NCBI RefSeq assembly: GCF_018069925.1
Contig: NZ_JAGPXB010000003.1
Coordinates: 1-64,000 of the forward strand
Source: Flavobacterium erciyesense
Lineage (GTDB): Bacteria > Bacteroidota > Bacteroidia > Flavobacteriales > Flavobacteriaceae
DNA: 64,000 nucleotides
Direction of reading: 5' to 3'
A program made the position numbers and the translations under genes. The notes under the pieces were generated by a model. The model made no database searches. It had not been told where the DNA came from and saw only the letters and a program-made list of their open reading frames with translations. The stretch's first letter is position 1, and each line of letters opens with the position of its first letter. Below, piece after piece: positions 1 to 64,000 of this stretch.

Positions 1-25
1 ATGAGGCGGCGGGACGTTATGCCTC
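1..25 (+). repeat. Partial attC site (right arm only) at window edge
   Basis: The first bases are the right arm of an attC site (GGCGGCGGGACGTTATGCC). They match the right arms of the sites ending at 4764 and 5968. The presumed cut is after G16. The array therefore continues to the left of the window. Confidence 0.75.
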
Positions 26-50
26 AGTTTAGAAAGCCGAAAACATAAAA

Positions 51-542
51 ATGGAAAGAACAAATTTATTTGATAAAATATTAAAACATCTTTATGAAAA
101 TAAAGAGGATTATTGGAATTTAATACCGACATCTGAGCAATATTTCGGAATAACTGACGAAGATTTAATTGAATCAATTGTTGACGAAATGATTGAACGT
201 GAATGGGTCGACCAAAAGAATTATGATAAGTTTTCTGTAATAATAAAATATAATGGAAAACAAACATTTGAAAAGTATAAATCTTATTCATCTTTTTTAC
301 GTGATTTAAAAAAGTCAGAAAGTAAAGAGAAAGTCCAGAAAAACACTGATAGAATACTAAATAACATTAGTAGAATAAGTGCAATATTTTTAGGTGTGAG
401 TTCTTTCATATTAAGTTATAATAAATTTTTTATTGATGATGTAAAAATTGATAAGCAAAAAACAGAAATTGAAAACTTAAATAAAAAAATAGATTCAATT
501 TTAATAAAAAAACATAACAGAAAAATAAAAACGAAGGCATAA
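51..542 (+). CDS. Cassette 1 protein, unknown, single membrane segment
   Basis: This 163-residue protein is not recognised. Residues 1-100 are charged and mostly helical. A hydrophobic stretch near residues 107-125 could span the membrane, and the last 35 residues look like a lysine-rich coiled coil. The ATG at 51 lies 35 nt after the cassette border and follows an A-rich stretch typical of Bacteroidota starts. The TAA stop at 540-542 lies inside the TAAC core of the attC that follows, so the cassette has no 3' untranslated spacer. The gene is the only one in its cassette. Function cannot be stated. Whether it is expressed depends on a promoter in or upstream of the preceding site. Confidence 0.7.
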   Translation: MERTNLFDKILKHLYENKEDYWNLIPTSEQYFGITDEDLIESIVDEMIEREWVDQKNYDKFSVIIKYNGKQTFEKYKSYSSFLRDLKKSESKEKVQKNTDRILNNISRISAIFLGVSSFILSYNKFFIDDVKIDKQKTEIENLNKKIDSILIKKHNRKIKTKA

Positions 543-671
543 CAGTGGTTACAAGCCATGGCAATTTTATTGCTAAATTGATATTTGTTTTTCGCAAGAT
601 GTTTTATCTTGGTGGAAAATTTACGTTCACGAACTTTGCCACGAGCTTGTAGCCACAGGACGTTACCTGAT
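535..671 (+). repeat. attC site 1
   Basis: R'' is AGGCATAAC (535-543), the exact reverse complement of the cassette 1 start at 16-24. R' is CGTTACCTGAT with the cut after G662. The arms differ from the main attC family (left arm GTGGTTACAAGCC, right arm GAGCTTGTAGCCAC), but they pair with each other and the total length is the same. The centre contains TATCTTGG, a near match to the promoter -7 element. Confidence 0.8.
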
Positions 672-723
672 ATTTTAAAAACTGAAAATGACCAAAGAAC
701 AACAAAGAAATTAATCGACTTAT

Positions 724-1287
724 ATGTTAAAGAAACTCTCAATAGTTAGCTTTTTGATTCTATTCCTTCCTTTTTTTCAAACTTGTTCTGACAAAAATAT
801 TTCCAAAAACACAATGCTGAAAAACAGTCCATTATGGGAAGAGGTAAAAAACAATCCTAAAACTGAACTTAATGGAAAAGAATATAATTTAACTTTCGAA
901 GAATTAACTTTAAAAAAGAAAAAAGCAATTACAGATTTTGTTAAACTCAAAAAAGAAATAACACTGAATGGCTACCAAATAGGAAAATTATTCATTGAAG
1001 ATATTAAAACTCCTCAATGGCCATTAATGCCATTTTCGTTCTCTATTTTAATAAATATATTTTTAGTAATTTATTCATTTAAAGAAAAACCAAAAACAAT
1101 TTTAATTTTAGGTATGTTAAACATATTCTTATTAATAATCCCTCTAATAATGTTGTATTTCGGAAAGATATTTGAAGATATTGAACAACTAAAAATTGGG
1201 TATTATTTATTGATGTTTAATTTAACAATAATTATTTTTGAATCATATTCCCAAATGAAACCAAAAAAAACATCAGGTAACAGCTAG
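724..1287 (+). CDS. Cassette 2 putative lipoprotein with three membrane segments
   Basis: The 187-residue product starts with a lipoprotein-type signal: hydrophobic residues 5-18, then FFQTC with Cys21 as the likely lipidated residue. A charged region (25-95) follows, then three hydrophobic segments near residues 101-118, 125-145 and 158-176. I do not recognise the family. Translation runs into the attC site and ends at a TAG inside its left arm (1285-1287), so the last few residues are encoded by the recombination site. It is the only gene of cassette 2 (663-1400). The start follows the cassette border by 60 nt. Function is unknown; an envelope location is inferred from the signal and the segments. 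Confidence 0.7.
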   Translation: MLKKLSIVSFLILFLPFFQTCSDKNISKNTMLKNSPLWEEVKNNPKTELNGKEYNLTFEELTLKKKKAITDFVKLKKEITLNGYQIGKLFIEDIKTPQWPLMPFSFSILINIFLVIYSFKEKPKTILILGMLNIFLLIIPLIMLYFGKIFEDIEQLKIGYYLLMFNLTIIIFESYSQMKPKKTSGNS

Positions 1288-1409
1288 TAAGCAATAGTCG
1301 GGAATCAGGCTTAATGGGAAAATGGTTTTGTATTTGGAAAATTAGTGATAATCCGAAAATTTGTCTTTACTTAGCCCGACCATCGCCTACTAGCGGGACG
1401 TTAGCAGTA
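1272..1409 (+). repeat. attC site 2
   Basis: R'' ATCAGGTAAC (1272-1281) is the exact reverse complement of the cassette 2 start GTTACCTGAT (662-671). R' is GTTAGCAGTA with the cut after G1400. The arms (GCTAGTAAGCAATAGTCGGG on the left, CCCGACCATCGCCTACTAGC on the right) pair well and form a subtype distinct from sites 3, 4, 6 and 10. Confidence 0.85.
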
Positions 1410-1441
1410 ATGATTTTGACGCGCATCTTAAAAAAGTAATT

Positions 1442-1966
1442 ATGAATAAAAAAGCAAAAATATGGTTGTTAATTTTAAGCATAATTCTTGTTTCGACTTT
1501 CTTATTTTTCAAAATAAATCAGAGAATAAAAATAATAGAACTAACTTCAATTAATGTTGAAACGGAAAACGAAATTGACGTTGAAAAAGTAAAAATTTAT
1601 CAAGGTTATTATACAATAAACAGAGAAAATGACGCCGAAATTTTCAATGATAAGTCTGCGAAAATTGTATTTGACGGAAAATCTAATGGAAAAGCAAAAA
1701 CTGAATACGGAGAAAATGATTTTTTGCTAATTTATGACAATAAATATTACTTTCAATTCAGACAATTTTGCACAAACGACAATGATTTTTATAAATACAA
1801 TCTCAAACTTTTAAAAAAGAGAAATAAATTATACTTAAAAGCAGAAATAAGTAGCGGAATGAAATTTGAAAAACCACTAAACTTAATAAGCGAAGCCGAA
1901 AAATTGAGATGCAACGGAAAAATAGATGACGAAAAAGGATTGTATAACGGAATTGAACTTAAATAA
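1442..1966 (+). CDS. Cassette 3 membrane-anchored protein, unknown
   Basis: The 174-residue protein has one N-terminal hydrophobic segment (about residues 8-24) after a lysine-rich start, so it is probably anchored in the inner membrane with the rest outside the cytoplasm, or secreted. The remainder is rich in Lys, Asn, Asp and Tyr and contains two cysteines (in QFCTND and LRCNGK). No family is recognised. The ATG at 1442 follows an A-rich stretch 42 nt after the cassette border. The TAA stop precedes attC site 3 by 8 nt. It is the sole gene of cassette 3. Function cannot be assigned. Confidence 0.7.
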   Translation: MNKKAKIWLLILSIILVSTFLFFKINQRIKIIELTSINVETENEIDVEKVKIYQGYYTINRENDAEIFNDKSAKIVFDGKSNGKAKTEYGENDFLLIYDNKYYFQFRQFCTNDNDFYKYNLKLLKKRNKLYLKAEISSGMKFEKPLNLISEAEKLRCNGKIDDEKGLYNGIELK

Positions 1967-1974
1967 AATATCAC

Positions 1975-2112
1975 TACTGCTAACAGGCGTTTGGCAAGAT
2001 TGCGAATTTTGTAGTAAATTCACGTTTTCATTTCGCAAGAAATTTTATCTTTAACAGAAAATAATCAGTTCCGAAGTTCGCAACCTCGCCAAGCGCCGGA
2101 ACGTTAGCGGTA
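1975..2112 (+). repeat. attC site 3 (main subfamily)
   Basis: R'' TACTGCTAAC (1975-1984) exactly complements the cassette 3 start at 1400-1409. The left arm GGCGTTTGGCAAGATTGCGAA pairs with the right arm TTCGCAACCTCGCCAAGCGCC. The cut is after G2103. The centre holds TATCTTTA (2045-2052), one base away from the Bacteroidota -7 element. It is nearly identical to sites 4, 6 and 10. Confidence 0.9.
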
Positions 2113-2133
2113 ATTACATCAAACATTCGTACT

Positions 2134-2766
2134 ATGAAACAACTTATTTATTTAACATTATTAATTCCCTTTATATCTTTTGCACAGCGAAACTATCTCG
2201 ATGAAGGTAATAAACTACTAAGCCAAAATAAAAATATGGAGGCGGAGGAAATCTTTAAAGAAGCGCTAAATTCAGAAAAAGATAATTTAATTTACCGCAC
2301 TCAACTTGGATTATCTCTAATAAATCAGGGGGAATATATCAAAGCTGAAAAACAGCTTGAAAAAGTCTTGGCTAAAGATCCGAGTAACACTGCCGCACTT
2401 TGGTATTCAGGAATTAACAATTTTCAAAATGCAAAAAACTTTAGAAAAGCGGTTATCTATTTCGAAAAAGCTTATCCTTTCATTCCTAAAACCTCACCAC
2501 AGTTTTTTGCTGTCAATTTTTTTATTGGAAAATCATATAGAAACTTGTTGTATACTGAAGGTTTAACTTACGAAGAAACAAGTCGAATGCTCGAAACTTC
2601 AAATGAATATGTAAGACTTCAACCTAACGCAAGCGATACGGATCAATTTATTTCTTTTATAAAATATGTTGAAGAAAATCGATTTCCACCAAATGTAAAA
2701 AAGTGGAGAGTCGTAAATGAAAACAATGCGGACGAATTAATAAATAAAGAATTGGAACGTAAGTAA
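2134..2766 (+). CDS. Cassette 4 secreted TPR-repeat protein
   Basis: This 210-residue protein has a signal peptide (residues 1-17, cleavage after SFA in FISFAQ). Tetratricopeptide repeats follow from about residue 20 to 130; the pattern of small and aromatic residues is clearest at about 21-53, 55-86 and 89-121. TPR arrays mediate protein-protein contacts; no enzymatic motif is present. The C-terminal 60 residues resemble the tail of Flavobacteria TPR proteins with a YVRLQP segment. It is the only gene in cassette 4 (2104-2896), with the ATG 30 nt after the border and the stop 1 nt before R''. A periplasmic location is inferred from the signal peptide. The partner is unknown. Confidence 0.8.
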   Translation: MKQLIYLTLLIPFISFAQRNYLDEGNKLLSQNKNMEAEEIFKEALNSEKDNLIYRTQLGLSLINQGEYIKAEKQLEKVLAKDPSNTAALWYSGINNFQNAKNFRKAVIYFEKAYPFIPKTSPQFFAVNFFIGKSYRNLLYTEGLTYEETSRMLETSNEYVRLQPNASDTDQFISFIKYVEENRFPPNVKKWRVVNENNADELINKELERK

Positions 2767-2767
2767 C

Positions 2768-2905
2768 TACCGCTAACAGGCGTTTGGCAAGATTGCGAAT
2801 TTTGTAGTTAATTCACGTTTACATTTCGCAAGAAATTTTATCTTTGATAGAAAATAATCGGTTCCGAAGTTCGCAACCTCGCCAAGCGCCGGAACGTTGG
2901 CGGTA
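2768..2905 (+). repeat. attC site 4 (main subfamily)
   Basis: R'' TACCGCTAAC (2768-2777) exactly complements the cassette 4 start at 2103-2112. R' is GTTGGCGGTA with the cut after G2896. The arms are as in site 3. The core differs (GTTG rather than GTTA), and the same change appears at the far end of cassette 5 (CAAC), as expected for co-inherited halves. Confidence 0.9.
2839..2846 (+). promoter_or_regulatory. -7 element TATCTTTG inside attC 4
   Basis: This is a perfect match to the Bacteroidota TAnnTTTG -7 element. It ends 50 nt before the recombination G and points toward the cassette 5 gene. There is no exact -33 TTG at normal spacing, only TTT (2818-2820). Confidence 0.45.
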
Positions 2906-3313
2906 ATGCAAAACAGAAAAATGGAAAACGAGAAAATATCAGTGGAAAATGGAAAGTGGTATATCGCTGAAATAATTGAAAAGTGTGAACCCGTAAACCG
3001 AAATGAAGCACAAGAATTACGTAGAGTTAAAACTTGGGGAAACTTCCATATAATTAAAGCCGAAACTCCAAAAAAAGCATATGATAAAGCTGTTAAAATT
3101 GGAAAAGAAGCAGAATATAAATTCACAAACTCTGACAATTTAGAAATGGAATGGATTTTTATTGGAATAGGAAATCTTATACCAATTTATGAAGATATTG
3201 AAGATGGAAGTGAAATAATGTGGGAGAATTATGGAGATATTAGTAACAGAAGAGCGATGAAATTTCCAATCAGTGAAGAAAAACTTTTAGCAGAATTAAA
3301 AGAAAAGAAGTAA
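2906..3313 (+). CDS. Cassette 5 DUF4288-family protein
   Basis: The 135-residue product resembles DUF4288 proteins: an N-terminal WYIAEIIEKCEP strand segment (about residue 18) followed by a FHIIKAETPKKAYDKAVKIG segment in which a helix follows a strand. DUF4288 has no assigned biochemical role; the proteins are small and cytoplasmic. Two starts are possible, ATG 2906 (directly after the recombination core) and ATG 2921 after an A-rich stretch; 2921 has the better context, and the longer form is given here. Any start further upstream would lie in the attC. It is the only gene of cassette 5. Confidence 0.7.
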   Translation: MQNRKMENEKISVENGKWYIAEIIEKCEPVNRNEAQELRRVKTWGNFHIIKAETPKKAYDKAVKIGKEAEYKFTNSDNLEMEWIFIGIGNLIPIYEDIEDGSEIMWENYGDISNRRAMKFPISEEKLLAELKEKK

Positions 3314-3334
3314 AAACATTGTAAATAAATGCAC

Positions 3335-3473
3335 TACCGCCAACAGCCGTTACACGAGATTTGGGCATTAGGCTGAATTTAAAGATGGTTTTGTACTTGG
3401 GAAATTTGTGTTTAACCGAAAAACCTCGCATCTTTAATCCCAAACCTCGTGTAGCGCCAGAACGTTGTGTGCT
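3335..3473 (+). repeat. attC site 5
   Basis: R'' TACCGCCAAC (3335-3344) exactly complements the cassette 5 start at 2896-2905. R' is GTTGTGTGCT with the cut after G3464. It belongs to a divergent subtype: the left arm GCCGTTACACGAGATTTGGG pairs with CCCAAACCTCGTGTAGCGCC. Confidence 0.85.
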
Positions 3474-3553
3474 ATAATTGCGCTGAACGTAAACTACATG
3501 AAAAAAATCAAAATTTATTTGCTAATTGTTAACTTTTAAGATAACTTTGTCAA

Positions 3554-3892
3554 ATGAGTAGAGAAATTATATTTTACGAAAATCATTTTATTGAGTTTTA
3601 CCAAAGTCAAGATGAAAAGGTAAAAGAAAAAATGAAATACGTTCTTGAATTAATAAAACAAGTTGAGAAAGTTCCGGAAAAATTTTTAAAACATTTGACA
3701 GGAACAAACGGACTTTATGAAATAAGAATTGAATATCAGTCAAATATTTATAGAATATTTTGTTGCTTTGATAAAGGGAAATTGGTTGTGCTTTTTAATG
3801 TTTTTCAGAAAAAATCTCAAAAGACACCAAAAAATGAATTAGAAAAAGCATTGAATTTAATGAACGAGTATTTTCAACAAAAAAACATTTAA
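3554..3892 (+). CDS. higB: Cassette 6 HigB/RelE-type toxin
   Basis: The 112-residue protein matches the phage Gp49-like / HigB branch of the RelE-ParE toxins: GLYEIRIEYQSNIYRIFCCF (about residues 53-72) is the typical core strand pair, followed by LFNVFQKKSQKTPKNELEKA. Family members are mRNA interferases that cut mRNA on the ribosome. The toxin gene comes first and the antitoxin starts 1 nt after its stop, the usual higBA order. A 90-nt leader separates it from the cassette border and contains TAACTTTTAAG / AACTTTG sequence that may include the operon's own promoter. Within integron arrays such pairs are known to stabilise the array. The family is seen; the exact subfamily is inferred. Confidence 0.88.
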   Translation: MSREIIFYENHFIEFYQSQDEKVKEKMKYVLELIKQVEKVPEKFLKHLTGTNGLYEIRIEYQSNIYRIFCCFDKGKLVVLFNVFQKKSQKTPKNELEKALNLMNEYFQQKNI

Positions 3893-3893
3893 A

Positions 3894-4193
3894 ATGAAAG
3901 ATTATAAAAACATAAAAAATTTCGACCAACTTATTGAAGTTGAACACGGAAAAATCGGAACAGAAAGTAGAAATAGCTACGAAGAAAAATCACAGATGTT
4001 CATCATAAGTGAAATGCTTAAAGACGCTCGAAAAGAAGCTAAAATAACTCAAGAGCAATTGGCTGAAAGAACTGGAACAAAAAAAAGTTACATTTCGAGA
4101 ATTGAAAACGGAAGAGGAAATATTCAACTTTCAACATTAATAAGAATCTTTGAAATTGGATTAAATAAAAGAATTGGGTTAACCTTTTTGTAA
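3894..4193 (+). CDS. higA: Cassette 6 XRE-family antitoxin
   Basis: This 99-residue protein has a Cro/C1-type helix-turn-helix in its C-terminal half (about residues 42-95): ARKEAKITQEQLAERTGTKK and then the recognition region SYISRIENGRGNIQLSTL. The N-terminal 40 residues (with YEEKSQMF) are the usual toxin-binding arm of HigA-type antitoxins. It follows the toxin gene by 1 nt and so is translationally coupled. It would neutralise the toxin and repress the pair's promoter. The last residues LTFL end at TAA, 14 nt before attC site 6. Confidence 0.88.
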   Translation: MKDYKNIKNFDQLIEVEHGKIGTESRNSYEEKSQMFIISEMLKDARKEAKITQEQLAERTGTKKSYISRIENGRGNIQLSTLIRIFEIGLNKRIGLTFL

Positions 4194-4207
4194 GTAAATA
4201 ATATTAC

Positions 4208-4345
4208 AGCACACAACAGGCGTTTGGCAAGATTGCGAATTTTGTAGTAAATACAGGTTTATTTCTCGCAAGAAATTTTATCTTTGATAGAAAATAAACA
4301 GTTCCGAAGTTCGCAACCTCGCCAAGCGCCGGAACGTTATATGCC
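4208..4345 (+). repeat. attC site 6 (main subfamily)
   Basis: R'' AGCACACAAC (4208-4217) exactly complements the cassette 6 start at 3464-3473. R' is GTTATATGCC with the cut after G4336. The arms are identical to sites 3 and 4. Confidence 0.9.
4279..4286 (+). promoter_or_regulatory. -7 element TATCTTTG inside attC 6
   Basis: A perfect TAnnTTTG element ends 50 nt before the recombination G, at the same place as in site 4. It would drive transcription into the geneless cassette 7. Confidence 0.4.
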
Positions 4346-4635
4346 ACTTATCTGCAACAGAAAAGATAAATTCGTAGAACATCGCTTCTACTCTACTTTT
4401 CGACTTAAAAACGCAACGGAATAATTTTGAAAAGCAGAAACTGAAAAGCAGAAACTGAAAAATAGAACCGAAAAACAGAACCGAAAAGCAGAAACCGAAA
4501 AGTGGAATCTGAAAAATGAAACTTGAAATCAGAAACCGAAAAGTGGAATCTGAAAAGTGGAATCTGAAAAGTGGAATCTGAAAAGTGGAATCTGAAAAGT
4601 GGAATCTGAAAATTGATCAAGAAAAAAATTTAAGC
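4337..4635 (+). repeat. Cassette 7: geneless cassette of 14-bp tandem repeats
   Basis: After about 90 nt of unique sequence the cassette consists of 14-bp units of the type GAAAAGCAGAAACT, GAAAAACAGAACC(G) and GAAAAGTGGAATCT (about 4429-4615), the last repeated five times without change. The + strand is strongly purine-rich. No + strand reading frame exists. The minus strand is open only because the unit lacks stops when read in reverse. Both ends (GTTATATGCC and GGCATATAAC) match, so it is an intact cassette. It shares its first 90 nt with cassette 9 and its last 35 nt with cassette 12. Confidence 0.85.
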
Positions 4636-4773
4636 GGCATATAACAGCCGTCTCAAGCCATTGCGAATTTTCTCCTAAATTGACGCTTTCGTTCCGCAAG
4701 TTTATTTATATTTGGTGGAAAATAATCGGGTCCGAAGTTCGCAACGGCATGAGGCGGCGAAACGTTATAGGCT
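4636..4773 (+). repeat. attC site 7 (second subfamily)
   Basis: R'' GGCATATAAC (4636-4645) exactly complements the cassette 7 start. The left arm GCCGTCTCAAGCCATTGCGAA pairs with the right arm TTCGCAACGGCATGAGGCGGC. The cut is after G4764. Confidence 0.9.
4707..4714 (+). promoter_or_regulatory. -7 element TATATTTG inside attC 7
   Basis: A perfect TAnnTTTG match ends 50 nt before the recombination G and lies 89 nt upstream of the acetyltransferase start. A TTG at 4680-4682 is 24 nt upstream, slightly long for a -33 partner. Confidence 0.45.
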
Positions 4774-4802
4774 ATGTTGCGGACGACCTCAAACAGAAAT
4801 TT

Positions 4803-5309
4803 ATGTATAGGCAAATTGAAACAGAACGACTTTTAATAAGACCGATAAATATTACTGATACGAGTTTTATCCTTGACTTGTTAAACTCAGATGGTTGGTT
4901 GCAGTTTATAGGTGACAGAAAAGTTAAAAACGTTGTAGACACTGAAAAATATATTCAAAACATTCTCGACAACGAGAAATTCTATTACAGTGTCTTTGAG
5001 CTTAAAGAAAGCAAACAAAAAGTTGGTATTATAACGTTTCTTTATCGAGACAACCAACAATTTCCCGACATTGGATTTGCAATGCTACCAGAATTTGACA
5101 AAAAAGGTTACGCAATTGAAGCAACTAAGAAATATTTAGAAGAAATTGCAAATGAGAAAAAAGTAAATAAAGTCATTGCGATAACTCTACCAGACAACTC
5201 AAAATCAATAAGACTTATAGAACGACTTGGACTTAAGTACGAGGACGAAATCCAAGACAACTCAAAAATTTTATATTTATATTCGCGGACACTTTTTTAC
5301 AATGAATAG
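4803..5309 (+). CDS. Cassette 8 GNAT-family N-acetyltransferase
   Basis: The 168-residue protein is a RimJ/RimL-like acetyltransferase: the N-terminal TERLLIRPINITDTSFIL start of the fold, DIGFAMLPEFDKKGYAIEAT (about residues 84-103) for the acetyl-CoA pyrophosphate-binding loop, and the C-terminal ITLPDNSKSIRLIERLGL motif. These enzymes transfer an acetyl group from acetyl-CoA to an amine; the substrate is not predictable. The start at ATG 4803 gives the normal domain boundary; upstream in-frame codons are in the attC. GNAT proteins are common integron cargo. The stop precedes attC site 8 by 15 nt. Confidence 0.85.
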   Translation: MYRQIETERLLIRPINITDTSFILDLLNSDGWLQFIGDRKVKNVVDTEKYIQNILDNEKFYYSVFELKESKQKVGIITFLYRDNQQFPDIGFAMLPEFDKKGYAIEATKKYLEEIANEKKVNKVIAITLPDNSKSIRLIERLGLKYEDEIQDNSKILYLYSRTLFYNE

Positions 5310-5324
5310 AAAGACAAGAAACAC

Positions 5325-5462
5325 AGCCTATAACAGCACATTGGCAATAGGCGGGGTTTCGTCTCCGTATGACAGTTTTGTGGTAGCCGAAAGTTCAGGT
5401 CTCCGAACAAACTTCTGCGGTGGAAAGCCCGCCCATCGCCAAGCGGCAAAACGTTATATGCC
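5325..5462 (+). repeat. attC site 8
   Basis: R'' AGCCTATAAC (5325-5334) exactly complements the cassette 8 start at 4764-4773. R' is GTTATATGCC with the cut after G5453. It is a divergent subtype: the left arm GCACATTGGCAATAGGCGGG pairs with CCCGCCCATCGCCAAGCGGC. Confidence 0.85.
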
Positions 5463-5839
5463 ACTTATCTCCAGCAGAAAACATAAATTAGTCGAAAATC
5501 ACTTCTACCCTACTTTTCGACTTTTAAACGTACAGGAATAATTTTGAAAAGCAGAAACTGAAAAGCAGAAACTGAAAAGCAGAAACTGAAAAGCAGAAAC
5601 TGAAAAACAGAAACCGAAAAGTGGAAATCGAAAAGTGGAAATCGAAAAGTGGAAATCGAAAAGTGGGAATCGAAAAGTGGAAATCGAAAAGTGAAAACTG
5701 AAAAACGAAACTTGAAAGCAGAAACCGAAAAGCAGAAACTGAAAAGCAGAAACTGAAAAGCAGAAACCGAAAAGTGGAAACCGAAAAGCGAAACTTGAAA
5801 AGCAAAATCTTAAAAATAGAAACTTTAAAATATTCAACC
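5454..5839 (+). repeat. Cassette 9: geneless tandem-repeat cassette with mismatched ends
   Basis: The first 90 nt are a diverged copy of the cassette 7 start. About 260 bp of 14-bp units follow (GAAAAGCAGAAACT, GAAAAGTGGAAATC and variants, about 5544-5803). The cassette starts GTTATATGCC but its end reads GCCCTATAAC, which does not complement it. The end complements the start of cassette 12 instead. No + strand gene is visible; the minus-strand frames are open because the unit has no reverse-strand stops. Confidence 0.85.
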
Positions 5840-5977
5840 GCCCTATAACAGCCGTCTCAAGCCATTGCGAATTTTCTCCTAAATTGACGCTTTAGTTTCG
5901 CAAGTTTATTTATATTTGGTGGAAAATAATCGGGTCCGAACTTCGCAACGGCATGAGGCGTCGGGACGTTAGCAAAT
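5840..5977 (+). repeat. attC site 9 (second subfamily)
   Basis: The arms are as in site 7. R'' is GCCCTATAAC and R' is GTTAGCAAAT, with the cut after G5968. R'' fails to match the start of its own cassette and fits cassette 12 in 10 of 10 bases. Confidence 0.9.
5911..5918 (+). promoter_or_regulatory. -7 element TATATTTG inside attC 9
   Basis: A perfect TAnnTTTG match ends 50 nt before the recombination G and lies 85 nt upstream of the serine hydrolase start. A TTG at 5884-5886 is 24 nt upstream. Confidence 0.45.
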
Positions 5978-6002
5978 ATTATATTACCAAGAAACTTTAC
6001 AA

Positions 6003-7070
6003 ATGAAAATAATATCTAAAATCGCAATCATAATTACTTTACTTTTGGGCGCAAAAGGAATAAGCCAAACGAATCAAGAATTACTTAGGCAAATTGATTC
6101 GTTATTAACGAATAATAACCAAAATAACACCATAAATGGTAATGTATTAGTTATTCAAAATAGTGAAGTTTTATATGAAAAATCATTTGGTTTTGCGGAA
6201 CCAAATCGAAAAATAAAATTGAATAAAGAATCTAAATTTTTAATCGGTTCAATTTACAAAGAGTTTCCAGCTGTAGCAATAATGCAATTAAGCGAAAAAG
6301 GGTTAATCAACGTAGAAGACAATATCGACAAATATATTCCTGGATTGCCTTCGTGGTCTAAAGATATATCAATAAAATATTTACTGCAATATTCAGCTGG
6401 GCTACCAGATATTCAAACCAAAAAATATCCACAAGATAAAATTATCACCACTAAAGATATTTTTAATGATCTTTTAAATATTCCAAACTTAATTTATAAA
6501 CCTGGAACTGATTATTTGTACACCAATTATAGTCCCCTTTTACTAATGAAAATTGTTGAAAATGTAAGTGGCAAAACATTTAATGAATACTCGAAAATTT
6601 TCCTTTTTAACTCCGAAAATATTAACATAAAAACACAATATCCATATATAGAAAAGGACAATTTAGCAGTATCATTTAATAATGAATTTGTTCCTGACAA
6701 TTTTAAATTAGAAATTCCATTTTTGTTTGTTAGTAATTCTTATGGTTTGTACGATTGGTTTAAGAGAATTGATGAAAATTCTTTAATAAGTGAAAAATCA
6801 AAATTATTTCTCGGTAAAACTGCAAATATTTTATCCGATAAATCCATGCAAAGTCCTTTTGGAAAACTATATACTACAAAACAAATAACATCTAGAGAAA
6901 TTTCAGTTACAGAACATACTCACGATGGAAGTTTTGGAAATTTTAAATGTATTGCAAGAAGGTTTAATTTGGAAAATATTACTATAATAATCTTGACTAA
7001 TCAGAATACGAATAATGTTTACGAAATATCAGAGGCAATTTACAATTTAGTAATTAAAAAGACAAAATAA
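6003..7070 (+). CDS. Cassette 10 secreted serine hydrolase (beta-lactamase/PBP fold)
   Basis: The 355-residue protein begins with a signal peptide (about residues 1-21). It carries the three active-site motifs of the class C beta-lactamase / DD-peptidase superfamily: SIYK at residues 83-86 (nucleophile Ser83 and Lys86), YTN at 173-175, and HDG at 307-309 in place of KTG. The family includes esterases, D-amino-acid peptidases and beta-lactamases, so the substrate is open; an HxG third box is more common in esterase or peptidase members than in true AmpC. At 1235 bp this is the longest cassette. The stop precedes R'' by 4 nt. Resistance activity should not be assumed. Confidence 0.85.
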   Translation: MKIISKIAIIITLLLGAKGISQTNQELLRQIDSLLTNNNQNNTINGNVLVIQNSEVLYEKSFGFAEPNRKIKLNKESKFLIGSIYKEFPAVAIMQLSEKGLINVEDNIDKYIPGLPSWSKDISIKYLLQYSAGLPDIQTKKYPQDKIITTKDIFNDLLNIPNLIYKPGTDYLYTNYSPLLLMKIVENVSGKTFNEYSKIFLFNSENINIKTQYPYIEKDNLAVSFNNEFVPDNFKLEIPFLFVSNSYGLYDWFKRIDENSLISEKSKLFLGKTANILSDKSMQSPFGKLYTTKQITSREISVTEHTHDGSFGNFKCIARRFNLENITIIILTNQNTNNVYEISEAIYNLVIKKTK

Positions 7071-7074
7071 TAAC

Positions 7075-7212
7075 ATTTGCTAACAGGCGTTTGGCAAGAT
7101 TGCGAATTTTGTAGTAAATTCACGTTTATTTCACGCAAGAAATTTTATCTTTAACAGAAAATAATCGGTTCCGAAGTTCGCAACCTCGCCAAGTGCCGGA
7201 ACGTTAGCGATT
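7075..7212 (+). repeat. attC site 10 (main subfamily)
   Basis: R'' ATTTGCTAAC (7075-7084) exactly complements the cassette 10 start at 5968-5977. R' is GTTAGCGATT with the cut after G7203. The centre holds TATCTTTA (7145-7152), one base off the -7 consensus. Confidence 0.9.
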
Positions 7213-7243
7213 ATTGCTGAGGACCAAAATTAAACTGAAGAAG

Positions 7244-7723
7244 ATGAAGACAATATTTACTATTCTTTTAGCACAGATTCCTGTTTTTCTGTTTGGACAA
7301 GTTTCCAAAGATTCCGAATTATTCAAATCATTGAAAACCCATGATAGTATTTTTTTTGAAAAAAGCTTTAATCAATGCGACATGGATTATATTGGAAAAG
7401 CAATTCACGCCGATATGATTTTCTATCATGATAAAAGTGGCATTCAAAATAAAGCTAAGTTTCTCGAAAATGTTCGTAAAAATTTATGCTCAAACTTTGA
7501 TAAAAAGCCAATCAGAAAAATTCAAAAAGGAAGTCTCGAAGTTTATCCACTTTATGACGACGGAAAACTTTATGGAGTTATTCAAAATGGAATACATGAA
7601 TTTTATATTAGAGAAAAAGGAAAAGAAGACTTGCTCACTGGGAAAGCTAAATTTACTCACGTTTATCTTTTAGAAAATAATCAATGGATATTAAAAGAGG
7701 TTTTGAGTTATGATCACCAATAA
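7244..7723 (+). CDS. Cassette 11 secreted NTF2-like (DUF4440-type) protein
   Basis: The 159-residue protein has a signal peptide (about residues 1-18, ending LFGQ) followed by an NTF2-like cone fold of the DUF4440/SnoaL type. An alpha-helical start with the FNQCDMDYIGKAIHADMIFYH pattern (shown shortened, about residues 45-65) is followed by four strands ending KFTHVYLLENNQWILKEVLS. Relatives are small binding proteins or enzymes with a central pocket; no specific reaction can be named. The ATG at 7244 is preferred because it begins the signal peptide; the ten in-frame codons before it have no good start. The stop precedes attC site 11 by 7 nt. Confidence 0.75.
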   Translation: MKTIFTILLAQIPVFLFGQVSKDSELFKSLKTHDSIFFEKSFNQCDMDYIGKAIHADMIFYHDKSGIQNKAKFLENVRKNLCSNFDKKPIRKIQKGSLEVYPLYDDGKLYGVIQNGIHEFYIREKGKEDLLTGKAKFTHVYLLENNQWILKEVLSYDHQ

Positions 7724-7730
7724 TTGCAAC

Positions 7731-7867
7731 AATCGCTAACAAATGCTAAATCTCATGGCTGGTTTTCGTTAAATTGTGCGTTTCTTTTTCATAACTTCGC
7801 TCGGTCGGTTATGGAAAAAAAGATTTCCATAAGCCGCCACAAGCTCTAGCATCGAGCGTTATAGGGC
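7731..7867 (+). repeat. attC site 11
   Basis: R'' AATCGCTAAC (7731-7740) exactly complements the cassette 11 start at 7203-7212. R' is GTTATAGGGC with the cut after G7858. The arms are divergent (AAATGCTAAATCTCATGGC on the left, GCCGCCACAAGCTCTAGCAT on the right). Confidence 0.85.
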
Positions 7868-8160
7868 AGTTGCGAATTTACGCAGACATTAAGAATTAGA
7901 AATAAATTAATCTTCCGCTAGAGTTTTTGAAAGCGAAAGTTGAAAGCGAAACTTGAAAGCGAAACTTGAAAGCGAAACTTGAAAGCGATACTTGAAAAGC
8001 AGAAACCGAAAAGCAGAAACCGAAAAGTGTAAACCGAAAATTGGAAACCGAAAAACGAAACTTGAAACAGAATCTAAAAAGCAGAATCTAAAAAGCAGAA
8101 TCTGAAAAGCAGAATCTGAAAAATGGAAACCTGAAAATTGGTCAAGAAAAAAATTTAAGC
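7859..8160 (+). repeat. Cassette 12: geneless tandem-repeat cassette with mismatched ends
   Basis: About 65 nt of unique sequence is followed by repeat units (about 7926-8143), first GAAAGCGAAACTT (shorter units) and then GAAAAGCAGAAACC and GAAAAGCAGAATCT. The cassette starts GTTATAGGGC but ends GGCATATAAC, and its last 35 nt match the end of cassette 7. The ends are the reciprocal of cassette 9. No gene is visible. Confidence 0.85.
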
Positions 8161-8299
8161 GGCATATAACAGCCGTCTCAAACCATTGCGAATTTTGTGG
8201 TAAGTTCACGTTCACGTTTCGCAAGAAATTTTATCTTTAACAGAAAATAATTAGTTCCTAAATTCGCAACTGATGCCAAGCGGCGGAGCGTCTGTGCCA
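8161..8299 (+). repeat. attC site 12, last well-preserved site, mutated core
   Basis: The left arm is of the site 7 type (GCCGTCTCAAACCATTGCGAA), while the centre and spacing follow the site 3 type, so it is a hybrid. The right core reads GCGTCTGTGCC instead of ACGTTA, so the GTT triplet is lost and recombination here is probably impaired. It marks the right limit of the intact array. Confidence 0.8.
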
Positions 8300-8329
8300 T
8301 TTTGCCGAACTGCTAAAATCTAATAGATA

Positions 8330-8932
8330 ATGATATTAGAAACTGAAAAAATATTATCTAACAATGACCCTATACTTGCAAAGGTAATCCTTCAAATTCC
8401 AAAGCCAGAAATTGAATCCACAAACGATGTTTTTCACGATTTAGTGAGTTGCATTTTTGAACAACAAATTCATTACCGAAGCACAAAAAGAATCTTTGCA
8501 AAAGCATTAGAAAAGTCATCCATTGAACACTTGACTTTAGACAACTTTTATTTAGTAGAGGAACATTATTTGAAAAACTCAAATTTGGCAACAGGCAAGT
8601 ATGAAACCTTGCTTGCTTTTATCGATTATTGGAGCAACAATACCAAAGATTTCAACACACTTTCAGATAATGAAGTAGTGAAAGAACTATCATCTATAAA
8701 AGGTATTGGAAAATGGACAATAGATATGATTTTGTTGTATACCTTACAGCGACAAAACGTTTTTCCGTATGATGATTATCATTTAAAACAAATCATGGTT
8801 TCATTGTACGGACTTAATGAAAAAGTAAAACTGAAAGCACAAATGTTGGAGATTGCTGAAAATTGGGGAGAGCATAAATCATTAGCTGTTTTATATTTGT
8901 TAGCTTTTAAAAAATTCGGAACACGACTATGA
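8330..8932 (+). CDS. DNA-3-methyladenine glycosylase family protein (HhH-GPD)
   Basis: The 200-residue protein belongs to the AlkA-like helix-hairpin-helix glycosylases, which remove alkylated purines from DNA as the first step of base-excision repair. The hairpin motif is at LSSIKGIGKWTIDMILLYTL (about residues 119-138), followed by FPYDDYHLK, where the conserved catalytic Asp is expected. It lacks the N-terminal TBP-like domain of E. coli AlkA and has no FeS cluster cysteines, as in the short AlkA2-type enzymes. Its stop overlaps the next start by 4 nt (ATGA at 8929), so the two genes are coupled. It sits just beyond the mutated attC 12 and was probably a cassette gene that has become fixed. 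Confidence 0.85.
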   Translation: MILETEKILSNNDPILAKVILQIPKPEIESTNDVFHDLVSCIFEQQIHYRSTKRIFAKALEKSSIEHLTLDNFYLVEEHYLKNSNLATGKYETLLAFIDYWSNNTKDFNTLSDNEVVKELSSIKGIGKWTIDMILLYTLQRQNVFPYDDYHLKQIMVSLYGLNEKVKLKAQMLEIAENWGEHKSLAVLYLLAFKKFGTRL

Positions 8933-9339
8933 AAACAGAACGAATCATTTGCCCAAATTGTAAAAGGTCAATACCAAAATTGAAAAGTTATCACTATTGT
9001 AAAGAAGTGGCAATTGACGAATTGTTTTTGAAAAAATCAGATGAAGTCGTTTTAGTATTTGATAGACTATTGGAACATTTGTCTGCTTACGAAAATGTAG
9101 AAATAAGTGCAACCAAAAATTGTATCGTTTTTGTGAGAAACAAAACATTTGTAGTAGCCAAACCAATGACAAAATGTTTAGAGATTAAATTTTATTCCAA
9201 TGTACCAATAAACGATGAAGAACTGTACAAATACCATTTATGGAGTAGTAAGTATGAATCAATCATTAGAATTGAGAATGAAAGTCAATTAAGACCCAAA
9301 CATTTTCAGTATTTTAAAAATTCATATTTAATATCATAG
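8929..9339 (+). CDS. DUF5655-domain protein with zinc-ribbon-like N-terminus
   Basis: The 136-residue product starts with CPNCKRSIPKLKSYHYC (about residues 8-24), a CxxC plus a further Cys that may bind zinc. A DUF5655-like domain follows, with EISATKNCIVFVRNKTFVVA (about residues 58-77) and a KPMTKCLEIKFYS strand. DUF5655 is an uncharacterised domain often found near restriction or transport genes. The start overlaps the stop of the glycosylase gene, which implies co-translation and a shared role, perhaps nucleic-acid related. The function is inferred only from the neighbour. Confidence 0.75.
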   Translation: MKTERIICPNCKRSIPKLKSYHYCKEVAIDELFLKKSDEVVLVFDRLLEHLSAYENVEISATKNCIVFVRNKTFVVAKPMTKCLEIKFYSNVPINDEELYKYHLWSSKYESIIRIENESQLRPKHFQYFKNSYLIS

Positions 9340-9630
9340 GTAGTGAAAAAGCAGAATAAAACTTTACAACCAACGACAATCTAAAAGCGCTTTTGCAAAA
9401 AGAAAAAGACGATACATGGAAAAATGGTTGAAGAACTTTAAACGGATTTTCCAAAAAATAAAGAAAATAAAAACGATACATAACATGAGTTTGGCAAAAG
9501 TGGGGCTTTGTTGCTAGGCTGAACATTTGTATTTTCTATTACCTTTTGTAAAAAATTTGAATATTAGTAATTTTTAAACCCTAACTATCTTTAAACAAAA
9601 AAAAACGTTAGTGTTGATGCCTTACCTGAT
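9340..9630 (+). repeat. Gene-free stretch with a probable decayed attC site
   Basis: From about 9478 to 9618 the sequence starts ATAACATGAGTTTGGCAAAAGTGGGG and ends AAAACGTTAGTGTTGATGCC, the order expected of an attC (TAAC ... CGTTA). The left half resembles sites 2 and 8, but the right arm that should pair with it is replaced by AT-rich sequence. The stretch at 9340-9477 has no intact frame; it may hold a gene remnant that I cannot identify. Confidence 0.45.
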
Positions 9631-10224
9631 ATGAAGAAATTATCAATTTACGAGCCAAATCCGCTTTATCCAAGTCGTACTGTAATATTGTACTCTATTA
9701 TCATAGTTCTATTAGCTTCTGCAATAATCACTCAGAAAATATACGACACACATGAAAATATTATTTTTCAAACCTTAATCTATTTAGCTGGAGGGTCATT
9801 TATATTTGGATTAATGATTTCATTTTTTGGAGTAGGAAAAACTAAACCTTTATATGGTAAAATCATAGGTTTCATAAATTTCACAAAGGAAGAAATAACT
9901 ATCGGACAAAAAGTAATCGAAATTACTAAAATCAACAAAATAGAATTTGAAGGCGTTGATTGGTGAGGTTTATACGAAGGTTATCAGACATTCTCGTTTG
10001 AAAACAAATTATCGAATGGAACTAAAAACTGAATTATAATTAATACTAAAAGTGCAGTCATAAAAGTTAGATTTCAAAAAAATGGAGCCTGCGAACTATC
10101 AAAATTTCAGGAAGAGTTTATGGAATATTATAAACTTGGAAAAATTAGTTATTTACAGTTAATCGATAATCTTTGTATAAACTCAACTGAAGAACAAAAA
10201 ATATTGAAATCTAGCAATTTATAA
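9631..10224 (+). pseudogene. Broken membrane-protein gene with two in-frame TGA stops
   Basis: A frame of 198 codons runs from ATG 9631 to TAA 10222-10224 without any frameshift, interrupted by TGA at 9964-9966 (directly after the Trp codon of VDW) and by a second TGA after GTKN at about 10030. The first part has two membrane segments (about residues 17-35 and 47-68). The region after both stops still reads as protein-like sequence (INTKSAVIKVRFQKNGACEL, then a helical tail). Both stops are one transition away from TGG. The final TAA overlaps the TAAC of a decayed attC, as in cassette 1. The 111-residue N-terminal fragment could still be made. The family is not recognised. Confidence 0.7.
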
Positions 10225-10310
10225 CGGCACCACTACTACAAGCCGTTTCACAAAATTGTCAATTTTGTGTTAAGTTCACATTTGCGTTTTGGACTAAATT
10301 TATAATCAAA
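10218..10310 (+). repeat. Decayed attC remnant at array end
   Basis: The sequence starts TTATAACGGCACC and continues ACAAGCCGTTTCACAAAATTG, then TTTTGTGTTAAGTTCACATTTG, which follows the centre of attC site 12 (TTTTGTGGTAAGTTCACG) closely. The right arm and GTT core are missing. No match exists to any cassette start nearby. This is the last trace of the array. Confidence 0.6.
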
Positions 10311-10538
10311 AATAATAAAATCTAGGACAATATTGGATTGATTATTTACGACAACTAATTAAAAAATCGGGCAACATTAATGCTGATAAAAGAGAACTCT
10401 TGACCTTACTTTAAAGTTTTTGTTTACATTTATATTTGATAATCAGTGCTTCCAGTGAAATTAGTAATTACAAATATTCAAGATTTAACATTTACCAAAT
10501 TTTAGATACACTTTTTAACTTTTAAAAATAAAGTAAGT

Positions 10539-11183
10539 ATGGAAAATACCTCGATCTTAAATAAAGAACTGCTGAGAAAGTGGATGGATTCAATCGGTTT
10601 TTGCTTGGGATGGTTTGCAATAATTGGGCAATTTATTTTGATGCTACAAAATAGACAAACAGCTGTTTTAGAAACCATAATTCGATTTTTCAGTTTTTTT
10701 ACAATTCTTACCAATATTTTAGTTGCGCTCTACTTTACATCTCGACTGCCAATGTTTGAAAAAACTTCACTTGCAAATTTTTATAAAAAAGGATCATTAA
10801 CCGCATTAACCGTTTTTATTTTAGTTGTTGGCTTGGTATATCAAATTATTTTACGAAGCACTTGGCATCCAACGGGTTTGCAAAAAATCGTTGACGAACT
10901 CTTGCATTCAGTAATTCCCATTTTTGTTTTAGGCTACTGGTTTTTGTTTGCTGAAAATTCCGATCTGAAATTTAAAAATTGTAAAAATTGGCTTTGCTTT
11001 CCACTACTCTATTTTGTTTATGTGATTGCTAGAGGACATTTTTCTAATTTTTATCCTTACCCTTTTGTAGATATCTTGGCGCTAGGTTATTACCAAGTTT
11101 GTATCAACTTTCTATTTGTGAGCCTATTTTTTTTATTTGTGATGGGAACTTTACTTTTAATCGGTAAAGCTCTTAAAAAATAA
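10539..11183 (+). CDS. Pr6Pr-family membrane protein
   Basis: The 214-residue protein has six predicted membrane segments, roughly at residues 18-37, 49-68, 86-107, 125-142, 152-170 and 186-207. It fits the Pr6Pr family of six-helix proteins, with the typical RFFSFFTILTNILVA segment early and the HPTGLQ...ELLHSVIP region and PYPFVDI near the end. The function of the family is unknown. It is monocistronic and starts with an ATG after an A-rich stretch. It is the first intact gene to the right of the cassette array and is probably part of the resident chromosome. Confidence 0.75.
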   Translation: MENTSILNKELLRKWMDSIGFCLGWFAIIGQFILMLQNRQTAVLETIIRFFSFFTILTNILVALYFTSRLPMFEKTSLANFYKKGSLTALTVFILVVGLVYQIILRSTWHPTGLQKIVDELLHSVIPIFVLGYWFLFAENSDLKFKNCKNWLCFPLLYFVYVIARGHFSNFYPYPFVDILALGYYQVCINFLFVSLFFLFVMGTLLLIGKALKK

Positions 11184-11433
11184 TAGTACAAAACTGCTTT
11201 GTCATCATACAAAACACTATTCTTCATCTCATTTCAACTGAGACTAATGAGGAACTAATTTGTTAATTTACCTTAAATTAGATTTAGCAAGCAATTCATC
11301 AAAGTGCTATCGGTCACAAAAAATAGTATTTTAGTATGCAAATGCGGTAGGATTAATAAAAATAGATTCAAATTGATAACCATAAAGAAATCATATTACA
11401 AGCCTAACATACTTTCAACTAAACTATCTAACT

Positions 11434-11808
11434 ATGAAAAGAGATAAAATCATATTTTGGACAGCAACAAGCATCATTGCATTATTTGAGGGATTGATGC
11501 CTGCATTGACTTCACAAACTGAATTGGCGAAAGAAGGTATCAGACATTTGGGCTATCCCGAATATTTTGGTAATGCCTTAGTAGTTTTTAAAGTGCTAGG
11601 CGTGCTAGCGCTGATAACTCCTAAAATTCCCAAACGAATAAAAGAATGGGCTTACGCTGGTTTTGGTTTCGATTTTATTTTTGCTGCAATAAGCCATGCA
11701 GCTCTTGATGGCATAAACGGGCAAACTTTTTTTCCGTTTGTCGCACTAGCAATTCTTGCGGTTTCGTATGTTTACTATCACAAATTAAATCCGCCTGAAA
11801 TCAAATAG
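11434..11808 (+). CDS. DoxX-like family membrane protein
   Basis: The 124-residue protein has four membrane segments (about residues 8-25, 46-62, 71-90 and 97-116). The loop around RHLGYPEYFGNALVVFKVLG is characteristic of the DoxX-like branch that is abundant in Bacteroidota. Members are small integral membrane proteins; some related DoxX proteins act in sulfur or redox metabolism, but this branch is not characterised. A 250-bp gene-free stretch precedes it, with nothing recognisable. No partner gene is adjacent in the same orientation with short spacing. Confidence 0.8.
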   Translation: MKRDKIIFWTATSIIALFEGLMPALTSQTELAKEGIRHLGYPEYFGNALVVFKVLGVLALITPKIPKRIKEWAYAGFGFDFIFAAISHAALDGINGQTFFPFVALAILAVSYVYYHKLNPPEIK

Positions 11809-11907
11809 TTTATCTATTGGTTAACACTATTTTCTGATAATTCTATTTTTTTTCATTCATATCAAAACTATAATCCGTTAGTGAAAGCAGTAAATAAAAT
11901 ATCAAAA

Positions 11908-12984
11908 ATGAATAAAAATCGTAGTAATTTAAACTTTCTACTTCTTGTATTAATGCTTTGTTTAGGGTCATCTTGCAAAGAGAACGATCAAATAAAGGCA
12001 ACTAGTAAAGGTGTACAAGCTAAACTGATAAAAAAAAGAAGTCCTGGCAATGTGCAAACCAGTCTAGAAGATAAAAATGGTATACTTTGGTTTGGAACTA
12101 CTGACAATGGATTGTATCGTTATGATGGGACGAAATTTGATCAAATACTCAAAAGTGATAAACACCAAATAAATGCTATTTCTTGTCTTTTTGAAGATCA
12201 AAATGGAGCAATTTGGATAGGCACCGAAAACGGACTTTTTATTTACCAAGGAAAAACTTTCCGAAAAATTACGATTCCTCTTCAAGTCAATCAACCTTCT
12301 AACAAAAATAAATACTATTTTAAATCAAAAGCTATCTTTACTATCATACAAACGAAAGACAGAAAAATTTGGTTTGCTACTATTAATGGCGTTTTTACTT
12401 ATGACGGAAAATCATTCACTCCTTTTGTCATCAACAAAAACGGAGGTGGCTATCTAAATTCTAATAACAATATCGAATACATGTTAGAAGACAAATCTGG
12501 AAACATTTGGTTTGGCGGTCGTGGCAACGAAGGTGTGTACCGTTATGATGGAAAATCAATCATCAACTTGAAATTACAAGAATTGACGCTGCAATTTGGT
12601 AATCTTAAAGTCAGTCATAACTGGGCATGGCCGCAATTACAAGACAAAAATGGAGACATTTGGTTGAGTAACTGGGCTGGAGTATACCGATACGACGGCG
12701 GAAAATTTACTAGTTTTACAAAAAAAGACGGCCTATCTGGTTATAATGGATTGGTCTCTAAAATCATTGAAGACAAAAATGGGATACTTTGGTTTGGAGG
12801 AGATGCTGGACTTTCCCGCTTTGATGGAAAAAAATTCACTAATTATAAAAAGGAATTAGCAAATCCTTGGATTTGGACTATTTTAGAAGATAAAAATGGT
12901 GCTATTTGGGTAGGAACCCGAGATACAGGATTATATCTTTTTGATGGAACTACATTTATTAATTTTACAGCAGAACGCAAATAG
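11908..12984 (+). CDS. Seven-repeat beta-propeller lipoprotein
   Basis: The 358-residue product has a lipoprotein signal (lipobox LGSSC, Cys about residue 24) and then seven copies of a repeat of the form EDKNGxIWFGTxxGLYRYDGKxF, spaced by 35-60 residues. These are two-component regulator propeller repeats, as found in the sensor half of hybrid histidine kinases; here they stand alone with no kinase, so the protein is probably a surface or periplasmic binding propeller. The ATG at 11908 is preferred over a GTG at 11881 because it begins the signal peptide directly. Confidence 0.85.
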   Translation: MNKNRSNLNFLLLVLMLCLGSSCKENDQIKATSKGVQAKLIKKRSPGNVQTSLEDKNGILWFGTTDNGLYRYDGTKFDQILKSDKHQINAISCLFEDQNGAIWIGTENGLFIYQGKTFRKITIPLQVNQPSNKNKYYFKSKAIFTIIQTKDRKIWFATINGVFTYDGKSFTPFVINKNGGGYLNSNNNIEYMLEDKSGNIWFGGRGNEGVYRYDGKSIINLKLQELTLQFGNLKVSHNWAWPQLQDKNGDIWLSNWAGVYRYDGGKFTSFTKKDGLSGYNGLVSKIIEDKNGILWFGGDAGLSRFDGKKFTNYKKELANPWIWTILEDKNGAIWVGTRDTGLYLFDGTTFINFTAERK

Positions 12985-12996
12985 TTTTCTGCTTTT
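12969..12996 (+). terminator. Possible terminator overlapping the propeller gene end
   Basis: The arms AGCAGAA and TTCTGCT flank an 11-nt loop and are followed by TTTT. The stem overlaps the stop codon. Confidence 0.4.
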
Positions 12997-13367
12997 AGAG
13001 AAGACATTATTGAGTTTACAACTTGTCAAACCCTACCAAACCAAAATACATTATTGTATGTTCCATAACGTTTTTAGCTTCCTATTGATTTTTGTATATT
13101 TTTTTATAAAATGAAAAAGGAAATGCACTCTTTGGCATTACGCTCCTTAAAGAAAAGTAACAAATCTATTGCATTCAATTACAGATCATTTAAAAGGAAT
13201 ACAAACATAAATCTAGGAAGAGTAGAGTCTTCGGTTTTTCTTGAATTTTCTTAATTTCAATTCCCATAAATAGCTATATTGCAGTTAATAAACTCATGTT
13301 ATCTTGATGTTTAGTATTATTACTTAATTTATTTTATAAAAAATTACAACCAATAACTAACACATTT
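12985..13367. other. Gene-poor intergenic stretch
   Basis: This 383-bp AT-rich stretch holds one 47-codon frame (13111-13254, basic, no recognised motif) that I do not regard as a gene. No repeat or RNA is recognised. Confidence 0.5.
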
Positions 13368-13787
13368 ATGGCAAAAGCAAACAAAACAACAGAGACAGAG
13401 ATCAATGTTACTGATTTCATCAACTCGTATGTTGATAATGACCAAAAAAAAATAGACAGTTTTCAACTAGTCGAACTAATGTCTAAATGGTCAGGAAAAA
13501 AACCAAAAATGTGGGGCCCAACAATAATTGGCTTTGGCAGTTACCATTATAAATACGCTAGTGGCCATGAAGGCGATTCTATGTTAATTGGATTTTCTCC
13601 AAGAAAAGCAGCCTTTTCTCTATACATAACTACACCAACGCCAGAAAACCAAGAATTATTAGACCAATTAGGGAAATTTAAAATGGGTAAAGCTTGTATT
13701 TATGTCAAAAAATTATCAGATCTTAACCTTGAAATCCTCGAACAAATTTGCCGTGCTACAATAGAAAATTTAAAATCACTTAGTTAA
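13368..13787 (+). CDS. DUF1801-domain protein
   Basis: The 139-residue cytoplasmic protein matches DUF1801 (YdhG-like): the DSFQLVELMSKWSGKKPKMW helix (about residues 30-49), then GPTIIGFGSYHYKYASG and the FSPRKAAFSLYI strand. Proteins of this fold are of unknown function, though the family is widespread and compact. It is monocistronic, with an A-rich leader. The flanking gaps of about 380-400 bp contain no other gene. Confidence 0.85.
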   Translation: MAKANKTTETEINVTDFINSYVDNDQKKIDSFQLVELMSKWSGKKPKMWGPTIIGFGSYHYKYASGHEGDSMLIGFSPRKAAFSLYITTPTPENQELLDQLGKFKMGKACIYVKKLSDLNLEILEQICRATIENLKSLS

Positions 13788-14186
13788 AATACTTAGTAGC
13801 CAAACACAGATTTCAGCTTCAAGCGAAAGTTAATATAATGTTCAAAAATTACTTCAAGGTATTTATTCGCTTCAAGTTAAAACTGCCATTCAAAAAATGA
13901 ATTACAAATTTATAAAAGTTAACGGTCAATTTTTATTTACAAGAATGCTTAATCTTTCCTTTCTAATTCAGAATTTAAAAACAATATAAACAACAGCAAC
14001 TACCTGTAAAATAAATAGTTATATTTTTTTTTATAAAAACACAGATTTTTCTTCTATTATGAGCCCAAGTTTTTTAGTAAATAATATATCTTCGTACAAT
14101 CACTAGAACTGCTTAGGTAATCTTTAAGCTGCGAATAATCCTTTGATGTAAACCCACAAATAAACTTTAAAACTAACCTCAAAAAA
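13788..14186. other. Gene-free intergenic stretch
   Basis: This 399-bp AT-rich region has no supported gene. The weak inverted pair AGCGAA / TTCGCT near 13822 and 13868 is too short to interpret. Confidence 0.5.
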
Positions 14187-15410
14187 ATGAAAAAACACTT
14201 TTTAATGCTACTAATCGGCTTTCTGAGTATTAACTCTTTTGCACAAGTCGTTTTCGAGAAAGGCTATTACATCAACAACAAAGATCAAAGAATTGAATGT
14301 TTGATACTCAACGAAGATTGGAAAAACAATCCAACAGAATTTGAATATAAGTTAAATGAAAACAGCGAACCCACCAAAGGTACTCTAAGCCAAGTAAAAG
14401 AATTTGGAATCGCTAATAATTTTAAATACATCAGAAGCAACGTTAAAATTGACAGATCTCCGCGTAATATCGATAATTTGAGCACTGATAAAGAGCCAAT
14501 TTTTACTGAGGAGCAACTTTTCTTAAAAGCTTTAGTTGAAGGAAAAGCAAATTTATACGAGTATACAGACCGAAGCTTAAAAAGATATTTTTACAACAAA
14601 GGAAATAATGCCATCGAACAGTTAGTGTTTAAAACTTATTTGGTAAAAGATAGTGATGTTGCAGAAAACAATAAATTTAGACAGCAAATATGGATGGATT
14701 TACAATGTCAAAACATTAAATTGAGTGACGTGGAGAAAGTGGAGTACAAAAAGGTAGCACTAATCAAAATTTTTACAAAGTACGCGGAATGCTTTAATGA
14801 AAAACTTGTGAATTTTGCGCCTAAAGGAAAGAAAGACCTTTTCAATCTTACTCTTAGACCTCGAATCAACAATTCATCACTAGCAATTAGCAATTCAAGT
14901 TCTAAGGAACGAAACACTGATTTTGGTAATAAAACTGGTTTTGGTTTTGGTGTTGAAGCAGAGTACATTTTACCATTTAATAAAAACAAATGGTCTATAG
15001 CCATCGAACCATCTTTCCAAAATTTTAAATCTCAAAAAAGCAGTAATGTTCCTGATGTTAGCGGAGGTGTTCAAAACGTTAGTGTAAATTACAGTTCAAT
15101 TGAAATTCCGATTACCTTTAGACATTATTTCTTTTTAAATAAAAATTCGAAATTGTTCTTAAATGCATCCTATATAATTGATTTACCATCAAAATCTACA
15201 GTTGAATTTACCCGTAACGATGGTTCTAGTTTTAATACACTTGATATTAAGTCAAGAAATAATCCGGCATTAGGTTTAGGTTTTAAACAAAATGATAAGA
15301 TTAGTGTCGAACTAAGATACCAAACTACAAGAGAAATTTTAGGAAACTATGTTTTTTGGAACTCAAACTACAACACAGTTTCGTTTATATTTGGATACTC
15401 CTTTTTTTAG
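14187..15410 (+). CDS. Outer-membrane beta-barrel protein, PorT-like C-terminus
   Basis: The 407-residue protein has a signal peptide (residues 1-20, INSFAQ). A mixed N-terminal region (21-215) contains the sequence EKGYYINNKDQRIECLI, seen in many Flavobacteria proteins of this kind. A C-terminal barrel-like region (about 216-407) has alternating strands, including GFGFGVEAEYILPF, WSIAIEPSFQNF, SIEIPITFRHYFF and a final strand ending FIFGYSFF with a terminal Phe. The architecture suggests an outer-membrane protein of the PorT/OmpW-like type. The function is unknown. A clear terminator follows. Confidence 0.75.
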   Translation: MKKHFLMLLIGFLSINSFAQVVFEKGYYINNKDQRIECLILNEDWKNNPTEFEYKLNENSEPTKGTLSQVKEFGIANNFKYIRSNVKIDRSPRNIDNLSTDKEPIFTEEQLFLKALVEGKANLYEYTDRSLKRYFYNKGNNAIEQLVFKTYLVKDSDVAENNKFRQQIWMDLQCQNIKLSDVEKVEYKKVALIKIFTKYAECFNEKLVNFAPKGKKDLFNLTLRPRINNSSLAISNSSSKERNTDFGNKTGFGFGVEAEYILPFNKNKWSIAIEPSFQNFKSQKSSNVPDVSGGVQNVSVNYSSIEIPITFRHYFFLNKNSKLFLNASYIIDLPSKSTVEFTRNDGSSFNTLDIKSRNNPALGLGFKQNDKISVELRYQTTREILGNYVFWNSNYNTVSFIFGYSFF

Positions 15411-15439
15411 AGCACCAAACCAGCTAAAAAATTAATACT

Positions 15440-15492
15440 AGGCATCTGGAAAATAAATTTTTGAATAATTTATATTTCAGATGCCTTTTTCT
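15440..15492 (+). terminator. Rho-independent terminator after the barrel gene
   Basis: The arms AGGCATCTG and CAGATGCCT, with AT-rich inner pairing, are followed by TTTTTC. Confidence 0.75.
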
Positions 15493-15807
15493 TTTTACAA
15501 CATTCAAAACAGATAATTCAATTATCTCATTCATCCTACAATATCTTAACTTTACATTTAGACCTACATTTTATTCTTCAAATTATCCTACGCAGATCAC
15601 AGTAAGTAACAATATGCTTGAAACTTCTTCGAAATTGTGTTCTGTGAAAAAATAACTATCTTTACCACTAGTTACAAACCTTATAGATCGCTTTGTGTCG
15701 AACAAACTGCGCAGCAGCAGTAAACACCTTGTATGATAAGATTTGGAACAATAAATATACATTTGGTCACCTTAAATACCACTAAAAAGATGATTAGACT
15801 TTATCCC
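15493..15807. other. Intergenic stretch without supported gene
   Basis: About 315 bp after the terminator hold no convincing gene. A 64-codon frame starting at 15461 begins inside the terminator and is rejected. Confidence 0.5.
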
Positions 15808-16368
15808 ATGGAGGAATTTCGAGAAATCGAAATAGATTATCCTTTGCGCAAGCGCTACGCCGTATCCAACAGAGGGCGTTTAATGAGTTTCACTGAGACA
15901 TTCTCTGATGGACAAATACTAAATGGAGGCATGTCAAGCGGCTACAACACACTGAGGTACAAAACCAATAAGAATGGCAAAATTGTAGAAAAAGGCATTT
16001 TATTATACCGCGTCATTGCTGAACTTTTTATTCCCAAACCTTCAGAAGAACATACACATGTAATTCACTTAGACTTTTCTCGAGACAACGACCACGTTAA
16101 TAATTTACGTTGGGCAACACCAGAGGAAATGATGGCACATCGCAACAAAAACCCAAAAGTGCAGGGAATCGTTGATAAAGTACGCGAAACTAAACAAAAA
16201 TCTGATGGCAGAAAACTAACTATTACACAAGTCATTCGCTTGAAAAAAATATTAAACGATCCAAGTCGTAAAACCAGAGCCAAAATACTTGCAAAACAAT
16301 TTGGAATTAGCGAAATGCAAGTTAGCCGAATAAAAAGCGGTGAAAATTGGGGACACATCAAAGTTTAA
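15808..16368 (+). CDS. NUMOD4/HNH-like DNA-binding protein
   Basis: The protein (186 residues from ATG 15808) has an N-terminal NUMOD4 motif (EEFREIEIDYPLRKRYAVSN followed by RGRLMSF), an HNH-like middle (VIHLDFSRDNDHVNNLRWAT, about residues 87-106) and a C-terminal helix-turn-helix (KILAKQFGISEMQVSRIKSG). NUMOD4 and HNH domains occur in phage-type homing endonucleases. Here the HNH region lacks the usual His-Asn-His set (IHLDFSRDN), so it may bind DNA without cutting. Two earlier in-frame ATGs (15733, 15790) are possible. It is not inside an intron or another gene. Confidence 0.75.
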   Translation: MEEFREIEIDYPLRKRYAVSNRGRLMSFTETFSDGQILNGGMSSGYNTLRYKTNKNGKIVEKGILLYRVIAELFIPKPSEEHTHVIHLDFSRDNDHVNNLRWATPEEMMAHRNKNPKVQGIVDKVRETKQKSDGRKLTITQVIRLKKILNDPSRKTRAKILAKQFGISEMQVSRIKSGENWGHIKV

Positions 16369-16633
16369 AAGAAGGACAATTATACCTCCTCATTCTTTGT
16401 AAAACGATATAGCGCAAAGTTGTATAGCGTTTTGTAATTTCGATTTAAAACACGGCTTATAAAGCGCCTTAAATCAGAGACAACAAATGAAATCAAAAAC
16501 TACCTACGAGTGATAAATTTGTAAGCGATTATTTGTCTCAAAAAGAAATTAAAAACAATTCCTTTTGCTATTACATTTTTTCGCTTTTGAGCAATCTTTA
16601 CAATCGTTATTTTGACTTGGGTACAAAGCACAA
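16369..16633. other. Gene-free stretch before tRNA-His
   Basis: About 265 bp contain two TATAGCG words (near 16410 and 16424) in an imperfect inverted arrangement with AAACG and CGTTT. No gene is supported. Confidence 0.45.
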
Positions 16634-16663
16634 AAAAAGCCTTGAATTTCTTCAAGGCTTTTG
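16634..16663 (-). terminator. Terminator of tRNA-His
   Basis: The stem AAAGCCTTGAA / TTCAAGGCTTT is followed on the minus strand by a run of seven T. Confidence 0.8.
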
Positions 16664-16670
16664 CTTTCTG

Positions 16671-16745
16671 GGTGGAAGACGGGGCTCGAACCCGCGACCC
16701 TCGGTACCACAAACCGATGCTCTAACCAACTGAGCTACAACCACC
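16671..16745 (-). tRNA. tRNA-His (anticodon GTG)
   Basis: On the minus strand the sequence begins GGTGGTTGTAGCTCAG, with a D arm GCTC/GAGC, an anticodon stem TCGGT/ACCGA around the loop TTGTGGT (anticodon GTG), and a T arm GCGGG TTCGAGC CCCGT. The extra 5' G (position -1) opposite C73 is the identity element of histidine tRNA. The acceptor stem has two U-U oppositions (5:68 and 6:67), unusual for a functional tRNA. CCA is not encoded. A promoter and a terminator flank it, so it forms its own transcription unit. Confidence 0.95.
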
Positions 16746-16761
16746 ATTTGCTTAGCGGTGG

Positions 16762-16791
16762 CAAAGATACAACTAAAGTTGAGTTGTGCAA
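16762..16791 (-). promoter_or_regulatory. Promoter of tRNA-His
   Basis: On the minus strand TTG (16791-16789) is followed after 19 nt by TATCTTTG (16769-16762), a full match to the Bacteroidota -33/-7 promoter. It lies 16 nt upstream of the tRNA. Confidence 0.8.
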
Positions 16792-16819
16792 AGGTTTTTT
16801 GAAAAAAAATTCAATAAAT

Positions 16820-17536
16820 TTAACGCAAATCCCCTAAACTATTGACAGCCAAATACCTTTCCACAGTAAAACCTTCAGCATATTCTACGCCTGTTAACCT
16901 ACCTAAATCCCTAGAGCGGTAACTGAGGCTTTCTAGGAAATTTTTACTTGTGATTGGAGATTCTGGTTCATCTGATTCAGGATCATAAAATTGTGTACGG
17001 TACGCCAAAATAGAGGCTATCTTTTGTTCATTAAAACCAGTAATATCCACTACAAAATCGGGCTCTATATTTTTCCATTGCAAATAATGGTACACTACTT
17101 TAGGTCGCCAAGCCAACTGTTTTTGACCGTCAAGCTCTGTTTCTATTTTAATCAAGCCCGACAAAAAGCAAGCATCTGAAACTAATTTGCTCCCTTTTGC
17201 ATGATCAATATGTCGGTCATCAATAGCATTACAAAGCACAATTTCTGGCTGGTATTTTCGAATCATTTTAATAATCTCGCGCTGGTGTTTTTCATCGTTT
17301 ACAAAAAAACCATCACTCATTTGCAAATTCTCTCGTACGCTCACTCCTAAAATTGCAGCTGCAGCACTTGCTTCTTGATCACGGGTTTCGGCTGTACCGC
17401 GCGTGCCTAATTCACCACGAGTCAAATCAACAATACCAACCTTTTTCCCTAAAGAAATTTCTTTTAATATGGTTCCTGCACAACCTAGTTCTACATCGTC
17501 AGGATGCGCTCCAAATGCTAAAATATCTAATTTCAT
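16820..17536 (-). CDS. bshB1: Bacillithiol biosynthesis deacetylase BshB1
   Basis: The 238-residue enzyme removes the acetyl group from N-acetylglucosaminyl-malate, the second step of bacillithiol synthesis. The zinc site is visible as AHPDD (His11, Asp14 region) near the N-terminus together with DDRHIDH (about residues 106-112), and the EISLGKKVGIVDLTRGELGT segment (about 26-45) is typical of the LmbE-like fold. Length agrees with the family. It lies 46 bp downstream of the isochorismate synthase gene, in the same orientation. bshA and bshC are not in the window. Confidence 0.93.
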   Translation of the reverse strand: MKLDILAFGAHPDDVELGCAGTILKEISLGKKVGIVDLTRGELGTRGTAETRDQEASAAAAILGVSVRENLQMSDGFFVNDEKHQREIIKMIRKYQPEIVLCNAIDDRHIDHAKGSKLVSDACFLSGLIKIETELDGQKQLAWRPKVVYHYLQWKNIEPDFVVDITGFNEQKIASILAYRTQFYDPESDEPESPITSKNFLESLSYRSRDLGRLTGVEYAEGFTVERYLAVNSLGDLR

Positions 17537-17582
17537 TCTTCTCTCTTTATTTGTTACTTCAGTACCAATTGACCTACTTTAA

Positions 17583-18674
17583 TTAACTAAAAACCTTTTT
17601 CATGGTCGATGATTTGTTGACACTCTCCTCCCATTCTTTCTCAGGATTACTATCTTTGGTTACTCCACAACCCATGTACAATTGCACTTGAACATCCAAT
17701 TTATCTTGTTGTACTCCTTGTTGAATATCAATTTGCATACATCGTAAATTGACAAACAAATCAGAGTCTTTTCTTTCTTCTCCAAAAGTGACATTCAATT
17801 CTCCCAAAAAACCAGTATAAAATTGTCTATCATAGTTTTCATTCTCAACAATAAATTGCTTAGCTGCCGTGGTTGGTAAACCGCAAACTGCTGGTGTAGG
17901 ATGCAGTAAATTGACTAAATCTTGAATTTTGGTTGCAGGGCCTAACTGCCCAGAAACAACTGTTTTAATATGCCATATTTCGCCTGCTTGAATGCTAAAT
18001 GGCGGGGTTACTACTAAATTCTCCGCAACAGGTTTCAATTTAGCAACCAAAAAATCGGTAACAAATTGCTGCTCTTCTTGCTCTTTCAACCCCCAACTAA
18101 TTACCTCAACACCAGTTGCTTTTTGAGTTCCAGCTAATGCAATAGTTTCAAATGTAGTCCCACGAATTTGCAACAATTGTTCTGGAGTTGCTCCCATCCA
18201 AAGTCCTACCTGCGGATGGTAAAAACAATACACACAAGTGGCTGGATACAAGTTAATCAATTTTTCAAAAACTTCTAATAGATTAAAATCATTTACTGAA
18301 ATGATCTCCGTTCGTGATAACACCACTTTCTCCAAAACACCCTCACGAATTTCAGTAACCCCGGCATGAACTAAATTTTGAAAAAATTCTTCATCTTGCT
18401 CAGACACCATTGAAAAATGGGATCCTTTCGAATTTATAGTTTTTGATACGAAAGGTGCTGCAAGTACTTCAGCAGCTATTTCTGGTATCAAATACTTTTT
18501 AGAGCCATCAAATGACGCAAATACAAATCCGCTTTCTGTAAAATCCGCCACTTGATACAAATGATTGTCTTTTTGAAAAAAACCAATAACCTCATCACTT
18601 TGAGGCTTGTGATACAAAACAAAGGGCAAATTAGCCTGCCTTTGTTGCTGGGCTCTACGCAGTAGGTTTTCCAT
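17583..18674 (-). CDS. menF: Isochorismate synthase (chorismate-binding)
   Basis: The 363-residue protein converts chorismate to isochorismate, the entry to menaquinone synthesis. The C-terminal chorismate-binding fold is clear: EGVLEKVVLSRTE (about residues 114-126), the GATPEQLLQI strand (about 157-166), then TIALAGTQKA, HPTPAVCGLP (about 271-280) and YDRQFYTGFLGEL (about 295-307). It is short compared with EntC/MenF because the N-terminal region is reduced, as in other Bacteroidota. Its start overlaps the stop of the upstream thioesterase gene, which suggests an operon. Confidence 0.9.
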   Translation of the reverse strand: MENLLRRAQQQRQANLPFVLYHKPQSDEVIGFFQKDNHLYQVADFTESGFVFASFDGSKKYLIPEIAAEVLAAPFVSKTINSKGSHFSMVSEQDEEFFQNLVHAGVTEIREGVLEKVVLSRTEIISVNDFNLLEVFEKLINLYPATCVYCFYHPQVGLWMGATPEQLLQIRGTTFETIALAGTQKATGVEVISWGLKEQEEQQFVTDFLVAKLKPVAENLVVTPPFSIQAGEIWHIKTVVSGQLGPATKIQDLVNLLHPTPAVCGLPTTAAKQFIVENENYDRQFYTGFLGELNVTFGEERKDSDLFVNLRCMQIDIQQGVQQDKLDVQVQLYMGCGVTKDSNPEKEWEESVNKSSTMKKVFS

Positions 18675-19111
18675 TATTTTTCTTGACTTTTTCTTTTTGG
18701 GAGAATCATATTTGTAAGCTTACACAAAGAAATTAATTGATCGCGTTCGTCTGTAATTTTTATTTCCCATAAGTGTATACTTCTACCTTTATGCACGCAT
18801 CTTGCAGTTGCGGTAACTATTCCGTCACGCTTAGCTTTTAAATGGTTGGCGGCAATTTCAATTCCTCGAACTTCGCTTACTTCTGAGTTAACAAATAGCA
18901 TCGAGGCGGCACTACCTACGCTTTCTGCCAAGGCCACTGACGCACCACCGTGAAGCAAGCCCATCGGTTGATGCACATGAGGTGTGACAGGCATAGTCGC
19001 AACCAAGAAATCTTCGCCAGCATCAGTGTAGACTATGTTAAGGGTTTCCATCAAAGTGTTTTTTGAAACATGATTACACCAATGCAGTATTTTTTCTTTA
19101 TCAAAAGTCAT
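18674..19111 (-). CDS. PaaI/MenI-type hotdog thioesterase
   Basis: The 145-residue protein has a single hotdog domain with PHVHQPMGLLHGGASVALAE (about residues 43-62), where the HGG motif and the Glu of the following helix form the active site, and later IEIAANHLKAKRDG. Hotdog thioesterases of this type hydrolyse aromatic or dihydroxynaphthoyl-CoA esters. Being directly upstream of and overlapping menF, it is a good candidate for the 1,4-dihydroxy-2-naphthoyl-CoA hydrolase of menaquinone synthesis. The family is seen; the substrate is inferred from context. Confidence 0.85.
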   Translation of the reverse strand: MTFDKEKILHWCNHVSKNTLMETLNIVYTDAGEDFLVATMPVTPHVHQPMGLLHGGASVALAESVGSAASMLFVNSEVSEVRGIEIAANHLKAKRDGIVTATARCVHKGRSIHLWEIKITDERDQLISLCKLTNMILPKRKSQEK

Positions 19112-19230
19112 TTTAGTATATTTTTTTAAAATGTAAAATTAACGAAAAGAAGAGAGACAATCCTGATATTGTGATTGTAATTCTAATTTCGAAAATAGTT
19201 TTTCGCTATTTTTACCAAAAAAAAGAAGCC

Positions 19231-20760
19231 ATGCGCCTTAGAGTACTTTTGATTTTCATCGGAATTGTTGCCAGTTTATCTGCTTGTAGAACTGATTTTG
19301 AAACTGTGGCCAGTGCGGGAGATCTTGAATTTTCAAGAGATACAGTGTATCTAGACACTGTTTTTTCGAATATTGGATCAAGCACATACCGACTAAAAGT
19401 ATACAACCGAAGCAAAAAAGATATTTCGATACCGACGGTACAATTAGGCAAAGGTTTGAATTCAAAATACCGCATAACTGTTGACGGAATGCAAGGTAAC
19501 AATGGCAAAATTTTTAATGATGTTACGCTTTTAGCAAAAGACAGTCTGTTTATTTTTATTGAAACTACTGCTTCTATTACAGACGCGAATGCAACCGATT
19601 TTTTATACACGGATTTTATTCAATTTGATAGTGGTGAAAATCTGCAAAAAGTAGAACTCGTGACCCTGATTCAAGATGCCGTTTTTTTATATCCACAACG
19701 TTTTGCTGATGGTACAACCGAGACATTACCAATTGGCTCAGATAAAATCGAGGGCTTTTATTTAGATGAAAACGATCCTATCAATGGTAATGAACTCATT
19801 TTTACAAACGAAAAACCTTATGTTATTTATGGTTATGCAGCTGTACCATCTAACAAAACAGTCTTTTTTGAAGCGGGCAGTCGCGTACATTTTCATGCCA
19901 ATTCAGGTTTAATCGTGGCGAACAAGGCCTCGCTTGTGGTTGATGGAAAAACCTCTTTAACGCCACAATTAGAGAACGAAGTAATTTTTGAAGGTGATCG
20001 ACTAGAACCCGAATTTGATAATATTCCGGGGCAATGGGGCACAATTTGGCTTACTGACGGGAGTACGAACAATAGTATTAATCATTTGACTATTAAAAAC
20101 GCTACTATTGGGCTTTTGATTCAAAATAATGACAATACGACGGTACAACTCAAAAACAGTCAAATTTATAACAATAGTAATTATGGTATTTTGGCACAAA
20201 CTGCAAAGATTAATGCCGAAAATCTTGTTGTAAACACAGCAGGAACAGCTAGTGTAGCATGCACTTATGGAGGCGATTATACTTTTACGCATTGTACAAT
20301 TAATAATAATTGGAATAGCTCTGAACAATTAGCATTACTCGTAAGCAATAATTTACGTGGAGCTATACCGGAAGTTAAAAACCTCACCAACGCACAATTT
20401 AACAATTGCATCATTTTCGGTCCTTACAACACAGAGATGAGTTTGAACAAGAAAGAAGGTGCCTCTTTCGAATACCAATTTAATAGTTGCCTGATAAAGT
20501 TTGAGACGAACAGCACTTCAGTTCAAAATAATCCATTGTATCAATTTACTTCTGATCCAACACATTACACATCAATTCTATTAAATAAAGATCCTTTATT
20601 TTTTAATGTGAGGCAAAACAAGCTAAATATTGATGAAAAGTCAGCTGCTTTTGGTGCAGGAAATCCTTCATTTTTAATACCGCAAGATATTTTAGGATTT
20701 AGCCGCAGCTTGCCACCAGACTTAGGTGCTTATCAAAACAAACCATTTCCAAAAAACTAA
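19231..20760 (+). CDS. Beta-helix lipoprotein, unknown function
   Basis: The 509-residue protein has a lipoprotein signal (lipobox LSAC, Cys about 19). A beta-rich N-terminal region is followed by a right-handed parallel beta-helix from about residue 205 to 400, shown by short repeating strands rich in Asn (SINHLTIKNATIGLLIQ, QLKNSQIYNNSNYGIL, AENLVVNTAGTASV). A C-terminal FGAGNP...LPPDLGAYQ signature is typical of Bacteroidota polymorphic-outer-membrane-like beta-helix proteins. It is divergent from the menaquinone genes. No catalytic residues are evident. ATG 19231 is chosen because it starts the signal peptide. Confidence 0.75.
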   Translation: MRLRVLLIFIGIVASLSACRTDFETVASAGDLEFSRDTVYLDTVFSNIGSSTYRLKVYNRSKKDISIPTVQLGKGLNSKYRITVDGMQGNNGKIFNDVTLLAKDSLFIFIETTASITDANATDFLYTDFIQFDSGENLQKVELVTLIQDAVFLYPQRFADGTTETLPIGSDKIEGFYLDENDPINGNELIFTNEKPYVIYGYAAVPSNKTVFFEAGSRVHFHANSGLIVANKASLVVDGKTSLTPQLENEVIFEGDRLEPEFDNIPGQWGTIWLTDGSTNNSINHLTIKNATIGLLIQNNDNTTVQLKNSQIYNNSNYGILAQTAKINAENLVVNTAGTASVACTYGGDYTFTHCTINNNWNSSEQLALLVSNNLRGAIPEVKNLTNAQFNNCIIFGPYNTEMSLNKKEGASFEYQFNSCLIKFETNSTSVQNNPLYQFTSDPTHYTSILLNKDPLFFNVRQNKLNIDEKSAAFGAGNPSFLIPQDILGFSRSLPPDLGAYQNKPFPKN

Positions 20761-20855
20761 AGAAATTAGAAATATTAACTTAATCATTTCATAATGTTTG
20801 AAAATCAGTGGAAAAATCTATTTTTGCCACCGAAAATTTTCCAAAACAAACTAAT

Positions 20856-22625
20856 ATGAAACAACTTTACAAATTTCTATTTTTATTTATTTGCACCTCA
20901 GCCCTAGCGCAAGCACCCGCAGGCTACTACTCTACTGCAACAGGAACAGGCTATGCATTAAAAACGCAATTGTACAACATTATAAAAGGACATACAACGC
21001 TATCTTATGCTGATTTGTATGTGACCTACGAAACATCAGACGTGGACAACTTTTTTGAAAAAGACGGTTCAGTGCTTGATATGTATTCAGAAAATCCAGC
21101 CGGAGCAGATCCTTACAATTATGCAATTACTGCTGCTCAAAGATGTGGAAACATAAGTGTTGAAGGGGATTGTTACAACAGAGAGCACATTATTCCACAA
21201 TCTATCTTTAGTGAGGCTAGTCCAATGGTATCTGATGCTCATTTTATAACACCAACGGATGGAAAAGTAAACGGAATTCGTTCTAATTTTCCGCATGCAA
21301 ACGTAACGGCGGTCAGCCAAACTACGCGAAATGGAAGTAAACTTGGAACGGGTTCAATAGCAGGATATACCGGACAAGTATTTGAGCCAATTGATGAATT
21401 TAAAGGTGATATTGCGAGAATGTATTTTTACTTTGCTACACGCTATGAAAATACTGTTGCAGGTTATAATTTTCCTATGTTTAACAATTCTACTGGAAAA
21501 GTTTTTACTGATGGCTTTTTGGCTCAATTGATTGCTTGGCACAACCAAGATCCCGTAAGCGAAAGAGAAATTGCGAGAAACAATGCTATTTATGCGAGAC
21601 AAAACAATCGCAATCCGTACATAGACAATCCGAGTTATGTTGCCGCAGTTTGGACAACCGAGCCAGCAGATACACAAGCTCCGACTGCCGTTACCAATTT
21701 AACTGTAAGTACTACAACTTCTAATTCAATAACACTTACTTGGTCAGCCGCCACAGATAATGTTGCTGTCACTGGTTACGATGTTTATATGAATGGTGCA
21801 TTAAAAACGACTACACCGAACCTTACCACAACAATTAATGGATTAACACCAAGTACTAGCTATGCATTTTATGTAATTACTAAAGATGATGCAAAAAACG
21901 AATCTGTTGCAAGTGCCAATGTAAATGGCTCTACAACAGCGGTTCCCGCAGGTACAACAAATTGTGCTTCAGAGGATTTTACAAATATGCCAGCAAATAA
22001 TGGTTCCTATTTAGCAAGAACTTGGACCAATGGAGGAATCACTTGGTCAGCAACTGATGCTAGAACAGACCAAACTTTGAATGGAAGAGCTATAACAATT
22101 AGAAATGGAGCGCTCACTTCATCTACAGTAGCAAATGGAATAACTGATTTAACAGTAACTACTCAGCTCGTTTTTTCAGGAACAGAAGGAACTTTCAAGG
22201 TTAAAGTTAACGGAGTTCAAGTAGGAACAATTCCTTACAGCGCAACTGCTACAACTACTACTATAACAGGAATTAATAAAACCGGAAACGTAATAGTGAG
22301 TTTTGAAGAAAATAGTACCGCGGGAAATAGAGTAAAATTTGATGATTTATCTTGGACATGCGAAAACACATTAAAGACCCCTGATTTCAAAAACGAAATA
22401 TTTAACATTTATCCAAACCCATCAAAAGGCAATGTAAAAATCGATTTTGATAATACAAATGAAAAACACAATGTTCAAATATATTCATTGATTGGTCAAA
22501 AGATCTTTGAAAAGGACTTTGATTATACTAATACTGCATCTTTGAACAATTTAAATAAAGGTATTTATTTAATAAAAGTTTCTACTGATTCAACAACCGA
22601 AACTAAAAAACTTATTGTGAATTAA
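20856..22625 (+). CDS. Secreted endonuclease I with FN3 and T9SS sorting domain
   Basis: The 589-residue protein has a signal peptide (1-18, TSALAQ). An endonuclease I catalytic domain (about 20-250) follows, with the motif GDCYNREHIIPQS, in which the His is the general base, and the arginine-rich ARMYFYFATRYE helix. An FN3 domain (about 258-345) contains ITLTWSAATDNV, then a beta-sandwich region, and at the end a type IX sorting domain (IFNIYPNPSKGN to the C-terminus). The enzyme would degrade extracellular DNA without sequence preference. ATG 20856 is chosen for the signal peptide. It is followed by a strong terminator and a paralogue. Confidence 0.93.
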   Translation: MKQLYKFLFLFICTSALAQAPAGYYSTATGTGYALKTQLYNIIKGHTTLSYADLYVTYETSDVDNFFEKDGSVLDMYSENPAGADPYNYAITAAQRCGNISVEGDCYNREHIIPQSIFSEASPMVSDAHFITPTDGKVNGIRSNFPHANVTAVSQTTRNGSKLGTGSIAGYTGQVFEPIDEFKGDIARMYFYFATRYENTVAGYNFPMFNNSTGKVFTDGFLAQLIAWHNQDPVSEREIARNNAIYARQNNRNPYIDNPSYVAAVWTTEPADTQAPTAVTNLTVSTTTSNSITLTWSAATDNVAVTGYDVYMNGALKTTTPNLTTTINGLTPSTSYAFYVITKDDAKNESVASANVNGSTTAVPAGTTNCASEDFTNMPANNGSYLARTWTNGGITWSATDARTDQTLNGRAITIRNGALTSSTVANGITDLTVTTQLVFSGTEGTFKVKVNGVQVGTIPYSATATTTTITGINKTGNVIVSFEENSTAGNRVKFDDLSWTCENTLKTPDFKNEIFNIYPNPSKGNVKIDFDNTNEKHNVQIYSLIGQKIFEKDFDYTNTASLNNLNKGIYLIKVSTDSTTETKKLIVN

Positions 22626-22644
22626 TTCGCTCTTCCTTCCTATT

Positions 22645-22671
22645 AAGCGACACCTAATGTCGCTTTTTTTT
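22645..22671 (+). terminator. Rho-independent terminator after first nuclease
   Basis: AAGCGACA pairs with TGTCGCTT across a 5-nt loop, followed by a run of T. Confidence 0.9.
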
Positions 22672-22800
22672 ATACATTTTTTATTACAAAAAATTAAAAT
22701 TATGCAATATTTTAGCTTAATTATTATATTTAACCCACAAATTATTATAAAAATCCACAATAAATTCACATTTACTTAACATTAGAGAGAGAATTAGTTT

Positions 22801-22808
22801 TATTTTTG
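22801..22808 (+). promoter_or_regulatory. -7 element TATTTTTG before second nuclease
   Basis: A perfect TAnnTTTG match lies 69 nt upstream of the preferred ATG. No clear -33 TTG is seen. Confidence 0.45.
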
Positions 22809-22877
22809 CATCGACTTACAGAGTGTTCTGTAATCATGAACCAACCCAATCACCAATTTAATTCCAGAAACAAGCAA

Positions 22878-24716
22878 ATGAAAAAACTTTACCTAGCTAC
22901 TCTACTATTTGTATTTTTTGCAACACACGCACAAGCACCAAGCGGATACTACAGTACTGCAACGGGTTCTGGCTACACCCTAAAAACACAACTTTACAAC
23001 ATTATCAAAGGACACACTGATCAAGGATATTCTGGATTATGGACAACCTATGCTACATCTGACAGAGATCATCAAAATGAAAATGATAACACGATTTTCG
23101 ATTTATATTCTGAAAATCAAAACGGAACAGATCCGTACAATTATACGTTAACTACAAATCAATGTGGAACGTATGCTGTAGAAGGTGATTGCTACAATAG
23201 AGAGCACGTAATTCCACAATCTACATTTAATTCAGCAGCGCCTATGGTATCTGATGCGCATTTTATTCCTCCAACCGATGGAAAAGTAAATGGCTTACGT
23301 TCTAGTTTTCCACATGGAAACGTTGCAACAGCATCAACAACTACACGAAACGGAAGTAAACTTGGCACAAGTGCTGTCTCTGGATATACAGGAACTGTAT
23401 TTGAACCAGCAGCAGCTTTTAAAGGTGACATAGCTCGTATGTATTTTTACTTCGCTACTCGTTACGAGAACACTATAGCAGGTTATCCATATGCTATGTT
23501 CAATGGAACGAGTAACCAAGTATTTACAACCGCTTTCTTGAACTTGTTACTTTCTTGGCACGCTAATGATCCTGTAAGTTCAAGAGAAATTGAAAGAAAT
23601 AATGCAATATACGCACGCCAAGGCAATAGAAATCCGTTTATTGACAACCCTTCTTATGTTAACGCTATATGGGGCGGTACTACTGGAGGTGGTACCACAG
23701 ATACTACTGCTCCTAGCACACCAACATCGCTTACATCAACAGCTAAAACTACAACCTCTGTAACACTTGCGTGGAATGCTTCAACTGATAACGTAGGGGT
23801 AACTGGTTATAATGTATATGTTAATGGTGTTTTAAGAACCACAGTAACAACATTAAGCACGGTGGTTAGTAGCTTAACAGCAGCTACTAGTTACACTTTT
23901 ACTGTAAGAGCTAGAGATGCAGTAGGAAATTTATCAGCAACAAGTAATGCTTTGAATGTTGTTACTAATTCAAATAGTACTTCAACTGAGTTAATGTTCT
24001 CTGAATATATTGAAGGATCATCCAATAATAAAGCTTTAGAAATTGCCAATAAAACCAGCGCTGCTATTAATCTTTCGGCTTATAGCATTAAGCGACAAAC
24101 TAACGGCGCTGGAGCATGGAGTACTGGTTTGGCTCTATCAGGAACAATTAGTAGTGGTGGAAAATATACTATCGTAAATAGTCTAATGGCCTCTAGTTGT
24201 TATGCTACAAGTTCAGCTAACTTATCTACATCTGCAACCGAAATGACTTTTAACGGAAATGACGCTGTAGGTTTGTTTAAAAATGGGGTTCTTATTGATA
24301 TCATTGGAACTTTTAATGGTGGATCTACTAATTTTGCAGCAGACCAAACGCTTCGCAGAAAAACAACGGTAACGGCACCTTCAACAACTTTTAACAAAGC
24401 TACTCAATGGGATGTATTTGCTTTAGACACTTGCTCAAACCTTGGAAGTCGAACAACTAAGAACAAAAAAACAGCAAGTTCTAACATCGCAGAACCACTT
24501 GTAGTATATCCAAACCCATCACATGGAACTTTTTACATTAATAATGCTGCAAAACTATATAATGTAGAAATCTATTCTATCCTAGGTCAAAAAATATACA
24601 GCGCTCAGAACAGAACTCAATCTGAAATTGCAGTACCTAATATTTCAAAAGGAACTTATATTATCCAAATTGATTTAGAAAATGAAAATTTCACACAAAA
24701 AATAATTATCGATTAA
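22878..24716 (+). CDS. Secreted endonuclease I with FN3, lamin-tail and T9SS domains
   Basis: The 612-residue protein is a paralogue of its upstream neighbour, with a signal peptide (1-19) and an endonuclease I domain (about 20-250) with EGDCYNREHVIPQS. It then has an FN3 domain (about 268-350, VTLAWNASTDNVGVTGYNVY), a lamin-tail-like domain (about 362-520, LMFSEYIEGSSNNKALEIAN) and a C-terminal type IX sorting domain (VVYPNPSHGTFYI). The lamin-tail domain replaces the beta-sandwich of the first copy. ATG 22878 begins the signal peptide; the codons before it are unlikely. It is expected to be secreted and to act on extracellular DNA. Confidence 0.93.
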   Translation: MKKLYLATLLFVFFATHAQAPSGYYSTATGSGYTLKTQLYNIIKGHTDQGYSGLWTTYATSDRDHQNENDNTIFDLYSENQNGTDPYNYTLTTNQCGTYAVEGDCYNREHVIPQSTFNSAAPMVSDAHFIPPTDGKVNGLRSSFPHGNVATASTTTRNGSKLGTSAVSGYTGTVFEPAAAFKGDIARMYFYFATRYENTIAGYPYAMFNGTSNQVFTTAFLNLLLSWHANDPVSSREIERNNAIYARQGNRNPFIDNPSYVNAIWGGTTGGGTTDTTAPSTPTSLTSTAKTTTSVTLAWNASTDNVGVTGYNVYVNGVLRTTVTTLSTVVSSLTAATSYTFTVRARDAVGNLSATSNALNVVTNSNSTSTELMFSEYIEGSSNNKALEIANKTSAAINLSAYSIKRQTNGAGAWSTGLALSGTISSGGKYTIVNSLMASSCYATSSANLSTSATEMTFNGNDAVGLFKNGVLIDIIGTFNGGSTNFAADQTLRRKTTVTAPSTTFNKATQWDVFALDTCSNLGSRTTKNKKTASSNIAEPLVVYPNPSHGTFYINNAAKLYNVEIYSILGQKIYSAQNRTQSEIAVPNISKGTYIIQIDLENENFTQKIIID

Positions 24717-24720
24717 CAAA

Positions 24721-24747
24721 AAAAGCGGCAAAATTGCCGCTTTTTTT
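24721..24747 (+). terminator. Terminator after second nuclease
   Basis: AAAAGCGGCAA pairs with TTGCCGCTTTT, followed by further T residues. Confidence 0.9.
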
Positions 24748-24773
24748 ATGCTACGAATTTAATCTTAATTACC

Positions 24774-24781
24774 TAAATTTG
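24774..24781 (+). promoter_or_regulatory. -7 element TAAATTTG of purL
   Basis: A perfect TAnnTTTG match lies 27 nt upstream of the purL ATG. No -33 TTG is seen at the usual spacing. Confidence 0.55.
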
Positions 24782-24808
24782 CACAGCAATACAACAAACT
24801 ACACAACA

Positions 24809-27800
24809 ATGATTCATTTCTTTGAAAACCAAAGTAAAACCGTTTTTGCCGTACAAACGCAAAACGAAATCTCAGCTCAAGACATTTCAAAACTCAATTG
24901 GCTTTTTGCCGAAGCACATATCCTAGAAAAATCCGTACTTACGGATTTTTTTGTTGGACCACGTGCCGCTATGGTTACTCCATGGAGTACCAATGCTGTA
25001 GAAATCACCCAAAATATGGGGATTTCTGGAATAATTAGAATTGAAGAATTCGAAAAAGTAACTGCTGATTTTAATGATTTTGATCCGATGTTACTTCAAA
25101 AATACACCGAATTAAATCAAGATATCTTTACAATCGCAATTCAACCTGAAGCTATCTTAGAGATTGATGACATTGATGCTTATAACAAACAAGAAGGTTT
25201 AGCTTTAAGTGCGGAAGAAGTAGAATATCTAGATAATTTAGCCAAAAAATTAGATCGAAAACTAACCGATTCTGAAATTTTTGCTTTCTCACAAGCCAAT
25301 TCAGAACACTGTCGCCATAAAATTTTCAATGGAACTTTTGTGGTGGATGGCGAAGAAAAACCAACTTCTTTATTCAAATTAATCAAAAAAACATCTCAAG
25401 AAAACCCTAACGATATCGTTTCGGCATATAAAGATAATGTGGCTTTTGTTAAAGGTCCGAAAGTCACTCAATTCGCGCCAAAAAGTGCAGATAAACCTGA
25501 TTTTTACGAAGAAAAAGAATTTGATTCTGTATTGTCTTTAAAAGCAGAAACACATAATTTTCCAACAACTGTAGAGCCTTTCAATGGAGCTGCGACAGGT
25601 TCTGGAGGAGAAATTCGTGACCGTTTAGCAGGTGGACAAGGTTCATTACCCTTAGCAGGAACAGCGGTTTACATGACTTCTTATTCAAGATTAACAAACA
25701 ATCGTAAGTATGAAGGCGCCATGGCAGAACGTCCTTGGTTGTATCAAACACCAATGGATATTTTAATTAAAGCCTCAAATGGAGCTTCGGATTTCGGAAA
25801 TAAATTTGGACAACCGTTAATTACTGGTTCTGTTTTAACTTTCGAACACGAAGAAGACACTTCGACAGGCTCAGTGCAAGCTCGCAAGTTAGGTTACGAT
25901 AAAGTAATCATGCAAGCGGGTGGAATTGGTTACGGAAAATTAGATCAAGCGATTAAAAAGAAACCACAAGAAGGCGATAAAATTGTCATTCTTGGTGGAG
26001 AAAATTATAGAATTGGAATGGGTGGTGCTGCGGTTTCCTCAGCAGATACAGGAGCTTTTGGTTCTGGAATTGAATTAAATGCGATCCAACGTTCCAATCC
26101 AGAAATGCAAAAACGTGCTGCTAATGCTATTCGTGGTTTAGTGGAAAGTGATCATAATCCAATTGTTTCTATTCACGATCATGGTGCGGGTGGACACTTA
26201 AATTGTTTATCTGAATTAGTAGAAGAAACTGGTGGATTAATCGATTTAGATAAATTACCGGTTGGAGATCCAACACTTTCTGCTAAAGAAATTATCGGAA
26301 ACGAATCTCAAGAAAGAATGGGATTAGTGATTGGTGAGAAAGATATGGACATCTTACAAAAAATTGCAGATAGAGAACGTTCTCCAATGTATGAAGTGGG
26401 TGTAGTTACTAATGATCACAGATTTACATTCGAATCGAAAACTACAGGTTTAAAACCTATGGATTATGCTTTGGAAGACTTTTTCGGAAGTTCGCCAAAA
26501 ACCATTATGAATGACAAAACAATTGTTAGGAATTATAGCAATTCTGAATATACCTCAAAAGAAATCCCAACCTATTTAGAGCAAGTTTTACAACTTGAAG
26601 CTGTGGCTTGTAAAGATTGGTTAACGAATAAAGTCGACCGTTGTGTTGGTGGAAAAGTAGCCAAACAACAATGTACTGGACCATTACAATTGCCTTTAAA
26701 CAATGTAGGTGTAATGGCTTTAGACTTCAAAGGAAAAGAAGGAATTGCAACATCCATTGGCCACGCCCCTATTTCATCTTTAATTGATCCAGTTGCTGGT
26801 ACAAGAAATGCCATTGCAGAATCTCTTTCTAACTTAGTTTGGGCACCATTAAAAGATGGTTTAGATTCTGTTTCCTTATCGGCAAACTGGATGTGGGCTT
26901 GTAAAAATGAAGGCGAAGATGCTCGATTATACGAAGCAGTTCAAGCTTGTTCAGATTTTGCTATCGAATTAGGAATCAATATTCCAACCGGAAAAGATTC
27001 GCTTTCAATGAAACAAAAATATCCGAATGATGAAGTAATTGCACCAGGAACAGTGATTATTTCTGCTGCTGGAAATTGTTCAAATATTACTAAGGTTGTA
27101 GAACCTGTTTTACAACGAAATGGCGGAAACATTTACTATATTAATTTATCTCAAGATAGTTTTAAATTAGGAGGTTCTTCATTCAATCAAACACAAAATA
27201 AAGTAGGAAATGAAACGCCAACTATAACAAATGCGGCTTTCTTCAAAAATGCATTTAATACCTTACAAGATTTAATCAAAGAAAGAAAAATCAAAGCCGG
27301 ACATGATATTGGAAGCGGTGGATTAATCACAACTTTATTAGAAATGTGTTTTGCTGATGTGAATTTAGGTGCGAATTTCGACTTAACTGCTATCAATGAA
27401 ATCGATTCTACTAAATTATTGTTTTCAGAAAATATTGCGGTTGTTTTCCAAGCGGATGCTGAAGTAGAAGCGATTTTTGAAGCTAACGGAATTAAAATTT
27501 TCAATATTGGAACCGTTACGAATTCAAATTCAATATCAATATCAAACTTCGATGACAAATTTGAATTTAATGTTTCTAAATACAGAGAAATTTGGTTTGA
27601 AACGTCTTTCTTGTTAGATCAAAAACAAACAAAAAACGGTAAGTCATTAGAGCGTTTTGAAAATTTCGCCAATCAACCTTTACAATTTACGTTCCCATCA
27701 CATTTTAATGGAAAATTACCTGTAGTTTCCCATACCAACCGACCAAAAGCAGCAATTATTCGTGAAAAAGGAAGTAATTCGGAGCGCGAGATGGCAAATG

Positions 27801-28492
27801 CGATGTATTTAGCAGGTTTTGATGTTAAAGATGTTCACATGACCGATTTAATTTCGGGAAGAGAAACGTTAGAAGACATTCAATTTATTGGAGCTGTAGG
27901 TGGATTTTCGAATTCAGATGTTTTAGGTTCGGCAAAAGGTTGGGCTGGAGCCTTTTTATACAACGAAAAAGCAAACACAGCATTGAAAAACTTCTTCAAA
28001 AGAGAAGACACACTTTCTGTCGGAATTTGTAATGGTTGTCAGCTAATGATGGAATTAGAATTAATCAATCCAGATCACGAAGTTCATGGAAAAATGAAAC
28101 ATAACGATTCGCACAAACATGAAAGCGGCTTTACTTCTGTGAAAATTCAGAACAACAATTCGGTTATGCTTTCTAGTTTAGAAGGTGCAACTTTAGGGGT
28201 TTGGATTTCTCATGGTGAAGGAAAATTCAACTTACCAATGGCGGAAGAAAACTATAATATCGTAGCTAAATATGGATATGAGGGCTATCCGGCTAATCCA
28301 AATGGATCGGACTACAACACGGCCATGATGTGCGACACAACAGGAAGACATTTGGTAATGATGCCACATATTGAACGTTCTACTTTCCCTTGGAACTGGG
28401 CTAATTATCCAGAAAGAGATCAAAAAGACGAAGTTTCGCCTTGGTTAGAAGCGTTTGTAAATGCTAGAAATTGGATAGAAAATCAAAAATAA
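24809..28492 (+). CDS. purL: Phosphoribosylformylglycinamidine synthase (single large chain)
   Basis: The 1227-residue enzyme carries out the fourth step of purine synthesis, converting FGAR to FGAM with ATP and glutamine. It is the large fused form: an N-terminal PurS-like region, the linker with EHCRHKIFNG, two AIRS-type halves (LKAETHNFPTTVEPFNGAATG binds substrate and ATP), and a C-terminal class I glutaminase with the nucleophile in GICNGCQLMMEL and the His-Glu dyad near PHIERSTFPWNW. Length fits the family. ATG 24809 is the natural start. It stands alone, with its own promoter element and terminator. Confidence 0.97.
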   Translation: MIHFFENQSKTVFAVQTQNEISAQDISKLNWLFAEAHILEKSVLTDFFVGPRAAMVTPWSTNAVEITQNMGISGIIRIEEFEKVTADFNDFDPMLLQKYTELNQDIFTIAIQPEAILEIDDIDAYNKQEGLALSAEEVEYLDNLAKKLDRKLTDSEIFAFSQANSEHCRHKIFNGTFVVDGEEKPTSLFKLIKKTSQENPNDIVSAYKDNVAFVKGPKVTQFAPKSADKPDFYEEKEFDSVLSLKAETHNFPTTVEPFNGAATGSGGEIRDRLAGGQGSLPLAGTAVYMTSYSRLTNNRKYEGAMAERPWLYQTPMDILIKASNGASDFGNKFGQPLITGSVLTFEHEEDTSTGSVQARKLGYDKVIMQAGGIGYGKLDQAIKKKPQEGDKIVILGGENYRIGMGGAAVSSADTGAFGSGIELNAIQRSNPEMQKRAANAIRGLVESDHNPIVSIHDHGAGGHLNCLSELVEETGGLIDLDKLPVGDPTLSAKEIIGNESQERMGLVIGEKDMDILQKIADRERSPMYEVGVVTNDHRFTFESKTTGLKPMDYALEDFFGSSPKTIMNDKTIVRNYSNSEYTSKEIPTYLEQVLQLEAVACKDWLTNKVDRCVGGKVAKQQCTGPLQLPLNNVGVMALDFKGKEGIATSIGHAPISSLIDPVAGTRNAIAESLSNLVWAPLKDGLDSVSLSANWMWACKNEGEDARLYEAVQACSDFAIELGINIPTGKDSLSMKQKYPNDEVIAPGTVIISAAGNCSNITKVVEPVLQRNGGNIYYINLSQDSFKLGGSSFNQTQNKVGNETPTITNAAFFKNAFNTLQDLIKERKIKAGHDIGSGGLITTLLEMCFADVNLGANFDLTAINEIDSTKLLFSENIAVVFQADAEVEAIFEANGIKIFNIGTVTNSNSISISNFDDKFEFNVSKYREIWFETSFLLDQKQTKNGKSLERFENFANQPLQFTFPSHFNGKLPVVSHTNRPKAAIIREKGSNSEREMANAMYLAGFDVKDVHMTDLISGRETLEDIQFIGAVGGFSNSDVLGSAKGWAGAFLYNEKANTALKNFFKREDTLSVGICNGCQLMMELELINPDHEVHGKMKHNDSHKHESGFTSVKIQNNNSVMLSSLEGATLGVWISHGEGKFNLPMAEENYNIVAKYGYEGYPANPNGSDYNTAMMCDTTGRHLVMMPHIERSTFPWNWANYPERDQKDEVSPWLEAFVNARNWIENQK

Positions 28493-28496
28493 AATA

Positions 28497-28533
28497 AAAA
28501 ATCAGCTCCTAAAAAAGCTGATTTTTTTTTTTT
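28497..28533 (+). terminator. purL terminator
   Basis: AAAATCAGCT pairs with AGCTGATTTT, followed by a long T run. Confidence 0.9.
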
Positions 28534-28577
28534 GAAAACAAAAACCGAAATTATATTTAGTACAAAAAGGCTTTATA

Positions 28578-29501
28578 TTAATAACCTTCTGACCAACTAA
28601 ACTTTTTTGAAACAATATTGTCGCGTTCTTTTCTCATATAATTTAAAAATGAAGTGGCAACAGGTGAATGTTTTTTCCCTTTAGGCCAAATTAAACTCCA
28701 AGTTGTTGTTACTGGCAGCCCTGCATAGGGTATTATCTGTAGTTCATGATTGAGCAGTTCATTTTTGATACCTATCAATGGCATTATAGAACAGCCTATA
28801 CCCGCGATAACAGCTTGTTTCACAGCTTCGTTTGAGGTAAGCTCCATTTTTTTGGGAATAAAAATACCGTTACTATGGATAAATTCCTCCATCACTTGTC
28901 GCGTACCAGAACCTTTTTCACGAAAAATAAGAGGCATATCGGTAAATATAGAAGAGGAATCTGCGCCGCGTTTTAATTTTAAATTAGAATTAGCCACCAA
29001 ATACAATCTATTTTGCATTAAATCTAATTGATCAACATTCAAACCACTTGGTAATACCGAAACTAATGCAAAATCTACCTCATTATTTTCCAGACTACTC
29101 AATACTCTACTTTTATTTGTAACATCCATTTGCAGATCGATTCCAACATTTTTTTTGACAAAATCAGCTAAAAAATAGGGCATTACATACTTACCTGTAG
29201 ACACAATAGTCACCTTTAGCCTACCACTCAATTGCCCTTTGTAAGCTCTTGTTTTATAATTGATGGTTTCAACTTGTTGGATAATCGTTTGAGCAACCTG
29301 AGCAATCTCTTGACCAAAATCAGTAACATATAATTTTCTACCCACAATTTCAGTCAAAGGCACATCAAATTGATCCTGAAAATTTCGGAGTTGAATTGAT
29401 ACCGCTGGTTGCGTTAAATGCAATTCTTCTGCTGCTTTAGTGATACTTTGTGTTTTGACTACTTTCAAAAATATTTGTAACTGATGCAAGGTGTAATTCA
29501 T
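28578..29501 (-). CDS. LysR-family transcriptional regulator
   Basis: The 307-residue protein has the LysR winged helix at residues 1-60 (LHQLQIFLKVVKTQSITKAA then LHLTQPAVSIQL) and a type 2 periplasmic-binding-like effector domain (about 90-300). The sequence is of the CysB/CbbR-like group, including STGKYVMPYFLADF and EKGSGTRQVMEEF. The effector is unknown. It faces a 495-bp gene-free region that may contain its target promoter, and no enzyme gene is directly coupled. It starts with ATG at 29501. Confidence 0.9.
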   Translation of the reverse strand: MNYTLHQLQIFLKVVKTQSITKAAEELHLTQPAVSIQLRNFQDQFDVPLTEIVGRKLYVTDFGQEIAQVAQTIIQQVETINYKTRAYKGQLSGRLKVTIVSTGKYVMPYFLADFVKKNVGIDLQMDVTNKSRVLSSLENNEVDFALVSVLPSGLNVDQLDLMQNRLYLVANSNLKLKRGADSSSIFTDMPLIFREKGSGTRQVMEEFIHSNGIFIPKKMELTSNEAVKQAVIAGIGCSIMPLIGIKNELLNHELQIIPYAGLPVTTTWSLIWPKGKKHSPVATSFLNYMRKERDNIVSKKFSWSEGY

Positions 29502-29996
29502 AAAAAATACTTATAATTATTATTAAAAATATAAATGCAAATAAATAAAAAATAATTTTTATTTTTAACGAATTAATAAAGTAAAAAGTCATTAATTATT
29601 AAATATACATATAATATTATTGATTTTTATGTAAAATACTACACATATCGGAATTACTACCTTTGTTAAAAGGTTAAATTAGTGCTCTCTTGCGAATCAT
29701 TTTCTACTATTTTGAATTAGTAACCAAATTTTAGAATACCACCACAGAGCCACTATTACATCGCTTAGTTAAAACTAATTTTGACTAAGCGAAGTAATTC
29801 CATTATCAAAATCATGTTTAATGCCCATCCTCTTCTCTATTCAAGTCTCTCAAAAAAAACAGGGTTATCAAATAACTGATCAGAATTATACATTAATTTA
29901 CAGCTTATTTGGCTGTCAAATCGACATATAATTACATATTTTAAAATTTTATAACTATTTTTATTTTAATTTGCATAAAAATCCAATATCCCAATA
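29502..29996. other. 495-bp gene-free region between LysR gene and acyl-CoA ligase
   Basis: The region is very AT-rich at 29510-29640. It contains a TACCTTTG -7-like element (29658-29665, + strand) far from any start and a 9-bp perfect inverted repeat TCGCTTAGT / ACTAAGCGA (29761-29793). No open frame is convincing. It may hold a regulatory site or a small transcript. Confidence 0.5.
29761..29793. repeat. Inverted repeat TCGCTTAGT / ACTAAGCGA
   Basis: The 9-bp arms are perfect, with a 15-nt spacer. No T run follows, so it is not a standard terminator; it could be an operator or a hairpin in a transcript. Confidence 0.5.
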
Positions 29997-31772
29997 ATGA
30001 TAAATATCACACGCCTCTTTGATTTTCCGTATTATCAGCAGGAAAAATACAATTCTATCCCAGATGCTTTAGTAAGCAAACAAGATGGTACCTGGATTAA
30101 AACTTCAACACAAGAATATATTGCCAAGGCAAACGCCATTTCACGTGGACTTTTGCGTCTTGGGGTACAAAAAAACGATAAAATTGCCCTCATTTCATCC
30201 AACAATCGCACAGAATGGAATATCATGGATATTGGTGTCCTGCAAACCGGAGCGCAAACTGTGCCCATCTATCCTACTATTTCTGAAGATGATTACGAAT
30301 ACATTTTAAATCACTCAGGTGCTATTTATTGTTTTGTTTCAGACGCTGAAGTTTTACGAAAAGTAAACCTAATAAAACATAAAGTTCCTTTATTAAAAGA
30401 AGTATATACCTTCAATACTATCGAAGGTAGTGCACACTGGTCGGCAGTACTTGATTTAGGTGCTGATACTAGCAATCAAAATGAAGTAGAAGAAAGAAAA
30501 AACAATGTGGCAACAGAAGAATTAGCTACAATAATTTATACCTCAGGTACTACCGGAAAACCCAAGGGAGTTATGTTATCGCATCAAAATATTGTTTCCA
30601 ATGTTTTAGATAGCGCACCTCGCATTCCTTTCGAAGCAGGTAAAAGTAGAGCATTGAGTTTTTTACCGATATGCCATATTTTTGAAAGAATGATTTTGTA
30701 TCTCTACCAATATTACGGAGTGTCTATTTATTTTGGAGAATCAATTGAAAAAATTAGCGACAATATTAAAGAAGTACAACCTACTGTAATTACTGCTGTA
30801 CCAAGATTACTTGAAAAAGTATATGATAAAATTTACGCTAAAGGAACTGAGTTAACTGGAATCAAGAAAAAACTATTTTTCTGGGCTATTGATTTAGGTT
30901 TAGAATACCAACCTTACGGAAAAAACGGAATTTGGTACGAATTACAACTTGGAATTGCAAGAAAACTAATTTTCAGTAAATGGAAAGAAGGCCTTGGCGG
31001 AAAACTAGATTTGATGGTTTCGGGTAGCGCAGCCTTACAACCTCGTTTGGCTAGAATATTTGCAGCAGCACAAATCCCTGTAATGGAAGGTTATGGTTTA
31101 ACCGAAACGTCTCCAGTAATCTCAGTAAACGATATACGAAACAAAGGTTTTCGTGTAGGAACCGTAGGAAAACCAATTGTGAACCTTTCTGTTAAAATAG
31201 CCGAAGACGGAGAAATACTATGTAAAGGAAAAAATGTAATGATGGGCTATTACAAAGACGAAAAATTAACCAACGAGGTAATTGTAGATGGCTATTTCCA
31301 TACGGGTGATATCGGCGAATTTGACTCAGATGGATTTTTAAAAATCACCGATAGAAAAAAAGAAATGTTTAAAACCTCAGGAGGAAAATACATTGCACCA
31401 CAATCTATCGAAAATACCATGAAGCAATCTCGCTTTATAGAACAAATTATGGTAATTGGTGATGGCCAAAAAATGCCTGCTGCTTTCATTCAACCAAGTT
31501 TTGACTTTTTACGCGAATGGGCAAATATACACAAAATCGATATTGGAAAAACCAATAAAGAAATTAGTACAAATGCACAAGTAATTGAGCGCATTCAAGA
31601 AGAAGTAGACACTTTGAATGAAAAATTTGGAAATTGGGAAAAAATCAAACGCTTTGAACTTACCTCAGATGTGTGGTCTATTGAAGGTGGAGAGCTTACG
31701 CCAACTCTAAAATTAAAACGTAAAATTGTGCTACAAAAATACGCTGATTTGTTTGACAAGATTTACAGCTAA
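29997..31772 (+). CDS. fadD: Long-chain fatty-acid--CoA ligase (AMP-forming)
   Basis: The 591-residue enzyme activates long-chain fatty acids to acyl-CoA. AMP-binding motifs are clear: TIIYTSGTTGKPKGVMLSHQ (about residues 178-197), the GYGLTETSPV motif (about 367-376), YFHTGDIGEFDSDGFLKITD (about 431-450) and the KTSGGKYIAP hinge region. Length and the absence of a membrane segment fit the FAA1/FadD-like group common in Bacteroidota. It lies upstream of the beta-oxidation genes but is separated from them by other units. The symbol is by function. Confidence 0.9.
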   Translation: MINITRLFDFPYYQQEKYNSIPDALVSKQDGTWIKTSTQEYIAKANAISRGLLRLGVQKNDKIALISSNNRTEWNIMDIGVLQTGAQTVPIYPTISEDDYEYILNHSGAIYCFVSDAEVLRKVNLIKHKVPLLKEVYTFNTIEGSAHWSAVLDLGADTSNQNEVEERKNNVATEELATIIYTSGTTGKPKGVMLSHQNIVSNVLDSAPRIPFEAGKSRALSFLPICHIFERMILYLYQYYGVSIYFGESIEKISDNIKEVQPTVITAVPRLLEKVYDKIYAKGTELTGIKKKLFFWAIDLGLEYQPYGKNGIWYELQLGIARKLIFSKWKEGLGGKLDLMVSGSAALQPRLARIFAAAQIPVMEGYGLTETSPVISVNDIRNKGFRVGTVGKPIVNLSVKIAEDGEILCKGKNVMMGYYKDEKLTNEVIVDGYFHTGDIGEFDSDGFLKITDRKKEMFKTSGGKYIAPQSIENTMKQSRFIEQIMVIGDGQKMPAAFIQPSFDFLREWANIHKIDIGKTNKEISTNAQVIERIQEEVDTLNEKFGNWEKIKRFELTSDVWSIEGGELTPTLKLKRKIVLQKYADLFDKIYS

Positions 31773-31893
31773 TTACCAATTAAGGAAAAGAGACAGATGG
31801 ATAATTTACAAATGATAAATTGCTTTCCTCAATAAAGTTTAACATCTAATCAAAATAAAGTTTCGCGCTTAAAAATAAATTAAATCCATAAGC

Positions 31894-31923
31894 AAGCCGC
31901 CTCAGAAAAATCTTTGGCGGCTT
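31894..31923. terminator. Terminator between convergent genes
   Basis: AAGCCGCC pairs with GGCGGCTT across a 14-nt loop between the ligase gene and the HxlR gene. It probably serves the + strand. Confidence 0.65.
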
Positions 31924-31933
31924 ACTCTTTTAA

Positions 31934-32278
31934 TTAAAGTATCTGATTTTGATTGTTATTCCGCGCGGTATCTTCACCCCAATTTGCAATAGCGGTAAGT
32001 AAAGGAATTAATGTTCTACCAAAATCTGTCAATTCATACTCTACTTTTAGAGGTGGTTTGGCAGTATGAACAGTTCGAATTACTAAACCATCGGCTTCTA
32101 ATTCCTTTAATTGAAGACTGATTGTTCGCTCTGTAACCATCGAAAGTTCTTTTCGGAGTTCATGATACCTTTTTTTTTCAATTAAGTGAATAAGAATTAC
32201 AGCCTTCCATTTGCCACCTATATATTTCATTGTCAAGCTTGTGCTACAAGGAAATTCTTTATTATCTATACAATACAT
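31934..32278 (-). CDS. HxlR-family transcriptional regulator
   Basis: The 114-residue winged-helix protein has Cys10 (PCSTSLTMKYIGGKW) in the position of the redox- or electrophile-sensing Cys in the HxlR/YodB group, then LRKELSMVTERTISLQLKEL (the recognition helix, about residues 43-62) and the wing TVHTAKPPLKVEYELTDFG. HxlR proteins usually repress a neighbouring oxidoreductase gene. The divergent intergenic region is 80 bp and holds repeated ACTATA words, probable operators. It probably controls the adjacent royal-jelly-like protein and nitroreductase. Confidence 0.9.
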   Translation of the reverse strand: MYCIDNKEFPCSTSLTMKYIGGKWKAVILIHLIEKKRYHELRKELSMVTERTISLQLKELEADGLVIRTVHTAKPPLKVEYELTDFGRTLIPLLTAIANWGEDTARNNNQNQIL

Positions 32279-32283
32279 CTACT

Positions 32284-32353
32284 ACTATACATTTTATCCG
32301 TTCTTGCAAAGTTAAACAACTATACCTAATTTTGTAACTATAAAAAATATAGT
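32284..32353. promoter_or_regulatory. Probable HxlR operator region with ACTATA words
   Basis: ACTATAC occurs at 32284 and 32319, and the palindrome ACTATA-AAAAA-TATAGT at 32337-32353. They surround the divergent promoter, as expected for a repressor of both genes. Confidence 0.5.
32304..32334 (+). promoter_or_regulatory. Promoter of the royal-jelly-like protein gene
   Basis: TTG (32304-32306), a 20-nt spacer and TAATTTTG (32327-32334) give a full Bacteroidota promoter 24 nt upstream of the ATG. Confidence 0.75.
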
Positions 32354-32358
32354 ATAAA

Positions 32359-33438
32359 ATGAAGAAAATCAGTTTAATTCCGTTTCTTGTAGGTGCAATA
32401 GCAATATTCACATCCACAACAAATTATGTATACGCACAACAAAAAAAAAATGTTGACGATCAATTAGAAGTCGTTTTAGAAATGAATATGCGACCAGGTA
32501 ACGTTGCAGTAAATAATAAAGGCTTGATTTTCTCAACGATTCACCCTTTTGGGAATCACTCAATGCAGTTAATTGTTGTAAAAGATAAAACAACCTATGA
32601 AGCATTCCCAAACCAAAGTTGGCAACGCAAAGATGGACAAGCTCCTACTGAAAAAACCTTTGATACACCCTTAGGAATCACAACTGATATTAATGGCAAT
32701 ATTTGGGTAATTGACATGGGAGTAAATTTTGGTAAAACCAGATTATTTGCTTTTGATGCAGTGACAAAAGAAAATATTTTGACATTTACTTTTCCTACTA
32801 CAATTGCACCTCCCAATTCATTTGTTCAAGATTTGGTAGTCGATATTAAAAATGGCTTTGTATACCTTGCAGATATTGCAAATCCTGGTTTAATAGTTTT
32901 AAACTTAAATACTAAAGAAGCAAAACGTTTGCAACAACATCCCTCATTTTTAAGTGAGGACGTAAACACTGTCATTGACTCTGAACTCATTTATTTTGGT
33001 GGCAAACCATCTCGAGTAGCAGTTGACCCAATTTCAATTTCTGAGGATAAAGAAACAATATTTTACGGCGCTATGAATGGAAAAACTTGGTACAGCATTT
33101 CTGCCAAAGCAATTAGAGCTAATAAAAGTGATAAAGAAATTTTGGCTACGGTAAAAAAAATAGGCAAAAAACCTATTTCCGATGGAGCAACAACCAGCAG
33201 AAATGGCGATCATTATTTTACAAATTTAAACGATAAGGGTATTGATAAATGGAACACTAAAACCAAAAAACTACAAGGGTTGATTCGCGACAATAGGTTA
33301 CTATGGCCAGACAACGTTAGTATCCAAGGACAATATCTTTACATTGCTGTTAATCAATTACACAAAACAGTAGCTTTTACTGGCACAACCGATTTAGGAA
33401 AAGCACCATATTACATATACAAGTTCAAAATAGAATAA
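32359..33438 (+). CDS. Secreted major-royal-jelly-like (yellow family) protein
   Basis: The 359-residue protein has a signal peptide (1-26, YVYAQQ) and a six-bladed propeller of the MRJP/yellow/SMP-30-like group: PLGITTDINGNIWVIDMG (about residues 101-118), FVQDLVVDIKNGFVYLAD (about 155-172) and the late LWPDNVSIQGQYLYIAVN (about 314-331). Bacterial members are periplasmic and of unknown reaction; lactonase-like or ligand-binding activity is possible. It is transcribed away from the HxlR gene and is followed after 68 bp by a nitroreductase, probably in the same unit. Confidence 0.85.
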   Translation: MKKISLIPFLVGAIAIFTSTTNYVYAQQKKNVDDQLEVVLEMNMRPGNVAVNNKGLIFSTIHPFGNHSMQLIVVKDKTTYEAFPNQSWQRKDGQAPTEKTFDTPLGITTDINGNIWVIDMGVNFGKTRLFAFDAVTKENILTFTFPTTIAPPNSFVQDLVVDIKNGFVYLADIANPGLIVLNLNTKEAKRLQQHPSFLSEDVNTVIDSELIYFGGKPSRVAVDPISISEDKETIFYGAMNGKTWYSISAKAIRANKSDKEILATVKKIGKKPISDGATTSRNGDHYFTNLNDKGIDKWNTKTKKLQGLIRDNRLLWPDNVSIQGQYLYIAVNQLHKTVAFTGTTDLGKAPYYIYKFKIE

Positions 33439-33506
33439 GTCAGTTTTAAAAAAAGGGCACTAAAATGAATCTTCTTCATTAGTAAAAAATATAAAACAAT
33501 ATAAAA

Positions 33507-34106
33507 ATGGAATTTACATCTTTAGCAAAAAATAGATATACAACAAAAAAGTATAACGCAACACAAAAAATATCTGATAGTAAAATAGAACAATTACAAG
33601 AAATTCTGCGATTGAGTCCTTCCTCTATCAATAGTCAGCCTTGGAAATTTGTTTTTATATCCAACGAAGAAATCAAAAGTCAACTAGCGGAAGTCTCCTT
33701 CTTTAATGAGCAAAAAATTAAAGAGGCAAGTCACTTGATAGTTTTTTGTGCCATCGATACTATTTCAAAATTTGAAAATCAAATCAACACTAACCTTCCA
33801 GAGGGAGCAATTGGCTATTACAATCAGTTCATAAAACCATTACCTGAGGATGCTATAAAATCATGGTTTCACAATCAAGTATATCTCTCTCTAGGTTTTT
33901 TCTTGAGCGCATGCGCTAGTATGTCTATTGATTCTACGCCTATGGAAGGAATAAATAGTAAGGAATACAACGCTATTTTAAAATTAAAGGACTACTCTGC
34001 TGTATTTGCAGTTGCTATAGGACTCAGAGATGAAAATGACTCCAACCAACCAGACCGCAAACCTAAAAGTAGATTAGAAATTGTAGATATTATCGAGACT
34101 ATTTAG
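33507..34106 (+). CDS. Nitroreductase-family NAD(P)H oxidoreductase
   Basis: The 199-residue flavoenzyme fits the NfsB-like nitroreductase group. It has the N-terminal RYTTKKYNATQKIS segment, LRLSPSSINSQPWKFVFI (about residues 33-50) for FMN binding, and SWFHNQVYLSLGFFLSACAS. These enzymes reduce nitro, quinone or related electrophiles with NAD(P)H and FMN. It follows the royal-jelly-like gene and is probably controlled by HxlR as part of an electrophile or redox stress response. The inference rests on context. Confidence 0.88.
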   Translation: MEFTSLAKNRYTTKKYNATQKISDSKIEQLQEILRLSPSSINSQPWKFVFISNEEIKSQLAEVSFFNEQKIKEASHLIVFCAIDTISKFENQINTNLPEGAIGYYNQFIKPLPEDAIKSWFHNQVYLSLGFFLSACASMSIDSTPMEGINSKEYNAILKLKDYSAVFAVAIGLRDENDSNQPDRKPKSRLEIVDIIETI

Positions 34107-34320
34107 TTCGATCGAAATAAAAAATTCAGCTCAAGTGATATAATGCTTTACAAAAGCTGTTTAATCCAATGAACTAGCAATATATACCACAAGTAAGTCC
34201 TTTTCTTGTAAAAGAATTGCTCACTTACAATTTGCTTGCAAATCGAAACTACTTTTTACTTGTGATGGAAATCAAAAAAAACTTTGACTTAATTTGTGGT
34301 AAGTCATCATGAACACTGCT

Positions 34321-34355
34321 AAAAGGCACTTATGTTATTTCATAGGTGCTTTTTA
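34321..34355 (+). terminator. Possible terminator 215 bp downstream of the nitroreductase
   Basis: AAAAGGCACTTATG pairs with CATAGGTGCTTTT (one G-T pair), followed by TATTTTT. Confidence 0.6.
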
Positions 34356-34402
34356 TTTTTACATTATTTTTAAAAATTTAAACGTCTACTAAGTAATTAA
34401 TT

Positions 34403-34503
34403 CCTGCATGAGGGATAGCAGTGATATCCTTTTATATCGTGACTTATTTCAAGTCACGATATAAAAGATAAAACGAATAGCCCGACCCAAAGGGACATGC
34501 CCT
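34403..34503 (+). ncRNA. Candidate structured RNA with a 17-bp perfect hairpin
   Basis: A perfect 17-bp hairpin (34429-34445 with 34451-34467, loop ATTTC) is flanked by pairing elements: GCATG (34406-34410) with CATGC (34496-34500), AGGG near 34411 with CCC near 34481, and a small hairpin CCC-AAA-GGG (34486-34494). Together they form a closed, branched structure. The flanking motif GAATAGCCCGACCCAAAGGG resembles a sequence that I recall as recurring between genes in Flavobacteriaceae; I cannot name its family with certainty. It lies between the nitroreductase and the MarR gene. The strand is inferred. Confidence 0.5.
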
Positions 34504-34611
34504 AAGACGAAAAATAGTTACTTCACTGATTTACAACTACAATTTTGTAAGTACAAAATTATTTTTGAAAAAAAAAACAAATATATTATGCGTGCATAGT
34601 ATTATTTTTAT

Positions 34612-34619
34612 TATATTTG
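34612..34619 (+). promoter_or_regulatory. -7 element TATATTTG of the MarR gene
   Basis: A perfect TAnnTTTG match lies 18 nt upstream of the ATG. There is no -33 TTG at normal spacing. Confidence 0.55.
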
Positions 34620-34637
34620 AAATCGATATAGTTACAC

Positions 34638-35123
34638 ATGAAAGAAAAAACGATAGATTATATTTTACGTGCCACTTGGCAAGCCGTTGCAAGAATGTAC
34701 AACGAAGAAGCTTCGAAGTACGATGCTAGCATGGCAACAGGTTTTGCTTTGTTGAGCATAGATAAGGAAGGTGGTACGCCCTCTACTTCTTTGGGACCAA
34801 AAATGGGAATGGAAGCCACTAGCTTAACCAGAACATTAAAATCTATGGAGGAGAAAGGACTAATCACAAGAAAAAAAAATCCAGAGGATGGCCGCGGTGT
34901 ATTAATTTATTTAACTCCTTTTGGAAAAGAAAAAAGAGATTTATCAAAAAATACTGTTCTGAAATTTAATGAAGCTGTAAAAGCGCATGTTTCAGACGAA
35001 AAATTGCAGCATTTTATAGAAGTAGCTGAGATTATCAATGAACTGATTGTCGACAAAAATATTTTCACAACAATTGAACATTCAGAAGCTAAGGGTGAAT
35101 TGGTAAACCAAACACAATCATAA
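34638..35123 (+). CDS. MarR-family regulator of beta-oxidation cluster
   Basis: The 161-residue winged-helix protein has MGMEATSLTRTLKSMEEKGL (about residues 55-74) as recognition helix and the wing RKKNPEDGRGVLIYLTPFG (about 77-95), typical of MarR. It stands directly upstream of the fadB-fadA-fadE genes and in the same direction, so it probably senses fatty acids or acyl-CoA and controls that operon and itself. The effector is an inference from the neighbourhood. The spacing to fadB is 76 bp. Confidence 0.9.
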   Translation: MKEKTIDYILRATWQAVARMYNEEASKYDASMATGFALLSIDKEGGTPSTSLGPKMGMEATSLTRTLKSMEEKGLITRKKNPEDGRGVLIYLTPFGKEKRDLSKNTVLKFNEAVKAHVSDEKLQHFIEVAEIINELIVDKNIFTTIEHSEAKGELVNQTQS

Positions 35124-35199
35124 ACAACATTAATAGGGTTTGTAGGAAATTCAGAAAAAACTGCAATAGACTACAGCTCAGAAACAAATTAAAATAAGT

Positions 35200-37590
35200 A
35201 TGAAACGCACCATTAAAAAAGTTGCAGTAATTGGGTCTGGAATCATGGGTTCTGGAATTGCTTGCCATTTTGCTAACATCGGAGTTGAAGTTTTACTCTT
35301 GGATATTGTACCGAGAGAATTAACGGAGGCCGAAGCAAAAAAAGGCTTGACATTAGAGAGTAAAATTGTTAGAAATCGTTTGGTAAACGATAGTCTAGCT
35401 AATTCGTTAAAATCGAAACCATCCCCTATTTACAGTCAAAAATTTGCAAGCCGCATTACAACTGGAAATACTACTGATGACATGGCAAAAATTGCTGGTG
35501 TTGATTGGATTATTGAAGTTGTTGTAGAGCGATTGGATGTTAAAAAACTTGTTTTTGAACAAATTGAAAAATTCAGAAAACCGGGTACATTGGTTACTTC
35601 AAACACATCTGGTATTCCGATTCATTTTATGAGTGAAGGTCGTAGTGAAGATTTCCAGAAACATTTTTGTGGAACTCACTTTTTCAACCCTGCTCGTTAC
35701 CTGAAATTATTCGAAATTATTCCAGGACCTCACACTTCAACTGAAGTTCTTGACTTCCTTACTGTTTATGGAGAGAAATTTTTAGGAAAAACGTCGGTTG
35801 TTGCTAAAGATACCCCTGCTTTTATTGGAAACAGAATTGGTATTTACGGCATCCAAAGTTTATTCCACCTAGTTCAAGAAATGGGATTAACTATTGAAGA
35901 AGTTGATAAATTAACTGGACCAGTTATAGGTCGTCCAAAATCAGCAACTTTTAGAACTGTTGATGTTGTTGGTCTTGACACATTGGTACACGTTGCCAAC
36001 GGTATTTATGAAAACTGCCCAACTGATGAGCAACATGATTTGTTTAAACTGCCGACATTTGTAAGCAAAATGATGGAAAACAAATGGCTAGGTAGTAAAA
36101 CTGGTCAAGGTTTTTACAAAAAAGAAGGCAAAGAAATCCTAACACTTGATCTAGAAACTTTAACCTACAGAGCGGCCAAAAAAGCATCGTTTGGAACTTT
36201 AGAGTTAACTAAAACTATTGATAAGCCAATTAACCGTTTTAAAGTTTTAGTTAAGGGCAAAGACAAAGCTGGGGAATTTTATAGAAAGAGTTTTGCAGGT
36301 TTATTTGCTTACGTATCAAACCGTATTCCTGAAATAGCAGACGAATTATACAAGATTGATGATGCCATGAAAGCTGGTTTTGGATGGGAAAATGGTCCAT
36401 TTGAAATTTGGGATGCAATTGGTGTTGCAAAAGGAATTGAAATTATGAAAGCCGAAGGAGTAACTCCTGCTGCTTGGGTTGAAGAAATGTTAGCTTCTAG
36501 TAGCAACAGTTTTTACACTGTAAAAGAAGGTGCTACTTACTTTTACAACATTCCTACTAAAAATCAGATCAAAGTTCCTGGTCAGGATGCATTTATCATT
36601 TTGAACAACATTCGCGAAAGCAAGAAAGTTTGGAGCAACAGTGGAGCCATTATTCAAGATTTAGGAGACGGAATTTTAAACCTAGAATTCCAATCAAAAA
36701 TGAATACTATTGGTGGTGATGTATTACAAGCTATCAATAAAGGGATTGATTTGGCTGAAAAAGAATATCAAGGTTTGGTTATTGGAAATCAAGCTGCCAA
36801 TTTCTCAGTTGGGGCCAACATCGGAATGATTTTCATGATGGCTGTAGAGCAAGAGTATGACGAATTGAATATGGCAATCAAAATGTTCCAAGACACCATG
36901 ATGCGCGTGCGTTACTCTGGAATTCCAGTTGTAGTTGCTCCTCACGGAATGACGTTTGGTGGTGGTTGCGAAATGAGTTTGCATGCCGACAAAGTTGTTG
37001 CTGCTGCAGAGACGTACATGGGACTTGTAGAATTTGGTGTAGGTGTTATCCCTGGTGGTGGTGGATCAAAAGAATTGACTTTACGTGCTGCTGATTTATT
37101 TCATAAAAATGACGTGGAGTTGAATGTATTACAAGAGTACTTCTTGACTATTGCTATGGCAAAAGTATCTACTTCTGGTTATGAGGCTTTTGATACAGGA
37201 TTGTTACAGCATGGTAAAGACATCATTGTAGTAAACAAAGATCGTCAGATCGCTGAAGCTAAAAAACACGCATTGTTAATGGCAGAAGCAGGTTACACTC
37301 AACCAATTCAACGTAAAGACATTAAAGTATTAGGTAAGCAAGCATTAGGAATGTTCTTAGTAGGAACAGATCAAATGCAGGCAGGTAAGTACATCTCTGA
37401 ACACGATAAAAAAATCGCTAACAAATTAGCTTACGTAATGGCCGGAGGAGATTTATCTGAGCCAACTTTAGTAAGCGAGCAATACTTGTTAGACATTGAG
37501 AGAGAAGCCTTTTTATCACTTTGTACAGAGAGAAAAACTTTAGAGCGCATCCAATTTATGCTAACTAAAGGGAAACCGCTACGTAATTAA
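35200..37590 (+). CDS. fadB: 3-hydroxyacyl-CoA dehydrogenase / enoyl-CoA hydratase fusion
   Basis: The 796-residue protein catalyses the second and third steps of beta-oxidation. The order is dehydrogenase first, with the NAD-binding GSGIMGSGIACHFANIG (about residues 10-26) and the HFFNPARYL region; then a second dehydrogenase C-terminal domain (about 370-460); then the hydratase domain, where GGGCEMS and the Glu of YMGLVEFG (about 586-611) are the catalytic pair and GVIPGGGGS the CoA loop. This order resembles B. subtilis FadN rather than E. coli FadB. The symbol is by function. Confidence 0.93.
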   Translation: MKRTIKKVAVIGSGIMGSGIACHFANIGVEVLLLDIVPRELTEAEAKKGLTLESKIVRNRLVNDSLANSLKSKPSPIYSQKFASRITTGNTTDDMAKIAGVDWIIEVVVERLDVKKLVFEQIEKFRKPGTLVTSNTSGIPIHFMSEGRSEDFQKHFCGTHFFNPARYLKLFEIIPGPHTSTEVLDFLTVYGEKFLGKTSVVAKDTPAFIGNRIGIYGIQSLFHLVQEMGLTIEEVDKLTGPVIGRPKSATFRTVDVVGLDTLVHVANGIYENCPTDEQHDLFKLPTFVSKMMENKWLGSKTGQGFYKKEGKEILTLDLETLTYRAAKKASFGTLELTKTIDKPINRFKVLVKGKDKAGEFYRKSFAGLFAYVSNRIPEIADELYKIDDAMKAGFGWENGPFEIWDAIGVAKGIEIMKAEGVTPAAWVEEMLASSSNSFYTVKEGATYFYNIPTKNQIKVPGQDAFIILNNIRESKKVWSNSGAIIQDLGDGILNLEFQSKMNTIGGDVLQAINKGIDLAEKEYQGLVIGNQAANFSVGANIGMIFMMAVEQEYDELNMAIKMFQDTMMRVRYSGIPVVVAPHGMTFGGGCEMSLHADKVVAAAETYMGLVEFGVGVIPGGGGSKELTLRAADLFHKNDVELNVLQEYFLTIAMAKVSTSGYEAFDTGLLQHGKDIIVVNKDRQIAEAKKHALLMAEAGYTQPIQRKDIKVLGKQALGMFLVGTDQMQAGKYISEHDKKIANKLAYVMAGGDLSEPTLVSEQYLLDIEREAFLSLCTERKTLERIQFMLTKGKPLRN

Positions 37591-37607
37591 TTTTAACTTA
37601 TAAATTA

Positions 37608-37652
37608 TGACTGATAAATAAAAAATGCAATGCATTGAGAGTTTATCAGTCA
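37608..37652 (+). other. Hairpin between fadB and fadA genes
   Basis: TGACTGATAAA and TTTATCAGTCA form an 11-bp perfect stem with a 23-nt loop that itself contains a TGCAATGCA near-palindrome. No T run follows, so readthrough is expected; the stem may be an mRNA processing or stability site. Confidence 0.6.
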
Positions 37653-37670
37653 AAATTCAAAATAATACTT

Positions 37671-38852
37671 ATGAAAACAGCCTATATCGTAAAAGCATAC
37701 AGAACTGCAGTTGGTAAAGCACCAAAGGGAGTTTTTAGATTTAAAAGACCTGATGAATTGGCAGCGGAGACCATCGAATTCATGATGAACGAGTTGCCTG
37801 ATTTTGATAAAACACGTATCGATGACGTAATGGTAGGCAATGCCATGCCGGAAGCAGAACAAGGTTTAAACGTAGCTCGATTGATCTCCTTAATGGGATT
37901 AAAAGTAGAGGATGTTCCTGGAGTTACTGTTAATAGATATTGTGCTTCTGGTCTTGAAACAATTGGAATGGCTACTGCTAAAATCCAATCAGGAATGGCA
38001 CACTGCATTATTGCAGGTGGAGCAGAAAGTATGAGTTTTATTCCAATGGGAGGTTACAAGCCAACTCCTGATTATGCTGTGGCAAAAGCAGGAAACGAAG
38101 ACTACTATTGGGGAATGGGATTAACTGCCGAAGCTGTAGCACAACAGTTTAAAGTATCTCGCGAAGACCAGGATGAGTTTGCTTACAACTCTCACATGAA
38201 AGCATTGCAAGCACAAGCAGACGGAAAATTTGACAAACAAATTGTACCAATTACTGTAGAGCAAACGTTTTTAAATGAAAATGGAAAAAAAGAAACCAAA
38301 TCATACGTTGTAAATAAAGACGAAGGTCCAAGAGCTGGTACATCAAAAGAAGCTTTGGCTGGATTACGTCCTGTTTTTGAAGCAAATGGTAGTGTTACTG
38401 CAGGAAACTCATCGCAAATGAGTGATGGAGCTGCTTTTGTTTTGATCATGAGCGAAGAAATGGTGAAAGAATTGAATATTACACCTATTGCACGATTAGT
38501 AAATTTTGCATCAGCTGGCGTAGAGCCAAGAATCATGGGTATTGGGCCAGTAAAAGCAATTCCAAAGGTTTTAAAACAAGCAGGTTTAACAATTAATGAT
38601 ATTGATTTAATTGAGCTTAATGAAGCTTTTGCCTCTCAAGCATTAGCTGTAACTCGTGAACTTGATTTGAACCCAGAAATTATTAACGTGAATGGTGGAG
38701 CAATTGCTTTAGGGCATCCTCTAGGATGTACAGGTGCTAAACTTTCTGTTCAATTATTTGACGAAATGCAACGTCGCGGCAGCAAATACGGAATTGTTTC
38801 TATGTGTGTAGGAACTGGTCAAGGTTCTGCGGGTGTTTTCGAACTTTTGTAA
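37671..38852 (+). CDS. fadA: Acetyl-CoA C-acyltransferase (thiolase)
   Basis: The 393-residue enzyme completes beta-oxidation by cleaving 3-ketoacyl-CoA with CoA. Active-site residues are visible: the nucleophile Cys in [13 protein letters not shown] (about residue 88), ELNEAFASQ (about 324-332), the His in [15 protein letters not shown] (about 345-360) and the second Cys in MCVGTGQG near the end. ATG 37671 starts the [20 protein letters not shown] segment, which is the normal N-terminus; the 12 codons before it lie in the intercistronic hairpin. It is the middle gene of the fad cluster. Confidence 0.95.
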
Positions 38853-38891
38853 GCTTAGGATTAAAATAAAAACATATTAAAAAAATAAAAA

Positions 38892-40697
38892 ATGGCAGAT
38901 ACAATTGAAAAAGACGTAACCCGTGGTGGTCAGTTTTTAGTAAAAGAAACAAAATGTGAAGATATTTTCACACCAGAAGATTTCACAGAAGAACAATTAA
39001 TGATGCGCGACTCTGTAAAGGAGTTTGTAGACAAAGAATTGTGGGCACACAAAGATCGTTTTGAGAAAAAAGATTACGCGTACACACAAGAAACAATGAA
39101 AAAAGCTGGAGATCTAGGATTGCTAGGAGTAGCTGTTCCTGAGGCTTACGGCGGATTAGGAATGGGGTTCGTATCAACAATGCTTGTATGTGATTACATC
39201 TCAGGAGCAACAGGATCTTTCTCAACTGCATTTGGAGCTCATACCGGAATTGGAACTATGCCAATTACACTTTATGGATCTGAAGAGCAAAAGCAAAAGT
39301 ACGTACCAAAATTAGCTTCTGGCGAATGGTTTGGTGCTTACTGTTTGACAGAACCAGGCGCTGGATCAGATGCTAATTCTGGAAAAACAAAAGCAGTTTT
39401 ATCTGAAGACGGTACCCACTACTCTATCACTGGTCAAAAAATGTGGATTTCGAATGCAGGATTCTGTAGCGTTTTTATCGTATTCGCAAGAATTGGTGAT
39501 GACAAAAACATTACTGGTTTTATTGTAGAAAACACTCCTGATAACGGAATTTCGATGGGAGAAGAAGAGCACAAATTAGGAATTCGTGCTTCCTCTACAC
39601 GTCAAGTATTCTTCAACGAGACAAAAGTTCCTGTAGAGAACATGTTATCTGAAAGAGGTAACGGTTTCAAAATTGCAATGAATGCACTTAACGTAGGTCG
39701 TATCAAATTGGCAGCTGCTTGTTTGGATGCACAACGTAGAGTAATTACTGGAGCTGTTAAATATGCTAATGAAAGAATCCAATTTAATACTGCAATTTCT
39801 CAATTTGGTGCCATTCGTGCTAAATTAGCGGATATGGCAACTAGCTGTTACGCTGGCGAAAGCGCATCGTACCGTGCTGCAAAAGATATTGAAGATCGTA
39901 TCATTGCGCGTGAGGCTGCAGGAGTTTCGCACCAAGAAGCTGAATTAAAAGGTGTTGAAGAATATGCTATCGAATGTTCTATCTTAAAAGTAGCGGTTTC
40001 TGAAGATGTTCAAAACTGTTCAGACGAAGGAATTCAAATTTTTGGAGGCATGGGCTTCTCTGAAGATACACCAATGGAAAGCGCTTGGAGAGATGCACGT
40101 ATTGCACGTATCTACGAGGGAACAAATGAAATCAACAGAATGCTTTCAGTAGGTATGTTGATTAAAAAAGCAATGAAAGGACACGTTGATTTATTAGGAC
40201 CAGCTACTAAAGTTGGTGAAGAATTAATGGGTATTCCATCATTTGATACTCCTGATTACTCTGAATTACTTGCTGAAGAAAAAGAGATGATCGTGAAGCT
40301 GAAAAAAGCATTCATGATGGTTGCTGGAAGTGCCGTTCAAAAATTTGGAACCGAATTAGATTCGCACCAACAAATCTTGATGTCAGCTTCTGATATGTTG
40401 ATCGAGATTTACATGGCAGAAAGTACTTTGCTTAGAACTGAAAAATTAGCCAAAAAAGAAGGCGAAGACAAAGTAAAAGAGCAAATTGCAATGGCACAAT
40501 TGTACTTGTACCAAGCAGTGGACATTGTTACTCAAAAAGGAAAAGAAGCGATTATATCTTTTGCTGAAGGCGATGAACAACGCATGATGCTTATGGGTTT
40601 ACGTCGTTTTACAAAATACACCAACATGCCAAATGTAGTGGCATTGAAAGAAACAATTACGGCAAAATTAGTAGCCGAAAACGAATATTGTTTCTAA
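38892..40697 (+). CDS. fadE: Acyl-CoA dehydrogenase, very-long-chain-type
   Basis: The 601-residue FAD enzyme performs the first oxidation step of beta-oxidation. It has the YCLTEPGAGSDANSGKTKA flavin loop (about residues 152-170), KMWISNAGF, the catalytic Glu in RIYEGTNEINRM (about 411-422) and a C-terminal helical extension of about 150 residues, as in the VLCAD/ACAD9 group. It is the last gene of the MarR-fadB-fadA-fadE cluster, 39 bp after fadA. A strong terminator follows. The symbol is by function; it is not orthologous to E. coli FadE. Confidence 0.94.
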   Translation: MADTIEKDVTRGGQFLVKETKCEDIFTPEDFTEEQLMMRDSVKEFVDKELWAHKDRFEKKDYAYTQETMKKAGDLGLLGVAVPEAYGGLGMGFVSTMLVCDYISGATGSFSTAFGAHTGIGTMPITLYGSEEQKQKYVPKLASGEWFGAYCLTEPGAGSDANSGKTKAVLSEDGTHYSITGQKMWISNAGFCSVFIVFARIGDDKNITGFIVENTPDNGISMGEEEHKLGIRASSTRQVFFNETKVPVENMLSERGNGFKIAMNALNVGRIKLAAACLDAQRRVITGAVKYANERIQFNTAISQFGAIRAKLADMATSCYAGESASYRAAKDIEDRIIAREAAGVSHQEAELKGVEEYAIECSILKVAVSEDVQNCSDEGIQIFGGMGFSEDTPMESAWRDARIARIYEGTNEINRMLSVGMLIKKAMKGHVDLLGPATKVGEELMGIPSFDTPDYSELLAEEKEMIVKLKKAFMMVAGSAVQKFGTELDSHQQILMSASDMLIEIYMAESTLLRTEKLAKKEGEDKVKEQIAMAQLYLYQAVDIVTQKGKEAIISFAEGDEQRMMLMGLRRFTKYTNMPNVVALKETITAKLVAENEYCF

Positions 40698-40722
40698 TAA
40701 ATTTAGTTTTTAGTTTTTTTTT

Positions 40723-40760
40723 AACCGCCTTGGATCCTCAAAGAACAAGGCGGTTTTTTT
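40723..40760 (+). terminator. Terminator of the fad operon
   Basis: AACCGCCTTG pairs with CAAGGCGGTT, followed by a T run. Confidence 0.9.
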
Positions 40761-40787
40761 ATGTCTTAGTTTTGGAATTAGAGCGAC

Positions 40788-41708
40788 TTACTTCCTCTTC
40801 GGAACTTCTAAAACTTCGACTTTAATGGCAACCGCATAGGCATTAGGAATTATTTTATTTCCATGAGAATTAGCATAAACTTTAGTAAACTCCGCACCAA
40901 AATATAAAATAATAGCCGAGTAATATACCCAAACTAAAATAATAACTACCGATCCGGCCGCACCATAAACAGTGGCTACGGTAGAACTACCCAAATAAAA
41001 ACCAATCGCAAACTTACCAATCATAAAAAAAAGTGAGGTAAAACTAGAACCTATTAAAGCATCTTTCCATACAATTTCGCCGTATGGTAACGTTTTAAAA
41101 ATCACAGCAAATAAAATTGTAGTGGTAAAAAAGAGAAGTAAAATATTAAAAATATAAAAAATGTACACCGTTGTATCTGGAAAATAAACCAGTAATCTAG
41201 CGTTGATGATATCCATTACGGTGTTTACCATTAAACTTACCATCAATAAAAAACCCACAGAAGCAATCATAGAAAAAGACATTAATCTGTTTTTTATAAA
41301 TTTCACAATGCCTTTATTGGGTTTTGCTCTAAGACCCCATATTGAATTAATGGAACTTTGAATCTCAGCAAAAACCCCCGAAGCTCCCACCAAAAGCATT
41401 ATTCCTCCGAATGTAGCTGCAAATGCATTACTATCAGATAATTCGATATTTCTAATCGTTTCTTGAATTTGCAAAGCTGCTTGATTACCGACCATACCAT
41501 TAATCTGTCCAAAAAACCTACCATTAACAGCCTCTTCACCAAAGAAAAAACTAAAAACTGACAAAATAATAATCAGTAAAGGCGGTAACGAAAAAATAGT
41601 ATAATAGGATAAGGAAGCACTTAATTTTATAGCGTTATCAGTATTAAACTCGTCAAATGTTTGTACCAGCATGGTCCAGCCATTTTTTGCAATTTCTTTT
41701 TTATTCAT
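40788..41708 (-). CDS. YihY/BrkB-family membrane protein
   Basis: The 306-residue protein has six membrane segments, roughly at residues 32-54, 95-115, 140-160, 180-203, 213-235 and 248-270. It has the family signature ASLSYYTIFSLPPLLIIILS near the N-terminus and the loop INSIWGLRAKP. The YihY (formerly RNase BN, later BrkB) family has no settled function and may be a transporter. It is transcribed convergently to the fad operon. Upstream, a TAAATTTG element on the minus strand (41758-41765) may be its -7 box. Confidence 0.88.
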   Translation of the reverse strand: MNKKEIAKNGWTMLVQTFDEFNTDNAIKLSASLSYYTIFSLPPLLIIILSVFSFFFGEEAVNGRFFGQINGMVGNQAALQIQETIRNIELSDSNAFAATFGGIMLLVGASGVFAEIQSSINSIWGLRAKPNKGIVKFIKNRLMSFSMIASVGFLLMVSLMVNTVMDIINARLLVYFPDTTVYIFYIFNILLLFFTTTILFAVIFKTLPYGEIVWKDALIGSSFTSLFFMIGKFAIGFYLGSSTVATVYGAAGSVVIILVWVYYSAIILYFGAEFTKVYANSHGNKIIPNAYAVAIKVEVLEVPKRK

Positions 41709-41949
41709 AGTTTTACTTTTACTCGATAAACCAACAATATAATTTTAACTTAGAAAGCAAATTTACGAACTAAAACAATTGCTTTTATTTCAGTTTTTTA
41801 TATAATTACACTTAAAACCATAATTTACAACGCAATATTATAGTAGTAGGATCATCAAAATTTAAGTGATTCTTAACTTGAAATACTATTTAAAGAACTA
41901 ATTTTAAGGATTAAAATACAACTCTAATTAGTAGAAAAAATAAACCGTC

Positions 41950-42717
41950 ATGGAAAACAACAATAGCCGAAGAAGCTTTTTAAAACAAACAGCTCTATTA
42001 TCTACAGGAACAATTCTAGGATCTAGTTTGTTAAGTCAAACTTTTGCGAATGAAAAAAATGTCATCTTCCCTCCAAATGAAGCTGTAATTGACGTTATGG
42101 GAACGTATTCTTTACCAAAACTGGCCTACCCCTATGATGCCTTAGAGCCTCATTTTGATAAAGCAACAATGGAAATTCACCATAGCAAGCACCATCAGGC
42201 TTATGTAAACAACTTAAATAAAGGGCTAGAGACCATTGATAAAAATTTGATTGGAATGAGTAACTCATTAGAATCTATTTTTGAAAACATCAATAAATTT
42301 CCAGAAGGAATACGCAATAATGCAGGTGGCCATTACAATCACTCATTATTTTGGAATTTACTGAGTCCAAAAGGTGGCGGAGTACCTCAAGGTACGCTTG
42401 CTACAGCTGTAAATTCTAGTTTTGGCTCATTTGAAGAGTTTAAAAAACAATTTACTGATGCAGCAACCAAGCGATTTGGTTCAGGTTGGGCTTGGTTAGT
42501 AGTTAAAGATGGTAAACTTGTTATTGGTTCTACAGCTAATCAGGATAATCCTTTGATGCGTTTGAAAGGAAATGGACTGAAAGGGAAACCGGTTTTGGCT
42601 CTTGACGTTTGGGAACATGCCTATTACCTAAAAAATCAAAACCGTAGAGCAGATTACATTGCTTCGTTTTGGAACTTAGTTAATTGGGAAGAAGCTGAAA
42701 ATTTATTCAAATCTTAA
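41950..42717 (+). CDS. sodA: Tat-exported superoxide dismutase (Fe/Mn type)
   Basis: The 255-residue enzyme dismutates superoxide. The metal ligands are in [15 protein letters not shown] (about residues 76-90), NHSLFWNLL (about 129-137) and DVWEHAYYL (about 218-226). A twin-arginine signal [15 protein letters not shown] (residues 6-20) precedes the domain, which suggests folding in the cytoplasm with metal and export to the periplasm. Cytoplasmic SodA usually has about 200 residues, so the extra 50 residues are the signal and linker. It has its own terminator. Confidence 0.92.
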
Positions 42718-42739
42718 ATTAGATTTAAAAAGCATTACT

Positions 42740-42770
42740 AAAGCTCCTAAACGATTGTTTAGGAGCTTTT
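42740..42770 (+). terminator. sodA terminator
   Basis: AAAGCTCCTAAA pairs with TTTAGGAGCTTT, followed by T residues. Confidence 0.88.
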
Positions 42771-42892
42771 ATTATTTTGAATTTATTTGCTGAAAAAATC
42801 AAAATAATACTTGGAACTATATTCCATTTCAACTAATTGTAATTTGTTTGTTAAACTAAAATAGTAGCTTTAAAAACTAATCTAAAATAGTA

Positions 42893-42900
42893 TAGCTTTG
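42893..42900 (+). promoter_or_regulatory. -7 element TAGCTTTG of the LETM1-related gene
   Basis: A perfect TAnnTTTG match lies 18 nt upstream of the ATG; TTTA at 42869 may be a weak -33 element. Confidence 0.55.
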
Positions 42901-42918
42901 CAATCTCAAAATTAAACA

Positions 42919-44118
42919 ATGATTAACCCATCAACATCAGGTTGGATCGATAAATTTTTCGCCGAACAACATTTTACAAATACAATGGTATCGGTTGACA
43001 GTGCTATCTTTTATCAAAAAGTACGAGCAACTGGATTTATTTACGGCCATATTATTGATTTTGACGTTCCAAATCCAATTGAAACCAAAGGTTGGTTTAA
43101 AGAGGAAATCTCAAAAGTAGCTTTACTTAATGCACTATACAGCGTTTTTTGCCAAAGTACAACTACAATTGACACAAGTATTTTTGCTCAACGAGCAGTT
43201 GCTTTTTACAACGAAATGAATCCAGAAGGATTTAGTTTGTTGAAAAAAATACTCCCAAAAAACTCTACGTCACTAACTTTAGAAAAAATTATTGACCAAC
43301 GAGTACAAACCAATGACAGTATTATAAGCAAGAATTTTTCTCACTTGGTTACTAATGCCCTACTTTTTATTGATGTTTTGGCCTTTAGACAGTATTTAGT
43401 TCATGGTGAAATACCTGAGAAATACCTAAAAAAAATTGAAGAAACCATTGTAAATTTAGTAACTCTAGCTTTAAAAATAAAATCTACAAAATCACAATAT
43501 GATGATTTATTAATCAAATTATTTGAGGCTTCTATCAGATATAGCAAATTTTCGAAAGTAACAGCTCAAAGTATTGATGCATTGCAACTCGAGTACTTTA
43601 CACACGAGTTGGAAAAAAAATATTTCATTGATTTGGTAGGAATGGCTTTGTGGAGTGATCAAGAAATCGAAAACGACGAAACCTATTTTTTACATTCCTT
43701 AGGTACTGCACTTGAGGTATCAGAAGAATTTGTAGAAGAAAGTGTGAAAAATGCACATGATTTTATTGCACGATACAAAAAAGAAATTCCTTATTTTAAT
43801 TACTCGAATCCTGTAAAACACTTTTATGATCAAACAACTCAAAGTGTTGTAACACTCATAAGCCGCAATAAGAATAGATTATTAAAAGAATTGCTGCAAA
43901 GCAAAGAATTAATGGTGCTATTAGCCCATTCTACACACCGCGATTTAGACGAAAAAGAAAAGAGAAAGGTAAAAAAACAACTATTAGAAATATGTAAAAC
44001 GATTCCTTCACTAACAATATTTTTGCTTCCGGGCGGTAGTTTGTTGTTGCCTATCTTAGTTAAATTTATACCCAAATTATTGCCTTCAGCGTTTAATGAA
44101 AATTTAGAAGAAGAATGA
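42919..44118 (+). CDS. LETM1-related protein
   Basis: The 399-residue protein ends with a LETM1-like segment, SLTIFLLPGGSLLLPILVKF (about residues 363-382), like the mitochondrial LETM1 membrane region. The long helical middle (about 160-330) contains a TerB-like region (VGMALWSDQEIENDETYFLH). In Flavobacteria such proteins have been called LETM1-related biofilm-associated; a direct function is not established. One hydrophobic segment suggests peripheral or single-pass membrane association. It is monocistronic. Confidence 0.8.
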   Translation: MINPSTSGWIDKFFAEQHFTNTMVSVDSAIFYQKVRATGFIYGHIIDFDVPNPIETKGWFKEEISKVALLNALYSVFCQSTTTIDTSIFAQRAVAFYNEMNPEGFSLLKKILPKNSTSLTLEKIIDQRVQTNDSIISKNFSHLVTNALLFIDVLAFRQYLVHGEIPEKYLKKIEETIVNLVTLALKIKSTKSQYDDLLIKLFEASIRYSKFSKVTAQSIDALQLEYFTHELEKKYFIDLVGMALWSDQEIENDETYFLHSLGTALEVSEEFVEESVKNAHDFIARYKKEIPYFNYSNPVKHFYDQTTQSVVTLISRNKNRLLKELLQSKELMVLLAHSTHRDLDEKEKRKVKKQLLEICKTIPSLTIFLLPGGSLLLPILVKFIPKLLPSAFNENLEEE

Positions 44119-44139
44119 AAAAGCCGCTAGTTAGCGGCT
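44117..44139 (-). terminator. Terminator of the carbonic anhydrase operon
   Basis: AGCCGCTA pairs with TAGCGGCT around a 2-nt gap, followed on the minus strand by five T. Confidence 0.65.
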
Positions 44140-44145
44140 AAATAT

Positions 44146-44781
44146 TTAAAATTTAAGTTGATATACATCATCAAGATCTTTCTCAAAACTGATGTTTACC
44201 TCTAAATCAGTTACAAAACCTGAATTCAAACCGTAAACCCAACCATGTAGGGTTAAATCTTGACCATTACGCCATGCGCCTTGAACTATTGATGTTTTGG
44301 CCAAATCAAAAACTTGTTCTTTCACGTTCAATTCTACGAAAGTATTAAAACGAGTAGTTTCATCTGCAATCGTATCCAAGTGCACATGATGTAAACGATA
44401 CACATCTTTAATATGACGAATCCAATTGTCAATAATCCCAATAGATTGATTGCCCATGGCTGCCTTTACACCTCCGCAACCATAATGGCCGCAAACAATC
44501 ACGTGCTTTACTTTTAAAACATTAACAGCATAATCAAGCACACTCAACATATTCATATCAGAGTGAACCACCATGTTGGCAATATTTCTGTGAACAAAAA
44601 CTTCGCCTGGTTTTGCACCTACAATTTCGTTTGCAGGAACGCGACTATCAGAACAGCCTATCCATAACAATTGCGGATTTTGTCCTTTAGCCAAATCTTT
44701 AAAAAAATCTTTATCAACAGCCAATTGACTCTCTACCCATTTTTTATTATTTTCTAGTAATTTTTGATAATATTCGCTCAT
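44146..44781 (-). CDS. can: Beta-class carbonic anhydrase (Can-like)
   Basis: The 211-residue zinc enzyme interconverts CO2 and bicarbonate. The ligand set is complete: CSDSR with Cys43 and Asp45, and CGHYGCGG with His99 and Cys102. Length and the C-terminal region (LTLHGWVYGLNSGFV) fit the E. coli Can clade. It is downstream of a second carbonic anhydrase and a SulP transporter in the same direction. An intervening terminator-like hairpin (44800-44838) suggests it may also be transcribed separately. Confidence 0.95.
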   Translation of the reverse strand: MSEYYQKLLENNKKWVESQLAVDKDFFKDLAKGQNPQLLWIGCSDSRVPANEIVGAKPGEVFVHRNIANMVVHSDMNMLSVLDYAVNVLKVKHVIVCGHYGCGGVKAAMGNQSIGIIDNWIRHIKDVYRLHHVHLDTIADETTRFNTFVELNVKEQVFDLAKTSIVQGAWRNGQDLTLHGWVYGLNSGFVTDLEVNISFEKDLDDVYQLKF

Positions 44782-44799
44782 GATTTATTGATCCTACAA

Positions 44800-44838
44800 A
44801 TAAAAAAAACCATTAATCTTGCTAATTAATGGTTTTTA
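44800..44838 (-). terminator. Attenuator or terminator between the two carbonic anhydrase genes
   Basis: AAAAACCATTAAT pairs with ATTAATGGTTTTT; the T run is on both strands. Confidence 0.75.
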
Positions 44839-44856
44839 GTATTACTATTAAATTAT

Positions 44857-45501
44857 TTAGTTATTGATAAAAGAGGCATCTTCATAAAAAGTAACTTCAC
44901 CTGTTTCTAAATTATGCATTGCTCCAATAATACCAATTTCACCATTTTCAATCATTTGCTTTAGGATTGGGCTACGTTCTAGAATACTGTTTACATTTCT
45001 TTTTACGTTGATTTGAGATACGTTTTCAACGAAAGTTGCATTTTTTGAACTTCTCTCCGTTAGGGTTTCACTCTCTTGATAAACTGAGGGTTGAATTTTA
45101 GACAACAATTCAGTTAAATTCCCCATTTCTACGTGATCGCAGGCGCCTTTTATTGCGCCACATTTGGTATGCCCCAAAACCACAATTAGTTTAGAACCTT
45201 CAACTTTACAAGCAAATTCCATACTTCCCAAAATATCAGTATTCACTACATTACCCGCTATTCTAACTGAAAAAACATCTCCTAGACCTTGGTCAAAAAT
45301 CAGTTCTGCAGATGTTCTACTATCGATACAACTTAATATGGTTGCAAATGGCCATTGACCATCAACTGTTGCATTAGCTTGTTCTAACAAATCTCTATGA
45401 GCTTTTAAATTACTCATAAATCTTTGATTTCCTTCTTTTAAATAATCCAACGCTTTTTGTGGCGTCATTTGAGCTTGCGATTCTCTATTATGTGCTTTCA
45501 T
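44857..45501 (-). CDS. Second beta carbonic anhydrase
   Basis: The 214-residue protein is of a different beta-carbonic anhydrase clade from its neighbour. Ligands are in LSCIDSR (Cys58, Asp60) and LGHTKCGAIKGA (His111, Cys114). The N-terminal TPQKALDYLKEGNQRFM segment is typical of the SulP-associated group. It lies 5 bp downstream of the SulP gene and is clearly co-transcribed, so the two probably work as a bicarbonate uptake and hydration pair. It is probably cytoplasmic, as there is no signal peptide. Confidence 0.95.
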   Translation of the reverse strand: MKAHNRESQAQMTPQKALDYLKEGNQRFMSNLKAHRDLLEQANATVDGQWPFATILSCIDSRTSAELIFDQGLGDVFSVRIAGNVVNTDILGSMEFACKVEGSKLIVVLGHTKCGAIKGACDHVEMGNLTELLSKIQPSVYQESETLTERSSKNATFVENVSQINVKRNVNSILERSPILKQMIENGEIGIIGAMHNLETGEVTFYEDASFINN

Positions 45502-45506
45502 TTATT

Positions 45507-47120
45507 TTAATTTTTGTAATTATTTTTTTTAGATTCGACAAAAACGTGCTTTTCATCTTCACCACTATTTTCAAGATCATAGCCTTCTTTAAAGCCAATT
45601 AGTTTTACTTTGATATTTTCTTCTTTGGACCTAATTTTCTTAAATTCTTTAATTAAATCTAATACATCGTGCGCTATATATACCGTATCGGATGCATTGA
45701 TAATCACTTTTGAATTTGAAGGAATAGATGCAATTGTCTCTTTAATGGCTGCTTTATTCAAAAAAGAAACCTCTTGAGCCAAATCGATATGAATAACATC
45801 TCCATCTTGGTATTGTTCTTTTCTAAAATTATAAGCGCGTTTCATATTTCCTTTTAAAACGAAAATAACACTAATTATCATCCCTAAAGCAACTCCTTTT
45901 AACAAATCTGTGAAAACTACGGCCGCAAATGTTGCTATAAATGGTATGAATTGATATTTCCCTTTTTCCCAAAAATGCTTTACCGTAGCAGGATTTGCTA
46001 ATTTATAACCAACCATTAACAACACGGCTGCCAATGTTGCCAAAGGAATTTTATTCAATATCGATGGTATTGCCAAAACACTTACAAGCAAAAGACCACC
46101 ATGAATTATTGTAGACATTTTTGATTTTGCTCCCGCAGTGTTATTAGCAGTAGTTCTAACAACTACTGAAGTCATTGGCAAACCACCCAAAAGAGCACTT
46201 AAAATATTACCAATTCCTTGTGCTTTTAATTCTACATTCGTATTGGTATATCGTTTTAAAGCATCCATTCTATCAGAAGCTTCAATACACAATAAAGTCT
46301 CAATAGAAGCCACAACGGCAATTGTTATGGCAACAATCCAAACTTTAGAATTTGAAATAGCACTAAAATCTGGTGTAACAATAATGTTTTTAAATTCTTC
46401 TAACGAGGTTGGAACAGGAAGACTTACCAAATGTTCTTTTAAAATAGCTAAATTACTGCCAGACTGAATAAAAAATTCATTTAATAAAATACTCACTATT
46501 ACCGCAACTAAAGCTGGCGGAACTAGCTTTATACTTTTCAAAAAGGTAATTTTATTCCAAAGTATTAAAATAGCTAGTGATATCAAGGCTATAATTATAG
46601 ACCCTAATTGAACATGATTCACTACTTGAAATATTTCAGAAAATGAATTTTGCCCATCTAGTTGAAAAAAGGCTTCGTCTCCTTCAAAATCCGGATCATA
46701 ACCGAACGCATGTGGAATTTGTTTGAGAATGATAATCACCCCAATACCAGCGAGCATACCTTCAATCACATTGTTTGGAAAATAATTTGATATTGTACCC
46801 GCCTTTATAAAACCCAAAACTAATTGAATGATTCCGGCAATTAATACGGCTAAAAGAAAGGAATTAAATGAACCCAAATCGGTAATTGCGGTTAAAACAA
46901 TTGCTGTTAAACCCGCTGCGGGACCAGAGACGCTAAGATGAGATTGACTTAAATAGCCAACTACTATCCCACCAATTACTCCTGAAATAATACCCGAAAA
47001 TAAAGGTGCTCCACTTGCCAAAGCAATACCGAGACACAGTGGCAAAGCCACAAGAAAAACTACTAAACCTGAAGAAAAATCAGATTTTAAATTCGCAAAA
47101 ACATTGATTTTTTTGGTCAT
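45507..47120 (-). CDS. SulP-family anion transporter, likely bicarbonate
   Basis: The 537-residue membrane protein has the SLC26/SulP fold of about 12-14 segments, with VFLVALPLCLGIALASGAP (about residues 19-37) and SGPAAGLTAIVLTA (about 65-78) as the typical first repeat, and a C-terminal cytoplasmic STAS domain (about 430-530). In Bacteroidota and cyanobacteria such genes next to carbonic anhydrase are bicarbonate importers (BicA-like). The direct coupling to a carbonic anhydrase gene supports that, but sulfate transport cannot be excluded from sequence alone. Confidence 0.9.
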   Translation of the reverse strand: MTKKINVFANLKSDFSSGLVVFLVALPLCLGIALASGAPLFSGIISGVIGGIVVGYLSQSHLSVSGPAAGLTAIVLTAITDLGSFNSFLLAVLIAGIIQLVLGFIKAGTISNYFPNNVIEGMLAGIGVIIILKQIPHAFGYDPDFEGDEAFFQLDGQNSFSEIFQVVNHVQLGSIIIALISLAILILWNKITFLKSIKLVPPALVAVIVSILLNEFFIQSGSNLAILKEHLVSLPVPTSLEEFKNIIVTPDFSAISNSKVWIVAITIAVVASIETLLCIEASDRMDALKRYTNTNVELKAQGIGNILSALLGGLPMTSVVVRTTANNTAGAKSKMSTIIHGGLLLVSVLAIPSILNKIPLATLAAVLLMVGYKLANPATVKHFWEKGKYQFIPFIATFAAVVFTDLLKGVALGMIISVIFVLKGNMKRAYNFRKEQYQDGDVIHIDLAQEVSFLNKAAIKETIASIPSNSKVIINASDTVYIAHDVLDLIKEFKKIRSKEENIKVKLIGFKEGYDLENSGEDEKHVFVESKKNNYKN

Positions 47121-47182
47121 ACCATTAAATTATTTAAATATGTAACTGGTTTTCAAACAATTTGAAAACGATCAAAAATGTA

Positions 47183-47470
47183 TTAAATAAATTCTGGCGG
47201 TGGAGAAAATATTTTTTCTAAAACAGTGTCATGACGAGATAAATTTTCCGAAATAATTTCAGAATTCAAAGATGGTTTAGCAACAACAATGGGATAATCA
47301 AAATTTTGCTTCAATTCTGCTTTTATTTCCTTGAAATTTTTATTTACTTCTTCCTCTGAGAAACTGTAAAACATGCTAATATCAGTATCATTTTCTATCA
47401 AACTCACAATAGTTGGCGTTGACAAAAAAGCAATAAAAAAGAAAAGTAAAATAGGAGCTACTGACTTCAT
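47183..47470 (-). CDS. Small secreted or membrane protein of the SulP operon
   Basis: The 95-residue protein has a hydrophobic N-terminus (residues 4-24) and no recognised family. The remaining 70 residues are charged (SFSEEEVNKNFKEIKAELKQ). It lies 62 bp upstream of the SulP gene in the same orientation and is probably part of the bicarbonate unit. A minus-strand TATTTTTG element lies within 4 nt of its ATG, which may mean a leaderless mRNA or a chance match. Function is unknown. Confidence 0.7.
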   Translation of the reverse strand: MKSVAPILLFFFIAFLSTPTIVSLIENDTDISMFYSFSEEEVNKNFKEIKAELKQNFDYPIVVAKPSLNSEIISENLSRHDTVLEKIFSPPPEFI

Positions 47471-47485
47471 GTGGCAAAAATATCT

Positions 47486-47532
47486 TTTTAGTTAAGAAAA
47501 ATGGCAGAGAATTTCATATTTGTTAACTAAAA
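47486..47532. promoter_or_regulatory. Inverted repeat in the oxyR / bicarbonate divergent region
   Basis: TTTTAGTTAA (47486-47495) and TTAACTAAAA (47523-47532) form a perfect 10-bp inverted repeat spaced by 27 bp, a plausible site for a LysR-type tetramer. Confidence 0.45.
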
Positions 47533-47591
47533 TACTAAAAATATTTAAGTTTTTAGAAGTTAAAAAACATATAAATTAAATCGATAGTTTT

Positions 47592-47599
47592 TATCTTTG
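47592..47599 (+). promoter_or_regulatory. -7 element TATCTTTG of the oxyR-like gene
   Basis: A perfect TAnnTTTG match lies 19 nt upstream of the ATG. Confidence 0.6.
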
Positions 47600-47618
47600 T
47601 ATAAAATTTTATTATTCG

Positions 47619-48560
47619 ATGACAATTACTCAATTAAAATACGTTTTGGCGGTAGCCGAATACAAAAACTTCACTCTCGCGGCTGAAAAGTGCTTTGTTA
47701 CACAACCTACTTTGAGTATGCAAATTCAAAAAATTGAGGAAGAACTTAATATTCAAATTTTTGATAGAACTAAAAAACCAATTCAATTAACGGATATTGG
47801 GCAAAAGATTGTAAATCAAGCAAAAAATATTGTTGTAGAGGCAGATCGGATTCAAGATATTGTAGAGCAACAAAAAGGATTTATAGGTGGTGAATTCAGG
47901 CTTGGTATAATTCCAACCATCATGCCTACTCTACTTCCGATGTTTTTAAACAACTTTATCAAAAAATATCCAAAAGTAAAATTGATCATTGAGGAATTAA
48001 ACACTTCAGAGATTATTACTAAATTGAATAACGGTCATCTTGATGCTGGAATAGCGGCAACGCCACTTCTGGAAGAAAAAATTAAAGAAATAGTTCTTTA
48101 TTATGAACCCTTTGTGGCTTACATTCCTGAAAGTCATCATCACTTTCAAAAAAATGAAATTGAAGTAGCTGATTTAAATTTAAATGAAATTCTATTGTTA
48201 CAAGACGGACATTGCTTCAGAGACGGCATTCTAAACTTATGCAAAACTGGTGACCGAAATGAAATTAGTCATTTTCAAATTGAAAGTGGCAGTTTTGAAA
48301 CCCTTATTAAGTTAGCAGATGAAGGTTTAGGTACCACGCTACTGCCTTACTTGCATACTTTAGATTTAAAAGAAAAAGACAAACTAAAACTTCGTCATTT
48401 TAAAGAACCAAAACCTGCAAGAGAAGTAAGTTTAATATTTCCGAAAAATGAATTAAAAATTCAAATTATCGATGCATTACGAAGCACGATTGCCGGCGTT
48501 ATCAAAGGAGCAATTGTATTTCAAAATATAGAAATCATTAGTTCAATGCCAAAAAAATAG
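47619..48560 (+). CDS. oxyR: OxyR-like LysR-family regulator
   Basis: The 313-residue LysR protein has the DNA-binding region LAAEKCFVTQPTLSMQIQKI (about residues 20-39) and an effector domain with LQDGHCFRDGILNLCKTG (about residues 191-208), which carries two cysteines spaced as in the redox-sensing OxyR pair (CFRD ... LC). It would activate peroxide defence genes when oxidised. It is divergent from the bicarbonate operon, whose promoter region it shares. The OxyR assignment is from overall sequence; the disulphide role is inferred from position. Confidence 0.88.
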   Translation: MTITQLKYVLAVAEYKNFTLAAEKCFVTQPTLSMQIQKIEEELNIQIFDRTKKPIQLTDIGQKIVNQAKNIVVEADRIQDIVEQQKGFIGGEFRLGIIPTIMPTLLPMFLNNFIKKYPKVKLIIEELNTSEIITKLNNGHLDAGIAATPLLEEKIKEIVLYYEPFVAYIPESHHHFQKNEIEVADLNLNEILLLQDGHCFRDGILNLCKTGDRNEISHFQIESGSFETLIKLADEGLGTTLLPYLHTLDLKEKDKLKLRHFKEPKPAREVSLIFPKNELKIQIIDALRSTIAGVIKGAIVFQNIEIISSMPKK

Positions 48561-48563
48561 CAT

Positions 48564-48599
48564 AAAAAAAGTCGGAATTTGATTCCGACTTTTTTTTTG
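48564..48599 (+). terminator. oxyR terminator
   Basis: AAAGTCGGAATt pairs with ATTCCGACTTT, followed by a T run. Confidence 0.9.
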
Positions 48600-48621
48600 T
48601 ACTCTATTATTTTTCGATTGT

Positions 48622-48819
48622 TTACGAATTGACTAAAATCAAACATTGTTTTAACTCTGGTTTCTCAACTGTAAAATTTAAAAGCCATTCGCGCAATTGT
48701 TCCAACTCATAAGGAAGAAGCGTTTTTATAGCTTTTTCTAACTCTTTGCAAAATAAAGTGGGATCAAAACTTACTCTTTCCAAAATTGATTTTGTATAAT
48801 CATACATGATTTTCGACAT
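48622..48819 (-). CDS. Small conserved-looking hypothetical protein
   Basis: The 65-residue protein is amphipathic and helical, with FCKELEKAIKTLLPYELEQL (about residues 23-42) and a short hydrophobic end. No family is recognised. A second in-frame ATG at codon 5 may be the true start. It has an A-rich leader and stands alone between terminator and mnmD. Length and composition look like a real small gene rather than a chance frame, but the evidence is modest. Confidence 0.55.
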   Translation of the reverse strand: MSKIMYDYTKSILERVSFDPTLFCKELEKAIKTLLPYELEQLREWLLNFTVEKPELKQCLILVNS

Positions 48820-48954
48820 AGTAAATGAAGATTTAATTGATATTTTGATTGTTTTTTTTTGTAAAAATACTACAATTTAATTAACTGCACATAAATTTAA
48901 CGTTGTATTAGCTATTTTAGTATCCTAGCACAATGCTAACCACAACGACCCTAA

Positions 48955-49617
48955 TTACTTTTTAAATGCCCTAAACATTTCTCTTTTGCCAGGTGGTCCC
49001 GCTAATTTTTCGACCGTAAAACCAACCTCAATCATACTCCTTTTAACTACTCCGCGCGCTGCGTAAGTCACCAAAACACCTCCTGATTTTAATGCTTTAT
49101 ACATTTTTTCAAAAATGGCAGTACTCCAAAGTTCAGGTTGCACGCGGTAGCCAAAAGCATCAAAATAAATTAAATCAAAACAATCGATATCAGTAATATT
49201 TTCAAAAAACTGTTGCCTTTTTAAAAGGGTAAAATTATCTTTTAAAATAGTACCTTCTCCCCAAGGACATTGATGCATTTTTTGAAATAGCTCCAATTGA
49301 TCACCGGCGTTTAGCTCGACGACATAATTCATTTGTAAAACTTCTTCGGCAGCAACAGGATAAGCCTCTACTCCCACATAATGAATAGTTTGGTTTCTTT
49401 TCTCGGACTCTAATAGTGTAATGAAAGCATTGAGCCCAGTTCCAAAACCAATTTCGAGTAACGCTACTTCTTGATTTGGAAATAGAGCCAATCCATTTTT
49501 AATGAATACATGCTGCGCCTCTTGAATGGCACCGTGCTTAGAGTGGTAACATTCGTCCCAATCTGTTAAATGTATGGTTGTTGAACCATCAAGTGTTTGA
49601 ATAATTTCTCTTTTCAA
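48955..49617 (-). CDS. mnmD: tRNA U34 methyltransferase MnmD
   Basis: The 220-residue protein is the free-standing MnmD domain that methylates the 5-aminomethyl group of wobble uridine 34. SAM-binding motifs are in LLEIGFGTGLNAF (about residues 54-66) and the acidic DCFDLIYFDAFGYRVQPELW (about 145-164). E. coli has this domain fused to MnmC; Bacteroidota have it alone, as seen here. It lies divergent from ilvE with a 299-bp gap. Confidence 0.92.
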   Translation of the reverse strand: MKREIIQTLDGSTTIHLTDWDECYHSKHGAIQEAQHVFIKNGLALFPNQEVALLEIGFGTGLNAFITLLESEKRNQTIHYVGVEAYPVAAEEVLQMNYVVELNAGDQLELFQKMHQCPWGEGTILKDNFTLLKRQQFFENITDIDCFDLIYFDAFGYRVQPELWSTAIFEKMYKALKSGGVLVTYAARGVVKRSMIEVGFTVEKLAGPPGKREMFRAFKK

Positions 49618-49916
49618 CGTGTTACTCTTAGTTATTGATGTTTAAATTGCATTAAAACCCTCTTCAAAATTAATCAAAACTAAAATGATAGCCTTAAAAT
49701 CTGCATGTTTTTTGCACAAAACTCGCATAAAACAAACAAGTTCGAATGGATTTTTTACAAAATAAACAAATCTCACCAAAAAGACATAATTAATAGTTTA
49801 TTGATAAGAATTGTACTGAATTTTATTTAATTTTGCAAATATTAAGGGAGGCCCTGCGAGCAATGCAAGAAATGCAGGCTTTCATTTAAAATAAAATCAA
49901 AAAACAGTATACAACT
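49618..49916 (+). promoter_or_regulatory. ilvE upstream region with promoter element and leader
   Basis: A TAATTTTG -7-like element lies at 49828-49835. It is followed by a short leader with a weak GCCCTGC / GCAGGC stem and a tiny frame of eight codons (ATG at about 49872 to TAA) that is not rich in branched-chain codons. Nothing else is recognised. Confidence 0.4.
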
Positions 49917-50984
49917 ATGAGTACTACTCAAACTACCCAAATTGAAATTATTAAAGCTGCGACTACCAAAATAAACGACGTAGATTTTGGCAACTTAAGC
50001 TTTGGGTCTGTATTTACGGATCACTTATTTGAATGCGACTTTAAAAATGGAGAATGGCAACAACCAGTTATTAAACCATATGCGCCATTTTTATTAGACC
50101 CTTCAACAAGAGTTTTTCATTACGGGCAAGCCATTTTTGAAGGAATGAAAGCCTATAAAAATGAAGCAGATGAAATTTGGCTTTTTAGACCTGACGAAAA
50201 TTTCAATAGATTCAATAAATCAGCTGTACGTATGGCAATGCCTGAAGTACCAGAAGAGCTTTTTATGAGTGGTCTTCGTCAATTGTTGCAACTTGATGAA
50301 GCTTGGATCAAAAAAGGAAAAGGAAATGCCATGTACATTAGACCGTTTATGATTGCAAACGGAACAGGAGTAATCGCAAATCCATCAGACGATTATAAAT
50401 TTATGATCATTTTGTCGCCAGTAACATCATATTATGCTGGAGATGTCAAAGTACTTATCGCAGAACACTACAGTCGCGCAGCCAATGGCGGTATTGGCGC
50501 AGCAAAAGCGGCTGGAAATTACGGAGCACAATTTTACCCAACAACGCTTGCCAACAAGCAAGGATTTCAACAAGTAATTTGGACTGACGATGCAACACAT
50601 ACAAAATTAGAAGAGGCGGGAACAATGAACGTGTTTTTCAGAATCAACAACACACTTCTTACAGCTCCTGTTAGCGAACGTATTTTGGACGGTGTTACTA
50701 GAAAAACCTTGATTGAATTAGCCAAAAGCGAAGGCATTAATGTAGAGGTACGCTCTGTATTGGTAGATGAGCTTGTTGCTGCCGCAAAAGATGGAACTTT
50801 ACAAGAAATTTTTGGAGCAGGTACTGCAGCTGTTGTGAGCCCAATATCTGGATTTTCTTATAAAGACGAATATTTTGAATTACCTAAGCTTGAATCTACT
50901 GTAGCTAATCAATTGAAAGAAAAGCTAACAAACATTCAAAACAAATTAGAAGAAGATACTTTTGGATGGACCGTTAAAATTTAA
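49917..50984 (+). CDS. ilvE: Branched-chain amino-acid aminotransferase
   Basis: The 355-residue PLP enzyme makes or degrades valine, leucine and isoleucine by transamination with glutamate. It is of the eukaryote-like BCAT group: PFLLDPSTRVFHYGQAIFEG (about residues 56-75), YIRPFMIANGTG (about 140-151), the PLP lysine in IGAAKAAGNYGAQFYPT (about 191-207) and the EAGTMNVFF loop (about 238-246). Length fits. It is a single-gene unit with a shared terminator. Confidence 0.95.
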   Translation: MSTTQTTQIEIIKAATTKINDVDFGNLSFGSVFTDHLFECDFKNGEWQQPVIKPYAPFLLDPSTRVFHYGQAIFEGMKAYKNEADEIWLFRPDENFNRFNKSAVRMAMPEVPEELFMSGLRQLLQLDEAWIKKGKGNAMYIRPFMIANGTGVIANPSDDYKFMIILSPVTSYYAGDVKVLIAEHYSRAANGGIGAAKAAGNYGAQFYPTTLANKQGFQQVIWTDDATHTKLEEAGTMNVFFRINNTLLTAPVSERILDGVTRKTLIELAKSEGINVEVRSVLVDELVAAAKDGTLQEIFGAGTAAVVSPISGFSYKDEYFELPKLESTVANQLKEKLTNIQNKLEEDTFGWTVKI

Positions 50985-51005
50985 AAATACCTCCAAATTT
51001 GGATA

Positions 51006-51043
51006 GAAAAAAAGCGATTTTCTCTGTGAAAATCGCTTTTTTT
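51006..51043. terminator. Bidirectional terminator between ilvE and the pyrophosphohydrolase gene
   Basis: AAAAAAGCGATTTTC pairs with GAAAATCGCTTTTTT, giving T runs on both strands. Confidence 0.9.
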
Positions 51044-51065
51044 ATACAAGCAAATTAGGTTTTCC

Positions 51066-51455
51066 TTATTCATTTTCAAAGATCGATGAAAAATCAGGTT
51101 TGAAGTAGTTTGGCCCTTTCAAAACTTTACCATCTTCGCGATAAATAGGTTGCCCATTTTCATCGAGTTTACTCATGTTACTTCGCTGGATTTCATCAAA
51201 AACAGCTTCTATTTTATCTTGCAAACCGTGCTCAATAATGGTACCACATAAAATGTAAAGCATATCCCCTAAAGCATCGGCAATTTCAACTAAATCACCA
51301 TTTTTCGCTGCCTCAAGATACTCTTCGTTTTCTTCCTTCATTAGTTCAAACCTAAGTTCTTCTTTATTGTTTGCAAGCACCGCAAGCGGGGCCTCACTGT
51401 AACCAAGTCTATAAGCAGTATGAAATTCTTTTACTGCATCAATTTGTTTTTCCAT
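51066..51455 (-). CDS. MazG-like nucleoside triphosphate pyrophosphohydrolase
   Basis: The 129-residue protein has the all-alpha NTP-PPase motif EENEEYLEAAKNGDLVEIAD (EExxE about residues 41-45) followed by ALGDMLYILCG, where the Asp completes the magnesium site. Such enzymes hydrolyse non-canonical nucleotides to monophosphates. The C-terminal NGQPIYREDGKVLKGPNYF extension is found in the phage- and Bacteroidota-type branch. It is monocistronic. The precise substrate is not known. Confidence 0.88.
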   Translation of the reverse strand: MEKQIDAVKEFHTAYRLGYSEAPLAVLANNKEELRFELMKEENEEYLEAAKNGDLVEIADALGDMLYILCGTIIEHGLQDKIEAVFDEIQRSNMSKLDENGQPIYREDGKVLKGPNYFKPDFSSIFENE

Positions 51456-51536
51456 CCTTAAAATTTGTTAATTGCAAGGGCAAATTAGTAACTATTTCTA
51501 AACTATTACCTAAATTTACCAAAAATAAAATTAACT

Positions 51537-51725
51537 ATGTTCAGTAAAGGTCAACTCGTATTTGCGGTCTTATTTTTTATATCATTTATAATTGCAGCGG
51601 TCTACTCCTATCGCAAAGACATCAATATTCACAAGCAGTTTTACAAAGGAAACTATAAAATACTTATTGGTTTTCTTGCGTTTATTGCAATTTTGTTTGT
51701 CATTAAAGTATTTTTTAAAAGATAA
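51537..51725 (+). CDS. Small two-segment membrane protein
   Basis: The 62-residue protein has two hydrophobic segments (about residues 6-23 and 41-59) separated by a basic loop (YRKDINIHKQFYKGNYK). It resembles small inner-membrane proteins found beside MazG-like genes in Flavobacteria. No function is known. The ATG follows an A-rich leader. The loop is rich in positive charge, so it would face the cytoplasm. Confidence 0.65.
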   Translation: MFSKGQLVFAVLFFISFIIAAVYSYRKDINIHKQFYKGNYKILIGFLAFIAILFVIKVFFKR

Positions 51726-51922
51726 TTAAACATATTTAAAAATTGTCTGCTATCTTGTGCGCATTTTATAGAGCGCTGCATTTTATTTAAAATATGTAAG
51801 TGAATCTCTTATATACAGAAAACACAAAATTATTAAGATGATAACTTAACTTGTTCTAAAACTCTTACCAAGACAACAATTAAATTATTATTTGAATTTA
51901 AGCCAAACAAAAACGTATTACC

Positions 51923-53050
51923 ATGAGAATTTTAAAATACTTGTTTCTTTTATTGCTACTCAGTTTTGTTGCGGCAACAGTATTTGTAGCTACACAAAAA
52001 GGAGATTTTACTGTAGAAAGAAGTCTGATAATTCCAACTCAAAGGAACACTGTTTTTAATTACATTAACGATTTAAAAAACTGGGAAGATTTTACCTCTT
52101 GGACCATTGATCAACCTGAAACAACATTTTCATATTCAGTTGTAAGTGCAGGAGCTGGTGCGAAATACAGTTGGAGTAACAGCAATAAAACGGGAAGTAT
52201 ACGCAACATAAGCACAAAAGAGAATGATAGTATTGCTCAAAAAATGGACTTTGATGGCACTGAAACTGACGTAACTTTAAAATTTAAGGATACTATAGGA
52301 GGAACTAAAGTAACGTGGAAATCTCGAGGAAAAATGAGTTTCTCTATGAAAATTTATGCTACTTTTAATGGTGGTGCAGAGAAAATAATAGGAAGTTTAT
52401 ACGAAAAGAGCTTAGCAAACTTAAACAAAACCTTGAACTACGAGTTGAAAACATTCGCAGTAACCTCAAATGGAATAGTTAAAAAAGCAGGAACTTTTTA
52501 TTTAAAACAAACTTACTCCACAAAAACTGCTCATATTTATAAAAACGCTCGTATCATTATTTACAAACTGAACACGTTTTGCAAACAAAACAATATTGAA
52601 TTAAACGGCAAGCCCTTTTTGCTATTTCTTGCCTACGACAGTGCGAGAGATGTGGCTAAAGTTTCATTTTGCGTTCCCATAAAATACCAAATCGCTACGA
52701 GTATGGGAAGCGATATTTTGGTTGATAAATTAGAAACTTTCGAAGCAGTAAAAACAACCTTAACCGGAGATTATATGCACCTAAACAAAGCATACGTAAA
52801 ATCAAAAAATTATATCAACACTAATAAAATCGTCGTAGGAAACCAATTTTTAAAGTTAGAGATCCTGAATAAAAGTCGATTTGAAATTAAAAACCCATCA
52901 AAATGGGAAACTGAAATTTATATCCCGACGATACCTAAAGTTGTTGAAATTCCGACTACTAATCCAATTGAACAGGAAACTTCAGCAACAGCACCTCCAA
53001 AATCAGTTCAACCAAAAGCTGTTAAAGAACAAGACTTATCTGAATTCTAG
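51923..53050 (+). CDS. SRPBCC-domain membrane-anchored protein with effector-binding-like half
   Basis: The 375-residue protein has an N-terminal membrane segment (about residues 6-24). An SRPBCC/polyketide-cyclase-like fold follows (about 30-170: FTVERSLIIPTQRNTVFNYI, WKSRGKMSF). A second domain of GyrI/effector-binding type (about 190-320) contains KPFLLFLAYDSARDVAKVSF and LTGDYMHLNKAYVKSKNYI. A Pro/Thr-rich tail ends it. It probably binds a small hydrophobic ligand at the membrane. It is just upstream of the sigma-factor gene, which may be in the same unit. Confidence 0.75.
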   Translation: MRILKYLFLLLLLSFVAATVFVATQKGDFTVERSLIIPTQRNTVFNYINDLKNWEDFTSWTIDQPETTFSYSVVSAGAGAKYSWSNSNKTGSIRNISTKENDSIAQKMDFDGTETDVTLKFKDTIGGTKVTWKSRGKMSFSMKIYATFNGGAEKIIGSLYEKSLANLNKTLNYELKTFAVTSNGIVKKAGTFYLKQTYSTKTAHIYKNARIIIYKLNTFCKQNNIELNGKPFLLFLAYDSARDVAKVSFCVPIKYQIATSMGSDILVDKLETFEAVKTTLTGDYMHLNKAYVKSKNYINTNKIVVGNQFLKLEILNKSRFEIKNPSKWETEIYIPTIPKVVEIPTTNPIEQETSATAPPKSVQPKAVKEQDLSEF

Positions 53051-53093
53051 ATAACTTTTAATTAGGAAGCACTTTAAAATCAAAGAAACCATT

Positions 53094-53636
53094 TTGCAAG
53101 AAGAACAGGAATTTATAAACCAATTGCTAAACCCTAAAACGCAAAATATTGCGTTTCAGCGTCTGCTTTCGGAGTATCAAAGACCTTTATACAATCACAT
53201 CAGATTGATAGTTTTAAATCATGATGATGCTGACGATGTGTTGCAAAATTGTTTTATAAAAATATTTCAGCACCTAAATAACTTTAAAGGCGAAAGCAAA
53301 CTTTTTTCATGGATGTATCGTATAGCTACAAACGAGGCATTAACCTTTTTGAAACAAAAGGCAAAAGCAAATCACATTACATCAGAAGCATTGCAAAACA
53401 AAACTATTGAAAATCTTGAAGCAGATGTTTTTTTTGATGGTAACGAGATGCAATTAAAGTTACAAAAAGCCATTGCTCAGTTGCCCGAAAAACAACAATT
53501 AGTTTTTAAAATGAAATATTTTGAAGAATTGAAATACGAAGAAATATCAGAAATACTCGGAACATCGGTTGGAGGTTTAAAAGCATCCTACCATTTGGCT
53601 GTAAAAAAAATAGAGGCTTTTGTGGCCAACAATTAA
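53094..53636 (+). CDS. ECF RNA polymerase sigma factor
   Basis: The 180-residue sigma-70-family protein has region 2 at YNHIRLIVLNHDDADDVLQN (about residues 31-50) and region 4 at LPEKQQLVFKMKYFEELKYE (about 130-149) followed by ISEILGTSVGGLKASYHLAV. TTG at 53094 is the only plausible start in this frame. It is followed by a membrane protein of anti-sigma type (53669) and a small secreted protein, which form an apparent regulatory unit. The target genes are unknown. Confidence 0.9.
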   Translation: MQEEQEFINQLLNPKTQNIAFQRLLSEYQRPLYNHIRLIVLNHDDADDVLQNCFIKIFQHLNNFKGESKLFSWMYRIATNEALTFLKQKAKANHITSEALQNKTIENLEADVFFDGNEMQLKLQKAIAQLPEKQQLVFKMKYFEELKYEEISEILGTSVGGLKASYHLAVKKIEAFVANN

Positions 53637-53668
53637 ACCTTTTATAAATTAAACGGTCTAAACTCATT

Positions 53669-54082
53669 ATGAAGACATTTAAATTAGATAACGAACCGAA
53701 AATTGAGGCTGGATTTGCAGTGCCAGATGCTTATTTTGATAATTTTTCAAGCAAATTATTAGCTCAATTACCGCAAGAAGAAACTAAAGTAATTTCATTA
53801 TTTCAAAAAAGAAAAAAAGTTTTAATGATGATTGCAGCAGTTTTAGTGATGGCGTTAATGATTCCTGTTTTTTATAAATCGGATCCAATGAATGCAAAAG
53901 TAGATCCAGTCGCCTTAGAAAATTACATTACTTACCAATCCTCTGTAAATCAATATGATTTACTAAATAATTTAGACGCTGAGGATCTAGAAAAAATCAA
54001 CACATCGATAGTTTTAGAAGACGAAAGTATTGAAGAACACTTTTCTACAAATGCCAATCTTGAAAATTTAATCTTGGAGTAA
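53669..54082 (+). CDS. Membrane protein downstream of the ECF sigma gene, possible anti-sigma
   Basis: The 137-residue protein has one membrane segment (about residues 49-68: KVLMMIAAVLVMALMIPVF). The cytoplasmic N-terminal part is short (about 48 residues) and contains FAVPDAYFDNFSSKLLAQLP, the pattern seen in Bacteroidota ECF-associated proteins. It is probably an anti-sigma factor or an accessory of the sigma factor. It follows the sigma gene by 32 bp. The role is inferred from position. Confidence 0.7.
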   Translation: MKTFKLDNEPKIEAGFAVPDAYFDNFSSKLLAQLPQEETKVISLFQKRKKVLMMIAAVLVMALMIPVFYKSDPMNAKVDPVALENYITYQSSVNQYDLLNNLDAEDLEKINTSIVLEDESIEEHFSTNANLENLILE

Positions 54083-54125
54083 GATAAAAATGCCTCCATT
54101 TTTTTTACAATTAAAATTAATTACA

Positions 54126-54584
54126 ATGAAATTAAAACAATTATTCCCACTACTCTTTTTAATGATTTCGCTCCAGTTTTACGGGCAAGGCGAAAGCATG
54201 AAAGAAAAAAGAGAGCAAATAAAAGCTTTAAAAGTTGCATTTTTTACTACTGAACTTAATTTTTCAAGTAGTGAAGCAGCCCGCTTTTGGCCAGTTTACA
54301 ATGCTTACGACGATAAACAATTTGAACTAAGACATCAAAAAATGAAAAGTTATGTTCGAAGAATGAACGACGGATCTTTGGATAAAATTACTGAAAAAGA
54401 GGCAAATATTTTTTTGGCACAAATTGAAGATACAGAAGAAGAACTTTTTTTAGTTCGTAAAAAATTCATGCAAAATATTCGAACTATATTGCCAGCAATA
54501 AAAATTGTAAAATTAAAAAAAGCAGAAGAAGACTTCAACCGAAAGTTACTACAGCAATACCGAAACCACGGATCTCGTAAATAA
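54126..54584 (+). CDS. Small secreted helical protein of the ECF unit
   Basis: The 152-residue protein has a signal peptide (1-19, LQFYGQ) and a helical body with LKVAFFTTELNFSSSEAARF (about 34-53) followed by FWPVYNAYDDKQFELRHQKM, a pattern resembling the periplasmic stress-sensor Spy/CpxP-like helices in Bacteroidota ECF loci. It may sense envelope state. ATG 54126 is chosen because it begins the signal; an earlier start would remove it. A terminator follows. Confidence 0.7.
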   Translation: MKLKQLFPLLFLMISLQFYGQGESMKEKREQIKALKVAFFTTELNFSSSEAARFWPVYNAYDDKQFELRHQKMKSYVRRMNDGSLDKITEKEANIFLAQIEDTEEELFLVRKKFMQNIRTILPAIKIVKLKKAEEDFNRKLLQQYRNHGSRK

Positions 54585-54603
54585 AATTACTGTTATTAAT
54601 TCA

Positions 54604-54645
54604 AAAAAAAAAACACTCTAAATTGTAAAACTAGAGTGTTTTTTT
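54604..54645. terminator. Terminator between convergent units
   Basis: AAAACACTCTA pairs with TAGAGTGTTTT, with T runs on both sides. Confidence 0.85.
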
Positions 54646-54649
54646 GTTT

Positions 54650-55702
54650 TTAAAAGAACTGAATTCGAATCATTTTTTGTTGACCTGCCGCTATAGCTGT
54701 TGTTCTATTTATGAATCGAATAGTATTTAAAGAGGAATCCGAAAAAAGTAATTTCCAACTTTGGCCTGAATCAGCAGAATAATACAAACCAGAAAAACCT
54801 ACTGAAACCAATTCTTTCCCACCACCTCCGGGCACAAATTGTACACAAGAAGCATAGCCAAACCCTTGATTTTCGGCAACCAACTTCCAAGTTTTCCCGC
54901 CATCTATTGTGATAGCTTTGTTACCAAAATTTTGGTTTCTATTTTCATAATCTCCACCCGATATAAACCCGATTTTACTATTGTAAAAATCAGCAGTAAA
55001 AATTCCAGTCATAGCGCGTCCTTGCACAATTGGTGTATTGTAAACTGTCCAACTTCGTCCTCGATCACCAGAATAAAACACCCTCGATTGCACACCACCT
55101 GAAACAATCCAAGTATCATTTCCCTTAACAATTATATTAGTATTGCTCGCAGCAAAAGCTGCTTCGCCTTGTTTAACGGTTGGTAAAACAGTAGTTGCAA
55201 TTTTTGACCAAGTAGCACCTCCGTCTCTGGTTATAATAATATTTAAGCAATCAGCTACAGGATCTCCCATTGCAATACCTTCGTTGGTATCCCAGAAACG
55301 CATGCTGTCGAAAAAAACTTTTTCATTACTTTCTTGATAAACTACTTTAGGTACACGAGAATTTTTCGGGATTTGATATAAAAATGCAGGATTACCCACA
55401 TTTACAATAAATACAGACTTTTTATTTTGAGCGATACTTCTAAATTCTAGTGGTGCTGTACCGTTAACAATAAATTGCTCTTTGCGCTCATTTTTGTTTA
55501 GATCAAATGATCCAAAACGACCTTTATCTGCAGCGTACCAGACTGTGTTTCCATCAATTTCAATGGCGCGAATACTTATTTTATCTTTAAAAAGAGTATC
55601 AATTTTTACTGAATTAAAAGATTTTTTAACCGCAGTATTTTTATTCGTAGTACAAGCCAAACAACTTGTCAAAAGCAATAAAATCAATAGTTTATTTATC
55701 AT
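54650..55702 (-). CDS. Beta-propeller lipoprotein with BNR/YCF48-type repeats
   Basis: The 350-residue protein has a lipobox LTSCLACT (Cys about 14 or 17). A propeller follows with repeats of the DGGATWSK, DRGRSWTVY, DGGKTWKL and DSGQSWKLL type (about residues 166, 211, 272 and 315), as in photosystem II stability factor-like and sialidase-like BNR proteins. It is probably anchored in the outer membrane or periplasm. No catalytic motif is evident. It is convergent with the ECF unit. Confidence 0.82.
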   Translation of the reverse strand: MINKLLILLLLTSCLACTTNKNTAVKKSFNSVKIDTLFKDKISIRAIEIDGNTVWYAADKGRFGSFDLNKNERKEQFIVNGTAPLEFRSIAQNKKSVFIVNVGNPAFLYQIPKNSRVPKVVYQESNEKVFFDSMRFWDTNEGIAMGDPVADCLNIIITRDGGATWSKIATTVLPTVKQGEAAFAASNTNIIVKGNDTWIVSGGVQSRVFYSGDRGRSWTVYNTPIVQGRAMTGIFTADFYNSKIGFISGGDYENRNQNFGNKAITIDGGKTWKLVAENQGFGYASCVQFVPGGGGKELVSVGFSGLYYSADSGQSWKLLFSDSSLNTIRFINRTTAIAAGQQKMIRIQFF

Positions 55703-55818
55703 AATATATCTTTATTTTACAGCTAAAATACAATTTTAAAGTGGAGCACCAAACCTATTAAAATACATTGGCACAGTAATTGGTTCTTCAAAAAAAGAAA
55801 AACCTAAAATTTTATAAC

Positions 55819-57114
55819 ATGAAAACGAAAGTACTTTTACTTGCCCTACTGATTCCTGTTTTCAGTATTCAATTGCAAGCACAAAAAAGGTCTTCTGTGC
55901 AAGCAACAAGTTCGGAAATCAGTGATAATCTAGATCTACGTGCGGTAGCATCAATTTTTGGAGAAGCGCGCGATCTACAAGATTTTGAACGACGCCTTAA
56001 CGATCCTGATGCACAAATTTCAAATCTTGACCTGAACGATGACCAAGAAGTTGATTATCTACGCGTTATCGAAACCGTAGAAAACAGAACACACCTAATT
56101 ATTGTACAAGCGGTTTTAGATCGCGATGTATACCAAGATGTTGCCACAATTGATGTTGAAAAAGATCAATACAATAAGGTACATGTGCAAGTGGTTGGAG
56201 ATACTTATTTGTATGGAGCCAATTACATTTATGAGCCTGTTTATTATAGTACACCCGTTTTGTATGCCTCTTTTTGGAGACCATCTTATAGACCTTACTG
56301 TTCAACTTGGAACTGGGGTTATTACCCAAGTTACTACAGAGCTTGGAATCCTTTTCCAGTTTTTAGATATAGAAACAATATCAATATCAGCTTAAATTTT
56401 AACAACAATTACAACTATGTCAATTATAGACGTAGCAACCAAGCAATAGTTTTATATAATTCTAGACGCTCTAACGGATATGAAAGACAACACCCACATT
56501 ATTCTTTTTCGCATAGAAACGCAACGGTTACCAACCGCTATGAATTAGATAGACAACGATCTTCACGAGGAAATGTTACTTATGCAAACCGACGAACTAG
56601 TAGTGAAAACCGATACAACACGAATGCAAGTCGCAACACACAAGGATCAGACCGAATTGCTACTCCAAGAGGATCTTCAAACGATAGGTCAACTGCAAAT
56701 GGTTCCTACTCTAATCGATCAAACAGAACTACAGATGACATTGGTCGTAATTCACGAGTTGATGTACCTAATAGAAGTACCCGTGGCTCGTTAGAAACAA
56801 GAAGCGAAGCAAACAATCGCAACACTCCATCAAGAGCACGAGAGAATGAAGGCGCCACAGTTGAAAACCGAACAAGCAACCCTAGATCAGGAAGAATCGA
56901 AAACCGCAGTTACGGTTCTAGTCGCAATGAACGTAATACAATGGGAGAGAGAAGTCAAAATAGAACCTTTTCACAAAACAGAGTTGAAAATAATTCTTCT
57001 AATAGAAACTCTAACGCAACTCCTGCCCCACGTGAAAATAGCAGAGGCAATGCACCCCAACGTACAGAAAACCAGAGAGGCAATTCAGGCAGAGGCGAGA
57101 ATAGAAGATCTTAG
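55819..57114 (+). CDS. Secreted protein with Arg/Asn/Ser-rich tail
   Basis: The 431-residue protein has a signal peptide (1-21). A folded region (about 22-215) follows, with the repeated-strand pattern LDLRAVASIFGEARDLQDFE and an aromatic SFWRPSYRPYCSTWNWGYYP segment. A low-complexity tail of about 215 residues (about 216-431) is rich in Arg, Asn and Ser, such as NRTTDDIGRNSRVDVPNRST. The tail is highly basic and disordered-looking, as in some nucleic-acid-binding or surface proteins. No family is recognised for the whole. A strong terminator follows. Confidence 0.7.
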   Translation: MKTKVLLLALLIPVFSIQLQAQKRSSVQATSSEISDNLDLRAVASIFGEARDLQDFERRLNDPDAQISNLDLNDDQEVDYLRVIETVENRTHLIIVQAVLDRDVYQDVATIDVEKDQYNKVHVQVVGDTYLYGANYIYEPVYYSTPVLYASFWRPSYRPYCSTWNWGYYPSYYRAWNPFPVFRYRNNINISLNFNNNYNYVNYRRSNQAIVLYNSRRSNGYERQHPHYSFSHRNATVTNRYELDRQRSSRGNVTYANRRTSSENRYNTNASRNTQGSDRIATPRGSSNDRSTANGSYSNRSNRTTDDIGRNSRVDVPNRSTRGSLETRSEANNRNTPSRARENEGATVENRTSNPRSGRIENRSYGSSRNERNTMGERSQNRTFSQNRVENNSSNRNSNATPAPRENSRGNAPQRTENQRGNSGRGENRRS

Positions 57115-57132
57115 TAGAACTACCAAATTGTT

Positions 57133-57164
57133 AAAAACACGGCCGTCAAGCCGTGTTTTTTTTC
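57133..57164 (+). terminator. Terminator after the Arg/Asn-rich protein gene
   Basis: AAAACACGGC pairs with GCCGTGTTTT, followed by T residues. Confidence 0.9.
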
Positions 57165-57194
57165 TTAAAGAGTTCTTAATTTATTTAAAAAGTG

Positions 57195-57202
57195 TAAATT
57201 TG
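57195..57202 (+). promoter_or_regulatory. -7 element TAAATTTG of kup
   Basis: A perfect TAnnTTTG match lies 22 nt upstream of the kup ATG. Confidence 0.55.
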
Positions 57203-57224
57203 AGCACTTTTATAAATATTTTTC

Positions 57225-59186
57225 ATGAGCACTTCACACAAAGACCTCCATAGTAAATGGACATTAGGTGGATTATTAATTTCATTAGGAATCATTTACG
57301 GAGATATAGGTACATCCCCTTTGTATGTAATGAAAGCCATATTAGGCACTCATCTCATCAACGCAGATATTGTATTAGGAGGTATCTCTTGCGTATTTTG
57401 GACCTTAACTTTACAAACTACAATTAAGTATGTAATTATCACTTTAAGTGCAGACAATCATGGAGAAGGTGGAATATTTGCTCTTTATGCTTTGGTCAAA
57501 AAAACTAAGATTAAATGGTTAATTGTTCCTGCCATTATCGGAGGTAGTGCCTTACTTGCTGACGGGATTATTACACCACCAATTTCAGTGTCTTCAGCAG
57601 TTGAAGGAATCAGAACATACTACCCTGAAATAAATACGATTCCAATCGTGATCAGTATTTTGTTTGTACTGTTTGCAATCCAACAATTCGGCACTAAGCT
57701 TGTGGGCAAATTTTTTGCACCAATGATGTTCGTGTGGTTTGCCATGCTTGCAACCTTAGGAGTATCTCAAATAATGCATAACACTAGTGTTTTAAACGCA
57801 ATAAATCCGTACTATGCGTACCACTTGCTAAGCATTCACCCAGAAGGATTTTTCGTGCTTGGATTCGTTTTTTTATGTACTACGGGTGCTGAAGCATTGT
57901 ACTCTGATATGGGGCATTGCGGACGAAAAAATATACGCATCAGTTGGATATTTGTAAAAATTGCTTTAGTACTTAACTATTTCGGACAAGGAGCATATTT
58001 AATGCAACATGAAGGGGAAACACTTCAAAGTATTGGTGGAAAAAACGGGAATCCATTTTACCTCATAATGCCAGATTGGTTTCAACCTATTGGAATTGTT
58101 GTAGCTACACTTGCGGCGGTAATTGCATCTCAGGCATTAATAAGTGGCTCATTTACATTGATAAATGAAGCTATGAGACTAAATTTCTGGCCAAAAGTAA
58201 AAATCAAATACCCAACAGAGTTAAAAGGACAATTGTATATACCATCAATAAACTGGTTGTTATTTATTGGTTGCGTTGGTATCGTATTGCATTTTGAAGA
58301 GTCTAGCAACATGGAACATGCCTACGGATTAGCAATCATCTTATGTATGATCATGACTACAATTTTATTAAATTACTACCTGATAATGAAGCGCGTACCG
58401 TTATACTTTATCGTACCGCTAATTACTGTGTACTTAATGATCGAATTTAGTTTCCTAGCAGCAAACATCACAAAATTTGCAGAAGGTGGCTACGTAACAT
58501 TATTAATTGCAATCGCACTAATATCTGTGATGACCATTTGGTATGTGGCTAAAAAAATCAACAAGAGTTATACAAAGATTGTTAAGATTGAAGATTACAA
58601 AAAAGTACTTGTTGAGTTGAGTGCTGATCTTTCTATTCCAAAATACGCAACCCATTTAGTATACATGACTAATGCCGGAAGAGTTGATGAAATTGAAGAA
58701 AAAGTAATGTACTCTATTTTACAAAAACGTCCAAAAAGAGCTGACATCTATTGGTTTGTACATGTAAATATTTTAACGGAACCCTACAAAACAGAATATA
58801 AAGTAACCGAAATTGTCAAAGACGATTTGTATCGCGTAGACTTTAATTTAGGTTTTAGAGAGCCTACAAAAATCAATTTGATGTTTAGAGAAGTGATTCG
58901 CGACATGGTAAAAAAAGGAGAAGTAGATATTACTAGTCGTTACGAGTCATTGAATAAAAACAATATTATTGGAGATTTCAAATTTGTATTATCTGAAAAA
59001 TTCCTATCTAATGACAGCGATTTAAGATGGCACGAAAAAATAGTAATGAACTCATACTTCTTTATAAAAAAGTTAAGTTTGTCAGAAGAAAGAGCATTTG
59101 GATTAGATAGTAGTTCTGTTAAAATAGAAAAATTTCCAATGGTGTTACATGCACCTGAAAACATAGGATTAACGCGAGTGAAATAA
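57225..59186 (+). CDS. kup: KUP-family potassium uptake transporter
   Basis: The 653-residue protein has about 12 membrane segments in its N-terminal 440 residues, the family signature GIIYGDIGTSPLYVMKAILG near the N-terminus (about residues 21-40) and a large cytoplasmic C-terminal domain (about 440-653). It imports potassium with protons at low potassium or low osmolarity. Length fits the family. It is monocistronic, with its own promoter element and a weak terminator after the stop. Confidence 0.95.
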   Translation: MSTSHKDLHSKWTLGGLLISLGIIYGDIGTSPLYVMKAILGTHLINADIVLGGISCVFWTLTLQTTIKYVIITLSADNHGEGGIFALYALVKKTKIKWLIVPAIIGGSALLADGIITPPISVSSAVEGIRTYYPEINTIPIVISILFVLFAIQQFGTKLVGKFFAPMMFVWFAMLATLGVSQIMHNTSVLNAINPYYAYHLLSIHPEGFFVLGFVFLCTTGAEALYSDMGHCGRKNIRISWIFVKIALVLNYFGQGAYLMQHEGETLQSIGGKNGNPFYLIMPDWFQPIGIVVATLAAVIASQALISGSFTLINEAMRLNFWPKVKIKYPTELKGQLYIPSINWLLFIGCVGIVLHFEESSNMEHAYGLAIILCMIMTTILLNYYLIMKRVPLYFIVPLITVYLMIEFSFLAANITKFAEGGYVTLLIAIALISVMTIWYVAKKINKSYTKIVKIEDYKKVLVELSADLSIPKYATHLVYMTNAGRVDEIEEKVMYSILQKRPKRADIYWFVHVNILTEPYKTEYKVTEIVKDDLYRVDFNLGFREPTKINLMFREVIRDMVKKGEVDITSRYESLNKNNIIGDFKFVLSEKFLSNDSDLRWHEKIVMNSYFFIKKLSLSEERAFGLDSSSVKIEKFPMVLHAPENIGLTRVK

Positions 59187-59206
59187 TTTTTTCTCACTTA
59201 TCTAAT

Positions 59207-59240
59207 AAAAAACATTGTATTTATACGGTGTTTTTTTTTG
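59207..59240 (+). terminator. kup terminator
   Basis: AACATTGTAT pairs (with G-T pairs) with ATACGGTGTT, followed by T residues. Confidence 0.65.
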
Positions 59241-59300
59241 GAAAAAAATTAAAATACAATAATCAGTATTTAAAAACAATACATTAAAGTCAATAAATAG

Positions 59301-59308
59301 TACCTTTG
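59301..59308 (+). promoter_or_regulatory. -7 element TACCTTTG of the rRNA methyltransferase gene
   Basis: A perfect TAnnTTTG match lies 17 nt upstream of the ATG. Confidence 0.6.
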
Positions 59309-59325
59309 CACCTCAATTATTTAAA

Positions 59326-60540
59326 ATGAGATTACACAGAAATTTAGTTTACACTACAATAGACGCCTTAAATGCTATTTTTAACGAAGGCGAATATGCT
59401 GATAAAGTAGTAGCCCGATCCCTAAAAAAAGACAAAAGATGGGGCAGTTCAGACAGAAAGTTTGTCGCCGAAACAATATACGAAATCGTTCGTTGGAAAC
59501 GATTATACTCTGAAATTGCAGAGGTTAAAGAGCCTTTTGACAGAGACAACTTATGGAGAATGTTCTCAGTATGGGCTGTTTTAAGAGGTTACCCTATTCC
59601 TGATTGGCGCCAATTAGAAGGAACACCAGAAAGAAAAATTAAAGGTCGTTTTGATGAATTATCAAAAGTTCGTGCAATTAAGGAATCTATTCCAGATTGG
59701 ATGGACGAATTGGGCGTACAAGAACTTGGTGAAAAAGTTTGGGCTACTGAAATTGCAGCACAAAACCAACCTGCTCGTGTTATTTTACGTGTAAACACAC
59801 TAAAAACCACTCGTGAAGCATTACGTGCTATTTTGATGGATTTGAACATTGAAACTGAAACCTTAAAAGCACAACCTGACGCCTTAGTTTTAAAAGAAAG
59901 AGCAAATGTGTTTTTAACAGATGCTTTCAAACAAGGTTTATTTGAGGTACAAGATGCCAATTCGCAACTTGTAGCAGCATTTTTAGATGTTAAACCAGGT
60001 ATGCGTGTTGTTGATACTTGTGCGGGTGCAGGCGGAAAAACATTACACATTGCCTCTTTGATGGAAAATAAAGGGCAATTAATTGCTATGGACTTATACG
60101 AAAGTAAATTAAAGCAATTGAAAATCAGAGCGAAAAGAGACGGCGCGTTCAATATTGAATACCGCATTATCGACTCGACAAAAGTGATTAAAAAACTTCA
60201 TGAGAGAGCAGATCGTGTATTAATTGATGCACCTTGTAGTGGTTTAGGCGTTTTAAAAAGAAACCCTGATGCCAAGTGGAAACTAAAACCTGAATTTATT
60301 GATAACATTCGTAAAGTACAATCAGAAGTTTTAGAAAGCTATTCAAAAATTGTAAAACCAGGTGGAAAACTTGTTTATGCCACTTGCTCTATTTTACCAT
60401 CAGAAAATCAAGAGCAAGTAAAACGTTTTTTAACTACCGAAATTGGAAAGCAATTTACCTTTGTGAAAGAACACAAAATTTTAGCCTCTGAATCAGGCTT
60501 TGATGGCTTTTACATGGCCTTGATGGAAAGAAAAGCGTAA
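59326..60540 (+). CDS. RsmB-type 16S rRNA (cytosine-5) methyltransferase
   Basis: The 404-residue enzyme has a partial N-terminal helical region (about 1-150) and a C-terminal Rossmann methyltransferase: SAM-binding VVDTCAGAGGKTLHIA (about residues 228-243), DAPCSGLGVLKRNPD (about 303-317, catalytic Cys) and VYATCSILPSENQEQV (about 348-363, the second active-site Cys of the RNA m5C family). The N-terminal region is shorter than NusB-type RsmB. The target cytosine is not certain; the family is. Confidence 0.9.
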   Translation: MRLHRNLVYTTIDALNAIFNEGEYADKVVARSLKKDKRWGSSDRKFVAETIYEIVRWKRLYSEIAEVKEPFDRDNLWRMFSVWAVLRGYPIPDWRQLEGTPERKIKGRFDELSKVRAIKESIPDWMDELGVQELGEKVWATEIAAQNQPARVILRVNTLKTTREALRAILMDLNIETETLKAQPDALVLKERANVFLTDAFKQGLFEVQDANSQLVAAFLDVKPGMRVVDTCAGAGGKTLHIASLMENKGQLIAMDLYESKLKQLKIRAKRDGAFNIEYRIIDSTKVIKKLHERADRVLIDAPCSGLGVLKRNPDAKWKLKPEFIDNIRKVQSEVLESYSKIVKPGGKLVYATCSILPSENQEQVKRFLTTEIGKQFTFVKEHKILASESGFDGFYMALMERKA

Positions 60541-60559
60541 TTAAATTTTTGTCCCCAAC

Positions 60560-60593
60560 AAAAAAAGCTCCGACTAAAATCGGAGCTTTTTTA
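60560..60593. terminator. Bidirectional terminator
   Basis: AAAAAAGCTCCGA pairs with TCGGAGCTTTTTT, giving T runs for both converging genes. Confidence 0.9.
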
Positions 60594-60630
60594 TTGCTTT
60601 AAATTGAACGTTATAAAAACTTATATTTTT

Positions 60631-61911
60631 TTATGCTTCCAACACTTCTTCGACTTCTCCATCGGCTTCCCATTTACCCACCACAGAAGTTGCAAGTGCA
60701 TTCCCTAAAACATTGGTTGCGCTTCTGAACATATCACAAAAATGATCAATTGGCAAAATCAAAGCTATCCCTTCAATAGGAATATCAAACATCCCACAAG
60801 TAGCAGCTACCACCACCAAACTAGCTCTTGGAACCCCTGCAATACCTTTACTGGTAAGCATTAGCACCAATAACATGGTCATTTGTGTACCTAAATCTAA
60901 ATCGATTCCGTAAGCTTGCGCAATAAAAACACTTGCAAAAGTCATATACATCATACTTCCATCTAGGTTGAATGAATACCCCAATGGCAACATAAAAGAT
61001 ACAATTCTATCCTTAACTCCAAAACGCTCCAATTCCTCAGTTAATTTAGGAAAAACGGCTTCACTACTTGTTGTACCAAAAGCAATAATTAAAGGACTAA
61101 CAATTCGTTTAAGCAAAACTGGCATTCTACTTTTTAGAAAGATAAAACCAACTGCAATTAAAACTACCCATAGAGAAGAAATCCCGATCAGAAACGACCC
61201 AAAAAACTTAAAATAAGTAATCGCCAATTCCTGAAAATCACGTACTGCAAACACACCTGCTATAGCACCAAAAACACCGATTGGAGCAAATTTCATCACA
61301 TAATTAACCATTTTTAGTACAATATGTGAGGTTTTATCAAGCGCGTTAATTACTGGCTTTACATAATCACCTAATGAAGCTGCAGCTAAACCAAAAAAGA
61401 TTGAAAAGATCACAATTTGTAAAATTTCATTAGTTGCCATTGCTTCAAAAATACTTTTGGGAACAATATGCTCAATAAAATTTTCAAATGAAATGTTTTG
61501 TGTTTTTGCTGTAACCTCTGCAACAGAGCCTAATTCAACATTAGATAAATTTAAACCAACACCAGGCTCAAGAATGTTTACAAAAAACATCCCTAGCAAT
61601 AAAGATATGAATGAAGCCGTAAAAAACCATCCCATAGCTTTACCACCAATGCGACCAACTGCTTTGATATCGCCCAATTTAGCAATTCCAACAACTAGCG
61701 TTGTGAAAACTAATGGCGAGATAATCATTTGCACCAAGCGAATAAAAACAGTCGCTAAAATTTTAATTTTAGTACTAAAAGCTTGAGCTGATTCTGCATC
61801 AATGTTATTATGAATAACAATTCCTAAAATAGCCCCAAGTATCATGGCTACCAAAATTTGTCCTGTTAATCCTGAAAAAAAAGATGCTTTTTTTGTGGTA
61901 ATATTATCCAT
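60631..61911 (-). CDS. Dicarboxylate/amino-acid:cation symporter (DAACS)
   Basis: The 426-residue protein is a glutamate/dicarboxylate transporter of the GltP/DctA family: eight membrane segments and two reentrant loops, with the substrate-site motifs IAFGTTSSEAVFP (about residues 276-288), FMLPLGYSFNLDGSMMYMTF (about 306-325) and SKGIAGVPRASLVVVAATCG (about 352-371). It couples uptake to sodium or protons. The substrate could be glutamate, aspartate, malate or succinate. It is convergent with the rRNA methyltransferase gene. Confidence 0.93.
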   Translation of the reverse strand: MDNITTKKASFFSGLTGQILVAMILGAILGIVIHNNIDAESAQAFSTKIKILATVFIRLVQMIISPLVFTTLVVGIAKLGDIKAVGRIGGKAMGWFFTASFISLLLGMFFVNILEPGVGLNLSNVELGSVAEVTAKTQNISFENFIEHIVPKSIFEAMATNEILQIVIFSIFFGLAAASLGDYVKPVINALDKTSHIVLKMVNYVMKFAPIGVFGAIAGVFAVRDFQELAITYFKFFGSFLIGISSLWVVLIAVGFIFLKSRMPVLLKRIVSPLIIAFGTTSSEAVFPKLTEELERFGVKDRIVSFMLPLGYSFNLDGSMMYMTFASVFIAQAYGIDLDLGTQMTMLLVLMLTSKGIAGVPRASLVVVAATCGMFDIPIEGIALILPIDHFCDMFRSATNVLGNALATSVVGKWEADGEVEEVLEA

Positions 61912-62009
61912 TAAAAAGTTTTAAAATTTATAAAAATGACATTTTTCTGAGCTCGACTATTTAAAAATCAAGTAAAACAACCTTGCTTAAATTGGATGTA
62001 AAAATAGCT

Positions 62010-63068
62010 TTAATATATTTTATTTATCAAATAAAAATCAGCAATTACTATGGCAGCCATCGCCTCCACAATTGGTACTGCACGAGGTACCACACAAGGG
62101 TCATGACGGCCTTTACCTGTCATCTCTGTTATTGCTCCTTTGTTATCCAAAGATTCTTGTTTTTGCATGATAGTTGCTACAGGCTTAAATGCTACATTGA
62201 AGTAAATATCCATTCCGTTACTAATTCCGCCCTGAATACCTCCTGAACGATTGGTTTTGGTAGTACCATCAGCGTGATATAAATCGTTGTGCTCACTGCC
62301 CTTCATTTTAGCACCTTCAAAACCACTCCCATATTCAAAACCTTTTACGGCATTGATTGATAACATTGCTTTACCTAATTCAGCATGTAGTTTATCAAAA
62401 ACTGGTTCTCCTAAACCTACTGGAACGTTTTTAATAACACAAGTAACCACACCTCCTACGGTATCACCTTGCTTGCGTATGTCCTTGATGTAAGCTTCCA
62501 TATCGGCAGCAGTCGACGCATCTGGGCATCGAACCGGATTATCTTCAATCGAATTAAAATCTAATTCTTGATACGGAATATCTAACGTTATTGGTCCAAC
62601 TGCAGAAACATAAGCGTGGATTTTAATTTCAGGAAGCATTTGTTTTGCAATAGCTCCTGCAACTACTCTACTAGCCGTTTCACGAGCTGAACTTCTGCCT
62701 CCACCGCGATAATCACGAAAACCATATTTTTGATCGTAAACATAATCCGCATGACTCGGGCGGTAATTATCCTTAATATGTGAATAATCATCTGATTTTT
62801 GATTGGTATTGGGAATAATAAAACCAATTGGTGTACCCGTAGTTTTACCTTCAAAAAGACCAGATAAAAACTGTACATCATCTGGCTCTTTTCGCTGAGT
62901 GACAATTGCTGATTGCCCTGGTTTTCTGCGCGCCATTTCAGCTTGAATTGCTTCAAGATCAATGGTAATTCCTGGGGGGCATCCATCGATAATACCTCCT
63001 AACGCTTCACCATGAGATTCTCCAAAAGTTGTTAATTTAAATAAGGTTCCGTAGCTATTACCTGCCAT
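62010..63068 (-). CDS. aroC: Chorismate synthase
   Basis: The 352-residue FMN enzyme makes chorismate from EPSP, the last step of the shikimate pathway and the precursor of menaquinone here. Conserved segments are [20 protein letters not shown] (about residues 8-27), [20 protein letters not shown] (about 47-66), [20 protein letters not shown] (about 103-122) and the [10 protein letters not shown] active-site region (about 123-132). Length agrees with the family. A minus-strand TACTTTTG element 16 nt upstream is a probable -7 box. Confidence 0.97.
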
Positions 63069-63084
63069 TGTAGTTAGTTTTTAA

Positions 63085-63092
63085 CAAAAGTA
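63085..63092 (-). promoter_or_regulatory. -7 element TACTTTTG of aroC
   Basis: A perfect minus-strand TAnnTTTG match lies 16 nt upstream of the ATG. Confidence 0.5.
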
Positions 63093-63358
63093 CCATTTTA
63101 CTTTAAAGTTCAAAAGTTTAGTGTTTAAAGTTTTAGACTAAAGAGGACATTTATTGTTTTAAAAATTCATGAAAAGGGACTGTACAAGATCAAAAAGAGT
63201 AATAAGAAGTCCCTAATTATATTGTAACCTGTATCCGACACAAAGAGAAGAATAATAAAAAATAGTTGTCAACTTTAGATCTGAGATTTTATAACGAATA
63301 CATTAGATTATATAAGAAATGTCAAAAATGATATAAAGCATCCGCTAACTTATGACCT
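63093..63358. other. Gene-free stretch between aroC and the barrel gene
   Basis: About 270 bp with no gene, repeat or RNA that I can recognise. Confidence 0.5.
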
Positions 63359-63366
63359 ATCTTTGT
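63359..63366 (+). promoter_or_regulatory. -7 element TATCTTTG of the small barrel gene
   Basis: A perfect TAnnTTTG match lies 21 nt upstream of the preferred ATG at 63388. Confidence 0.6.
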
Positions 63367-63387
63367 AAAAACAAAAAGAAACAATTT

Positions 63388-63894
63388 ATGAAAAAGATTA
63401 TTTTATCAGCGATTATGCTAATGGGGTTAGCATTTACTGCACAAGCACAAGACATATCTAAAAATGCTTTAGGTTTGCGTTTTGGAGGAAGTAACGGATT
63501 TGGAACTGAAGTTTCTTACCAAAGAGGTTTATCTGACAACAATCGTTTGGAGTTGGATTTAGGATGGAGAAACAGAAGAGATTACAAAGGGTATGATGAT
63601 GATGCAGTTAAATTAACAGGTATCTATCAATGGGTATGGAACATTGATGGTGGTTTTAACTGGTACGCAGGTGTTGGTGGAGGTGTTGGAACCTATGATA
63701 GAAACGACCCGAACGATGTAAATTATAATGATGGTTTATTTGCATTTGCTGCTGGAAATATCGGAATTGAATACGATTTTGATATTCCTTTGTTAATCTC
63801 TCTAGACTTTAGACCAGAGTTTGGTGGTAACGGTGGATACTACAACAATAATTACGGAAGTGATGTTGCTGTATCATTAAGATACCAATTCTAA
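63388..63894 (+). CDS. Small outer-membrane beta-barrel protein
   Basis: The 168-residue protein has a signal peptide (1-20, FTAQAQ) and an eight-stranded-barrel-like pattern of amphipathic strands (LGLRFGGSNGFGTEVSYQRG, RLELDLGWRNR, VKLTGIYQWVWNI, NWYAGVGGGVGTY, NIGIEYDFDI, LLISLDFRPEFGG) ending VAVSLRYQF with the terminal Phe of outer-membrane proteins. It resembles small OmpA-like barrels without a peptidoglycan domain. ATG 63388 starts the signal; the 12 codons before it overlap the promoter. Confidence 0.82.
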   Translation: MKKIILSAIMLMGLAFTAQAQDISKNALGLRFGGSNGFGTEVSYQRGLSDNNRLELDLGWRNRRDYKGYDDDAVKLTGIYQWVWNIDGGFNWYAGVGGGVGTYDRNDPNDVNYNDGLFAFAAGNIGIEYDFDIPLLISLDFRPEFGGNGGYYNNNYGSDVAVSLRYQF

Positions 63895-63913
63895 AACACA
63901 ATCGCTATATAGT

Positions 63914-63948
63914 AAAAAGGCCATTCTTAATAAAGAATGGCCTTTTTG
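63914..63948 (+). terminator. Terminator of the small barrel gene
   Basis: AAAAAGGCCATTCTT pairs with AAGAATGGCCTTTTT, followed by GTTATTT. Confidence 0.9.
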
Positions 63949-64000
63949 TTATTTAAAAATGATAGGTTTTTTTGAATTAATTTTCAAAACACAAAACGGA

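Follow-up and report, generated by a model that had tools for sequence, protein, structure and literature searches.

In published work, the I2 domain of IntI is treated as required for, and exclusive to, cassette capture, and I2 is said to have co-evolved with extrahelical bases, which poses a chicken-and-egg problem (PMC4792948). IntegronFinder 2.0 names one complete integron for Bacteroidetes proper, in Salinibacter (PMC9024848). Among the titles and abstract openings listed from the open PMC literature without preprints, there was no Flavobacterium or Bacteroidia integron of the kind described here; one match for 'attC' in a paper on F. psychrophilum was a misprinted strain name and was discarded.

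The window, the 64,000-nucleotide stretch of contig C23 analysed here, contains the distal part of a large mobile gene cassette array in the genome of Flavobacterium erciyesense (Table 1). Its position 1 is the start of the contig, so the array is truncated there by the assembly. Across the genome (3.43 Mb, 99.97% complete), the array extends over five contigs, on which a covariance model identifies 40 complete attC-like sites, and the longest ATG frame of the 35 cassettes lies on the plus strand in 29 and on the minus strand in none. Most likely, this cassette system not only looks like an integron but functions as one. We put at roughly 0.8 the probability that the window contains the far end of a sedentary array of integron type and that a family recombinase encoded at C16:11942-12985 joins folded bottom-strand sites with attI. 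Since the recombinase lacks I2 and falls outside the IntI clade, and the sites mostly lack extrahelical bases, the system appears to work like an integron without features that define membership. An earlier note on this DNA had proposed an integron-type array in a Flavobacterium-like genome, which is borne out for the circularisable cassettes and the G/TT boundary but not for an IntI with its specific patch.

Table 1. Features of the cassette array in the window
Feature	Position	Strand	Match or score
attC-like site 3' end, cut by contig start; cassette 1 starts at GTT 16	1..18	+	
attC-like site 1 (hairpin strand = bottom)	536..669	-	R1 79.7 bits
attC-like site 2	1274..1407	-	R1 103.5 bits
attC-like site 3	1977..2110	-	R1 118.3 bits
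attC-like site 4	2770..2903	-	R1 115.3 bits
attC-like site 5	3337..3471	-	R1 118.2 bits
attC-like site 6	4210..4343	-	R1 112.8 bits
attC-like site 7	4638..4771	-	R1 97.1 bits
attC-like site 8	5327..5460	-	R1 85.1 bits
attC-like site 9	5842..5975	-	R1 89 bits
attC-like site 10	7077..7210	-	R1 109.4 bits
attC-like site 11	7733..7865	-	R1 50.7 bits
Last attC-like site, distal end of array; R' box degenerate, CGTCTG for CGTTRRR	8163..8294	-	62.6 bits
Cassette 1 ORF, 163 aa	51..542	+	no Pfam family
Cassette 2 ORF, 187 aa	724..1287	+	no Pfam family
Cassette 3 ORF, 174 aa	1442..1966	+	no Pfam family
Cassette 4 ORF, tetratricopeptide-repeat protein	2134..2766	+	PF07719 1.8e-7
Cassette 5 ORF (DUF4288), listed with a TTG start	2897..3313	+	PF14119 6.5e-16
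Cassette 6 (3554..4193), Gp49-family toxin-like ORF	3554-3892	+	PF05973 1.2e-22
Cassette 6 (3554..4193), HTH antitoxin-like ORF	3894-4193	+	PF01381 4.4e-15
Cassette 7, non-coding, 14-bp tandem repeats	4336..4645	+	
Cassette 8 ORF, GNAT acetyltransferase	4803..5309	+	PF13302 2.6e-21
Cassette 9, non-coding, 14-bp repeats, two different end types (chimera)	5453..5849	+	
Cassette 10 ORF, PF00144-family serine hydrolase, 355 aa	6003..7070	+	1.5e-28
Cassette 11 ORF, DUF4440	7244..7723	+	2.4e-6
Non-coding cassette 12 with 14-bp repeats; chimera reciprocal to cassette 9	7858..8170	+	

As the earlier note had observed, the first 9-10 bases of 10 of the 12 complete cassettes (16-543 to 7858-8170) are the reverse complement of the other end of the same cassette. 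Within a single site, read as it lies in the array, the arms match over 3-6 bases only (11 sites). The identity runs reach 10 bases in nine cassettes, whereas cassette 1 has 9 and two others (5453-5849 and 7858-8170) have 6; their sum of 111 was reached in none of 20,000 shufflings of ends among cassettes (mean 56.5, maximum 92). These two exceptions, cassettes 9 and 12, have swapped ends: cassette 9 starts with the end type of cassettes 7 and 12, and cassette 12 with that of cassette 9. Both are built of a 14-bp tandem repeat, and from their sequences they look like chimeras of two repeat-filled non-coding cassettes. Because 9-11 consecutive complementary nucleotides are given for most known cassettes in PMC2727003, 10-base closure alone is canonical behaviour. 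Complementarity extends further, with 14 of 15 bases matching in 9 of the 12 cassettes, and the odd base, position 11, is A at the cassette start and G in the reverse-complemented end, which amounts to a fixed G.T pair on the bottom strand and A.C on the top strand.

The sites carry the inverted R and L arms, the GTTRRRY/RYYYAAC boxes and the bottom-strand hairpin of integron attC sites, and are uniform in length: AAC..GTT spans are 123-125 bp in 11 sites, the 137-139 bp given earlier holding when the R boxes are included. Searched with a covariance model built partly from window sites, the window yields all 12 sites and none in its other 55.7 kb, and with DNA parameters the bottom strand folds more stably than the top strand in 10 of 11 sites. 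The earlier note's comparison with Vibrio repeats stands for length, but most of these sites have no extrahelical bases and their central spacer is 1 versus 5 nt. Our first stem finder favoured bottom-strand wobbles and required an ungapped stem, and could itself have created strand asymmetry and a lack of bulges; both were therefore re-examined by a closure walk blind to stem information, which recovered 121 distinct cassettes and in which both persist. Position 11 forms G.T on the bottom strand in 97/121 cassettes and on the top strand in 0/121; L-stem position 14 does so in 99/109 and 0/109, respectively (109 being the cassettes with 12 or more matches in the (1,5) register), and L5 of the stem runs the opposite way, with G.T on top in 60/109. 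No extrahelical bulge in the L arm is present in 113 of 132 walked sites (one genome counted twice), and a one-base bulge scores better in the other 19 (16 in L', 3 in L''). Around three IntI genes, 9 of 10 candidate rows are bulged, a control that is small because canonical IntI loci yielded few attC sites, and in which some rows are probably chance. The asymmetric spacer and the G.T wobbles may mark the strand in place of extrahelical bases. Five matches with a (2,2) spacer, by location two-strand palindromes of L064 and L065, were excluded from the covariance model, the cassette-mobility comparison and the IntI-locus control, yet lie within the same-genus linkage and closure totals. Single copies of the site also occur away from arrays, on contigs C38, C5 and C9.

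The genome encodes a 347-aa tyrosine recombinase on contig C16. An integrase with the IntI patch had been expected by the earlier note; no TIGR02249 match exceeds the cut-off in the 3.43-Mb genome, and the recombinase that heads such arrays has no patch. It reaches 195.6 bits against TIGR02249, in two pieces (profile 2-178 and 239-315), below the curated cut-off of 265 bits. It is short of about 41 residues in the region of the IntI-specific I2 domain, with 18 recombinase residues opposite IntI4 residues 186-245. The distance from KGxKDR to HxxRH is 58-67, mostly 59, in 95 family frames (own, named and same-genus frames matching the anchors) versus 100 in nine IntI frames; seven of these nine stem from the 30 canonical loci, and the other two, L197 and L200, may duplicate one of the seven. 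The distance is also 59 in four long variants of the recombinase, three of which head an array. The motif KYP..W..F, formulated after inspection of the sequences, is found in 0/104 recombinases versus 27/29 IntI. In a tree of 52 rows, with long-branch warnings on four, family A (21 rows, 100/99) and IntI (16 rows, 100/99) each form one side of a branch, placing the recombinase outside the IntI clade. The closest NCBIfam model is the XerA-type NF040815 (216.6 bits, cut-off 220), and the predicted structure of a 77%-identical homologue gives IntI4 as its best Foldseek match and XerA as the next. A resemblance of the N-terminal domain of 60-70 aa to HARP was considered and set aside, the domain having no Pfam match. 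The records in which the family is found here are labelled Bacteroidota, apart from a few that may be mis-binned.

Contig C16 ends in an attI-like junction downstream of the recombinase gene, which is transcribed towards it. (AAATAC|GTTAGCG on C16 was rejected as attI; the conserved junction lies further along, at the contig end.) In many Bacteroidota relatives the order is recombinase, promoter-like box, hairpin-rich attI and co-oriented array, in one case on a Chryseobacterium plasmid; a tyrosine recombinase gene thus stands beside attI in relatives, and in the own genome this arrangement can be followed up to the end of C16. Co-oriented sites lie downstream of 13 of 20 fetched same-genus integrase loci and, by covariance model, of a 14th (L076, 25 sites). 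At 80 named loci the stem finder detects sites at 38; same-strand sites number 112 downstream in 319 kb versus 2 upstream in 684 kb, and 14 are on the opposite strand, 8 of them in one 3.6-kb contig. In 33 of the 42 loci without stem-finder sites the contig ends within 1.3 kb of the gene; L134 and L162 have no sites over 10 kb and L102 has none over 5 kb, the covariance model included. The attI architecture is conserved: a crossover motif near TATATACAA|GTT, with covarying hairpin arms, is present in 64 of 97 regions 3' of the integrase stop and was not found in 33. About 11 nt 3' of the stop, a TAnnTTTG box points into the array; within the first 60 nt it occurs in 56 of the 97 regions versus a shuffled mean of 2.2, was not found in the other 41, and is likely Pc.

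In the assembly, C16 and the array contigs are separate, and flank synteny with 11 relatives gave no link: none of the 11 has, at 1e-40, the glycosylase that lies right of the array, and in none is the integrase adjoined by the peptidase found here on its left (the peptidase is on another contig, or at least 63 kb away). We infer that C16 joins the window array. Within the Flavobacterium genus draw, 106 of 121 genomes have at least one site (model, E up to 1e-3). The site model also finds four sites on a plasmid. In 55 genus genomes the best match to the recombinase falls short of 1e-40 (Xer-like matches, with a gene fragment in two of the genomes); 23 of the 55 carry at least five sites, so that sites do occur without a linked family gene.

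Cassettes have been exchanged singly, with exact G/TT borders. A 1.43-kb cassette is 94% identical in Pelobium (L119) and another member of the Bacteroidia (L153), with both flanks different, and repeated cassettes are present in L069 and L106. The family recombinase would be the cutting enzyme, acting on single-stranded bottom-strand hairpins: its probable reaction is between the bottom strand of attC-like sites, in folded form, and the hairpin-rich attI just downstream of its own gene, circular cassettes being inserted at C/GTT, attI-nearest end first, behind the TAnnTTTG box as the likely Pc.

Cassettes could instead be moved by host XerC/XerD, as in Xer-exploiting integrative elements of the phage CTXphi type, with the linked recombinase uninvolved. 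Most sites resemble the CTXphi stem in having no canonical extrahelical bases, as PMC4792948 describes that stem, and sites are often kept in genomes with Xer-like recombinases only. Nevertheless, the medians are 17 and 19 sites in genomes that carry the family gene or one closely related, versus 4 in the rest (Mann-Whitney 3e-8, both against the rest; a count of 27 stands for at least 27), and the attI-like motif lies 3' of the linked gene in the 64 regions noted above, which makes the Xer explanation unlikely. Less likely again, the integron would be canonical, with an IntI that the assembly lacks, and the linked recombinase would be a bystander. Canonical IntI does occur elsewhere in the phylum, where 105 of 395 genomes exceed the TIGR02249 cut-off, but none of those 105 is of the same genus or family; the own genome is nearly complete and has no such match; model sites are absent from 30 canonical IntI loci (1.5-kb flanks) and from L197, L199 and L200 (canonical IntI, 15-18 kb); and many genomes have a conserved attI and a gene other than IntI at the head of the array. 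A transposable or RNA nature of the 138-bp elements, as MITEs or terminator-like hairpins and not as recombination sites, is very improbable: they are palindromic and occur as single copies on C38, C5 and C9, but their strand and position beside the gene are nearly constant (112, 2 and 14 sites at the 80 named loci, as opposed to either orientation, inside genes, with fixed ends), the wobble pairs are biased towards the DNA strand opposite the transcript, and the matching ends belong to one cassette, not to one element.

The integron-type reading leads to a broader proposal, which we consider somewhat favoured: single-stranded-DNA cassette recombination exists outside IntI, in a Bacteroidota XerA-like lineage that runs integrons without I2 and with attC mostly free of canonical extrahelical bases, the strand being marked by the asymmetric spacer and two fixed G.T wobbles. 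Such a lineage would represent either an independent integron origin or a survivor of a pre-I2 stage. Among the literature matches listed, an integron variant with a recombinase without I2 appears to be new. The Bacteroidota system makes the necessity of I2 directly testable, and a natural system without both I2 and extrahelical bases would break the co-evolution deadlock; if the proposal is true, a reservoir of cassettes escapes searches that depend on IntI or on canonical attC.

Among known systems, a tyrosine recombinase of Acinetobacter beside ISVsa3, associated with IS91/ISCR, is 47% identical over residues 80-347; it sits with an IS91-type transposase, and R1 reports no site in that 3.8-kb stretch. 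XerA/Xer and Xer-exploiting elements such as CTXphi share the absence of I2 and a stem without canonical extrahelical bases, but the system described here has a dedicated gene with its own N-terminal domain of 60-70 aa, an attI linked to it, and arrays that can reach tens of cassettes. The canonical IntI proteins of the phylum form their own clade (16 rows), and next to 30 such genes the site model gives no match; the Salinibacter ruber M1 integron, described in PMC9024848, is from the same phylum. Vibrio-type sedentary chromosomal integrons differ in having IntI with its additional domain, whereas here the stems mostly lack extrahelical bases, the central spacer is 1 versus 5 nt and the integrase is co-oriented with the array; shared with them are G/TT closure, hairpin sites of about the same length, an attI heading the array, and co-oriented, mostly unknown genes with a toxin-antitoxin-like and several non-coding cassettes. 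Treponema integrons are set apart by description, in that their integrase is reported as intI and the IntI-specific insert is missing here, but according to PMC3607928 they share an integrase transcribed towards attI and the cassettes.

The window's contig, C23, starts at window position 1. The array's distal end comprises 12 complete attC-like sites, one cut site and 12 complete cassettes. Cassette closure, the complementarity claimed in the earlier note between a cassette's start and its own other end, was confirmed for 10 of the 12 window cassettes (permutation, 0/20,000). The same sites populate four small contigs of this genome (C17, C18, C19 and C22), giving 40 complete sites including the window's, with further cut ones at contig ends. 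Near-identical sites lie at or near the array contig ends, and such ends would be the expected outcome of short-read assembly. The longest ATG frame is on the + strand in 29 of 35 own-genome cassettes and on the - strand in none; six of the 35 lack any frame of at least 90 aa. Window cassettes encode a Gp49/HTH toxin-antitoxin-like pair, a GNAT enzyme, TPR, DUF4288 and DUF4440 proteins and a PF00144 hydrolase, contents of the same kind as those known from sedentary arrays, along with three unknowns and three non-coding cassettes. The latter are composed of a 14-bp repeat (GAAAAGNNGAAACY), also present on C17, C19 and C22, with 62 forward and no reverse matches in this genome and no match in 120 further genomes from the same genus. 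Ends are swapped between two of these cassettes, as if recombination ran through the repeats. The Flavo-1 RNA of the window is ordinary.

Features of the window and of fetched loci, with coordinates
Sequence	Position	Strand	Feature
Window	1-8294		Distal end of cassette array
Window	4336-4645		Non-coding 14-bp-repeat cassette
Window	5453-5849		Non-coding 14-bp-repeat cassette
Window	7858-8170		Non-coding 14-bp-repeat cassette
Window	8330-8932		Frame in other sequence beyond array
Window	34401-34491		Flavo-1 RNA (Rfam RF01705)
L119 (Pelobium)	18872-20314		Region matching L153
L153	17585-19027		Region matching L119
L031 (C7:45000-60000)	6561; 11254; 12862	+	Three sites
L031		-	Second recombinase, 385-codon frame
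L198	G010:C1:1315000-1334999		Site cluster

To avoid bias from the first site search (the stem finder), arrays were walked by closure alone, using 9 exact bases and no stem information, which yielded 132 sites (G007 locus L063 and L083, the same sequence, both counted) and 121 distinct cassettes. A site consists of AAC, 1 nt, a 20-bp stem, a variable loop, the stem partner, 5 nt and GTT. No bulge was found in 113 of the 132 sites, 107 of which have the (1,5) spacer; 16 of the 19 others carry a bulge in L'. Scored in the same way, 9 of 10 candidate rows near three genes for canonical integron integrase (IntI) have a bulge, in a small and noisy control. Canonical sites carry their extrahelical bases along a single side of the L stem, according to the available text of PMC2727003 and PMC3053210.

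Watson-Crick pairing is broken at two fixed and polar positions. At R position 11, 97 of 121 distinct cassettes have G.T on the bottom strand and none has it on the top; 23 have other mismatches, many resembling a one-base shift by eye (an uncounted impression), and R positions 12-15 pair again in 104-112. At L position 14 the bottom strand has G.T in 99/109 and the top in 0/109. Because the surrounding cassette-specific letters differ, the wobble pairs at both positions reflect selection on pairing, favouring the DNA strand opposite to the transcript. L5 runs counter to the strand preference, with G.T on the top strand in 60/109. On folding, the bottom strand was more stable than the top in 10 of 11 window sites.

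The 347-aa tyrosine recombinase gene ends 101 nt before the end of contig C16, whose terminal bases, ...GTAGCGCATATATACTA, are the left half of the relatives' junction TATATAC[AT]A/GTT. Past the stop codon, a promoter-like TAnnTTTG box is followed by a hairpin, then by ACCC..GGGT and another hairpin that has a related word, and finally by TATATACAA/GTT; this junction was seen in 64 of 97 regions. The box, presumably the Bacteroidota -7 box, occurs in 56 of the 97, in 42 of them 9-13 nt past the stop, versus a mean of 2.2 and a maximum of 6 in shuffled controls and 2/90 in a later control stretch. The attI hairpin arms covary; for example, columns -25/-13 form Watson-Crick pairs in 92% of rows and show three pair types.

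The recombinase is XerA-like (NF040815, 216.6 bits, cut-off 220); the IntI model TIGR02249 matches in two pieces at 195.6 bits, under its cut-off of 265. In the alignment only 18 residues stand opposite IntI4 residues 186-245, a span that by number includes K209, Y210, W219, P232, H240 and H241, six of the eight residues listed as touching extrahelical bases in the available text of PMC3053210. Two catalytic anchors are separated by 58-67 (59 in most) in the 95 anchor-matching frames (own, named and same-genus) and by 100 in all nine IntI frames measured, the pattern having matched at just 7 of 30 IntI loci. A KYP..W..F motif is present in 27 of 29 IntI but in none of 104 family (I2-less homologues) and near-family proteins. 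In a 52-row tree, the family falls on one side of a branch and IntI likewise, each with 100/99 support; deeper branch order is unsure. For the F. caseinilyticum homologue, the structure model (mean pLDDT 83.5, pTM 0.54, residues 322-335 below 50) predicts a beta-beta-alpha-beta-beta-alpha N-terminal domain and best matches IntI4 (TM about 0.5) and XerA; Pfam gave no match for the own recombinase's N-terminal stretch. An Acinetobacter recombinase beside ISVsa3 and tet(X3) (NZ_CP104735.1, L204), 47% identical to the family core, may originate near the family lineage.

The best recombinase match in 121 same-genus genomes was at E<1e-100 in 42, 1e-40 to 1e-100 in 24 and weaker, Xer-like, in 55, two of which (G004, G049) retain a gene fragment; median sites per genome were 17, 19 and 4, respectively (no more than 27 counted in any one genome). 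The cluster at L198 lies in a genome made up of one contig, where the best match to the recombinase is Xer-like. The stem finder detected co-oriented downstream sites at 13 of 20 fetched same-genus integrase loci. Beyond these 13, L076 (38% identical) has 25 sites by the covariance model, built partly from window sites; sequence stops within 270 bp of the gene at L081 and L082; L067 has a stop in the gene and one weak partial site match; no sites were found at L078 and L079; and L077 (L202) has five divergent sites on the gene's other side.

The 80 named loci include Flavobacterium, Frigoriflavimonas, Pelobium, Hufsiella and Algoriphagus, and MAGs labelled Chitinophaga, Chryseobacterium, Saprospiraceae, Bacteroidales, Lutibacter, Ignavibacteria and Azoarcus (the last perhaps mis-binned). 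The finder located downstream sites at 38. Same-strand sites numbered 112 downstream and 2 upstream, opposite-strand sites 6 and 8, all 8 in L088. Of the 42 loci lacking finder sites, 33 have a contig end no more than 1.3 kb from the gene. The model, run on 20 of the 80, added sites at L086, L111, L140 and L149 and found none in L102, L107, L134, L138, L145 and L162. Four family variants of 590-604 aa have a long extra N-terminal part; L193, L194 and L195 each head a co-oriented array, and no array was found at L196. In F. psychrophilum DSM 3660 (L108) the recombinase occurs with two sites; the words integron, integrase and cassette are absent from the available text of its genome paper (PMC4322650).

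Several cassettes appear in more than one place. The L119 and L153 regions are 93.8% identical, the match running 4 bases beyond the cassette border at either end, with different neighbours. L069 has an exactly duplicated 447-bp cassette and a 770-bp one duplicated at 97.5%, the similarity extending into the preceding site, and L106 a duplicated 1,088-bp cassette (99.6%). Plasmid NZ_CP041688.1 of Chryseobacterium sp. SNU WT5 (L205) carries the recombinase gene and four sites, among which the annotation has Crp/Fnr, RidA and metallophosphoesterase genes, and is possibly a mobile form. A second recombinase of the own genome (L031), 38% identical, has its sites on its other side; between these sites lie an IS91-type transposase and another, third tyrosine recombinase. 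The arrangement may be a second, divergent integron.

From its sequence features, the system is predicted to work like an integron. The available text of PMC7790495 states that cassette capture needs the additional domain I2, that all other proteins lack this domain, and that only integron integrases have I2 and perform single-strand recombination. By the tests made here the recombinase is outside the IntI family, and most sites are missing what has been described as a conserved feature of every folded attC site. Co-orientation, taken alone, is already known in Treponema (available text of PMC3607928). Bacteroidota integrons as such are on record (PMC8618304, in the part available), and other parts of the phylum commonly carry canonical IntI. 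What is new here is that the recombinase lacks I2, that the site is asymmetric, mostly free of bulges and has two fixed wobbles, and that attI contains hairpins.
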